From Lachnospiraceae bacterium (lineage in GTDB: Bacteria > Bacillota > Clostridia > Lachnospirales > Lachnospiraceae), in assembly GCA_024405115.1 (NCBI GenBank), contig JAKSPD010000017.1, forward strand, positions 1 through 36,506: a DNA stretch of 36,506 nt, written 5' to 3'. The notes beneath the pieces were generated by a model that was not told the origin of the DNA, searched no databases, and was given only the letters and a program-made list of their open reading frames with translations. How positions within the stretch are numbered: the first letter of the stretch is position 1; each line of letters begins with the position of its first letter. The position numbers and the translations under genes are program-made. This document shows positions 1 to 36,506 of the stretch, piece after piece.

Positions 1-55
1 GAACTCGTGTTACCACCGTGAAAGGGTGGTGTCTTAACCGCTTGACCATCGCGCC
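1..55 (-). tRNA. tRNA-Glu (anticodon TTC), 3' part cut by window edge
   Basis: Read on the minus strand, the segment starts GGCGCGATGG, has the D-arm GTCAAGCGGTTAAGAC and an anticodon stem CCACC/GGTGG closing the seven-base loop CTTTCAC, so the anticodon is TTC (Glu). The T-arm and acceptor 3' strand lie beyond position 1, so the gene is partial. It is the second gene of a tRNA operon after tRNA-Asn and has no promoter of its own that I can see. Confidence 0.93.
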
Positions 56-168
56 TTAGAGGAGGGCTAAACAGGGCATCCATTCGCATTCCGGCCTGCG
101 GCCTTCATGCTCATGTCTTGCGGTCTGCTAGACGCAGACCAACCTCATTCGGTTTTCTGTTTAGTTAA
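56..168 (-). other. Structured inter-tRNA spacer
   Basis: The spacer between the two tRNAs folds into nested inverted repeats. An outer pair, CTAAACAG at 67-74 and CTGTTTAG at 157-164, encloses two inner hairpins: GGTCTGC/GCAGACC at 122-140 and GGCC/GGCC at 93-103. CATTCG/GAATG-type words recur inside. This is far more structure than a random 113-base spacer would show. It could be a tRNA processing element or an inserted palindromic repeat of the kind scattered in Lachnospiraceae genomes. No coding potential was seen. Confidence 0.55.
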
Positions 169-242
169 CGCCCCAACACGGACTTGAACCGCGGACCCCC
201 TGATTAACAGTCAGATGCTCTAACCGACTGAGCTATTGAGGC
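169..242 (-). tRNA. tRNA-Asn (anticodon GTT)
   Basis: On the minus strand the acceptor strand GCCTCAA pairs with TTGGGGC (one G-T pair), the discriminator is G, the D-arm is GCTC/GAGC, the anticodon stem TCTGA/TCAGG closes the loop CTGTTAA with anticodon GTT, and the T-arm is CGCGG/CCGTG around TTCAAGT. CCA is not encoded; the next bases are TTAA. It is first in a tRNA-Asn/tRNA-Glu operon. Confidence 0.95.
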
Positions 243-270
243 ACTGAGACTTGTTTTAGCAAGCTTTTCA

Positions 271-299
271 ATTATAAGGTAATAGTTTCCACATGTCAA
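271..299 (-). promoter_or_regulatory. Consensus sigma-A promoter of the tRNA operon
   Basis: On the minus strand TTGACA (299-294) is separated by exactly 17 bases from TATAAT (276-271), a perfect match to the vegetative consensus. It lies about 30 bases upstream of tRNA-Asn and points into it, as expected for a strongly expressed stable-RNA operon. The remaining bases to 511 are AT-rich and hold no gene; GTCATG/CATGAC (465-481) is a short dyad just upstream of the ACT-domain gene on the other strand. Confidence 0.9.
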
Positions 300-511
300 G
301 CGGAAAATTAAGCTTATTTTACCTAATTTTTCACACTTTTTTCCGTGGGTCGTCACAGTATTAAGACGGCCGTAAATGCCGCTTTTTTCAAATGATGAAG
401 CTGTTTACCGATACAATCACTTCTATTTTTCCTATATTTGAGTTACAATTACATCAAATATTCAGTCATGCGTTACATGACAGTTACGAAAGTTTTTGCG
501 AGGTTTAACTA

Positions 512-784
512 ATGGACAGAATTATAATCACCGTAGTGGGTAAGGACCAGGTGGGCATCATTGCCAAGGTCACAACGCTTCTTTATGAGGCACACATCAA
601 CATACTCGATATTTCGCAGACCATCGTGGCCGGCTTTTTCAACATGATGGTCGTGGCAGACCTTTCGACTTCCGACGTTCCGTTTGACGTGGTTGAGCGC
701 AGACTCGCGGAGCTTGGGGACGGCATGGGACTCCGTATTCAGACACAGCGTGAGGCAATCTTTACCGCAATGCACAGGATCTGA
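512..784 (+). CDS. ACT domain-containing protein (UPF0237 family)
   Basis: A 90-residue protein made of a single ACT domain. The N-terminus IIITVVGKDQVGIIAKVTTL and the following NILDISQTI segment are characteristic of the UPF0237 family of small stand-alone ACT proteins. ACT domains bind amino acids or similar small ligands and regulate a partner, but the ligand here is unknown. The start at 512 gives the full beta-alpha-beta fold, with AGGTTTAACTA in front as a weak binding site. The gene ends nine bases before the PFL-family gene. This pair is conserved in many Clostridia, so the two products probably work together. Confidence 0.9.
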   Translation: MDRIIITVVGKDQVGIIAKVTTLLYEAHINILDISQTIVAGFFNMMVVADLSTSDVPFDVVERRLAELGDGMGLRIQTQREAIFTAMHRI

Positions 785-793
785 GGTGATGCC

Positions 794-2158
794 ATGATAA
801 ATATGAATGAGGTCCTCGAGACCAACAAAATGATAGAGCAGGATCTTCTTGACGTGCGTACCATAACGATGGGCATAAGCCTTCTGGACTGTGTGGATAC
901 GGACGTCAGAAGGATGAATGATAAGATCTATGAAAAGATAACCCGCTGTGCCGGAAACCTTGTAAAGACCGGAGAGGACATCTCGAGGGAATTCGGAATA
1001 GACATTGTTAATAAGAGGGTTTCGGTAACGCCCATATCTCTTGTCGGCGCAGCCGCATGCAGGACGGTTGAGGACTATGTTTCTGTTGCGAAGACCCTTG
1101 ACAGGGCGGCAAAGGCCGTGGGAGTCAACTTCATAGGTGGTTTCTCCGCACTTGTAAATAAGGGTATTACGCCTTCCGAAAGACTGATGATTGAGTCCAT
1201 ACCCGAGGCACTTACGAACACGGACTTTGTATGTTCCTCAGTGAATGTAGGTTCTACCAAGACGGGAATCGACATGGACGCGGTGCGCCTCATGGGCAGT
1301 GTCATTAAAAAGACCGCGGCCCTGACCGCTGACAGGGATTCACTCGGGTGTGCAAAGCTTGTCGTATTCTGCAACGCACCTGATGACAACCCGTTCATGG
1401 CGGGCGCCTTCCACGGAGTGACGGAGGGAGATACCGTCATTAACGTGGGCGTCAGCGGGCCGGGCGTTGTAAAATCGGCCGTAAAGCAGGTTAAGGGCGA
1501 AAGCTTTGAGGTACTCTGCGAGACGATTAAAAAGACGGCGTTCAAGGTAACAAGAGTGGGGCAGCTCGTGGCACAGGAAGCTGCAAGACGACTTAACGTT
1601 CCTTTCGGAATAGTGGACCTTTCACTTGCACCCACTCCGGCAGTGGGCGACTCCGTTGCTGAAATTCTTGAGATGATGGGACTTGAGAGGGTTGGTGCCC
1701 CTGGAACAACTGCGGCCCTTGCCATACTTAACGACCAGGTCAAGAAGGGTGGCGTTATGGCATCCTCATATGTGGGCGGACTTTCAGGAGCGTTCATCCC
1801 GGTAAGTGAGGACCAGGGCATGATTGATGCTGTTGAGCGCGGTGCGCTCACCATCGAAAAGCTTGAGGCCATGACATGTGTATGCTCGGTGGGTCTTGAC
1901 ATGATTGCAATTCCGGGAGACACGCCTGATACCACGATTGCGGGAATCATCGCCGATGAGGCGGCCATCGGAATGATCAACCAGAAGACCACGGCGGTCC
2001 GCGTCATTCCCGTTGCAGGTAAGGGCGTGGGCGAGAGTGCGGAGTTTGGAGGACTTCTGGGATATGCGCCCATTATTCCCGTAAACACGTATTCCTGTGC
2101 TGATTTCGTGAATCGTAAGGGACGCATCCCGGCACCGGTACACAGTTTTAAGAACTGA
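794..2158 (+). CDS. PFL family protein (UPF0210)
   Basis: A 454-residue protein of the UPF0210/DUF711 family, distantly related in fold to pyruvate formate-lyase and ribonucleotide reductase (hence the name PFL family). Family hallmarks are [14 protein letters not shown] (about residues 20-33), [13 protein letters not shown] (about 73-85) and the glycine-rich [11 protein letters not shown] (about 221-231). The function is not established. GAGGTGATGCC gives a good ribosome binding site for the ATG at 794; an in-frame ATG at 803 is a less likely alternative. It is cotranscribed with the ACT-domain protein. No signal peptide or membrane segment was seen, so the protein is cytosolic. Confidence 0.92.
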
Positions 2159-2546
2159 TCAGGACATCCCGCTGATGAAGCTGAAACGCCCGGTTACATA
2201 GGGCGGTTACAGGACAACACCATTTATATTTTTATATTTAAAACCGCGATTTTCACATGGTGATTTGCAGTGACCCCAGAAAGTTGGAAAAATCTAACAG
2301 TCTGGGGTCACTTCCATTTTCACGGTTTTTTAATTTGGTAAATATAATGTAAAGTTTTTGCCCGACATAAAGTAAAGCATGCAAAATGGTTTTTATGTTA
2401 AAGTATAAAATAAGCAGGCACGATAGCTGGTTAATCCGTAATCTGGCACTTTACGGCCCGTTTATCAAAATATTAAAACAGCAGGCTGGGATCTTCGGTA
2501 ATTCAATTTCCGGGATGTTCACCTCATGAGGTTTTATAAGGGAAGA
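2159..2546. other. Long AT-rich intergenic region
   Basis: No gene of credible length is visible here. The stretch holds the IS-end-like palindrome at 2270-2311, an outer AAAACCG/CGGTTTT pair around it, repeated TAAAG words between about 2340 and 2405, a TATAAAAT that could be a -10 element near 2404, and a short CCGTAA/TTACGG dyad at 2436-2456. It presumably contains the promoter for the anchored protein that follows, but no consensus -35 was found. Confidence 0.5.
2270..2311. repeat. Palindrome resembling two abutted IS3-family ends; possible terminator
   Basis: GTGACCCCAGA (2270-2280) and TCTGGGGTCAC (2301-2311) are perfect 11-base inverted repeats around a 20-base centre that itself carries GTT/AAC complementarity. 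The arm with its continuation, TGACCCCAGAAAGTTGGA, resembles terminal repeats that I know from IS3/IS150-group insertion sequences. There is no transposase between them, so this looks like a minimal remnant or mini-element. Followed shortly by a T-rich run, it may also end transcription from the PFL gene. Confidence 0.55.
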
Positions 2547-4445
2547 ATGAAAAAGAAAATTTCGATTATTGCAGGAACCATTCTGGTTCTTTTTATGGTT
2601 TATTTTTTCGGGCCGGGATTCAGGAAGGAAACGTCCTGTTTTGTGGAAGACTATTCCGTTTCTGAGGACGGCCGTGAGATCACGCTGCAGATGGGCGTGG
2701 CATCTTCAGTCGGCTTCATACGGAAAGTATCAGTGCACCGGCAGGGCGGAAACAGACTGGAACTTGACTGCTATTCGGCTTTTGGTGGGGTAAATGGGAG
2801 CATCGGCGCAAGACGCACTTTTACCGTGCCGCTTACTGCGGACACGGACGTGATAGCTTTATATAAAGGGAATTATCACTACGAGGATGTTCTGGTAAAG
2901 GACCTGGACGGAATCTGGCGTAGGGCCGGAGAGGATATTCCGGCGGGTGAAGCTTCTGAAAGAACTTTCCGCGGTACGGTAATAGAAATCGAAAATGGTT
3001 CCATGCTCGTAAGACCTGTGGACGGTTCATGGGAAATGACTTCGTCAGACGTTTTTAGGATTCCGCTTGAATTACCCATAGAAAACATGTCTTCCTCACC
3101 GGAGCCTGAAGTGGGGGACGGGATAGAGGTCACATACAGCGGGCGTGTTGAGGAACTCTACCCGGCGCTTCTTGCAGGTATCACCTCAGTCACAATAATC
3201 AAAAATGCACAGGAAGATGACGGCACTATAAAAACTGATGACGCTGGTACTTTGGGATCTGATGATGGAAAGGAGGCGGAGGGCGCATCTGAAGCAGTCC
3301 TTAATGAAACCAGTGCAGCAATTCCTTCCAAAGCACTTGATGAAAATGCTTCCGGGATCCTTACTGAAAGCACTGCCGAAAATGGTTCTGGTGCTTCTGC
3401 CGTAACATCTTCCGAAGCCTCTGGTAAAACATCTGCCGGCACTGCTGTCGGAGCCTCTACCGAGACTTATACCGGAACATCTACTGAAGCTTTTACCGGA
3501 ACATCTACAGGCTCCGCTGCTGATACTGACATGAACCTTGCTGAATTCAGCCCCAGTGAGATTCATGACCTTGTTTCGGCTGAAATCAGCGAGGATTTTG
3601 GAACCTTTACCGTAACTGACGAGGCTTCACTTAAGTGGCTTACGGAACTCCTTGGGTCCGCGGAAGGATTAAAGGGATGGCCCAACTGCCCGTATGAAAC
3701 CGTGATTTCGTTTAAGAGGGCGGACGGCACGGTGATTGAGATACAGCCTTCTACGGACAGCTGTACCAATTACAAAGTCGGTGATACATGGTACAGCTAC
3801 GAGGCAGTTGACAACCGTGAACTCTTTGCCCTCTTCGGGCTTAAAACCGAAGTTGGAAGGGTGACTGAAATCGAAAAACTCCCTCCGTATTCTTATAACG
3901 GAACTGACGGAATCGAAAAGGCCATTACGGACTACTTTATATCTGACAACATGTATTATCAGCCAGAAGGCTCCGTTTACATTCCGGCGTTCTGTATTTT
4001 TAAAAGTGAAAGCATCGGCGAAAGCCGTAAGAAGGATAAAAACGGGGCTGTAAAAGGCGATGTAAAGGTATACGGCAATTTCTGGACATTTAATTATTCA
4101 AAACAGGGCAGAACTCTCTTTTGTGAAAGCGGAGGCGAGGCACCCGGTGTGTTCTATCTCAAACAGACGGGAGAAAACGATTACGAGGTTACCGTGTTTG
4201 ACCAGGCCGGGGACGGAAGTCAGTACAGTGAGGTCATTAAAAGGATATGTGCAGGCAACAAGGCGCTTGAGGAACAGTACTTTAGTGCCTGCGATGCCGG
4301 AAAGGAGCCCTTAAAATCAAGACGTATGTGGTACATATATAACTATGTTCAGGATAATGACCTTGACATAGATTCCTATCAGGACTACGGGTGGGATCCG
4401 GTCATGCTTGTGAATCCCGATGACACGGCTGCATTTGAGGAATAG
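2547..4445 (+). CDS. Membrane-anchored multidomain protein of unknown function
   Basis: MKKKISIIAG followed by a hydrophobic stretch is a classic uncleaved signal anchor, so the bulk of the roughly 632-residue protein should lie outside the cytoplasm. The first extracellular part (to about residue 120) and a small beta-rich part (about 135-220, with FRGTVIEIENGSMLV and EPEVGDGIEVTYSG, reminiscent of DUF3221) are followed by a low-complexity Ala/Ser/Thr/Glu linker (about 220-330) with TGTSTEAFTGTSTG-like repeats, then a C-terminal globular part with aromatic residues. The ATG at 2547 has AAGGGAAG just upstream; an in-frame ATG at 2526 would add seven residues. Neither domain identifies an activity. 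No LPXTG sorting signal is seen. Confidence 0.75.
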   Translation: MKKKISIIAGTILVLFMVYFFGPGFRKETSCFVEDYSVSEDGREITLQMGVASSVGFIRKVSVHRQGGNRLELDCYSAFGGVNGSIGARRTFTVPLTADTDVIALYKGNYHYEDVLVKDLDGIWRRAGEDIPAGEASERTFRGTVIEIENGSMLVRPVDGSWEMTSSDVFRIPLELPIENMSSSPEPEVGDGIEVTYSGRVEELYPALLAGITSVTIIKNAQEDDGTIKTDDAGTLGSDDGKEAEGASEAVLNETSAAIPSKALDENASGILTESTAENGSGASAVTSSEASGKTSAGTAVGASTETYTGTSTEAFTGTSTGSAADTDMNLAEFSPSEIHDLVSAEISEDFGTFTVTDEASLKWLTELLGSAEGLKGWPNCPYETVISFKRADGTVIEIQPSTDSCTNYKVGDTWYSYEAVDNRELFALFGLKTEVGRVTEIEKLPPYSYNGTDGIEKAITDYFISDNMYYQPEGSVYIPAFCIFKSESIGESRKKDKNGAVKGDVKVYGNFWTFNYSKQGRTLFCESGGEAPGVFYLKQTGENDYEVTVFDQAGDGSQYSEVIKRICAGNKALEEQYFSACDAGKEPLKSRRMWYIYNYVQDNDLDIDSYQDYGWDPVMLVNPDDTAAFEE

Positions 4446-4530
4446 CCCGTTCCTGCTAGCGAGCCTTGATGACACGGCCGCATTTGAGGAATAGCCCGTT
4501 CCCGCTAGCGAGCCTTGATGACATGGTCCT
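4419..4530. repeat. 49-bp tandem duplication at a convergent gene junction
   Basis: A 49-base unit beginning GATGACACGG occurs at 4419-4467 and again at 4468-4516 with two T/C differences; a third copy starts at 4517 (GATGACATGG) and decays after about ten bases. Unit one carries the last codons and stop of the anchored protein; unit two is entirely downstream. The unit contains AGGAA/TTCCT and a GCTAGC palindrome. The stop codon of the opposite-strand gene (4529-4531) lies in the decayed third copy. Confidence 0.9.
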
Positions 4531-5365
4531 ACTCGAGAAATCTTTTCCTGAGTACATTTTCAAAACCGGCAGTGTCAAATTTCGAATCTTCATATTCAGT
4601 GAACAGAAGCAGGTTGTCCCCAGGGACATAACCTGCTTTTACATATTCATGTATGTCCCTCAGTTTCTTTTTCACATATTCGTTATCGGACATGAGTCCC
4701 ATAAATTCGATGTATGTAAACTTCCCGTCTCTTGGACTCTTGATGATAATGTCGGGCGCGAGCTTTTTTCCGCCGGAAAGCGTTATAAGTTCATCCACAT
4801 GATAACGCAGTCCAAGCCGGTTTACGATATTGCAGCCCAGTGCCTCCATCTTTGAACGCACGGTTTCACCCCTGTCAGTCTTAAACTGGTTGACCGGATC
4901 AATGGGGTAGGGATTTCTTTCATAAGGCTGGTCCCTCCATTCATCAAGAAGAGTATCCCTGGATTTAAATTTATCAGGGATATCCTTTTTGAACTTTGCC
5001 TCCAGTTTCTTATACAATGTATCTATCTGGTTGAAATCATAATGGACAGGGTCTCTTTCAAGCTGATTCAGACCATTTTCGGCAGCCTTCTTCAAATTCT
5101 TCGCGCAGTATTTATTAATATATCGGTCTATCAGTTTAGTGTCTCTGTCTGGGATATGCCATACATTCCCTCTTTCCATTCTTATGTAGTAATAGTTCTT
5201 CCGTGCTGTTGGATGTACTTCAATGTCGCCTTCCAGGTCAGTCAGCCGGGAAAGCATGGAGTTTGCCCTTCTTTGCAGTATCTGAAGATAACCTTTTTCC
5301 TGTTCGATTGGTGTTAGAAATAATGGATTAATTGACTTTTTTTTACGACTCATATTCATATGCAT
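4529..5365 (-). CDS. Orphan protein with a C-terminal PD-(D/E)XK nuclease-like domain
   Basis: A 278-residue protein with a basic, helical N-terminal half (about 1-130) and a C-terminal half that fits the PD-(D/E)XK fold: RSKME (E174) as the first motif, APD (P204-D205), then YIEFMG (E220) on the next strand, followed by the DNEYVKKK and LLLFTEYED segments. The usual lysine after the glutamate is replaced (E-F-M), a variation known in such orphan Clostridia proteins. AGGAG five bases before the ATG at 5365 supports the start. It stands alone, convergent with the anchored protein, without a methylase or partner, so restriction is not implied. The substrate is unknown, and whether it cuts DNA is an inference. 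Confidence 0.72.
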   Translation of the reverse strand: MHMNMSRKKKSINPLFLTPIEQEKGYLQILQRRANSMLSRLTDLEGDIEVHPTARKNYYYIRMERGNVWHIPDRDTKLIDRYINKYCAKNLKKAAENGLNQLERDPVHYDFNQIDTLYKKLEAKFKKDIPDKFKSRDTLLDEWRDQPYERNPYPIDPVNQFKTDRGETVRSKMEALGCNIVNRLGLRYHVDELITLSGGKKLAPDIIIKSPRDGKFTYIEFMGLMSDNEYVKKKLRDIHEYVKAGYVPGDNLLLFTEYEDSKFDTAGFENVLRKRFLE

Positions 5366-5801
5366 AGTATCTCCTTTAAAAAATAATTAAAATGATACCT
5401 CCGCACAGAACATTACTCTACTAATAGAGTACCATGTTTTGCTTTTATCTTCAAGCAAAAATGAAATTTATCAAATGTTGTATGTAATAAAAGCGATGAG
5501 CACCTTTCATACATAATTTATAGAAGATTTGTTGTTTTTTCTATTCTGTTTTGTAGACATGCCGGGTTCTATATGGATTTCATACATTTTATTAGACTGA
5601 AATTGTATGAGGGTTATTAATATGATTGTTTTCATACAAAAAAAATGTATGAAACTTGTCTTTTCACCGAGAAACATACAGGATTTGGTGAAATGGTTTT
5701 TATAAGAACGGGTAAAACCTGTTTACATGAATAGTGAAATTTGCGGAAAGGAAAAATGGCCGTGGCTTGCGCCGATACTTGAAAATCGGGCAAAAAACGA
5801 A
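5366..5801. promoter_or_regulatory. Repeat-rich divergent intergenic region
   Basis: This stretch separates the minus-strand nuclease-like gene from the HIT gene and encodes nothing convincing. It contains a dyad TACTCTA/TAGAGTA (5414-5431), a second dyad TTTTGCTT/AAGCAAAA (5437-5460), and five copies of TTTCATACA or its complement: 5505-5514, 5578-5587, a partial reverse copy near 5604, and a hairpin pair 5630-5638/5646-5654. The first two dyads lie 50-95 bases upstream of the minus-strand start and could be operators; the TTTCATACA set looks like protein-binding sites. All of this is by pattern only. Confidence 0.5.
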
Positions 5802-5807
5802 TATAAT
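5779..5807 (+). promoter_or_regulatory. Sigma-A promoter of the HIT gene
   Basis: TTGAAA (5779-5784) and TATAAT (5802-5807) are 17 bases apart, and the -10 lies 30 bases before the HIT start codon. Spacing and sequence are close to the vegetative consensus. Confidence 0.8.
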
Positions 5808-5836
5808 AAATTATCTGTACCCGAAAGGAGACAAAC

Positions 5837-6256
5837 ATGAAGGATAACGATTGTATTTTCTGCCTTATAGCAAACGGAGACATCCCTTCGAACACGGTTT
5901 ATGAGGATGAATACTTCCGTGCGATACTTGATCTGTCACCGGCTGCAAAGGGTCATACGCTCCTCCTTCCGAAGGACCACGCAGAGGACCTTTTCTCGCT
6001 TCCGGACGATGTTGCGGCACGTGTAATGCCCACCGCCAGGAAGATTGCGGCTGCGGTAAAGGAAGCAATGGGAGCTGACGGAATCAACATCGTACAGAAT
6101 AACGGAGAGGCTGCAGGGCAGACCGTCAGGCACTTCCACGTGCATATAATACCCAGAAAGAATGGCGACAATGCCATGCCGCTCTGGAACCCCGGAAAGA
6201 GCGACCCGGAGGAACAGAAGAAGATTGCGGAGGCAGTGTCAGCCCTTATTGATTAA
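5837..6256 (+). CDS. HIT family nucleotide hydrolase/transferase
   Basis: A 139-residue cytosolic protein of the histidine triad superfamily, Hint/HinT-like branch, which hydrolyses purine nucleoside phosphoramidates or related adenylylated compounds. The triad is H99-F-H101-V-H103 in RHFHVHIIPR, and the N-terminal CIFC motif (C6, C9) is the zinc-site signature common in this branch. Length is normal. GAAAGGAG sits seven bases before the ATG. The gene leads a run with the coiled-coil protein and asnS. Confidence 0.95.
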   Translation: MKDNDCIFCLIANGDIPSNTVYEDEYFRAILDLSPAAKGHTLLLPKDHAEDLFSLPDDVAARVMPTARKIAAAVKEAMGADGINIVQNNGEAAGQTVRHFHVHIIPRKNGDNAMPLWNPGKSDPEEQKKIAEAVSALID

Positions 6257-6275
6257 TTAAAAAAAGGAGGCAGAC

Positions 6276-7352
6276 ATGGTAGATATCAGTACCCCAAAAG
6301 AGTTTCTCGAGGAGGCACTCCTGGCAGTTGACACACTGAAGGCGGATAAGACTGCGCAGACTGAGAATCAGGTCAGGCTCAAGGAAGCTGAGAGGGCATT
6401 AAACACCCTGAAAAAGACCATCGAGAAGGAAAAAGCCGATACGATCAAGGCCAGGAGAGGCGACATCGAATCGGAATATGCAAAGCAGCTTAAGGCCTCC
6501 GAATCAAATATCCAGAAGGCTGAAAGCGAGAGGACAAAAGCCAGGACAAAGGGTGTCAACGAAAGAATCACGGAAGCCCTCACACCGGCAAAGTCGGAAA
6601 TCAAGGATCTGAAGGAGCAGATTGCAACAGTGGTAAATGCGGCCGGACTTCCTGCTTTCTGCAGGACAAAGGCTTTCTATTCGCTGTTTATGGCAAAAGG
6701 CATCAAGGAAATAGTAGGCCTCGTGGTTTTGTTCGTGGCAGTACTTGTTGCGTTACCGCTGCTGATAACCTACTTCATCAAACTTCCATGGCTTAAGATC
6801 GTTATCTTCATTCTGATCGACGTACTGGCGGTTGTCATTTACATCCTGATTTATTCCGGAACGGTAGCGAAGAAGCAGGATGCGGTGAACCAGTGCCGTC
6901 TCATAGTTGACAGGATCAAGGCTGACGAGAAGGCCATTAAGCAGATCACCAAAAACATTAAGGGTGACAAGGATGACAGCACATATAACCTCGGAACGTT
7001 TGACGAGGAGATAGCAAAGCGTACGACCATCCGTGATGACATAACACAGAAGAGGCAGCAGGCCCTCAGCGAGTTTGACTACAGGACGGCTGACACGATA
7101 AAGGCTGAAATTGATTCACGCTATGCCGGAAAGCTTGCGGAGACCCAGGAAGCCTTCAACCAGTTAAGTGACAGTGGAAAGGCTCTCGCCGATAAGGTAA
7201 CCGCGGAGGAAATGGACATAAGCCGTTTCACGCAGTATGTGGGGGTAAAGAACCTCAACCATGAGAACCTGCAGAAGATGCTGGACCTTGTGACAGCAGG
7301 AGAGGCAGAGAGCGTGTCTGACGCGGCACTAAAAATAAACAGTAAACAGTAA
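6276..7352 (+). CDS. Two-TM coiled-coil membrane protein, unknown function
   Basis: A 358-residue protein not recognised as a named family. Residues 1-125 are highly charged with heptad-like character and should form a coiled coil; two hydrophobic segments at about 145-168 and 172-194, separated by a few residues, make a membrane hairpin; residues 200-320 are again charged and helical (KADEKAIKQITKNIK, RDDITQKRQQAL). Both coiled coils would be on the same side of the membrane, most likely the cytoplasm because no signal peptide is present. AAAAGGAGG eight bases before the ATG supports the start. It lies 19 bases after the HIT gene and 15 before asnS, so it is probably cotranscribed with both. 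A scaffolding or membrane-organising role is a guess. Confidence 0.8.
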   Translation: MVDISTPKEFLEEALLAVDTLKADKTAQTENQVRLKEAERALNTLKKTIEKEKADTIKARRGDIESEYAKQLKASESNIQKAESERTKARTKGVNERITEALTPAKSEIKDLKEQIATVVNAAGLPAFCRTKAFYSLFMAKGIKEIVGLVVLFVAVLVALPLLITYFIKLPWLKIVIFILIDVLAVVIYILIYSGTVAKKQDAVNQCRLIVDRIKADEKAIKQITKNIKGDKDDSTYNLGTFDEEIAKRTTIRDDITQKRQQALSEFDYRTADTIKAEIDSRYAGKLAETQEAFNQLSDSGKALADKVTAEEMDISRFTQYVGVKNLNHENLQKMLDLVTAGEAESVSDAALKINSKQ

Positions 7353-7367
7353 AGGAAATCAAAAGAA

Positions 7368-8765
7368 ATGGAAAAGTTAGTTACAGTCAGGGAACTTTTC
7401 GCTGACACGGAAAAATACATTGGGAAAGAAGTAAAAGTGGGCGGATGGATCCGTTCCGTACGTGATTCAAAGTCATTTGGATTCATTGTCATGAATGACG
7501 GAAGCTGTTTTGAGACACTTCAGATCGTATATCATGACAGGATGGAAAATTTTGCTGAAATCTCAAAGCTCAATGTAGCCACAAGCATTATCGTCCGCGG
7601 TATTCTTACAGCCACACCCGAGGCAAAGCAGCCTTTCGAGATCCAGGCTGATGAAATCACGGTTGAAGGTACTTCAACTCCCGATTATCCGCTTCAGAAA
7701 AAGCGTCATACCCTTGAGTACTTAAGGACGATGCCGCATCTCCGCCCCAGGACGAACACATTCATGGCCACATTCCGTGTAAGGAGCGTCCTTGCATATG
7801 CCATTCACAAGTTCTATCAGGAGAGAGGATTTGTCTATGTACATACACCGCTCATCACGGCTTCTGACTGTGAAGGCGCCGGCGAGATGTTCCAGGTAAC
7901 GACACTTGACCTTGACCGTATTGCAAAGGCAGCGGAGCAGGAAGTTGATTATACAAAGGACTTCTTCGGAAAGCCCACCTTCCTTACCGTATCAGGACAG
8001 CTTAACGGTGAGACATATGCAATGGCATTCAGGAACATTTACACATTCGGTCCCACGTTCCGTGCTGAGAATTCAAACACGACACGTCATGCGGCGGAGT
8101 TCTGGATGATCGAGCCCGAGATGGCATTTGCAGACCTTGACGACCTCATGAACATTGAGGAAGAAATGCTTAAGTACATCATAAAGTACGTCCTTGAGAA
8201 TGCGCCGGAAGAGATGAAGTTCTTTGATTCATTCGTGGAGAAAGGACTTATCGCAAGACTTGAGAGCATCATTGACAGCGACTTTGTCCGTCTTCCCTAT
8301 ACTGAGGCAATCGAGCTTCTTAAGGAGCACATCGGTGAGTTTGAGAATAACGACATCAAGTGGGGCATGGACCTCCAGTCAGAGCACGAGCGTTACCTTA
8401 CGGAAAAGATCTTCGGAAAGCCGGTATTCCTTACAGATTATCCGAAGGAAATCAAGGCCTTCTACATGAAGCAGAATCCTGACGGAAAGACGGTTGCGGC
8501 TGTTGACTGCCTGGTTCCCGGAGTAGGTGAGATCATGGGAGGAAGCCAGCGTGAGGATGATTATGATAAGCTTCTTGCACGTATGAATGAGCTGGGACTT
8601 GATCCGGAAGGATACGGTTTCTATCTTGACCTCCGCAAGTACGGTTCAGTACGCCATTCAGGTTTCGGACTTGGATTTGAACGTGCGCTCATGTACATAA
8701 CAGGCATGCAGAACATCCGTGACGTTCTTCCCTTCCCGAGAACAACAGGAACATGTGAACTTTAA
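7368..8765 (+). CDS. asnS: Asparagine--tRNA ligase
   Basis: A 465-residue class IIb aminoacyl-tRNA synthetase that charges tRNA-Asn. An N-terminal OB-fold (about 1-110, with [17 protein letters not shown]) binds the anticodon; the catalytic core shows motif 2 ([19 protein letters not shown]) and motif 3 ([15 protein letters not shown]), with the Asn-type ending [11 protein letters not shown]. Length is typical of bacterial AsnRS. AAGGAAATC lies upstream of the ATG. No T-box leader is present; the start is 15 bases after the preceding gene, so expression depends on an upstream promoter. A strong terminator follows. Confidence 0.98.
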
Positions 8766-8775
8766 TTAACGATTC

Positions 8776-8812
8776 GAAAGCAGCCTGAGAACATCAGACT
8801 GCTTTCATTTTT
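8776..8812 (+). terminator. Rho-independent terminator after asnS
   Basis: GAAAGCAG pairs with CTGCTTTC, continued inward by CTGA/TCAG after a one-base mismatch, and the stem is followed by ATTTTT. It ends the HIT-asnS unit just 15 bases before the next gene, so that gene needs readthrough or an internal promoter. Confidence 0.88.
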
Positions 8813-8826
8813 AAACGGAGAAACAG

Positions 8827-9909
8827 ATGAAATTCATGCATTTGAGTGACGTCCGTCTTGGACTGCATAATGAGAGCGGGCGCAGATGGGGTGAAGAACG
8901 TGTGGTTGAGGTTGCAGCTGACTTAAGGGCAGCTGTTTCGGATGCCGCAAAGGAAGGCACGGACCTCGTGCTTATTTCCGGAGGCCTTTTTGCGCATCGC
9001 CCTGTGAGCACGGAACTTGACGGGGCAAACCGTATATTTGCATCATTTCCTGAAACGGCCTTTGTGATAACCGCAGGGGAAAATGACCTTATAAAGCCAA
9101 GCAGTCCGGTCATCAGTTATAAGTGGGCGGACAATGTACATTACGTGCTCAACGGTAAGGCTGAAAAGATAAGCTTTCCTGCCTTCAATACCGCAGTGTA
9201 TGCACAGTCCGTCACATCTGACGCACATGATCCGGAGGCACTGATTGCCATAAGCGAAGGCGATGAGAAAAACGGGCACGACACGGTAAGGATAGCACTT
9301 TTGGAGGAACCTGACCCGGAAAAGGCAGCTGCCTTTGAGGGTTCGGGATTTTCCTACGTTGCCCTTGGCGGACAGGCTTCACATATGGAGCTTTCGGGTG
9401 GAAAGGCTGTTTATCCGGGTGGCTTTGAGCCGACCGGAATGACCGATACCGGCGCGCACGGTTATTACATGGGGGAAATAAACGAGACAACCGGAATGCT
9501 TGAAAGCGTGCGTTTTGTGCCGGCCGCCTCCGCCTCTTATGTGCCGTTAAAGGTAAAGGTGGGAGTGAACAATACCCCGGAGCAGGTTGCTGCCATGATT
9601 GAAAGCGAGATCAGGCGCCGCGGAATCACTAACATTTACAGGATCCGCATAACCGGCGAGAGAAAGCCTGAATACACGTTTGAGATGACTGACATTAAGT
9701 CAAGGTACAGGATAGCGGAGGTAAAATGCGAGGCTGAGCCCCAGTACGATTTTGAAGCCCTGTTTGAGGAACATCAGCAGGACATGATAGGGTATTTCAT
9801 CTCATCCCTCAGGAAGAATCATACTGAACTTTCAGACATCGATAAAACGGCCATGTTCTATGGAATAGACGCCCTCATCAAGACATCGTCCGGAAAGGAG
9901 CAGCCATGA
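8827..9909 (+). CDS. SbcD/YhaO-like metallophosphoesterase, catalytic residues lost
   Basis: A 360-residue protein whose order of segments follows the Lachnospiraceae SbcD/Mre11-like DNA-repair nuclease family: MKFMHLSDVRLG at the N-terminus, LVLISGGLF (about 47-55), AGENDLIKP (83-91), FSYVALGGQ (175-183). Each canonical metal-binding motif is changed: D-x-H is D8-V-R10, G-D is G52-G53, G-N-H-D is G84-E85-N86-D87, and G-H-x-H is G181-G182-Q-A184. A working di-metal centre is therefore unlikely. The C-terminal part (about 225-350) matches the capping and DNA-binding region of the family. GGAG lies upstream of the ATG. It overlaps the ATPase gene by ATGA, so the two are translationally coupled and probably form a complex. 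The frame is intact, so it is not a pseudogene by sequence. Confidence 0.82.
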   Translation: MKFMHLSDVRLGLHNESGRRWGEERVVEVAADLRAAVSDAAKEGTDLVLISGGLFAHRPVSTELDGANRIFASFPETAFVITAGENDLIKPSSPVISYKWADNVHYVLNGKAEKISFPAFNTAVYAQSVTSDAHDPEALIAISEGDEKNGHDTVRIALLEEPDPEKAAAFEGSGFSYVALGGQASHMELSGGKAVYPGGFEPTGMTDTGAHGYYMGEINETTGMLESVRFVPAASASYVPLKVKVGVNNTPEQVAAMIESEIRRRGITNIYRIRITGERKPEYTFEMTDIKSRYRIAEVKCEAEPQYDFEALFEEHQQDMIGYFISSLRKNHTELSDIDKTAMFYGIDALIKTSSGKEQP

Positions 9910-11714
9910 AGATACTGAGTGTACATATTGACGGCTTCGGGAAATTTACGAATCGCGACTTTGCCTTCAATGAAGGGACCACCGTAATCTACGGCCATAA
10001 CGAGGCCGGAAAATCGACCCTTCACGGCTTCATTGAGGCCATGCTCCTCGGACCCAACAAGAAAGCGCGCGGCTTTGCACGCTCCATATATGAAAGCATG
10101 GAGCCATGGGACCCGGCGGTTCCATACGGCGGTTCAATGCGTGTCTTAAGCGACGGGGAAATATTCCGGATTGAAAGGAACTTTAAAAAAGGAAAAGAAT
10201 CCCTTCAGGTGTTCAATGAGTCAAAAGGCTGTTACACGGCTTCCGCCGATGGAACCCTCAGCGCGATCTTAAAGGGACTTACCCCGAACGCCTGCAGGAA
10301 CACTATAAGCATCGGACAGCTTTCCGCAAAGACGGGTACGGCACTTCAGAGTGAATTAAAGGGTTATGTGGATAACGTCGGGAGCACGGCGAACCCTGAC
10401 CTGAGTGCGGATAGTGCCATTGATTTCCTGAAAAAGGAAAAGGAAAGCCTTGCCTCAGATATCCGCGAGGATGCGGCAAAGGAATATGCGGCCACATTAA
10501 GTAACATAAGGAAGATTGAAAATGAAATCGATGTTCCGGAGAATGACAACCATATCCTTTATTATGAGGAGGAGCGTAAGAAGGTAAGCGACAGCGCGAG
10601 TGTTCTTGAAAACGAGGTGAATGAGACGGAAGCCCGTATCGAGCATGCGGACAAGATCCTGCTCGACAATCACATCTACTCATCTGAGGACATAGAAAAG
10701 CTTGACCAGAAGGCTGACGGACTGTACCGTGAGTATAAGGAGAGAAAGAAAAAGGCGGCCAACACCCTCCGCACCGTCGGAATCATTGTATCGTCCATAC
10801 TGCTGGCAGCGGGCATCGCGGGGGCAGTATACTACTACAAAACTTCCGGATGGCTTATGATTGTGGCAGCGGCAGTGGTGGCGCTTGCACTTCTGATACT
10901 GTGCATAGTACTCGGTGCATCGGCGAGAGCCGCACTCAAGGAGAAGGAAAAAGAAATCCTCAGTTTCATGGAGGGGCGTAACGGCGACACGGCGGTCAAT
11001 GATGAGACCGTGGCTAACCTTAAACGCTGCATACACAGCTATGACGGGCTCCTTAATGAAAGGGAGCGTGACCGCGGCGTGGTTTCGGTTTTCCGTGAGA
11101 GATATTCAGCTGTTTTGAAGGAACTTACGGAGGTTACAGGAAAGCTTGAGGAGCAGCAGAAAATCCGTTTCAACGTGGAAGCACGCCTGATGGAGGAAAA
11201 CAGCCTTAGGAACCATGCTTCTGAGCTTCGTGACGTGATAGCGGAAAATAACCGCCTTAAGGAACAGATGGATGCCATTGACATCGCAATCGACACAATC
11301 GGGGACCTGAGCTTCACAATCAAGGACAGGCTCGGAACTTACCTGAATTTTGAGGCATCGCGTGCCCTTAAGAGCCTGACAGACGGAAGATACCACAGCA
11401 TGGACATCGGCACAGGAAATGACATATCGCTCAACTCAAAACTGGGAATGATAAGCGTGAATGATATTTCCGCAGGTACCATGGACCAGGTATATCTGGC
11501 AGTAAGGATGGCGGCCGCCCGCTTCATGATGGGCGGTGAGGATGAGCTTCCGCTTATCTTCGATGACAGCTTTGCCCTTTATGATGACGGAAGGATGCAG
11601 AGCGCCGTCAATTTCATAGCGGATGACTATAAGGGACAGATCCTGATTTTTACATGCCATACACGTGAGGCAGCAGCCTTAAGCGGGAAGGAAATCAATC
11701 TTATAGAACTGTAA
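9906..11714 (+). CDS. YhaN/Rad50-like AAA ATPase with membrane hairpin
   Basis: A 602-residue SMC-like ATPase. Walker A is GHNEAGKST (residues 30-38); the signature motif ISAGTMDQVYLAVRMA, Walker B LPLIFDDSFALYD and switch FTCHTRE are near the C-terminus, so the ATPase site looks complete. Charged coiled-coil arms flank two hydrophobic segments (about 291-311 and 315-340) in place of the Rad50 zinc hook, an arrangement typical of YhaN-type proteins that tethers the arm tip to the membrane. Known relatives partner with an SbcD/YhaO-type nuclease, and the gene just upstream is the expected partner but with a degenerate active site. It is shorter than most SbcC proteins. A terminator follows. 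Confidence 0.88.
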   Translation: MKILSVHIDGFGKFTNRDFAFNEGTTVIYGHNEAGKSTLHGFIEAMLLGPNKKARGFARSIYESMEPWDPAVPYGGSMRVLSDGEIFRIERNFKKGKESLQVFNESKGCYTASADGTLSAILKGLTPNACRNTISIGQLSAKTGTALQSELKGYVDNVGSTANPDLSADSAIDFLKKEKESLASDIREDAAKEYAATLSNIRKIENEIDVPENDNHILYYEEERKKVSDSASVLENEVNETEARIEHADKILLDNHIYSSEDIEKLDQKADGLYREYKERKKKAANTLRTVGIIVSSILLAAGIAGAVYYYKTSGWLMIVAAAVVALALLILCIVLGASARAALKEKEKEILSFMEGRNGDTAVNDETVANLKRCIHSYDGLLNERERDRGVVSVFRERYSAVLKELTEVTGKLEEQQKIRFNVEARLMEENSLRNHASELRDVIAENNRLKEQMDAIDIAIDTIGDLSFTIKDRLGTYLNFEASRALKSLTDGRYHSMDIGTGNDISLNSKLGMISVNDISAGTMDQVYLAVRMAAARFMMGGEDELPLIFDDSFALYDDGRMQSAVNFIADDYKGQILIFTCHTREAAALSGKEINLIEL

Positions 11715-11744
11715 CCGTCCGGAACGGATTAGTGAAATGTAACA

Positions 11745-11804
11745 GTGCACATCATGATTAATTGGAAGTAATCACAAAATCAATCATGATGTGCACGTTT
11801 TATT
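11745..11804 (+). terminator. Rho-independent terminator with a 15-bp perfect stem
   Basis: GTGCACATCATGATT (11745-11759) and its exact complement (11782-11796) enclose 22 bases and are followed by GTTTTATTT. The stem is unusually long and uninterrupted. It separates the ATPase from the glycogen genes. Confidence 0.85.
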
Positions 11805-11833
11805 TGTACAAAAAAGACAGTTTGTGTTATAAT
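11804..11833 (+). promoter_or_regulatory. Promoter of the glgC operon
   Basis: TATAAT at 11828-11833 is preceded by TG one base upstream, giving an extended -10. A weak -35 candidate, TTGTAC, lies 18 bases before it. The -10 is about 36 bases from the glgC start codon. Confidence 0.72.
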
Positions 11834-11869
11834 GAAACAAATATTTTTACCATTTAAGGAAGTGATATT

Positions 11870-13144
11870 TTGCATAAAAAAGAAATGATCGCAATGCTCC
11901 TCGCAGGAGGGCAGGGAAGCAGACTGGGCGTGCTCACTGAGAAGGTGGCCAAGCCTGCAGTTGCTTTTGGCGGCAAATACAGAATAATCGATTTCCCGCT
12001 TTCAAACTGCATTAATTCAGGAATAGACACCGTTGGCGTGCTCACGCAGTATCAGCCCTTAAGACTGAATGCTCACATCGGCATAGGAATCCCGTGGGAC
12101 CTTGACCGTAACTACGGCGGTGTTACGGTGCTCCCGCCTCATGAGACGATAGAGGGCTCTGACTGGTACTCAGGTACAGCAAATGCAATCTGCCAGAACA
12201 TGGAGTATATGGATGAGTTTGATCCGGAGTATGTCCTGATCCTTTCAGGTGATCATATCTACAAGATGGATTACGAGGTGATGCTCGAATACCATAAGGC
12301 GTCAAATGCTGATTTCACGATTGCGTGCATGCCCGTACCCATGGAGGAGGCTTCACGTTTCGGACTGGCTGTCACAGATGGCTCAGGCCGTATAACCGAG
12401 TTCCAGGAGAAGCCCGCGGAGCCGAAGTCCAACCTCGCGTCCATGGGGATATATATCTTCACATACAGTGAACTGAAAAAGGCCCTTATGGAGCTTAAGG
12501 ACCAGCCGGGATGCGATTTCGGAAAGCATGTCATTCCTTACATGAAGGATTCCGGAAAGAGGATCTTTGCGTATGAGTTCAATGATTACTGGAAGGACGT
12601 GGGAACATTAAGCTCATACTGGCAGACAAACATGGAGCTTGTCGACATCGTCCCGAACTTCAACCTTTATGAGGAGTTCTGGAAGATCTACACTAAGAAC
12701 GGCCGCGTTGAAGGCCAGTATCTTGGGGAAAACTGTGAAGTGTCCCGTTCGATAATAGGGGCGGGATGTGAAATATACGGAAAGGTCTGCGGCTCTGTCC
12801 TTTCAGACAGTGTCACGGTCGAAGATGGTGCGGAAGTCATTGACTCGATAGTCATGAGCAGCGTGCATATAGGAAGGGGAGCAAGGCTCTATAAGTGCAT
12901 CATCTCTGACAACTGCCAGATAGGTGAGGGCGCCGTGCTTGGAACCGGAGAATACGCGGAGTCCATGTATGATAAGAAGGTTTACTGTTCTGATCTTGTA
13001 ACAATAGCTGAAAACTCAGTCATACCGGCAGGGGTTACCGTGGGTGTGAATACGGCCATCATCGGCGTCACAACACCGGAGGACTATCCTGATGGAAGAC
13101 TTCCTTCCGGAGGATTCATTGTGAAGGAGGGCGGTAAATCATGA
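11870..13144 (+). CDS. glgC: Glucose-1-phosphate adenylyltransferase (ADP-glucose pyrophosphorylase), catalytic subunit
   Basis: Makes ADP-glucose from ATP and glucose 1-phosphate, the committed step of bacterial glycogen synthesis. The 424-residue product has the nucleotidyltransferase signature [13 protein letters not shown], the segments WYSGTANA and [12 protein letters not shown] that carry catalytic and metal-binding residues, FQEKP, and a C-terminal left-handed beta helix. The start is a TTG at 11870, supported by AAGGAAGTGAT eight bases upstream; the in-frame ATG at 11885 has only an A-rich leader. The last four bases overlap glgD (ATGA), so the two subunits are coupled, as in other Firmicutes where GlgC and GlgD form a heterotetramer. 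Confidence 0.97.
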
Positions 13145-14259
13145 GAGCCATAGGTATCATCCTCGCAGGAGGAAACTCAAAGAGAATGCGTGAGCTTTCA
13201 AGAAAGCGTGCCATTGCCGCCATGCCCATGGCAGGCGGATACCGCAGCATTGACTTTGCGCTTTCAAACATGACGAATTCCGGCATCAAGACGGTGGCGG
13301 TGCTCACACAGTATAATTCCCGCTCGCTCAACAGGCATCTTGCATCATCAAAATGGTGGGACTTCGGAAGAAAACAGGGCGGACTGTATGTCTTCAACCC
13401 GACCATCACTGCAGAAAGAAGTGACTGGTACCGCGGCACGGCCGATGCACTCTACCAGAACCTGGATTTCCTTAAGTCAAGCCATGAGCCTTATGTGGTG
13501 ATTGCCTCCGGAGACGGAATCTACAAGATGGATTACAACAAGGTCCTTGAGTACCACATTGAGAAGAAGGCTGACATCACGGTTGTCTGCACGGAGTTCC
13601 CCGAAGGCGACGATCCCACAAGGTTCGGATATGTGAAGGCAAATTCGGAGGGAAGGATCACTGATTTTGAGGAAAAACCCGTCACGACGGATAAGACCAC
13701 GATAAGCTGCGGAATATATGTGGTAAGAAGACGTCATCTCATCGAATTCCTTGAGAAGTGCGGGGAAGAGGAAAACTATGATTTCGTTCAGGACGTTCTC
13801 GTGAGGTACAAGAATGTCAAACGGATCTTTGCGTACAGGATGGAAGGATACTGGAGGAACATCGCTTCAGTCGATTCATATTTCAGGGCAAATATGGACT
13901 TCCTTAAATATGATGTCAGAAAGTATTTCGGGGACGAACCGGCCATTTACACCAAGGTCGATGACCTGCCTCCGGCAAAATACAATACGGGCTGCCAGGT
14001 TAGGAATTCACTTATAGCCGATGGCTGCATAGTGAACGGAAAGGTAGAAAACTCGTTACTTTTTAAAGACGTTTATGTAGGAAATAACTGCACGATTAGA
14101 AATTCCATAGTCCTTAATAACGTTTATATAGGCGACAACACAGTTCTGGAAAACTGCATTGTGGAGTCAAGGGATGTTATAAGGACGAACTCGACATATG
14201 CAGGAACCCCGGACGACCTCAAGATCGTTGTCGTTAAGAATGACATTTACGCGGGGTAA
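13141..14259 (+). CDS. glgD: Glucose-1-phosphate adenylyltransferase, GlgD subunit
   Basis: The 372-residue partner of GlgC. It keeps the overall fold ([23 protein letters not shown], a C-terminal beta helix with [15 protein letters not shown]) but differs in the catalytic region, for example SGDG in place of the SGDH of GlgC. This fits the known role of GlgD as a modulating subunit that raises GlgC activity. GGAGGGCGG precedes the ATG and overlaps the end of glgC. A G+C-rich hairpin and spoVG follow at once. Confidence 0.96.
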
Positions 14260-14272
14260 CATCTTCCCCGCG
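14250..14272 (+). promoter_or_regulatory. Hairpin spanning the glgD stop codon, next to the spoVG binding site
   Basis: CGCGGGG (14250-14256) pairs with CCCCGCG (14266-14272); the TAA of glgD lies in the loop and the spoVG Shine-Dalgarno GGAGGGG begins two to three bases after the stem. No T-run follows, so it is not a terminator. It could tune spoVG translation or protect or cut the mRNA between the two genes. Confidence 0.6.
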
Positions 14273-14285
14273 CAGGAGGGGAAAC

Positions 14286-14552
14286 ATGCAAATTACAGAC
14301 GTCAGAGTAAGAAGGGTGGCAGGTGAAGGAAAAATGCTTGCCACGGCAACCATCACCATTGACAACGAGTTCGCAGTGCATGATATTAAGGTGATCGAGG
14401 GAGAAAACGGGTTATTCGTAGCAATGCCCAGTCGTCGTACAAAGGAGGGTGAGTTCAAGGACATAGCCCATCCCATCAATGCGGAGACAAGGAAAAAACT
14501 GGAGGAACTGGTACTTGCAGCATATGCAAAGCTTCCGGCAGAACAGCAGTAA
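14286..14552 (+). CDS. spoVG: SpoVG family regulator
   Basis: An 88-residue SpoVG protein, a small nucleic-acid-binding regulator first named in Bacillus sporulation but widespread in bacteria that do not sporulate. The opening [11 protein letters not shown] and the segment [19 protein letters not shown] are family hallmarks. GGAGGGG lies six to eight bases before the ATG. Here it is the last gene of the glgC-glgD unit, followed by a strong terminator, so its level would follow glycogen gene transcription. Confidence 0.97.
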
Positions 14553-14599
14553 ACCTTCCGCAGTAAAAAGAGACTGAATATAAGCCTCAACATTAACCT

Positions 14600-14640
14600 C
14601 CTCCGCAAAGGCCTGTCTCAGGCCTTTGCGGAGGTTTTTT
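14600..14640 (+). terminator. Rho-independent terminator after spoVG
   Basis: CCTCCGCAAAGGCCTG (14600-14615) pairs perfectly with its complement (14619-14634) over a TCT loop, followed by six T. It ends the glgCD-spoVG unit. The following 170 bases before pth contain no gene, only a short CCGGAG/CTCCGG dyad (14741-14772). Confidence 0.95.
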
Positions 14641-14809
14641 ACGGCCATCTGCATACCGGCACTCCCACAGCATATTTCCTTACTTCACACAAAAGAATTT
14701 CTGTGGTATATTTCATAGGAAATACATAATGAACATCTAACCGGAGACCCCCATACTTCATGGAGCCTCCGGCAAAACTGCTTTACAAAGATATATAAAA
14801 GGGAAAATC

Positions 14810-15400
14810 ATGGAGACATTTCTTATCGTCGGGCTTGGAAACCCTGACAGAAAATACGAGAATACAAGGCACAACACAGGCTTCATCTGTGTGGACTGCC
14901 TGGCGGAAAAAATGGGCGTGACCATTGCCGAAAGGAAGTTCAACGGACTGATGGCCCTTACATATAAGGACGGTAAGAAGTTCATTCTCCTAAAGCCGCA
15001 GACTTACATGAACCTTTCAGGACAGAGCGTAATGCCGGCTGCAGCCTATTATGACATACCGGCCGACCACATCGTGATAATATATGACGACATAAACCTT
15101 GACCCGGGCAGGATCCGCGTGCGTCCTTACGGTTCTGCAGGGGGACACAACGGAATGAAGAGCATCATTTCAGAGCTTCAGACTGACCGTTTCCCCAGGG
15201 TGCGTGTGGGAGTGGGCCTTAATGAGCGTGAGACGCCTGAAGGCGAAAAGGTCAGGACTGACCTTGCGGCCCATGTGCTGGCAAAGTTCACACCTGAAGA
15301 GAGAAAGGTAATGGACGGTATTTTTGCCAGGGCCGCCGATGCCGCGCTTGCGGTCTGCACCGATGGCCCCGAACAGGCAATGAATCTCTATAACTGCTGA
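14810..15400 (+). CDS. pth: Peptidyl-tRNA hydrolase
   Basis: A 196-residue Pth that releases peptides from prematurely dropped peptidyl-tRNA. Landmarks are IVGLGNPDRKYENTRHNTGF with the catalytic histidine, KPQTYMNLSGQSV, YDDINLDPGRIRVRPYGSAGGHNGMKSI, and FPRVRVGVG. Length is typical. AAAAGGGAAAATC precedes the ATG. It is directly upstream of mfd, as in Bacillus (spoVC-yabK-mfd). Confidence 0.97.
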   Translation: METFLIVGLGNPDRKYENTRHNTGFICVDCLAEKMGVTIAERKFNGLMALTYKDGKKFILLKPQTYMNLSGQSVMPAAAYYDIPADHIVIIYDDINLDPGRIRVRPYGSAGGHNGMKSIISELQTDRFPRVRVGVGLNERETPEGEKVRTDLAAHVLAKFTPEERKVMDGIFARAADAALAVCTDGPEQAMNLYNC

Positions 15401-15425
15401 ACCTGACAGATAAACCTTGACATAA

Positions 15426-18400
15426 ATGTACAATTCAATAATTAACGAAAAACCATATAAGGAAATATGCGAACGGTTTCCGTATGCCGGAAAGCCCATC
15501 ACCGTGACCGGGCTTAACGGGTCAAGAAAGATCCAGTTTGCATATGAGCTTTCAAAGGCCATGGGTGCAGGCTGGATACTGTGGGTCACGAATGACGAGA
15601 GGCTGGCAACCGGAATACAGTCTGATTTCAGGACATTTTCCGACAACTGCTGGCTGTATCCCGCAAAGGACCTTCTTTTCTATTCCTCAGACGTGCACGG
15701 CAACTTCATAAGGAACCAGAGGGCGGATGCCAGAAAGCATCTTCTCGAGGATGACTGCGGCGTGCTTGTCACGACTGTAGACGGCCTTATGGACAAGATT
15801 CCGTCACGTGAGACAGTGGCAAGGGACAAGCTGAGACTTTTTGAAGGGATGGTCATTCCCATCAGGAACATGATAAAGCTTCTGAACCGTCTGGGCTATG
15901 AGAGGGTTTCCGAAACCGGAGCGATGGGACAGTTTGCCGTCCGTGGCGGTATCGTGGACATTTTCCCGATGACTGCTGAATTTCCTGTGCGTGTGGATTT
16001 CTTTGATGACGAGATTGACACGATAAGGACATTTGACCCTGATTCACAGCGTTCACTCGACCGCGTGAATCCCGTTGAAATTTACCCTGCGGCTGATGCA
16101 TCGGCCTGTGAGGTGTCACTTCTTGACTACTTCAGGAAAAATGCCATAATCATCGCGGATGACCCGGTCCGTCTTAAAGGTAAGGCTGAACTGACTGAAA
16201 CGGAGTTCCGTGAGGCTACCGAAAGACGGCTTAACACAAATGCTGAGCCTGATTCTGAAACTGAAGTCATAGACATTTTTTCGGCTGCAGAGACAATGGA
16301 CCGCCTTGCGGCTCCGGGGACCGTGTATTTTTCCGCGCTTGACGATGAACTAAGGGAGTTTGGCTCCGGGGAGGCCTTCAATTTCAGTACCGGATCAACG
16401 GGAAGCTATAAGGACAGCTTTGAACTTCTCATCTCTGACATAAAGCATTATGAGAAGGAGATGTACCGCATAACCGTAATGACCTCGTCAAGGACAAGGA
16501 CCTCAAGGCTTGCGGAAAATCTCCGTGAGATGGGGCTTCATGCCTTCTGCCCGGATGAACATTCGGAAGAACTTAAGCCGGGTTCCGTGGAAGTTGTTTA
16601 CGGAACGCTCAGCAGCGGGTTTTCATGTCCTGATATTCGCTATGTACTGTTTACCGAGGATGACATGTTCGGTACTGCCACCGGTGGACATACAGCAAAG
16701 AAAAAGCATCACAGGGAAAAAGGCGAGAAGATTTCATCACTCGATGAGCTTTCAGTCGGTGACTATGTTGTTCACGAAAGCCACGGAATCGGCGTATATA
16801 AGGGAATTGAGAGAATCGAAAAGGATGAGGTCGCCAAGGACTACATCCACATAGAATATGGTGACGGCGGAAGCCTTTACCTTCCCGCCACACGCCTTGA
16901 CCTCGTACAGAAATATTCGGGTGCCGACGGCCACAAGCCGAAACTTAACAAGCTTAATGGCACTGAGTGGCAGAAGACAAAGGCACGCGTGACAAAGGCA
17001 GTCACTGACCTTGCAAAGGAACTTGTCGAGCTTTATGCAAAAAGAAGCATCCTCGGAGGCTTCAGGTACGGACCGGACACGGTATGGCAGAAGGAGTTTG
17101 AGGAACTTTTCCCGTATGTTGAGACCGAGGACCAGCTGACCGCCATCGAGGCCGTCAAGAACGACATGGAGTCCACGAAGATAATGGACCGTCTTGTGTG
17201 CGGAGACGTGGGATACGGAAAGACGGAGATAGCCTTAAGGGCCGCCTTCAAGGCTGTCCAGGAGGGAAAACAGGTGGCATATCTTGTTCCCACCACCATA
17301 CTTGCAAAACAGCATTACGGCACCTTCACTGAAAGAATGAAGGGTTTCCCGGTCAATGTGGAAATGATGTCACGTTTCAAGACCTCCGCAGAAAACAAGA
17401 AGACAGCGGAGCGCCTGAAGACGGGACTTACCGACATAGTCATAGGAACACACAGGATACTTTCAAACGATGTCAGGTTCAAGGACCTGGGGCTTCTTAT
17501 AATAGATGAGGAGCAGAGGTTCGGGGTAGCACATAAGGAAAAGATAAAGCAGATGAAGTCCAACGTGGATGTCCTTGTGCTTACCGCAACACCCATACCG
17601 AGGACTCTTCATATGTCCCTTACGGGAATACGTGATCTTTCCGTACTTGAGGAACCGCCCTTTGACCGTGTCCCCATCCAGACTTATGTCATGGAATATA
17701 ATGATGAACTTGTGCGTGAGGCCATCAGCCGCGAGGCTGCAAGAAACGGGCAGGTCTACTACGTATTCAACAGGGTAAAGGGAATAGAGGAAAAAACCGC
17801 GAGGCTGCAGGCGCTGATGCCGGACGTGAGGATAGAGTTCGCACACGGACAGATGCCTGAAAGGGAACTTGAATCCATAATGATGGATTTCGTGGAAGGA
17901 AACATCGACGTGCTGGTATCGACCACCATAATCGAGACCGGGCTTGACATACCGAATGCAAATACCCTTATTGTTGACGGTGCGGAGCGTCTGGGGCTTT
18001 CCCAGCTTTACCAGATAAGGGGACGTGTGGGACGTTCCAACCGTACTTCATACGCATTCCTCATGTACCGCAAGGACAAGGTGCTTTCAGATGAGGCGGA
18101 AAAACGTCTCAAGGCCATAAAAGAGTTCACCGAATTCGGTTCCGGTATAAAGATTGCAATGCGCGACCTTGAGATCCGCGGTGCCGGCAATGTGCTCGGA
18201 AGCGAACAGTCCGGGCAGATGGAGGCCGTGGGTTACGAGCTTTACTGCAAGCTCCTCAAAAAGGCCGTAAGGCTCCTTTCGGGGAAGGAGGAAAAGGTTG
18301 AGGAATTCAACACGCAGATCGAGTGTGACATCGACGCGTTCATACCTGAGGATTACATCAGGAGTGAATATCATAAGCTTGACATTTATAAACGTATATC

Positions 18401-18761
18401 GGCGATAGCCAATGAGGAGATGTCACTTGACATGCAGGACGAGCTTGTGGACCGTTTCGGGGAAATCCCCGATGAGGTAATGAATCTTCTGCGCATAGCG
18501 CTCTTAAAGGCACTGGCTCATTCATGCGGCGTGACGGAGCTTACAGTCAAGAAGGACGGGTTTACGATGCTGCTGCTTCCGAGCGCTGACATCAACGTTG
18601 ATGCGATACCTGATGCCATCGCAAAAGAGCGCGGAAAGCTTAAACTGATGCGCGGTCCGGTGCCCAGATTCGTCTATTATGACGAGCACAGCGTGCATGT
18701 TGACGCAGGTTTCTCGCTGACCCGGGCCGAAGCCCTGCTAAATGCCATAAAAAAGGCTTAA
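15426..18761 (+). CDS. mfd: Transcription-repair coupling factor Mfd
   Basis: The 1111-residue protein removes RNA polymerase stalled at DNA lesions and recruits UvrA. Order of domains: UvrB-like N-terminal part (GGIVDIFP near 175), RNA polymerase-interacting CarD-like domain (LSVGDYVVHESHGIGVYKGIE, about 440-460), RecG-like motor with Walker A GDVGYGKT (about 593-600), DEEQ box (about 694-697) and TATPIPRTLHMSL, and the TRG and C-terminal regulatory domains. Slightly shorter than the Bacillus protein. No strong Shine-Dalgarno is present; the start 25 bases after pth suggests coupling. Confidence 0.98.
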   Translation: MYNSIINEKPYKEICERFPYAGKPITVTGLNGSRKIQFAYELSKAMGAGWILWVTNDERLATGIQSDFRTFSDNCWLYPAKDLLFYSSDVHGNFIRNQRADARKHLLEDDCGVLVTTVDGLMDKIPSRETVARDKLRLFEGMVIPIRNMIKLLNRLGYERVSETGAMGQFAVRGGIVDIFPMTAEFPVRVDFFDDEIDTIRTFDPDSQRSLDRVNPVEIYPAADASACEVSLLDYFRKNAIIIADDPVRLKGKAELTETEFREATERRLNTNAEPDSETEVIDIFSAAETMDRLAAPGTVYFSALDDELREFGSGEAFNFSTGSTGSYKDSFELLISDIKHYEKEMYRITVMTSSRTRTSRLAENLREMGLHAFCPDEHSEELKPGSVEVVYGTLSSGFSCPDIRYVLFTEDDMFGTATGGHTAKKKHHREKGEKISSLDELSVGDYVVHESHGIGVYKGIERIEKDEVAKDYIHIEYGDGGSLYLPATRLDLVQKYSGADGHKPKLNKLNGTEWQKTKARVTKAVTDLAKELVELYAKRSILGGFRYGPDTVWQKEFEELFPYVETEDQLTAIEAVKNDMESTKIMDRLVCGDVGYGKTEIALRAAFKAVQEGKQVAYLVPTTILAKQHYGTFTERMKGFPVNVEMMSRFKTSAENKKTAERLKTGLTDIVIGTHRILSNDVRFKDLGLLIIDEEQRFGVAHKEKIKQMKSNVDVLVLTATPIPRTLHMSLTGIRDLSVLEEPPFDRVPIQTYVMEYNDELVREAISREAARNGQVYYVFNRVKGIEEKTARLQALMPDVRIEFAHGQMPERELESIMMDFVEGNIDVLVSTTIIETGLDIPNANTLIVDGAERLGLSQLYQIRGRVGRSNRTSYAFLMYRKDKVLSDEAEKRLKAIKEFTEFGSGIKIAMRDLEIRGAGNVLGSEQSGQMEAVGYELYCKLLKKAVRLLSGKEEKVEEFNTQIECDIDAFIPEDYIRSEYHKLDIYKRISAIANEEMSLDMQDELVDRFGEIPDEVMNLLRIALLKALAHSCGVTELTVKKDGFTMLLLPSADINVDAIPDAIAKERGKLKLMRGPVPRFVYYDEHSVHVDAGFSLTRAEALLNAIKKA

Positions 18762-18774
18762 AATAACATTTTTA

Positions 18775-18803
18775 TTGACATATTCAGCATTTTACTGTAT
18801 AAC
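18775..18803 (+). promoter_or_regulatory. Promoter of the HU gene
   Basis: TTGACA (18775-18780) and TATAAC (18798-18803) are 17 bases apart, near-consensus, 55 bases before the HU start. This gives HU its own strong promoter after mfd. Confidence 0.88.
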
Positions 18804-18857
18804 AAAGTTGTGCATGGATTATGCACATAAGACAATACCTATTTTGGAGGAACAAAC

Positions 18858-19151
18858 ATGAATAAGGCTGAACTTATCGCTGCAATCGCTGCAGAGGCAG
18901 AAGTTACCAAGAAGGACGCCGACAAGGTTTTAAAGGCTCTTACAGCTACAATCAAGGCTGAGCTTCAGAAGAAAGATGGAAAGGTACAGATCCCTGAGAT
19001 CGGTACATTCAAGGTTGCTGAGCGCAAGGCTCGTGAAGTACGTAACCCCAGAACTGGTGAGACCATGAAGGCTAAGGCTTGCAAGGTTCCGAAGTTCACA
19101 GCTGCTAAGGCTCTTAAGGAGACCGTTAACACAAAGGCTAAGAAGAAATAA
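18858..19151 (+). CDS. hup: HU family DNA-binding protein
   Basis: A 97-residue histone-like protein that bends DNA as a dimer. It shows the HU/IHF pattern: N-terminal helices MNKAELIAAIAAEAEVTKKDADKV... followed by the beta-arm signature IPEIGTFKVAERKAREVRNPRTGE. The C-terminal lysine/alanine tail (AKALKETVNTKAKKK) is slightly extended. TTTTGGAGG gives a strong binding site. Its stop codon directly abuts the TTG of rqcP, so the two are cotranslated. Confidence 0.96.
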   Translation: MNKAELIAAIAAEAEVTKKDADKVLKALTATIKAELQKKDGKVQIPEIGTFKVAERKAREVRNPRTGETMKAKACKVPKFTAAKALKETVNTKAKKK

Positions 19152-19391
19152 TTGAGATTAGATAAGTATCTGAAAATCTCGCGTCTCATAAAGAGACGCA
19201 CCGTTGCTGCTGATGCGTGCGACGCCGGACGTGTATTCGTTAACGGTGCTGCACGCAAGGCGGCATACGATGTAAAACCGGGAGATATCCTGGAAATAAG
19301 CTTCGGGGAGCGCAGCGTTAAGGCTGAAATTCTTGACGTTTCGGAAAATGTCAGGAAGGATGATGCCGGCGTAATGTATAAGATCCTCTGA
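19152..19391 (+). CDS. rqcP: RNA-binding S4 domain protein RqcP (YabO-like)
   Basis: A 79-residue S4-domain protein. MRLDKYLKISRLIKRRTVAADA and VFVNGAARKAAYDVKPGDILEI match RqcP (Bacillus YabO), which binds 50S-peptidyl-tRNA complexes in ribosome-associated quality control and helps alanine tailing with RqcH. The start is a TTG immediately after the HU stop, so translation is likely coupled. In Bacillus the next genes are yabP and yabQ; here they are absent and divIC follows. Confidence 0.93.
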   Translation: MRLDKYLKISRLIKRRTVAADACDAGRVFVNGAARKAAYDVKPGDILEISFGERSVKAEILDVSENVRKDDAGVMYKIL

Positions 19392-19398
19392 TCAAGTT

Positions 19399-19423
19399 GG
19401 AAGCCCTGGCTTCCTTATTTTTT
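19399..19423 (+). terminator. Hairpin plus T-run between rqcP and divIC
   Basis: GGAAGC pairs with GCTTCC over CCTG (19399-19414; a seventh G-C pair is possible), followed by TTATTTTTT. This is a small intrinsic-terminator shape sitting right against the divIC ATG at 19424. It might act as an attenuator for divIC. Confidence 0.5.
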
Positions 19424-19729
19424 ATGGCTAAGAAGAAAAAGGCAAACAGATTTTCATTCATAGTATGGTTCGGCTGCTTCGTGCTTATCGCGGGGCTTAT
19501 TGTATTTATGGTAAAGACGAATGCCGACAGGCTTCGTATGCAGGAGCAGGAATACATACAGAAGGAGGAAGAGCTTGCCAGGAAAATTAAGGAACAGGAA
19601 GAGCGGACTGACAACCTTAACGAAGAAAAAAAGTACGTAAAGACGGATAAATATATTGAGGAGATCGCAAGGGAAAAGCTGGGGCTGATAAACCCGGATG
19701 AGATTCTCTTTAAGGAAAACGAACAGTAA
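19424..19729 (+). CDS. divIC: FtsB/DivIC-type cell division protein
   Basis: A roughly 101-residue bitopic membrane protein of the septum initiator family that works with FtsL and DivIB (FtsQ) in the divisome. A lysine-rich cytoplasmic start (AKKKKAN), one membrane segment (FIVWFGCFVLIAGLIVFMV) and an extracellular coiled coil (LRMQEQEYIQKEEELARKIKEQ) end in YIEEIAREKLGLINPDE, the FtsB/DivIC C-terminal signature. ATG at 19424 has no good Shine-Dalgarno and follows a hairpin with a T-run. A TTG at 19397 is in frame but would read through the hairpin, so I prefer 19424. Confidence 0.88.
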   Translation: MAKKKKANRFSFIVWFGCFVLIAGLIVFMVKTNADRLRMQEQEYIQKEEELARKIKEQEERTDNLNEEKKYVKTDKYIEEIAREKLGLINPDEILFKENEQ

Positions 19730-19746
19730 AATAAATTTACATATTA

Positions 19747-19824
19747 TAAGAAAAGCGAGTTCTCTCCCCAAAAAGTTCTTTCAGAACTTTTTATGGGGCA
19801 CACCCTCAGAACTCGCTTTTCTTA
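19747..19824. repeat. Long nested inverted repeat, probable bidirectional terminator
   Basis: TAAGAAAAGCGAGTTCT (19747-19763) and its exact complement (19808-19824) enclose a second stem, CCCCA/TGGGG running into AAAAAGTTCT/AGAACTTTTT over a TTC loop. The whole 78 bases can fold into one long hairpin with small bulges. It ends the rqcP-divIC unit. Confidence 0.85.
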
Positions 19825-19919
19825 TTTGTAAATCAACGCACAACGCATCCGCAGAAGAGTGTTTTTTCTTTGCGAAAACTTAAAGCGGGGGCACACCCTC
19901 AGAACTCGCTTTTCTTATT
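19795..19919. repeat. 32-bp direct repeat (two copies)
   Basis: The 3' arm of the preceding hairpin (19795-19826, from GGGGCACACC to CTTTTCTTATT) recurs exactly at 19888-19919, 93 bases later, without its left arm. The 373-base gap between divIC and the amidohydrolase thus holds one complete and one partial copy of a palindromic element; otherwise no gene is seen in it. Confidence 0.9.
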
Positions 19920-20035
19920 GTAAGGCCTCAAAAGATTGAAATAATTATAATATAACCGAAACAAAACACAGAACGGAACATGTTCAGCGCATAAACGAAA
20001 TAATATCGTATTTTTTAACGGGCAGGAGTTTTGTA

Positions 20036-20065
20036 TTGAAATCCGATGGGGATAATTGGTATAAT
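20036..20065 (+). promoter_or_regulatory. Promoter of the amidohydrolase gene
   Basis: TTGAAA (20036-20041), an 18-base spacer and an extended -10 TGGTATAAT (TATAAT 20060-20065), 37 bases before the ATG. It probably also serves tilS, hpt and ftsH. Confidence 0.8.
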
Positions 20066-20102
20066 AAGTTAATTATTTGTTTTATTTAAAGAAGGTGGCA
20101 GG

Positions 20103-21719
20103 ATGTACGATTACATAGTTAAAAACGGTATCATCGTTGACGGTTCGGCAAAGAAGCCGTATGCGGGAACGGTATGTATTAAAGATGGAAAAATAGATAA
20201 GATCATTCCGGAGACGGAAGGCCGGCAGGGAGAATGCGTGGCTGATGCAGCTAAGGTTATTGATGCCGGGGGGCATATCGTAGCGCCGGGTTTCATCAAC
20301 CTGCACTGCCATTCTGACCGTACTTATTTAAGGTCACCGTCATATGAGTCAATGCTTACGTCCGGCGTGACACTTGAGATATGCGGACAGTGCGGACTTT
20401 CAAGCATCCCCCTTGGAAACCACAGCGGCGAGCATTCCAGTGCCGGTGGAGGACTCCTTAAGATCGATGAGCAGACATCACTTGCACATAATCCCAAAAA
20501 CATGGAGGAGTATGTTAAGGATGTTGAGGGCGTGGGAGTTTCCATCAACGTGGGAATGATGATCGGCCACGGTGCTTTAAGGGCCGCCGTAATGGGCTGG
20601 GACCAGAGACCGCTTACAAAGAGCGAGCTTGATGAGATGTGCGAGCTTTTGGACAGGGAACTGAAGGCGGGTGCCCTTGGCGTTACCTTCGGACTCATCT
20701 ATCCTCCGGGAAGCTGCTGCGATACCGGGGAGATAAAGGCCCTTGCAAGGGTATGTGCGGCAAACAACAAGGTCCTTTCAGTACATATGAGAAATGAGAA
20801 CAGGAAAGTGTTCCAGGCGCTTGACGAAATGCTCGACGTGGCACGTGAGACAGGAGTGCGTCTTGAGATATCACACCTTAAGCTCATGGGAAAGACCATG
20901 TGGGGCAAGTCCGGTGAGCTTCTTGCAAAGATTGACATGGCCAGGGCTGAGGGAATTGCCATCCATGCGGACCAGTATCCTTATGATGCCTCACATTCGG
21001 GGCTTCAGTCATCACTTCCGAGGGAAGCCGTTGACGGCGGATACCCGAAGTTCTTTGAAAAACTTCATGATGATGAGTGGTGGGATAAGATCTCAGACCA
21101 TGGAACGTTACCTGAAATGGAATTCAGGGGTGGTGCGGAGAACATCGTCATCAACGAACTCAGGGCAGACGCAACGCATCCGGAGTTTGTGGGAATGAGT
21201 ATTACGGAAATTGCCAAAATGCTTGATACGGATATCTCCGATGCAGTAAGGCAGATTCTTTTAAGCTCCGGCGCGAGGGTCCAGTGCGTATATCATAACA
21301 TGTCAATGGATGACGTCCTCAACATAATGAGCCGCCGTGATATATCAGTCATTTCAGACGGAACGGCATACGACTTTAATTATTACGGTGGATGCCCGCA
21401 TCCGAGAAACGCAGGAACATTTGCGAGGTTCTTCCGCCTGGTACGTGAAAACAACCTTATGCCCATTGAGGATGCGGTCTACAAGGTGACCGGCCTTCCG
21501 GCAAGCGTGCTGGGAATGGGAAAGAGGTTCGGCTTCATTAAGGAAGGCCTTGACGCAACACTTACTATTTTTGATAAGGACGAGATAACTGACCATGCCA
21601 CTTATGAGGAGCCCGCACAGGCTTCAACCGGAATCGATTATGTCATCGTTAACGGTGAAGTGGTACTTGATCACGGAAAAATAACGGACGCACGTCCCGG
21701 AAAGGTTATACTTGGATAA
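20103..21719 (+). CDS. N-acyl-D-amino-acid deacylase family amidohydrolase
   Basis: A 538-residue member of the amidohydrolase superfamily, D-aminoacylase/N-acyl-D-glutamate deacylase branch. APGFINLHCHSD carries the metal-binding H68 and H70; later landmarks are GHGALR, GVTFGLIYPP, VHMRNE, EISHLK and ADQYPYDA, all typical of the branch. The usual aspartate in PGFID is asparagine (N66). The substrate cannot be deduced; D-amino acid derivatives from cell wall turnover are possible. AAGGTGG precedes the ATG. It sits where spoIIE is usually found between divIC and tilS, and its stop overlaps the tilS start. Confidence 0.9.
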   Translation: MYDYIVKNGIIVDGSAKKPYAGTVCIKDGKIDKIIPETEGRQGECVADAAKVIDAGGHIVAPGFINLHCHSDRTYLRSPSYESMLTSGVTLEICGQCGLSSIPLGNHSGEHSSAGGGLLKIDEQTSLAHNPKNMEEYVKDVEGVGVSINVGMMIGHGALRAAVMGWDQRPLTKSELDEMCELLDRELKAGALGVTFGLIYPPGSCCDTGEIKALARVCAANNKVLSVHMRNENRKVFQALDEMLDVARETGVRLEISHLKLMGKTMWGKSGELLAKIDMARAEGIAIHADQYPYDASHSGLQSSLPREAVDGGYPKFFEKLHDDEWWDKISDHGTLPEMEFRGGAENIVINELRADATHPEFVGMSITEIAKMLDTDISDAVRQILLSSGARVQCVYHNMSMDDVLNIMSRRDISVISDGTAYDFNYYGGCPHPRNAGTFARFFRLVRENNLMPIEDAVYKVTGLPASVLGMGKRFGFIKEGLDATLTIFDKDEITDHATYEEPAQASTGIDYVIVNGEVVLDHGKITDARPGKVILG

Positions 21720-22701
21720 GTTTACCCAGAAAGTCCTTGAGACCATAAGAAGAAACGAACTCATCCCCGAGGGAACCCCCGTAACGGTGGGCTTTTCCGG
21801 CGGGGCTGATTCCATGTGCCTTCTTTATGTGCTTAATTCACTCACGGGGCTTTTAAAGTGCAGCGTGAATGCCGTTCATGTGAACCACAATCTGCGTGGC
21901 CCTGAAGCCCTTCGGGACCAGGAATTCTGCAGGGATTTCTGTGCCTCGCATGATATCCCGTTTGAGGCGGTTTCAGTGGACGTTAACGGTTATGTTTCAG
22001 AACACGGCCTTTCCACCGAGGAGGCGGCAAGGATACTGAGGTATGAGGCCCTTACAAAAAAGGCTGAGGAAACCGGAGCCGTAATTGCCGTTGCACATCA
22101 TTCCGAGGACCAGGCGGAGACAATCCTTTTAAACATGCTCCGCGGTACCGGGGTAAAAGGGCTTTCCGGGATGTCTTACAGAAGGGACAACATAATCCGG
22201 CCGCTTCTGGACGTTTCAAAGGAGGACATCCTTTCTTTCATAAATGAACAGGGACTTTCTTTCGTGACTGATTCCACTAACCTTGAAAACGATTACGCAA
22301 GGAACAGGATAAGAAACGAGATAATGCCGGCACTTAAGGGCATCAACGTCCGGGCGGCTGAACACATATGCCTTATGGGTGAGAAATCGGCGGAAGCCGA
22401 TGCATACATACGTAATGAGGCGGAGGAATACGTAAAGGAGAACGCGGCCGTCTCCGACGGTGAGGTAAGGCTCCCGAGGAAAAAACTTGCTCTCAGACCG
22501 CAAATATTCAGAAGATATGTTATAATAACATGCATCAGCTTACTGGGTGTGCCGCTGAAGGACTGGGGAGAGACCCATTTTTCGGACATCGAGAAAGCCC
22601 TCACGGCAAAGAAGGGTTACCACACGGATCTTCCGATGGGGGTAAAGGCTGATAACACATACACGGAGATTATCCTAAAAGCATCAGGGGGGAAGGCATA
22701 A
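21712..22701 (+). CDS. tilS: tRNA(Ile)-lysidine synthase
   Basis: Modifies the wobble cytidine of tRNA-Ile(CAU) to lysidine so that it reads AUA. The P-loop is FSGGADS (about residues 28-34); HVNHNLRG, AHHSEDQAETILLNMLRGTG and RPLLDVSKEDILSF follow the TilS N-domain pattern. At 329 residues it is shorter than the 430-470 of many TilS proteins, with a reduced C-terminal part. Translation starts at a TTG that overlaps the amidohydrolase stop by eight bases, with GGAAAGG upstream. Gene order tilS-hpt-ftsH is conserved in Firmicutes. Confidence 0.96.
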   Translation: MDKFTQKVLETIRRNELIPEGTPVTVGFSGGADSMCLLYVLNSLTGLLKCSVNAVHVNHNLRGPEALRDQEFCRDFCASHDIPFEAVSVDVNGYVSEHGLSTEEAARILRYEALTKKAEETGAVIAVAHHSEDQAETILLNMLRGTGVKGLSGMSYRRDNIIRPLLDVSKEDILSFINEQGLSFVTDSTNLENDYARNRIRNEIMPALKGINVRAAEHICLMGEKSAEADAYIRNEAEEYVKENAAVSDGEVRLPRKKLALRPQIFRRYVIITCISLLGVPLKDWGETHFSDIEKALTAKKGYHTDLPMGVKADNTYTEIILKASGGKA

Positions 22702-22703
22702 AT

Positions 22704-23234
22704 ATGGAAAGATTCCACATTGAGACACTTATTAGTGAAGAGGAACTTAAGGCCGGCATCAGAAGGGTGGCTGATCTCATCAACGAAGAATACGGAAACA
22801 CGCCCGTACGTCTTATCTGTGTTCTGAAGGGTGGGGTATATTTCCTCACAGAGCTGTCAAAGTACCTGAAGATGGATGTTTCAATTGACTTCATGTCCGT
22901 ATCGAGCTACGGTGCCGGAACTAAGTCAAGCGGCGTCGTAAAGATCATCAAGGACCTTGACGAACCCATCGAGGGAAAGCATGTGATCGTTGTTGAGGAC
23001 ATCATTGACTCCGGCAACACCCTTTCATATCTTCTTGAGCTTTTAAAGGCAAGAAATCCTGCCAGCATAAAGCTTACAACCATGCTTGACAAGCCTGACC
23101 GCCGCGTTAAGCCCCTTGATTCCGATTATTCTGCTTTCGTGATCGAGGACCGATACGTCGTGGGATTCGGCCTTGACTTAGACCAGCACTACAGAAATCT
23201 TCCGTATATCGGGGAGGCCGTTTTCGACGACTGA
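22704..23234 (+). CDS. hpt: Hypoxanthine phosphoribosyltransferase
   Basis: The 176-residue purine salvage enzyme converts hypoxanthine or guanine and PRPP to IMP or GMP. The PRPP motif VIVVEDIIDSGNT is at 94-106; the flexible loop SSYG (67-70) and the C-terminal VVGFGLDLDQHYRNLPYIG match bacterial HPRT. A purine-rich GGGGGGAAGG precedes the ATG, two bases after tilS. Confidence 0.97.
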   Translation: MERFHIETLISEEELKAGIRRVADLINEEYGNTPVRLICVLKGGVYFLTELSKYLKMDVSIDFMSVSSYGAGTKSSGVVKIIKDLDEPIEGKHVIVVEDIIDSGNTLSYLLELLKARNPASIKLTTMLDKPDRRVKPLDSDYSAFVIEDRYVVGFGLDLDQHYRNLPYIGEAVFDD

Positions 23235-23252
23235 ATAAGGAGTTAATAATTA

Positions 23253-25049
23253 ATGGAAAAAAGACAGATCAGAATACCGTGGTTTTTCCTGATCATGCTT
23301 GTCGCACTCATTCTCTCGATGGTCATACCGTCGCAGGGCATGAAGCGGCTTTCTTCGGCTGAGATAAACACGCTCATTGAGAATCCCGGGAAGGTCTCCA
23401 AAATCATCATGACTCCCAATGCCAGCAATGACACTGCGGAGGTGGTAATAAGCTACGTGAACGGTGATACCGCGAAGGCCACCGTGGCGGATGCCGCGGC
23501 TTTCGCCGATGCTCTGACAAAAGCCGGAATCGTATACACCATGAATTCCGTTTCAAACGGCGGCATATGGAAATGGATGCCTTCGATCATCCTTCTGATT
23601 GCCATGTTTTTATTCATGCCCATGCTCATGGGAAGAATGGGCGGCGGAATGAACGCAAAAATGGCTGATTTCGGAAAGAGCCGTGCGAGACTTGCAAAGG
23701 ACAACAAGGTCACATTTAAGGATGTTGCCGGAATGGAAGAGGAGAAGGAGGAACTTGAGGAGATAGTTGAGTTCCTGAAGAATCCCGTAAAGTTCCGTGA
23801 CATGGGTGCACGAATACCCAAAGGCGTGATTCTGGTGGGACCTCCCGGAACAGGTAAGACGCTTCTTGGAAAAGCCATCGCCGGTGAGGCGAATGTTCCT
23901 TTCTATTCCATTTCAGGTTCTGATTTTGTCGAGATGTACGTGGGCGTCGGAGCGGCCAGGGTCCGCGACATGTTTGACGAGGCAAAGAAAAATGCCCCCT
24001 GCATAGTCTTCATCGATGAAATCGATGCAGTGGCACGCCGCCGTGGAACAGGACTCGGCGGAAGCCACGATGAAAGGGAGCAGACATTAAACCAGATGCT
24101 CGTGGAGATGGACGGCTTTGCTGAAAACCAGGGCATCATCGTCCTGGCTGCCACAAACCGTGTGGACATCCTTGATCCCGCAATCATGCGCCCGGGACGT
24201 TTTGACCGCAAGGTAGTGGTTGGAAAGCCTGACGTGAAGGCACGTGAGGAGATACTGAAGGTACACGCAAGAAACAAGCGCCTTGCAGAGGATGTTTCCC
24301 TTTCACAGCTTGCACGTACGACGGCGGGATTTACGGGTGCGGATCTTGAAAACCTCTTAAATGAGGCTGCCATCAATGCCACAATGGGCGGAAGGAATGC
24401 AATCAGCGCAAAGGATGTTGAGGAAGCATTCATAAAGGCCGGCATAGGCAAGGAAAAGAAGACGAAGGTGGTTTCAGAACGTGACCGCCGCATTACTGCA
24501 TATCATGAGACGGGACATGCAATCCTGTTCCATCTTTTAAAGGATGTAGGACCGGTACATCTCATCAGCATCATACCCACTGGAGAGGGAGCTGCCGGCT
24601 ATACCATGCCGCTTCCGGAAAAGGATGACTCCTTTATTACAAAGGGACAGCTAAAGCACATGATGATGGCTGCCATGGGAGGACGTATCGCCGAGGAGCT
24701 TGTATGTGACGACATAACGACCGGTGCATCACAGGACATAAAACAGGTGACAGGAATCGCAAGGGCCATGGTTACACAGTATGGAATGAGCGACCGTGTG
24801 GGAATGCTTAATTACGATGAAAACGGTGATGACGTGTTCCTCGGTTATGACATTGCGCACAACAAGACCTACAGTGACGAGCTCCTGGCATCAATCGACG
24901 GAGAGGTTAAAAAGCTTGTGGATGAATGCTATACATCCGCAAAGGCCATCATCATGGAACACCGCGACGTGCTTGAGAAGGCTTCGGATCTTCTTTTAGA
25001 AAAGGAAAAGCTTTCCGGCGAGGAATTTGCAGCCCTTTTCAATGAATAA
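23253..25049 (+). CDS. ftsH: ATP-dependent zinc metalloprotease FtsH
   Basis: A 598-residue membrane AAA+ protease that degrades membrane and regulatory proteins. Two membrane segments (about 10-28 and 108-128) flank a short extracellular domain; the AAA module has Walker A GPPGTGKT (196-203), Walker B VFIDEIDA and the SRH region [19 protein letters not shown]; the zinc site is HETGH (418-422). AAGGAG lies 11 bases before the ATG. The C-terminal tail is short. Its last codons overlap the GH13 gene. Confidence 0.98.
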
Positions 25050-26685
25050 GATAAGACTTTTAAATGAAATAGATCCAAACTGCGGCACCGCACCCTCATG
25101 GGCTTACGGTGCCCTTCTTTATCAGATTTTTCCTGACAGGTTCTGTAACGGAAATCCGGAAAATGACGCAAAGACAGCTGAATACATTTACGGTTCGGAA
25201 TATGACGAGGGTCCCATTCCCATAAGAAGGACTGACTGGGATGAGCTCCCGCAGATACCCGACGTGGGAAACTTTCACGGAGGCGACCTCCAGGGAATAC
25301 TTGCAAAGCTTCCGCATTTAAAGGTCCTGGGAGTTGAGGCCATATATCTCAATCCGATATTTGTGAGCCCGTCAAACCATAAGTATGACGTTGCGGATTA
25401 CGAGCACGTAGATCCGCACCTTACAACAGGGGACATCAGTACGACGAATGAATTCTTTGCGGATTTCGTTTCAAAGTGCCATGAGGCCGGAATCCGCGTC
25501 ATCCTTGACGGCGTGTTCAATCACTGCAGCTCATCACATTACTTTTACCGTGAGGCCATCGAACATCCTGAAAGCCCTTACAGGAACTATTTTCTGTTTG
25601 ATGAAAACGGGGAAGCTGAATGCTGGTGGGACGTGAAGACCCTTCCGAAGTTTAATTATGAGGGAAGCGAGGAGCTCTGTAATTATATTTATGGCATTGC
25701 GGCAAAATGGGTAAGTCCGCCTTACTGCTGTGACGGCTGGAGGCTTGACGTTGCGGCGGACATCTCGCATTCGGAGGAATTTAACCATAAGTTCTGGAAA
25801 GATTTCAGGAAGGCGGTGAAAGAGGCAAATCCTGAAGCCGTGATAATAGCGGAACACTATGAGGACCCGTCAGCATGGCTTTGCGGTGATGAATGGGATA
25901 CTGTCATGAACTACCGCGGTTTCATGGATCCGGTTTCATATTTCATGACGGGGGTCGAAAAACATTCAGACCATGTATGCCCTGAAAAATATGCTGACGT
26001 CAGTGAATTCTGCAGGGCTATGGAAACATCTGCAGCGGAATTGTGCCCCACTGAAACATCAGGACAGACAGCAGCCTTTACGGCCATGAACCAGCTTGAC
26101 AACCATGACCATTCCAGGTTTATAACACGTACAACACGTAAGGCGGGGGTACTTGGAAGAAACGGTGCCATTCATGAATGGGCTAAGGACGGAATAAACA
26201 TGGGACTTTACAGTTCTGCCGTCATGCTTATGATGACCTGGCCGGGTTCACCGTGCATTTATTACGGGGATGAGACAGGCCTTCCGGGCTTTACTGACCC
26301 TGATTCCCGCCGTGCGTACCCGTGGGGACATGAAAATCCTGCCATAATCGACTTTTTCTCATGTGCAGCAACCATCCACAGGATGCCGCTATTCAGGTAC
26401 GGGTCACTTACCATACTTTCAGGGGAGGGACACGTACTCATGTATCTTCGTGAGTATAAGGGTGAGACGGGTCTTGTGCTCATAAACCCGACAGGAGAGG
26501 AAATGACTGTGTCCATTCCCGCAGCGGACCTTTCAGACAGGCCTTCCTGTGAACTGAAAATGACAAGGCTTCTCCGCACGAATGATACCTCAATAAATGC
26601 CGGACATAAGAAACACAGGCCTTTTGAGGAAAACGTGATCATTCATCTTCATCCTTATACATCGAAGGTGTATCTGATAGTCTGA
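25042..26685 (+). CDS. GH13 alpha-glucan hydrolase (neopullulanase/cyclomaltodextrinase-like)
   Basis: A 547-residue family 13 glycoside hydrolase acting on alpha-glucans such as maltodextrins or glycogen-derived chains. The conserved regions are DGVFNHC (I), GWRLDVAAD with nucleophile D236 (II), IIAEHY with acid/base E271 (III) and QLDNHD with D356 (IV). YQIFPDRFCNG near the start is typical of the GH13_20-like group, but no N-terminal CBM34 is present. No signal peptide, so it acts inside the cell, in keeping with glycogen metabolism encoded nearby. The ATG at 25042 overlaps the ftsH stop by eight bases; a TTG at 25027 is possible but has its SD directly against it. Confidence 0.93.
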   Translation: MNKIRLLNEIDPNCGTAPSWAYGALLYQIFPDRFCNGNPENDAKTAEYIYGSEYDEGPIPIRRTDWDELPQIPDVGNFHGGDLQGILAKLPHLKVLGVEAIYLNPIFVSPSNHKYDVADYEHVDPHLTTGDISTTNEFFADFVSKCHEAGIRVILDGVFNHCSSSHYFYREAIEHPESPYRNYFLFDENGEAECWWDVKTLPKFNYEGSEELCNYIYGIAAKWVSPPYCCDGWRLDVAADISHSEEFNHKFWKDFRKAVKEANPEAVIIAEHYEDPSAWLCGDEWDTVMNYRGFMDPVSYFMTGVEKHSDHVCPEKYADVSEFCRAMETSAAELCPTETSGQTAAFTAMNQLDNHDHSRFITRTTRKAGVLGRNGAIHEWAKDGINMGLYSSAVMLMMTWPGSPCIYYGDETGLPGFTDPDSRRAYPWGHENPAIIDFFSCAATIHRMPLFRYGSLTILSGEGHVLMYLREYKGETGLVLINPTGEEMTVSIPAADLSDRPSCELKMTRLLRTNDTSINAGHKKHRPFEENVIIHLHPYTSKVYLIV

Positions 26686-26717
26686 TGATGTAAAAGAAAG
26701 AAATACGATAAAAATCC

Positions 26718-26771
26718 TTGACTTTAACCGGCAGTTAGTATAAACTAACTGCCGGTTAGTTGTGACTAACC
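26718..26771 (+). promoter_or_regulatory. feo promoter with double palindromic operator
   Basis: TTGACT (26718-26723) and TAAACT (26741-26746) are 17 bases apart. A 32-base perfect palindrome (arms AACCGGCAGTTAGT at 26726-26739 and complement at 26744-26757) covers the spacer and -10, and a second dyad GGTTAGT/ACTAACC (26754-26771) overlaps its right end. Both have the core GTTAGT-N4-ACTAAC, and the cores are 21 bases apart, two helical turns. The GTTAG/CTAAC half-site resembles known DtxR/IdeR boxes, and a DtxR-family regulator is encoded at the end of the operon. Confidence 0.8.
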
Positions 26772-26818
26772 ATCAAAGATGCGAAAAGAACCGCGGAAAC
26801 GGTTCCGGAAAGGACATC

Positions 26819-29173
26819 ATGAAGTTAAGCGAATTAAAGGCCGGTGAGTCGGCAGTAATAAATGAAGTGGGCGGGGAAGGTGCCTTAAGGCAGCATTTCC
26901 TTGACATGGGAGTCATTCCGGGGGCTGAACTGACACTTATGAAGTTTGCACCCATGGGAGACCCGATGGAATTAAGGATACAAGGTTACGAGCTGACATT
27001 AAGGCTCTCTGATGCTGAGGAAATCGGCGTGAGCCTTATTGAAAAGGAAAGTGAGAATGAAACCGCGCCTTTGAAAAAGGATGTAAAGGGACGCAGATCC
27101 GGCAAAAGGGAACACCCCGGACTTGGTGAGGAGGGACGTTACCATGTGAAGGCAACGGAACATCCGCTTCCTGAAGGGGAAACACTTACTTTTGCACTGG
27201 CCGGAAACCAGAACTGCGGAAAGACCACACTTTTCAACCAGCTGACCGGATCAAACCAGCACGTCGGCAACTTCCCGGGAGTAACTGTTGACAGGAAGGA
27301 CGGGGCGATAAGAAATCATCCGAACACGCTTGTTACTGACCTTCCGGGTATCTATTCGCTTTCACCGTATACGGCGGAGGAGGTTGTTTCAAGGTCCTTC
27401 ATCCTGGATGAAAAGCCAAAGGGCATAATCAATATCGCCGACGCGACAAATATTGAAAGGAACCTTTATCTCACCCTGCAGCTGATTACGCTGAACGTAC
27501 CCATGGTACTGGCGCTCAACATGATGGATGAGATGCGCGGAAACGGAGGCTCCGTTGACATCAATGCCATGGAGGAACTGCTGGGAATACCCGTTGTGCC
27601 CATTTCGGCGGCTAAAAATGAAGGCGTCGACGAGCTTATTAGGCATGCCGTCCACGTGGCTAAATATCAGGAGCGGCCGGGCCGGAACGATTTCTGTTCA
27701 AATGACCACCGCGGAGGTGCCGTTCACAGATGCATCCATTCGGTCATGCATTTCATCGAGGACCATGCGGTGGATGCAGAAATTCCCGCGAGGTTTGCGG
27801 CCACAAAGCTTATCGAGGGAGATTCCGCGATGGCAGGGCTTCTTAAGCTTACACAGAATGAAAAGGAGACGATAGAGCACATCGTCATCACCATGGAAGA
27901 GGAATCCGGTCTTGACCGTGCCGCGGCCATCGCCGACATGCGTTTTGCTTTCATAAAAAAACTCTGTGACGCGACCGTTACAAAGCCAAAGGAATCAAAG
28001 GAACACATCCGTTCAGCGGCCATTGACAGGGTACTTACCGGAAAGCATACGGCCATTCCTTCATTCATACTGATAATGGCCCTGGTATTCTGGCTCACAT
28101 TTAACGTGATTGGAAAGTTCTTTCAGGACCTGCTTGAAACGGGAATTGAATCCGTTACAAAAAGCACTGACCTTTCGCTTACGGCAGCCGGTGTCAATGA
28201 GGGCGTGCATTCACTGATAATAGACGGGGTATTTGCCGGTGTCGGAAGTGTCTTAAGCTTTGTCCCGGTCATAGTGACACTGTTTTTCTTCCTCTCACTC
28301 ATGGAGGATTCCGGATACCTTGCAAGGGTGGCCTTCGTTACGGATAAGCTTTTGCGTAAGATTGGACTTTCAGGACGTTCCATAGTTCCGATGCTGATCG
28401 GGTTCGGATGCACGGTTCCTGCAGTTATGTCAACCAGGACGCTGCCATCTGCACGTGACCGTAAGATGACCATCATACTGACGCCTTTCATGAGCTGTAC
28501 AGCAAAGCTTCCTGTCTACGGATTTCTGACTTCTGTCTTTTTTCCGGAGCATGCGGGGCTCATAATGGTGGGACTTTATTTCCTGGGAATCATCACCGGA
28601 ATAGTCGTGGCACTCATTTCAAAAAACACGATGTTTAAGGGTGAAGCCGTGCCGTTTGTCATGGAACTTCCGAATTACCGTCTTCCCGGAGCAAAGAACG
28701 TCCTGCGTCTCCTCTGGGAGAAGGCCAGGGACTTCGTGGAAAGAGCATTCACGCTCATCCTGGTTGCCTCAGTGGTGATCTGGGTATTGCAGAACTTTAA
28801 TTTCAGATTCGAGATGGTTCCGGATGCTTCAAAAAGCATGCTGGCGGCACTGGCGGGAAAAGTTGCACCCATATTTAAACTTCAGGGCTTTGATGACTGG
28901 AGGATAGTTACGGCCCTTACGGCCGGATTCATGGCAAAGGAGAGCGTTGTTTCCTCTCTTAATGTCACTTTCGGTTCAGAGGAAGCGCTTTTATCAGTGC
29001 TTTCCGGCCCATCGGCGGCAGCCCTCCTCACTTTCTGCCTCCTTTACACCCCATGCATGGCGGCCATTGCGGCGGTAAGAAGGGAACTGGGTGTGAAATG
29101 GGCACTTAACCTTGTAATCTTCCAGTGCGTCCTGGCATGGGTGCTGTCACTAGTCGTCAGGCTTGTCGTATAA
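26819..29173 (+). CDS. feoB: FeoA-FeoB fusion, ferrous iron transporter
   Basis: A 784-residue fusion. Residues 1 to about 75 form a FeoA SH3-like domain (LSELKAGESAVINEV, RQHFLDMGVIPGAELTL); a charged linker follows; then the FeoB GTPase with G1 GNQNCGKTT (129-137), G3 DLPG, G4 NMMD, G5 SAAK, and a multi-span transport domain from about 414 (Gate motifs around LIGFGCTVPAVMSTRTL and FMSCTAKLPVYG). It takes up Fe2+ across the inner membrane. ATG at 26819 has GGAAAGG upstream; a longer frame from a GTG at 26762 would start inside the operator and is not credible. First gene of the feo operon. Confidence 0.96.
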   Translation: MKLSELKAGESAVINEVGGEGALRQHFLDMGVIPGAELTLMKFAPMGDPMELRIQGYELTLRLSDAEEIGVSLIEKESENETAPLKKDVKGRRSGKREHPGLGEEGRYHVKATEHPLPEGETLTFALAGNQNCGKTTLFNQLTGSNQHVGNFPGVTVDRKDGAIRNHPNTLVTDLPGIYSLSPYTAEEVVSRSFILDEKPKGIINIADATNIERNLYLTLQLITLNVPMVLALNMMDEMRGNGGSVDINAMEELLGIPVVPISAAKNEGVDELIRHAVHVAKYQERPGRNDFCSNDHRGGAVHRCIHSVMHFIEDHAVDAEIPARFAATKLIEGDSAMAGLLKLTQNEKETIEHIVITMEEESGLDRAAAIADMRFAFIKKLCDATVTKPKESKEHIRSAAIDRVLTGKHTAIPSFILIMALVFWLTFNVIGKFFQDLLETGIESVTKSTDLSLTAAGVNEGVHSLIIDGVFAGVGSVLSFVPVIVTLFFFLSLMEDSGYLARVAFVTDKLLRKIGLSGRSIVPMLIGFGCTVPAVMSTRTLPSARDRKMTIILTPFMSCTAKLPVYGFLTSVFFPEHAGLIMVGLYFLGIITGIVVALISKNTMFKGEAVPFVMELPNYRLPGAKNVLRLLWEKARDFVERAFTLILVASVVIWVLQNFNFRFEMVPDASKSMLAALAGKVAPIFKLQGFDDWRIVTALTAGFMAKESVVSSLNVTFGSEEALLSVLSGPSAAALLTFCLLYTPCMAAIAAVRRELGVKWALNLVIFQCVLAWVLSLVVRLVV

Positions 29174-29197
29174 GCATTATGTAAACTATATTTCAAA

Positions 29198-29236
29198 AAG
29201 CATCATAGAATTATGTCAACCGTTGAAATGATGCTT
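29198..29236 (+). other. Hairpin between feoB and the Cys-rich peptide gene
   Basis: AAGCATCAT (29198-29206) and ATGATGCTT (29228-29236) are perfect inverted repeats. No T-run follows, so it is more likely an mRNA stability or processing element than a terminator. Confidence 0.5.
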
Positions 29237-29255
29237 AAGGTAAAAGGAGATTTTC

Positions 29256-29399
29256 ATGAATGCAGCAAGTTTAGTTCTTTTATTCCTTGTGGCTGTGGCT
29301 TTTGGATTTGGATTGTATAAGATGATAAAGAAAAAAGGGCGCTGCGCCGGATGTGACGGATCCTGCCCCGGATGCGGCTGCGGAAAAAGCAGGGCCTGA
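29256..29399 (+). CDS. FeoB-associated Cys-rich membrane peptide
   Basis: A 47-residue peptide: one hydrophobic helix (LVLLFLVAVAFGFGLY) followed by a lysine run KKK and a cysteine-rich tail with CAGCDGSCPGCGC. This is the layout of the FeoB-associated Cys-rich membrane protein family found after feoB in Firmicutes, proposed to help FeoB function, perhaps by binding metal. AAAAGGAG lies about seven bases before the ATG. It is between feoB and the DtxR-like regulator. Confidence 0.88.
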   Translation: MNAASLVLLFLVAVAFGFGLYKMIKKKGRCAGCDGSCPGCGCGKSRA

Positions 29400-29440
29400 A
29401 AAAGATCTGCGTGTTTTAAACATTGGAGGCATGTAAAGTA

Positions 29441-29803
29441 ATGGAACAGTATAAGAGTTCGGAAGATTACCTGGAGGCAATACTCATGATCATTGAGCGG
29501 CAGGGAAGCTGCAGATCCATTGACGTGGCAAAACAGCTGGGCTTCTCAAAGCCGTCCGTATCAAATGCCATGGCAAAACTTGAGACCGGCGGCTTTGTGG
29601 AAAAGGCGGAGGACGGCACTTTAAGGCTCACGGAGTCCGGAATGGAGACTGCTTCAAAGACCCTCGAAAAGCACCGGTTCTTTTCAACGCTTTTCACCAG
29701 GCTGGGAGTTGCCCCTGACATTGCTGAAGCCGATGCCTGTGCCATAGAACACAATATCAGTGACGTGAGCTACCGCGCCATGAAAAAACATTTTGAACAG
29801 TAA
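29441..29803 (+). CDS. DtxR family metal-dependent transcriptional regulator
   Basis: A 120-residue regulator with an N-terminal winged helix (SSEDYLEAILMIIERQ, SIDVAKQLGFSKPSVSNAMAKLE as recognition helix, wing VEKAEDGTLRLTESG) and a dimerisation/metal domain with HRFF and EADACAIEHNISD, which contains the Cys/Glu/His ligands expected in iron- or manganese-sensing DtxR/IdeR proteins. No SH3 domain. The ATG at 29441 has GGAGG 11 bases before it; the intervening ATG-TAA at 29431 is a start-stop pair out of frame. It is the likely repressor of the feo operon. Confidence 0.9.
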   Translation: MEQYKSSEDYLEAILMIIERQGSCRSIDVAKQLGFSKPSVSNAMAKLETGGFVEKAEDGTLRLTESGMETASKTLEKHRFFSTLFTRLGVAPDIAEADACAIEHNISDVSYRAMKKHFEQ

Positions 29804-29835
29804 AAAAGATGCTGCCATTTGCGGCAGCATCTTTT
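29804..29835. terminator. Bidirectional terminator between feo operon and pnp
   Basis: AAAAGATGCTGCC (29804-29816) and its exact complement (29823-29835) close a six-base loop, with A- and T-runs on both sides, so it can serve both converging transcripts. Confidence 0.93.
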
Positions 29836-29839
29836 AAAT

Positions 29840-30718
29840 TCATTGCTCACGGTATTTTTTGTACTGTTCGGTTCCGTATACTTCGTTCATGGTGCAGATG
29901 ACGTCTTTTACATATGCACTGAATTCATGTGATATGGAGTCTGCTATTACTCGTACTTCGTCATCTGAAAGGGGCTCCTTTGACATTCCGGCAGCGTAGT
30001 TGGTGATTACCGAGAATGCTATTACCGGAAGACCGATATGGCCTGCGGTAAGTGCCTCAGGCACAGTGGACATTCCGACGGCATCGGCACCTAACATACG
30101 TGCGGCACGGATCTCTGCCGGTGTCTCAAAGTTGGGCCCGGGGAAGAACATGTATGTTCCCTCGTGAACCGTGAGATCGGAACGCTTTGCGCACTTACGG
30201 GCGATTTTTCTGAGGGACTCATTATAGAGGTTCTGGACGTCATAGAAACGCTCGCCGAACTCACTGTAGTACTGGCCCCTTACGGGGTTTACGCCCATCA
30301 GGTTCAGGTGGTCCGCTATAATCATGATGTCTCCGGGCTTATATGCAAGGTTTACACCGCCGGCTGCGTTTGTAAGGAACATTACCTTGACACCCAGAAG
30401 TGAAAGGACTCTTACGGGCATTGCGAGCTGTTCATATGAATAACCCTCATAGAAATGGAACCGGCCCTGCATGCATACGACCTTGACGCCCTCAAGTGTA
30501 CCGAGGATGAGGCGTCCCTTATGTGAGCTGACGGTTGTCTGCGGGAAATAGGGGATGTCAGTGTAATCGATAGTTGACTCAACTTCAATCATGTCAGCAA
30601 GTGGGCCAATGCCTGAGCCAAGTATAATTCCCATGTCCGGCTTAATGCCGATCCTTGACTTTATGTATTCAGCTGCCATCATGCAATGGCTGTAATCAGA
30701 CTGGATGTCGAATCCCAT
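29840..30718 (-). CDS. Purine nucleoside phosphorylase
   Basis: A 292-residue class II (trimeric) purine nucleoside phosphorylase that cleaves inosine and guanosine with phosphate. Motifs: GSGIG (34-38), SSHKGRL (64-70), QGRFHFYEGY (84-93), TNAAGGVN (116-123), FPGPNFETPAEIRAARMLGADAVGMSTVPE and the base-binding ITNYAAG. GGAGG lies six bases before the ATG. Single gene on the minus strand between two converging or diverging neighbours. Works with hpt in purine salvage. The gene symbol in this group is variously punA or pnp. Confidence 0.95.
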   Translation of the reverse strand: MGFDIQSDYSHCMMAAEYIKSRIGIKPDMGIILGSGIGPLADMIEVESTIDYTDIPYFPQTTVSSHKGRLILGTLEGVKVVCMQGRFHFYEGYSYEQLAMPVRVLSLLGVKVMFLTNAAGGVNLAYKPGDIMIIADHLNLMGVNPVRGQYYSEFGERFYDVQNLYNESLRKIARKCAKRSDLTVHEGTYMFFPGPNFETPAEIRAARMLGADAVGMSTVPEALTAGHIGLPVIAFSVITNYAAGMSKEPLSDDEVRVIADSISHEFSAYVKDVICTMNEVYGTEQYKKYREQ

Positions 30719-30897
30719 AAAAACCTCCGCTTGTTAAAAAATAATATTCGTGATAAAATCTAAACGTCTGTGCGGGTAACACAGAAACATCAAAAGTATA
30801 ACATAAACAGTTAAAAAAGTAACTATATTTTAAAATCAAATGTTGGTTCAAAAGCGGGAAGGGGATTTTGGTCCGCAAATGAATCTGGAGGAAAAGA

Positions 30898-32646
30898 ATG
30901 TTAGTTAACCAAAATGTAACTGCAAAAGCACCCTGGGCGGGTCACACTGAGGACATACCGCTTCATCTTGACTACTTTGAGGGAACCATGGCTGAAGCCG
31001 TGGAAAATATTGCAAAAGAGTATCCTAACTATATTGCGTTTGATTTCATGGGAAAGAAGACGACATATAAGGAATTCTTTGCATCTGTTGAAAAGTGTGC
31101 AAAGGCTCTTAAGACAATCGGCGTAAGGCAGGGTGACAAGGTGACGATTGCAATGCCCAACTGTCCGCAGGCCCTTTACATGTTTTATGCAGTGAACCTT
31201 GTGGGTGGTATCGCAAACATGATTCATCCCCTTTCAGCTGAAAAGGAAATCGAGTTCTACCTTAACGAGTCAAATTCTTCGACAGCCGTTACACTTGACC
31301 AGTTCTATCATAAGTTTGAAAACATCAGGGCCAACACAAAGGTTGTAAATATAATCATTGCCAGCATCAAGGATGAACTTTCAAAGCCCATCAGGGCAGG
31401 CTACATGCTTACCGAGGGAAGAAAGATTGCAAAGATCCCGGACGATGCTCCCGTTATCCGCTGGGAAGATTTCATAAAGATTTCCGGATTCTGCTACGGA
31501 AATTACCGCGCTGCAGGTAAGGCTGATGATACTGCGGTCATCCTTTATTCAGGCGGAACCACCGGCGTTTCAAAGGGAATCGAGCTTACAAACTTTAACT
31601 TTAACGCGCTTGCGACTCAGGTACTTGCTGCCAATCCCATGTTCCGCGTGGGCGACAAAATGCTTGCCGCAATGCCGCTTTTCCACGGTTTCGGACTGGG
31701 TGTCTGCGTTCACACGATGCTTTCAAAGGGCGGACGCTGCATCCTTATACCGCGTTTCACACCCAAGTCATACGCAAAGCAGATGGTTAAGCAGCGCTGC
31801 AACTTCGTGGCAGGCGTTCCAACACTTTATGAGGCACTTCTCCGTCTTCCCGGAATGGAAAAGGCTGACCTTTCATGCCTTAAGGGCGTGTTCGCCGGCG
31901 GGGACTCACTTTCAGTTGAACTTAAGAAGAAGCTTGACAAGTGGCTTTATGACCATAACGCAGTGATCCAGGTACGTGAAGGCTACGGCACTACTGAGAC
32001 CGTTACCGCATGCTGCCTCACACCCCCGCATATGTATAAGGCAGGTTCAATCGGTGTTCCGTTCCCTGATACATACATTAAGATCGTAAAGCCAGGCACG
32101 GATGAGGAGCTTCCTTACGGTGAGGAGGGAGAGATCCTTCTTGCAGGTCCTTCAGTGATGAAGTGCTACATGAACCATCCGGATGAGACGGCTAATACTT
32201 TAAGGGCTCACGCCGACGGACTTACATGGGTATATACCGGTGACCTCGGAACCATGGATGAGGAAGGTTTCGTATACTTCAAGGGCAGGGCAAAGCGTAT
32301 GATCATCACTTCCGGGTACAATGTATACCCGGCACAGCTTGAGAATATCCTTGACGGCTGTGATATGGTACAGATGAGCTGCGTAATCGGCGTACCGGAT
32401 CCCTACAAGATTCAGAAGGTAAAGGCTTTTGTAAAGCTTGCGGCTGGATATGCTCCCACTGATGAGACCAAGGAGGAGATATTCAAGTACGCAAGGAAGC
32501 AGATTGCCAAATATGCAATGCCTTATGACATTGAATTCCGTGAGGATCTTCCGAAGACACTGGTCGGAAAGGTAAACTTCCGTGTCCTTGAGGAAGAGGA
32601 GATGGCTAGGATTAAGGCGGCAGCAGAGGCTGAAAAAGCAGAGTAA
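30898..32646 (+). CDS. AMP-dependent (acyl-CoA) synthetase/ligase
   Basis: A 582-residue ANL-superfamily enzyme that adenylates a carboxylic acid and likely transfers it to CoA. The P-loop YSGGTTGVSKG is at 217-227; REGYGTTE (A5), YTGDLG (A7) and KGRAKRMIITSGYNVYP (A8) follow; the C-terminal lysine is in PKTLVGKVNFR. It resembles long-chain fatty acid CoA ligases, but the acyl substrate is not fixed by these motifs. GGAGG lies upstream of the ATG. A terminator and an ABC exporter follow. Confidence 0.92.
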   Translation: MLVNQNVTAKAPWAGHTEDIPLHLDYFEGTMAEAVENIAKEYPNYIAFDFMGKKTTYKEFFASVEKCAKALKTIGVRQGDKVTIAMPNCPQALYMFYAVNLVGGIANMIHPLSAEKEIEFYLNESNSSTAVTLDQFYHKFENIRANTKVVNIIIASIKDELSKPIRAGYMLTEGRKIAKIPDDAPVIRWEDFIKISGFCYGNYRAAGKADDTAVILYSGGTTGVSKGIELTNFNFNALATQVLAANPMFRVGDKMLAAMPLFHGFGLGVCVHTMLSKGGRCILIPRFTPKSYAKQMVKQRCNFVAGVPTLYEALLRLPGMEKADLSCLKGVFAGGDSLSVELKKKLDKWLYDHNAVIQVREGYGTTETVTACCLTPPHMYKAGSIGVPFPDTYIKIVKPGTDEELPYGEEGEILLAGPSVMKCYMNHPDETANTLRAHADGLTWVYTGDLGTMDEEGFVYFKGRAKRMIITSGYNVYPAQLENILDGCDMVQMSCVIGVPDPYKIQKVKAFVKLAAGYAPTDETKEEIFKYARKQIAKYAMPYDIEFREDLPKTLVGKVNFRVLEEEEMARIKAAAEAEKAE

Positions 32647-32657
32647 ATGATTTGTCG

Positions 32658-32686
32658 GCGCGGCGTTATTTCGCCGCGCTTTTTTT
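32658..32686 (+). terminator. Rho-independent terminator after the acyl-CoA synthetase gene
   Basis: GCGCGGCG pairs with CGCCGCGC over TTATTT and is followed by seven T. The next gene's AAGGAGG begins at once, so that gene may depend on partial readthrough. Confidence 0.92.
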
Positions 32687-32700
32687 AAGGAGGAAACTAA

Positions 32701-34635
32701 ATGGCAGGCGGAATGGGCGGAGGCTCAAGACCCGTGGGGCCGAGGGGCTTTTTAACAGAAGAGGAAAAGCAGAACATGCCAAAGGTTGACGGGAAGCTTT
32801 TAAAGAGGATCCTTTCATACCTTAAGCCGTATACTCTGCAGTTCGTTCTTGTTTTTATAACGATACTTGTTTCCGCGGCAGTCGGACTTCTGCCGTCAAT
32901 CATCACGGGACGTATCGTGGACCAGGCACTTGTCGGGAAGAACATGTCACTTCTCATTAAGCTTCTGGCAGCCGCATTCCTGGCACTTACCGCAAGCCAG
33001 GTCATCGGAGTCCTTGAAAGCTACATTAATTCATGGATCTCACAGCGTATCATCTTCGACATGAAGAACCAGATGTACGATCATCTCCAGCACATGCCGC
33101 ACAGCTTCTTCACGACTGAAAAGCAGGGCGACATCATCACGAGGATGAACACGGACATATCGGGCGTAAGCTCCGTAATCTCAGGGACGCTGTCATCGGT
33201 TGTTTCCAACATAGCGACGGTTGTCACGACACTTGTAGCGCTTTTCTCAATGAGCGTACCGCTTGCCCTGGTGGGAATCGTGGTGATACCGCTTCTTATA
33301 CTTCCCACGAAAAACGTGGGCAAGACGCGTTACAAGCTCCTTACTGAATCACAGGCAAAAAATGATGAAATGAACCAGCTCGTTAACGAGACCCTGTCAG
33401 TTTCAGGCTCCATGCTTGTAAAGCTGTTCACCCGAGAAAAAAAGGAATATGACCGTTTCGTAAAGGTAAATGAGGAAGTTACAGCACTGTCACTCAAGGA
33501 AAACCGCAGCGGAAAGTGGTTCAGGGTTGTCATGGGTATGTTTACCCAGATAGGCCCCTTACTCATTTACTTTGCCGGCGGCTGGTTCATAATAAAGGAA
33601 ATCGATACCTCCCTTACCGTTGGTACCATCACCGCCACAGTCGCACTTGTAAACCGACTGTACCGTCCCGTTGAGTCACTCCTTAACGTGGGCGTTGACT
33701 TCACAAGGTCGCTCGCCCTCTTTACGAGAATCTTTGATTACTTCGACATGGAGAACACCATCAAGAATCCTGAAAATGGTGAAAAGCCTGACGTTACGAA
33801 TAAGGACATCACTTACGAGCACGTTGCCTTTTCTTACACGGAGGACAAGCCGCTTCTCACCGATGTCGACTTCACTGTTCCCGGCGGAAAGATGTATGCA
33901 ATCGTGGGGCCTTCCGGATCCGGAAAGTCAACCGTCGTGAACCTCATCCCGCGTCTCTATGACGTGCAGGGCGGCGCCGTGAAGATTGCAGGTGTCGATG
34001 TAAGGGATTTTGACCTTACGTATCTCCGCGAACAGATCGGAGTGGTTACGCAGGAGACATATCTCTTTAACGGGACCATCCGTGAGAACCTCCTTTATGC
34101 TAAAGAGGACGCAACGGAGGAGGAACTTGAAAACGCATGTAAGGTTGCAAGCATTGACGAGTTCATCAAAAAACAGCCTGACGGCCTTGACACTATGGTT
34201 GGAAACCGCGGACTCAAGCTTTCCGGAGGAGAAAAGCAGAGGATTTCGATTGCGAGAGTTGTCTTAAAGAACCCGAAGATCCTTATCCTTGACGAGGCAA
34301 CATCGGCGCTGGATTCCATATCTGAAAAGGCCATCCAGAGCGCACTGGAGATCCTTATGCAGGGACGTACCTCAATTGTCATCGCGCACCGTCTTTCAAC
34401 CATCCTTAAGGCTGATGAAATCGTGGTCATCGCAAACGGCGGGGTTGAGGAGATTGGAACCCACGAGGAGCTTCTGAAGCATGAAGGCATCTACCGTGAC
34501 CTTTACGAGACACAGTTCAGGCAGATTCTTGACATAGAGGAAGAGGATGACGGAAACCGCGTGGGTATTCCTCCCACAGCAGTTGCGGACCCTGACTGGG
34601 CACCGTACCCGATGGTCCAGAGCGACGTGTACTGA
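32701..34635 (+). CDS. ABC transporter, fused permease and ATPase (exporter type)
   Basis: A 644-residue half-transporter. A glycine-rich cytoplasmic start precedes a six-span exporter domain (to about residue 350); the ATPase has Walker A GPSGSGKST (403-411), signature LSGGEKQR (about 507-514), Walker B ILILDEATSALD (about 527-538) and H-loop AHRLS. No second half-transporter gene is adjacent, so it probably works as a homodimer, or pairs with a gene elsewhere. The C-terminal extension ends GIPPTAVADPDWAPYPMVQS. The exported substrate is unknown. Strong AAGGAGG before the ATG. Confidence 0.93.
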   Translation: MAGGMGGGSRPVGPRGFLTEEEKQNMPKVDGKLLKRILSYLKPYTLQFVLVFITILVSAAVGLLPSIITGRIVDQALVGKNMSLLIKLLAAAFLALTASQVIGVLESYINSWISQRIIFDMKNQMYDHLQHMPHSFFTTEKQGDIITRMNTDISGVSSVISGTLSSVVSNIATVVTTLVALFSMSVPLALVGIVVIPLLILPTKNVGKTRYKLLTESQAKNDEMNQLVNETLSVSGSMLVKLFTREKKEYDRFVKVNEEVTALSLKENRSGKWFRVVMGMFTQIGPLLIYFAGGWFIIKEIDTSLTVGTITATVALVNRLYRPVESLLNVGVDFTRSLALFTRIFDYFDMENTIKNPENGEKPDVTNKDITYEHVAFSYTEDKPLLTDVDFTVPGGKMYAIVGPSGSGKSTVVNLIPRLYDVQGGAVKIAGVDVRDFDLTYLREQIGVVTQETYLFNGTIRENLLYAKEDATEEELENACKVASIDEFIKKQPDGLDTMVGNRGLKLSGGEKQRISIARVVLKNPKILILDEATSALDSISEKAIQSALEILMQGRTSIVIAHRLSTILKADEIVVIANGGVEEIGTHEELLKHEGIYRDLYETQFRQILDIEEEDDGNRVGIPPTAVADPDWAPYPMVQSDVY

Positions 34636-34702
34636 TTCATCAGATGACGTACTGGCTATAGAAAATAAGAGTTGTTGAAAACATGTTCCTGATTTCTACA
34701 TA

Positions 34703-34736
34703 TCCGCATGTAACGTATATGTAACGCAAATGCGGA
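34703..34736. repeat. Hairpin with internal direct repeat
   Basis: TCCGCAT (34703-34709) and ATGCGGA (34730-34736) are inverted repeats; within and at the edge are two copies of ATGTAACG (34708-34715 and 34719-34726). Function unknown; it lies in the convergent gap between the ABC exporter and the dipeptidase. Confidence 0.55.
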
Positions 34737-34740
34737 CAAA

Positions 34741-34798
34741 AGAAAAACAGCCTGACTAAGAGGAAGGGGAAAGCGTCAGACTGTAAAAGTTTTTCTTT
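34741..34798. terminator. Terminator between convergent ABC exporter and dipeptidase genes
   Basis: ACAG-C-CTGAC (34747-34756) pairs with GTCAG-A-CTGT (34775-34784) with one mismatch. Read on the minus strand the stem is followed directly by TTTTTCT, so it suits the dipeptidase gene; on the plus strand GTTTTTCTTTT follows a few bases later. Confidence 0.7.
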
Positions 34799-34865
34799 TC
34801 GTTAATAATATAACTGTGCGCCTGTTATAAGTCAATCGATAAATTACAAATGAGTTACGCATGCG

Positions 34866-36329
34866 TTACTTGCACAGCTTTGCTATCGACAGGGCATAGA
34901 TAACGGCAGTTTTTTTGAGATATTCGACAGGCATATACTCGTTGGGGCCGTGTTCGTGAACGTCCTCATCAGCCGGAAGGTGTCCGAAGGCAACACCGCC
35001 CTCAATCTCGTGGACGTATGTGCTGCCACCCATCGATATGCATTCTCCTTTTTCGCCGGTCGCCTCCTCATAGCACTCAAGAAGGGTACGCACAAATTCG
35101 CTGTCTTTCGGGACTATGTGTGAAGAAACCTTGTCCGTGATGGTAAGCAGTGCACCCAGATCATCTGCAACCGCGGAAAGCGCTTCTTCAATGTCCATCT
35201 CATCTGCGCAGCATGCGGTACGGTAGTCGACCTCCGCGTGGAACGATGTTTCAGTTATGCGAAGTATGTCAGGCGCACAGGTGGTCTTTCCTGAGACCTC
35301 ATCCTCGGCGTACATGTTTGAAAGGAAGCCGTAGTATTCACCGCTTGAATAAAAGCAGATGTAGTCGTCAAGTATCTTAAGCCCGCCTGAAGGGTCAAGT
35401 TCAAGCCGGTGTATAAGTTCAGCCAGCGCGATTACCGCGTTATGCCCTTTTTCGGGAGTTGACGCGTGTGCCGCAAGTCCGTTTGCGTAAATCCTGAGTC
35501 CTCCCTCAATTTCCTCGAAGACGAACGATACCCCGGTATCCATTGTCATCATCGCGACATCTTCATATTCGTATGTGACAGTAAAGGTGTGTGCCTCCGT
35601 GTCACGCGTGATGTGTTCCTCCTCTGCTATGTCCGCAGCCATGACGCCCATTACAACGGCTGTCGCTGATGCCGGAACCTGGTTAATCGCAATTCCTCCC
35701 TCTAGCGACACAAGACGCCTCTTTGAATTCGAAGCCGGGAAAATGGCATCATATGAGACCGCGACACGCCCCTTTTCAACGTTTATCACGGGATAGAATG
35801 CGTCAGGTGAAACTGTCATGGGCGCGGGCTTTTCGGTTTCGAAATAATGTGTCACGTCCTCCATTCCGGTTTCCTCGGCGCAGCCGATTATAAGACGGCA
35901 GCGCCTGCTTATGGGTATCCCCAGTTCTTTTACTGCACGCATTGCGTAAAGTGACGCTATGAAACCGCCTTTGTCATCGGCGCAGCCGCGTCCGTAAACA
36001 CGTCCGTCCTTTAATACGGGTTCAAATGGCTTTGTCTCGGTCCATCCGTCTCCGGCAGGGACCACGTCCACGTGCGCAAGGATGTCAAGTGCGGCCTCCC
36101 CTTCGGGGCAGAGGTCCGCAGTGCGGGCAAAGTTATCATAATCAGTTATCTTTAAACCGTATTTTTCCGAAAGGTCAGAAGCCGCATTCAGTGCCATGAG
36201 CGGTCCGGGCCCGAAAGGCGCGCCTTCCACGGGGTCTGTCCTTACTGAATCAATACGGCACATGGCCTTGAGGTCCTCAATCATCTCCGGAAGATGCTCT
36301 TCCACATATTTTTCTATAAGTTCTTTCAT
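34866..36329 (-). CDS. M20 family dipeptidase (PepV-like)
   Basis: A 487-residue zinc metallopeptidase of family M20, dinuclear type, which cuts dipeptides in the cytosol. ILAHVDVVP holds H86 and D88, GRGCADDKG holds the bridging D118 and EET (152-154) the general base and ligand; MGGSTY and VHEHGPNEY near the end carry further active-site residues. A lid domain lies between about 190 and 350. Length is typical of PepV. GAAAAGG is a modest binding site before the ATG at 36329. No other gene is in its operon inside the window. Confidence 0.93.
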   Translation of the reverse strand: MKELIEKYVEEHLPEMIEDLKAMCRIDSVRTDPVEGAPFGPGPLMALNAASDLSEKYGLKITDYDNFARTADLCPEGEAALDILAHVDVVPAGDGWTETKPFEPVLKDGRVYGRGCADDKGGFIASLYAMRAVKELGIPISRRCRLIIGCAEETGMEDVTHYFETEKPAPMTVSPDAFYPVINVEKGRVAVSYDAIFPASNSKRRLVSLEGGIAINQVPASATAVVMGVMAADIAEEEHITRDTEAHTFTVTYEYEDVAMMTMDTGVSFVFEEIEGGLRIYANGLAAHASTPEKGHNAVIALAELIHRLELDPSGGLKILDDYICFYSSGEYYGFLSNMYAEDEVSGKTTCAPDILRITETSFHAEVDYRTACCADEMDIEEALSAVADDLGALLTITDKVSSHIVPKDSEFVRTLLECYEEATGEKGECISMGGSTYVHEIEGGVAFGHLPADEDVHEHGPNEYMPVEYLKKTAVIYALSIAKLCK

Positions 36330-36362
36330 TGGTATGCCTTTTCTTTAAGTCTTTCTTTTTTT

Positions 36363-36484
36363 CAGAACCTGTAATTCCCGGGTTCTGGTGATGTCCATAA
36401 AAGTTTTGCGCCGGATTGTTACTTTTTGTCAGAACCTGTAATTCCCGGGTCCTGGTGATGTCCATAAAAGTTTTGCGCCGGATT
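36363..36484. repeat. Tandem repeat, period 67 bp, two units up to the window edge
   Basis: A 55-base unit (36363-36417 and 36430-36484), beginning CAGAACCTGTAATTCCCGGG, recurs with one T/C difference, separated by a 12-base linker. In unit one CAGAACC and GGTTCTG form a seven-base stem; in unit two one pair is lost. It lies directly upstream of the dipeptidase gene, and more units could lie beyond 36506. No coding sense was found. Confidence 0.9.
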
Positions 36485-36506
36485 TTTAAATTTTATATAC
36501 ACCGGT

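Follow-up and report, generated by a model that had tools for sequence, protein, structure and literature searches.

A Mre11-Rad50-type gene pair with a lost nuclease metal site, kept under purifying selection in a genus of Lachnospiraceae

Introduction

What might a Mre11-Rad50-type complex be kept for once its nuclease subunit has lost the residues for cutting? The question is raised by a gene pair of the YhaO-YhaN type in a stretch of 36,506 nucleotides from a Lachnospiraceae bacterium (contig JAKSPD010000017.1, assembly GCA_024405115.1), here called the window. Mre11-Rad50 complexes are mostly studied as nucleases, and their non-nuclease roles have usually been seen only in engineered mutants. 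Judged from the sequences, the loss of the cleavage site in a pair under purifying selection is well supported. It follows from the lost metal site together with genus-wide retention under selection that the role of the pair is probably other than cutting, perhaps the holding of DNA at the membrane.

Organization of the gene pair

Both open reading frames were confirmed at the coordinates in Table 1, the stop codon of the first and the start codon of the second sharing the bases ATGA. The two subunits are encoded by adjacent genes in all 24 carriers of the window's genus; with start codons chosen by script, the 4-base overlap is found in 15 of the 24, gaps of 1–16 bases in eight and a gap of 104 bases in one. 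In the window the pair is immediately flanked by asnS and glgC-glgD, with the repair gene mfd three genes downstream. Linkage to asnS is not general across the family, since the short upstream stretch examined contains asnS in 47 of 125 family representatives with a live site and in 6 of 19 non-canonical ones; among outgroups, asnS adjoins the pair in G031 and lies at a distance of about 0.5 kb in G039 and of 1.9 kb in G029. A promoter scan of positions 8600–11900 returned none between asnS and the pair, and its pattern matching left the hairpin lying there unflagged.

Table 1. Features of the gene pair and its upstream flank, in window coordinates
Feature	Position	Strand	Remark
asnS, upstream neighbour of the pair	7368..8765	+	upstream in 23/24 genus genomes
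Hairpin followed by T-run, terminator-like, between asnS and the pair	8776..8806	+	-17 kcal/mol, z = -4.6
SbcD/YhaO-like protein, putative pseudo-nuclease subunit	8827..9909	+	360 aa; metal site lost
Motif I: D8-V-R10 replacing D-x-H	8848..8856	+	D8 kept, H10 lost; H10 in 0/24 genus members
Motif II: G52-G53 replacing G-D	8980..8985	+	D49 equivalent lost; Asp in 2/24 genus members
Motif III: G84-E85-N86-D87 replacing G-N-H-D	9076..9087	+	ligand Asn and catalytic His each in 0/24 genus members
Motif IV: E160 (Glu) replacing the ligand His, H173 equivalent	9304..9306	+	His in 0/24 genus members; alignment uncertain in G005, G017 and G021 (insertion)
Motif V: G181-G182-Q-A184 replacing G-H-x-H	9367..9378	+	genus members: H206 in 0/24, H208 in 1/24
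C-terminal segment, residues 301-350	9727..9876	+	highest conservation among six regions, in the genus as in the live sister clade
ATGA stop/start overlap	9906..9909	+
YhaN/Rad50-like ABC-type ATPase	9906..11714	+	602 aa; motifs intact
Walker A GHNEAGKST, residues 30-38	9993..10019	+
Two hydrophobic windows, residues 290-335, likely membrane hairpin mid-coil	10773..10910	+	hydropathy only
ABC signature SAGTMDQ, residues 522-528	11469..11489	+
Walker B and D-loop LIFDDSFALYDDG, residues 550-562	11553..11591	+
Switch histidine FTCH, His 585	11649..11660	+

Loss of the metal site in the nuclease-like subunit

In profile searches, the motifs of the SbcD/YhaO-like protein align with solved Mre11 structures (best match 3auz, E = 1e-18, profile positions 1–253), and a single-sequence search gives 1s8e (E = 4.2e-5), while the matches to Pfam Metallophos (E 0.11) and TIGR00619 stay under the curated thresholds. 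The protein is homologous to Mre11/SbcD over the phosphoesterase domain and is devoid of the two-metal site and catalytic histidine of that family. Eight active-site positions were scored (D8, H10, D49, N84, H85, H173, H206 and H208, in the numbering of Pyrococcus furiosus Mre11). Only one of the eight is retained by the window protein when aligned with intact-site relatives; members of the genus keep one or two of eight in 24 of 24 cases, against eight of eight in all five outgroups. The metal-position replacements proposed in the sequence-only reading are thereby borne out at all four motifs named there, and the loss, seen in 24/24 genus orthologues and 0/5 outgroups, is more than a chance event. 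By analogy with Mre11, the C-terminal segment is a putative ATPase-coil-binding part. Residues E28 and E63 differ from the sister clade and are not new, since roughly two thirds of the live relatives as a whole have Glu at these positions.

The ATPase partner and its hydrophobic hairpin

The partner matches solved Rad50 in profile search (E = 1.2e-18) and, with its Walker A, signature and Walker B motifs, belongs by sequence with Rad50/SbcC/YhaN. The acidic pair of its Walker B is Asp-Asp, and the outgroups mostly carry DD, with one DE. The motifs are intact in all 23 readable genus members, the ATPase of G007 being unreadable as it ends at a contig edge. No zinc-hook CxxC was found in the window ATPase; the aligned middle is instead a hydrophobic hairpin, whose 19-residue windows start at residues 290 and 317 (mean hydropathy 2.2 and 3.3). 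The earlier reading of intact Walker A, signature, Walker B and switch motifs together with a hairpin thus agrees with the motif reading and, for the hairpin, with hydropathy.

Hairpin windows are present in 24 of 24 genus members. They are equally common among relatives with an intact nuclease site: in the 116 such family representatives, the two-window hairpin was counted in 100, a single window in 14 and none in 2, and the comparison comprised 17 non-canonical rows after exclusion of G150 and G225 (below 480 residues, each with two windows). Since nuclease-competent relatives carry it too, the hairpin did not arrive with nuclease loss. The membrane tethering suggested beforehand is plausible, but the hairpin is a trait of this ATPase subfamily as a whole.

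Conservation and selection within the genus

The gene is present in 24 of 25 genus genomes, the exception being 53% complete, and no carrier has an internal in-frame stop. Retention in the genus is 14% at the eight active-site columns versus 83% at 18 other columns that are invariant among 130 live relatives; three non-ligand invariant columns have been lost too. In the genus, the columns of H173 and H208 now rank in the bottom few per cent for conservation, and these former ligand positions vary between species, with 10 residues seen at the first and 12 at the second.

In the 12 closest genus pairs dN/dS is about 0.075–0.31, a rough range because dS is high there (0.9–2.1). Of 276 pairs, 181 gave a defined dS, and their median ratios, likewise rough, are 0.26 (dead subunit) and 0.33 (ATPase). 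By comparison, asnS evolves more slowly than the dead subunit, with ratios of 0.036–0.094 in six pairs. A neutral ratio, named in advance as an outcome that would count against selection, was looked for and not found (0.08–0.31 in the closest pairs). With the column retention, these low ratios give good support to the earlier claim that cleavage is probably lost and the pair is under selection.

Recurrence of the loss across the family

In all, 196 family genomes were matched: 144 representatives were read as such, G000, G005, G029 and G031 were read with the genus, and 48 weaker or partial matches were excluded. All eight residues are kept in 125 of the 144 and five or fewer in 15. Parsimony places about 10 changes on the tree, and a single origin of the loss was rejected in a 59-row subset (p = 0.0006). 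Several single dead representatives sit on long branches. Several nuclease-dead lineages have lost ATPase motifs too (29 of 149 rows in the family ATPase table were excluded for a missing or gapped motif region); supported independent pairs are too few for a test of this link.

A second genus has lost the site in 20 of 20 carriers read, from 24 in total. Its 19 readable ATPases have all lost the ABC signature and kept the hairpin, and both genes are constrained (median dN/dS 0.11 and 0.18). That some lineages lose the ATPase signature yet keep pairing and hairpin suggests that selection keeps the scaffold and not catalysis. A wider reading, which we offer tentatively and as somewhat short of probable, is that in this family Mre11-Rad50 machines have repeatedly become DNA scaffolds that are anchored in the membrane and do not cut. 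Loss of the nuclease site would have come first, on about ten or more occasions, followed in some lineages by loss of the ATPase signature, with pairing, hairpin and purifying selection persisting. If true, the core function of these complexes would be something other than cleavage, even in those that retain it.

Proposed mode of action and comparison with known systems

On balance, the best explanation for the window pair is a membrane-anchored, ATP-switched, DNA-holding complex of the Mre11-Rad50 (YhaO-YhaN) type with a pseudo-enzyme as nuclease subunit. The dead subunit would still dimerise and attach to the ATPase coil at its base. On binding ATP the ATPase heads would close over DNA, and on hydrolysis they would reopen, as in Rad50, with no strand cut, while the hairpin, to judge by hydropathy, may anchor the complex in the membrane. 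DNA binding by the dead subunit is what we infer; DNA, perhaps its ends, would be held or marked by the complex at the membrane, and end processing would be left to AddAB. The lineages with a dead ATPase weaken the case for the ATP switch as a general feature.

The pair resembles SbcCD and Mre11-Rad50 in that a Mre11-like phosphoesterase and a Rad50-like ABC ATPase are encoded side by side, with profile matches to both, and differs in its lost active site and short ATPase. Rad50 bears a zinc hook mid-coil where the window ATPase has the hairpin. YhaO-YhaN (SbcE) of Bacillus, likened here by names and not by sequences, likewise places a putative exonuclease gene beside a gene for an SMC-like ATPase. 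The excerpt of PMC3896406 annotates YhaO as a putative exonuclease, whereas the window protein, judging by its motifs, could not be one.

The SbcCD H84Q variant is nuclease-deficient, with ATPase activity lowered by about 15%, according to the excerpt of PMC6265447. According to the portion of PMC3642328 available, stimulation of ATM by human MRN requires ATP binding and the coiled coil but not the nuclease activity of Mre11; such a role is likewise nuclease-independent, but MRN does possess a nuclease site, whose dispensability was shown via engineered mutants. In eukaryotic DNA polymerase B-subunits the Mre11-like phosphodiesterase fold serves as a catalytically inactive subunit (excerpt of PMC4996933), a precedent for the inactive fold that is unlike the window pair in partner and pathway. 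Among the matches listed in a search of open-licence literature (titles and abstract openings), no naturally nuclease-dead SbcD/YhaO and no membrane-hairpin Rad50 was found. Separation-of-function forms have arisen in evolution several times, one genus retaining an intact ATPase and another an ATPase without its signature, and these provide natural material for asking what a non-cutting complex does and whether short hairpin forms hold DNA at the membrane.

Alternative explanations

The complex could instead act outside DNA metabolism, the dead subunit having turned into a module for binding or regulation and the ATPase, anchored in the membrane, acting on the envelope, a protein or another ligand. 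Such a role would fit the hairpin windows of all genus members, the several nuclease-dead lineages that also lost ATPase motifs and the immediate neighbours asnS and glgC-glgD. It would also fit the LexA-like matches (at most one mismatch), of which the window holds 11 versus 15.5 expected by chance, with none between asnS and the pair and the nearest, at one mismatch, inside asnS. We consider it unlikely, however, as 125 of 144 family relatives have an ordinary Mre11 site, yhaO and yhaN of Bacillus pumilus are listed in the LexA/SOS regulon (excerpt of PMC3896406), B. subtilis SbcE (YhaN) is termed a double-strand-break repair protein (excerpt of PMC4205851) and mfd lies close by in the window. 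An anti-phage defence system was also considered and rejected: PADLOC gave no match for the nuclease-like protein and 23 partial matches for the ATPase (best LmuB, 2.7e-9, and AriA, 2.9e-9), and the pair is carried by 24 of 25 genus genomes, linked to asnS in 23.

Improbable as well is a division of labour in which a different nuclease (SbcCD or AddAB) now does the cutting and the dead pair serves to regulate or recruit it. AddA occurs in 25 of 25 genus genomes (above cut-off in 21), and where a true SbcD is present it carries the D-x-H, GNHD and GHxH motifs in six of six genomes. Yet these six are the only ones of 25 with SbcD above cut-off, and the window's own genome (78.5% complete) is not among them. 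In a hand-picked sample, true SbcD accompanies 34 of 37 genomes with a full 8/8 site versus 12 of 19 with fewer residues (one being a marginal partial match); this association, uncorrected for kinship, gives Fisher p = 0.022, or 0.11 with a stricter class, and independent pairs show no signal. Compensation for the dead pair by SbcCD accordingly finds no support.

That cleavage persists through a metal site rebuilt from other ligands is very improbable. All 24 genus members retain D8, and H57, a position that is mostly Arg in live relatives, is invariant in the genus; a single new histidine, however, is insufficient to replace the lost ligands, the residues at the former ligand positions change freely from one species to the next, and column conservation indicates no rebuilt site. 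Scarcely credible, lastly, is a decaying pair heading for loss: the long branches of several single dead representatives would suit it, but it is already contradicted for both genera by the open frames, the low dN/dS and site-specific loss, and the equal constraint of the second genus, with the other invariant columns keeping 83%, 98% and 92% in the three dead sets.

Fold and active site of the nuclease-like subunit

The two frames of the pair are linked by an ATGA overlap in the window. As a single sequence the 360-aa SbcD/YhaO-like protein matched a solved archaeal Mre11 (1s8e, E = 4.2e-5), and a profile of its relatives matched the solved Mre11 3auz (E = 1e-18), while profile comparison placed the 602-aa protein with Rad50 (3qku, E = 1.2e-18); against Pfam Metallophos and TIGR00619 sbcd the 360-aa protein scored below the curated thresholds.

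Features of the pair and of the region 5' of it
Feature	Position	Strand	Size	Remark
Open frame	2526-4445		639 aa	unmatched in Pfam (E = 1e-5) and in NCBIfam (E = 1)
Protein, charged helical	6276-7352		358 aa	no Pfam match below E = 0.01
Terminator-like hairpin, then T-run	8776-8806			between asnS and pair
SbcD/YhaO-like frame	8827-9909	+	360 aa
YhaN/Rad50-like ATPase frame	9906-11714	+	602 aa

Scoring was done at the eight active-site positions of Mre11 (D8, H10, D49, N84, H85, H173, H206 and H208), where the window protein, aligned with its relatives, reads D R G E N E G A. The replacement of metal-binding positions claimed by the sequence-only reading was therefore confirmed, with one of eight kept, and extends to the orthologues of all 24 carriers among the 25 genomes of the window's genus, the sole genome without the gene being 53% complete. 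D8 is retained in 24/24 carriers, D49 in two, H208 in one, and H10, N84, H85, H173 and H206 in none. The alignment which that reading had proposed thus separated genus members, with D8 and at most D49 or H208 besides, from five relatives of the same family or order, all with 8/8; as a control, D-x-H, GNHD and GHxH are retained in all six true SbcD proteins of the genus.

The loss is specific to the active site. Among 26 alignment columns at least 97% constant in 130 relatives with 8/8, the ancestral residue persists in the genus in 14% of cells at the eight active-site columns vs 83% at the 18 others (Mann-Whitney p = 7e-4); corresponding values are 24% vs 98% in a second genus, that of genome G207, and 37% vs 92% in 14 single dead representatives. 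The picture is not fully clean, since the genus has also lost three of the remaining 18 columns (residues 126, 161 and 168), two of them close to where H173 used to be. At H208 and at H173, the latter hard to align in three members, conservation within the genus now falls in the bottom few per cent of columns. Of six regions compared, the C-terminal segment 301-350 is conserved best; as it holds the same rank in the live sister clade (Mre11 site intact), there has been no shift in this part. H57, invariant throughout the genus but Arg in most live relatives, is the one new candidate for an invariant residue and, judged from the alignment, does not suffice to rebuild a two-metal site.

Selection and the ATPase partner

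The dead-subunit gene is not neutral. In the twelve closest genus pairs Nei-Gojobori dN/dS was 0.075-0.31 for the dead subunit and 0.13-0.31 for the ATPase, and for the neighbouring asnS it was 0.036-0.094 in six pairs. dS was defined in 181 of 276 pairs, over which the medians were 0.26 for the dead subunit and 0.33 for the ATPase. Many pairs approach dS saturation and the values are therefore rough, though far enough from neutral to uphold the earlier proposal that selection retains the frame.

Walker A, signature and Walker B motifs, reported as intact in the window, are so in 23/23 readable genus ATPases. The membrane hairpin of the same reading stood in part: mid-protein hydrophobic windows occur in 24/24 genus ATPases (two in 23, three in one), but they are not peculiar to the dead form, since among family representatives whose available ATPase sequence covers at least 480 residues two windows were found in 100/116 live ones (one in 14, none in two) as well as in 17/17 non-canonical ones, i.e. 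those with fewer than eight active-site residues.

Spread of site loss

A profile search of 299 genomes, about one per genus, gave matches in 196, and motifs were scored in 144: 8/8 in 125, 7/8 in four (three of them with catalytic His85 replaced by Arg) and 0-5/8 in 15. In a tree of 173 rows made without the motif columns, dead rows are dispersed among live ones and parsimony required 14 changes for 8/8 vs less and 10 for at least six vs less, counts that are uncertain because several dead rows sit on long branches with low support. Forced grouping of dead rows (20 dead, 39 live) was rejected on a quick tree (p-AU = 0.0006). At order level 28/246 genomes had a match, eight of them already scored, and 18 of the other 20 scored had 8/8. 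One genus of another family, with 3/8 (L304, genome G408) and 6/8 (L302, G498), represents a further site loss. In four representatives of the family (L133, L146, L167 and L176, of G242, G310, G150 and G121) the nuclease-like protein lies inside a much longer frame of 658-1003 aa and may be fused to a neighbouring gene product.

In the genus of G207 (loci L216 and L258-L275; match in 24/26 genomes) 1-3/8 active-site residues remain in 20/20 scored, and 19/19 readable ATPases lack the signature S-x-G-T; two of these have lost Walker A, two lack the first Walker B Asp, and nine carry Gly for the second Walker B acid, while two hydrophobic windows are retained in 19. Both frames are nonetheless open and still constrained despite the lost site and signature (pairs with dS <1.5: nuclease subunit, median dN/dS 0.11, 14 pairs, 0.05-0.34; ATPase, 0.18, 11 pairs, 0.06-0.23). 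The genus of G313 has 1/8 in three species and 6/8 in one, with Walker A intact in 4/4. When the window's genus is set aside, the ATPase has a broken motif in 7/14 rows with a dead nuclease vs 7/106 others (Fisher p = 1.3e-4, kinship not corrected); independent pairs are a small number, three on supported branches and nine on all.

Probable mode of action

On best reading, the pair is most likely a DNA-holding complex, anchored in the membrane and switched by ATP, that has ceased to cut. The sequences themselves show the lost site, selection, complete ATPase motifs, the pairing and a hydrophobic hairpin. Beyond this, the dead subunit would dimerise and bind the ATPase coil, the pair would clamp DNA, the hydrophobic hairpin would insert in the membrane, and the complex may act in repair. 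Precedents come from three papers. E. coli SbcCD H84Q, with about 15% of ATPase activity lost, is used there as a nuclease-deficient form, so that one substitution in this motif is enough to stop cutting (PMC6265447); human MRN is described as stimulating ATM independently of Mre11 nuclease activity, a role that requires the coiled coil and binding of ATP (PMC3642328); and eukaryotic polymerases are said to retain a Mre11-like fold as an inactive subunit (PMC4996933). No published account of such a pair appeared among the titles and abstract openings listed from an open-licence library.

Takeover by SbcCD does not explain the loss, because true SbcD exceeds the cut-off in 6/25 genus genomes and, in a hand-picked sample, is rarer in non-canonical genomes (12/19) than in live ones (34/37), although absence from an incomplete genome is not proof. 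AddA gave a strong match in 25/25 genus genomes, above cut-off in 21.

Genomic setting

asnS lies directly 5' of the pair in 23/24 genus genomes, the remaining region starting at a contig end. Among outgroups with 8/8 it adjoins the pair in G031 and lies within 0.5 kb in G039 and 1.9 kb in G029, so the dead form of this genus shares its position with some live orthologues; the linkage is not general, asnS occurring in the short upstream stretch of 47/125 live and 6/19 non-canonical representatives. On the 3' side 12 genus genomes have glgC-glgD and nine have pth, while three regions ended too early to tell. Given the strong hairpin and T-run after asnS, transcription of the pair either continues past this hairpin or starts at a promoter of its own; sequence scans of this gap gave no promoter-like or LexA-like match.

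Further 5', the 358-aa protein carries, by eye, a hydrophobic stretch beside its charged helical sequence and has weak matches to MG_279/MG_280 and ZorA models; in 19/24 genus genomes, the window included, a match to it precedes asnS in the same orientation.
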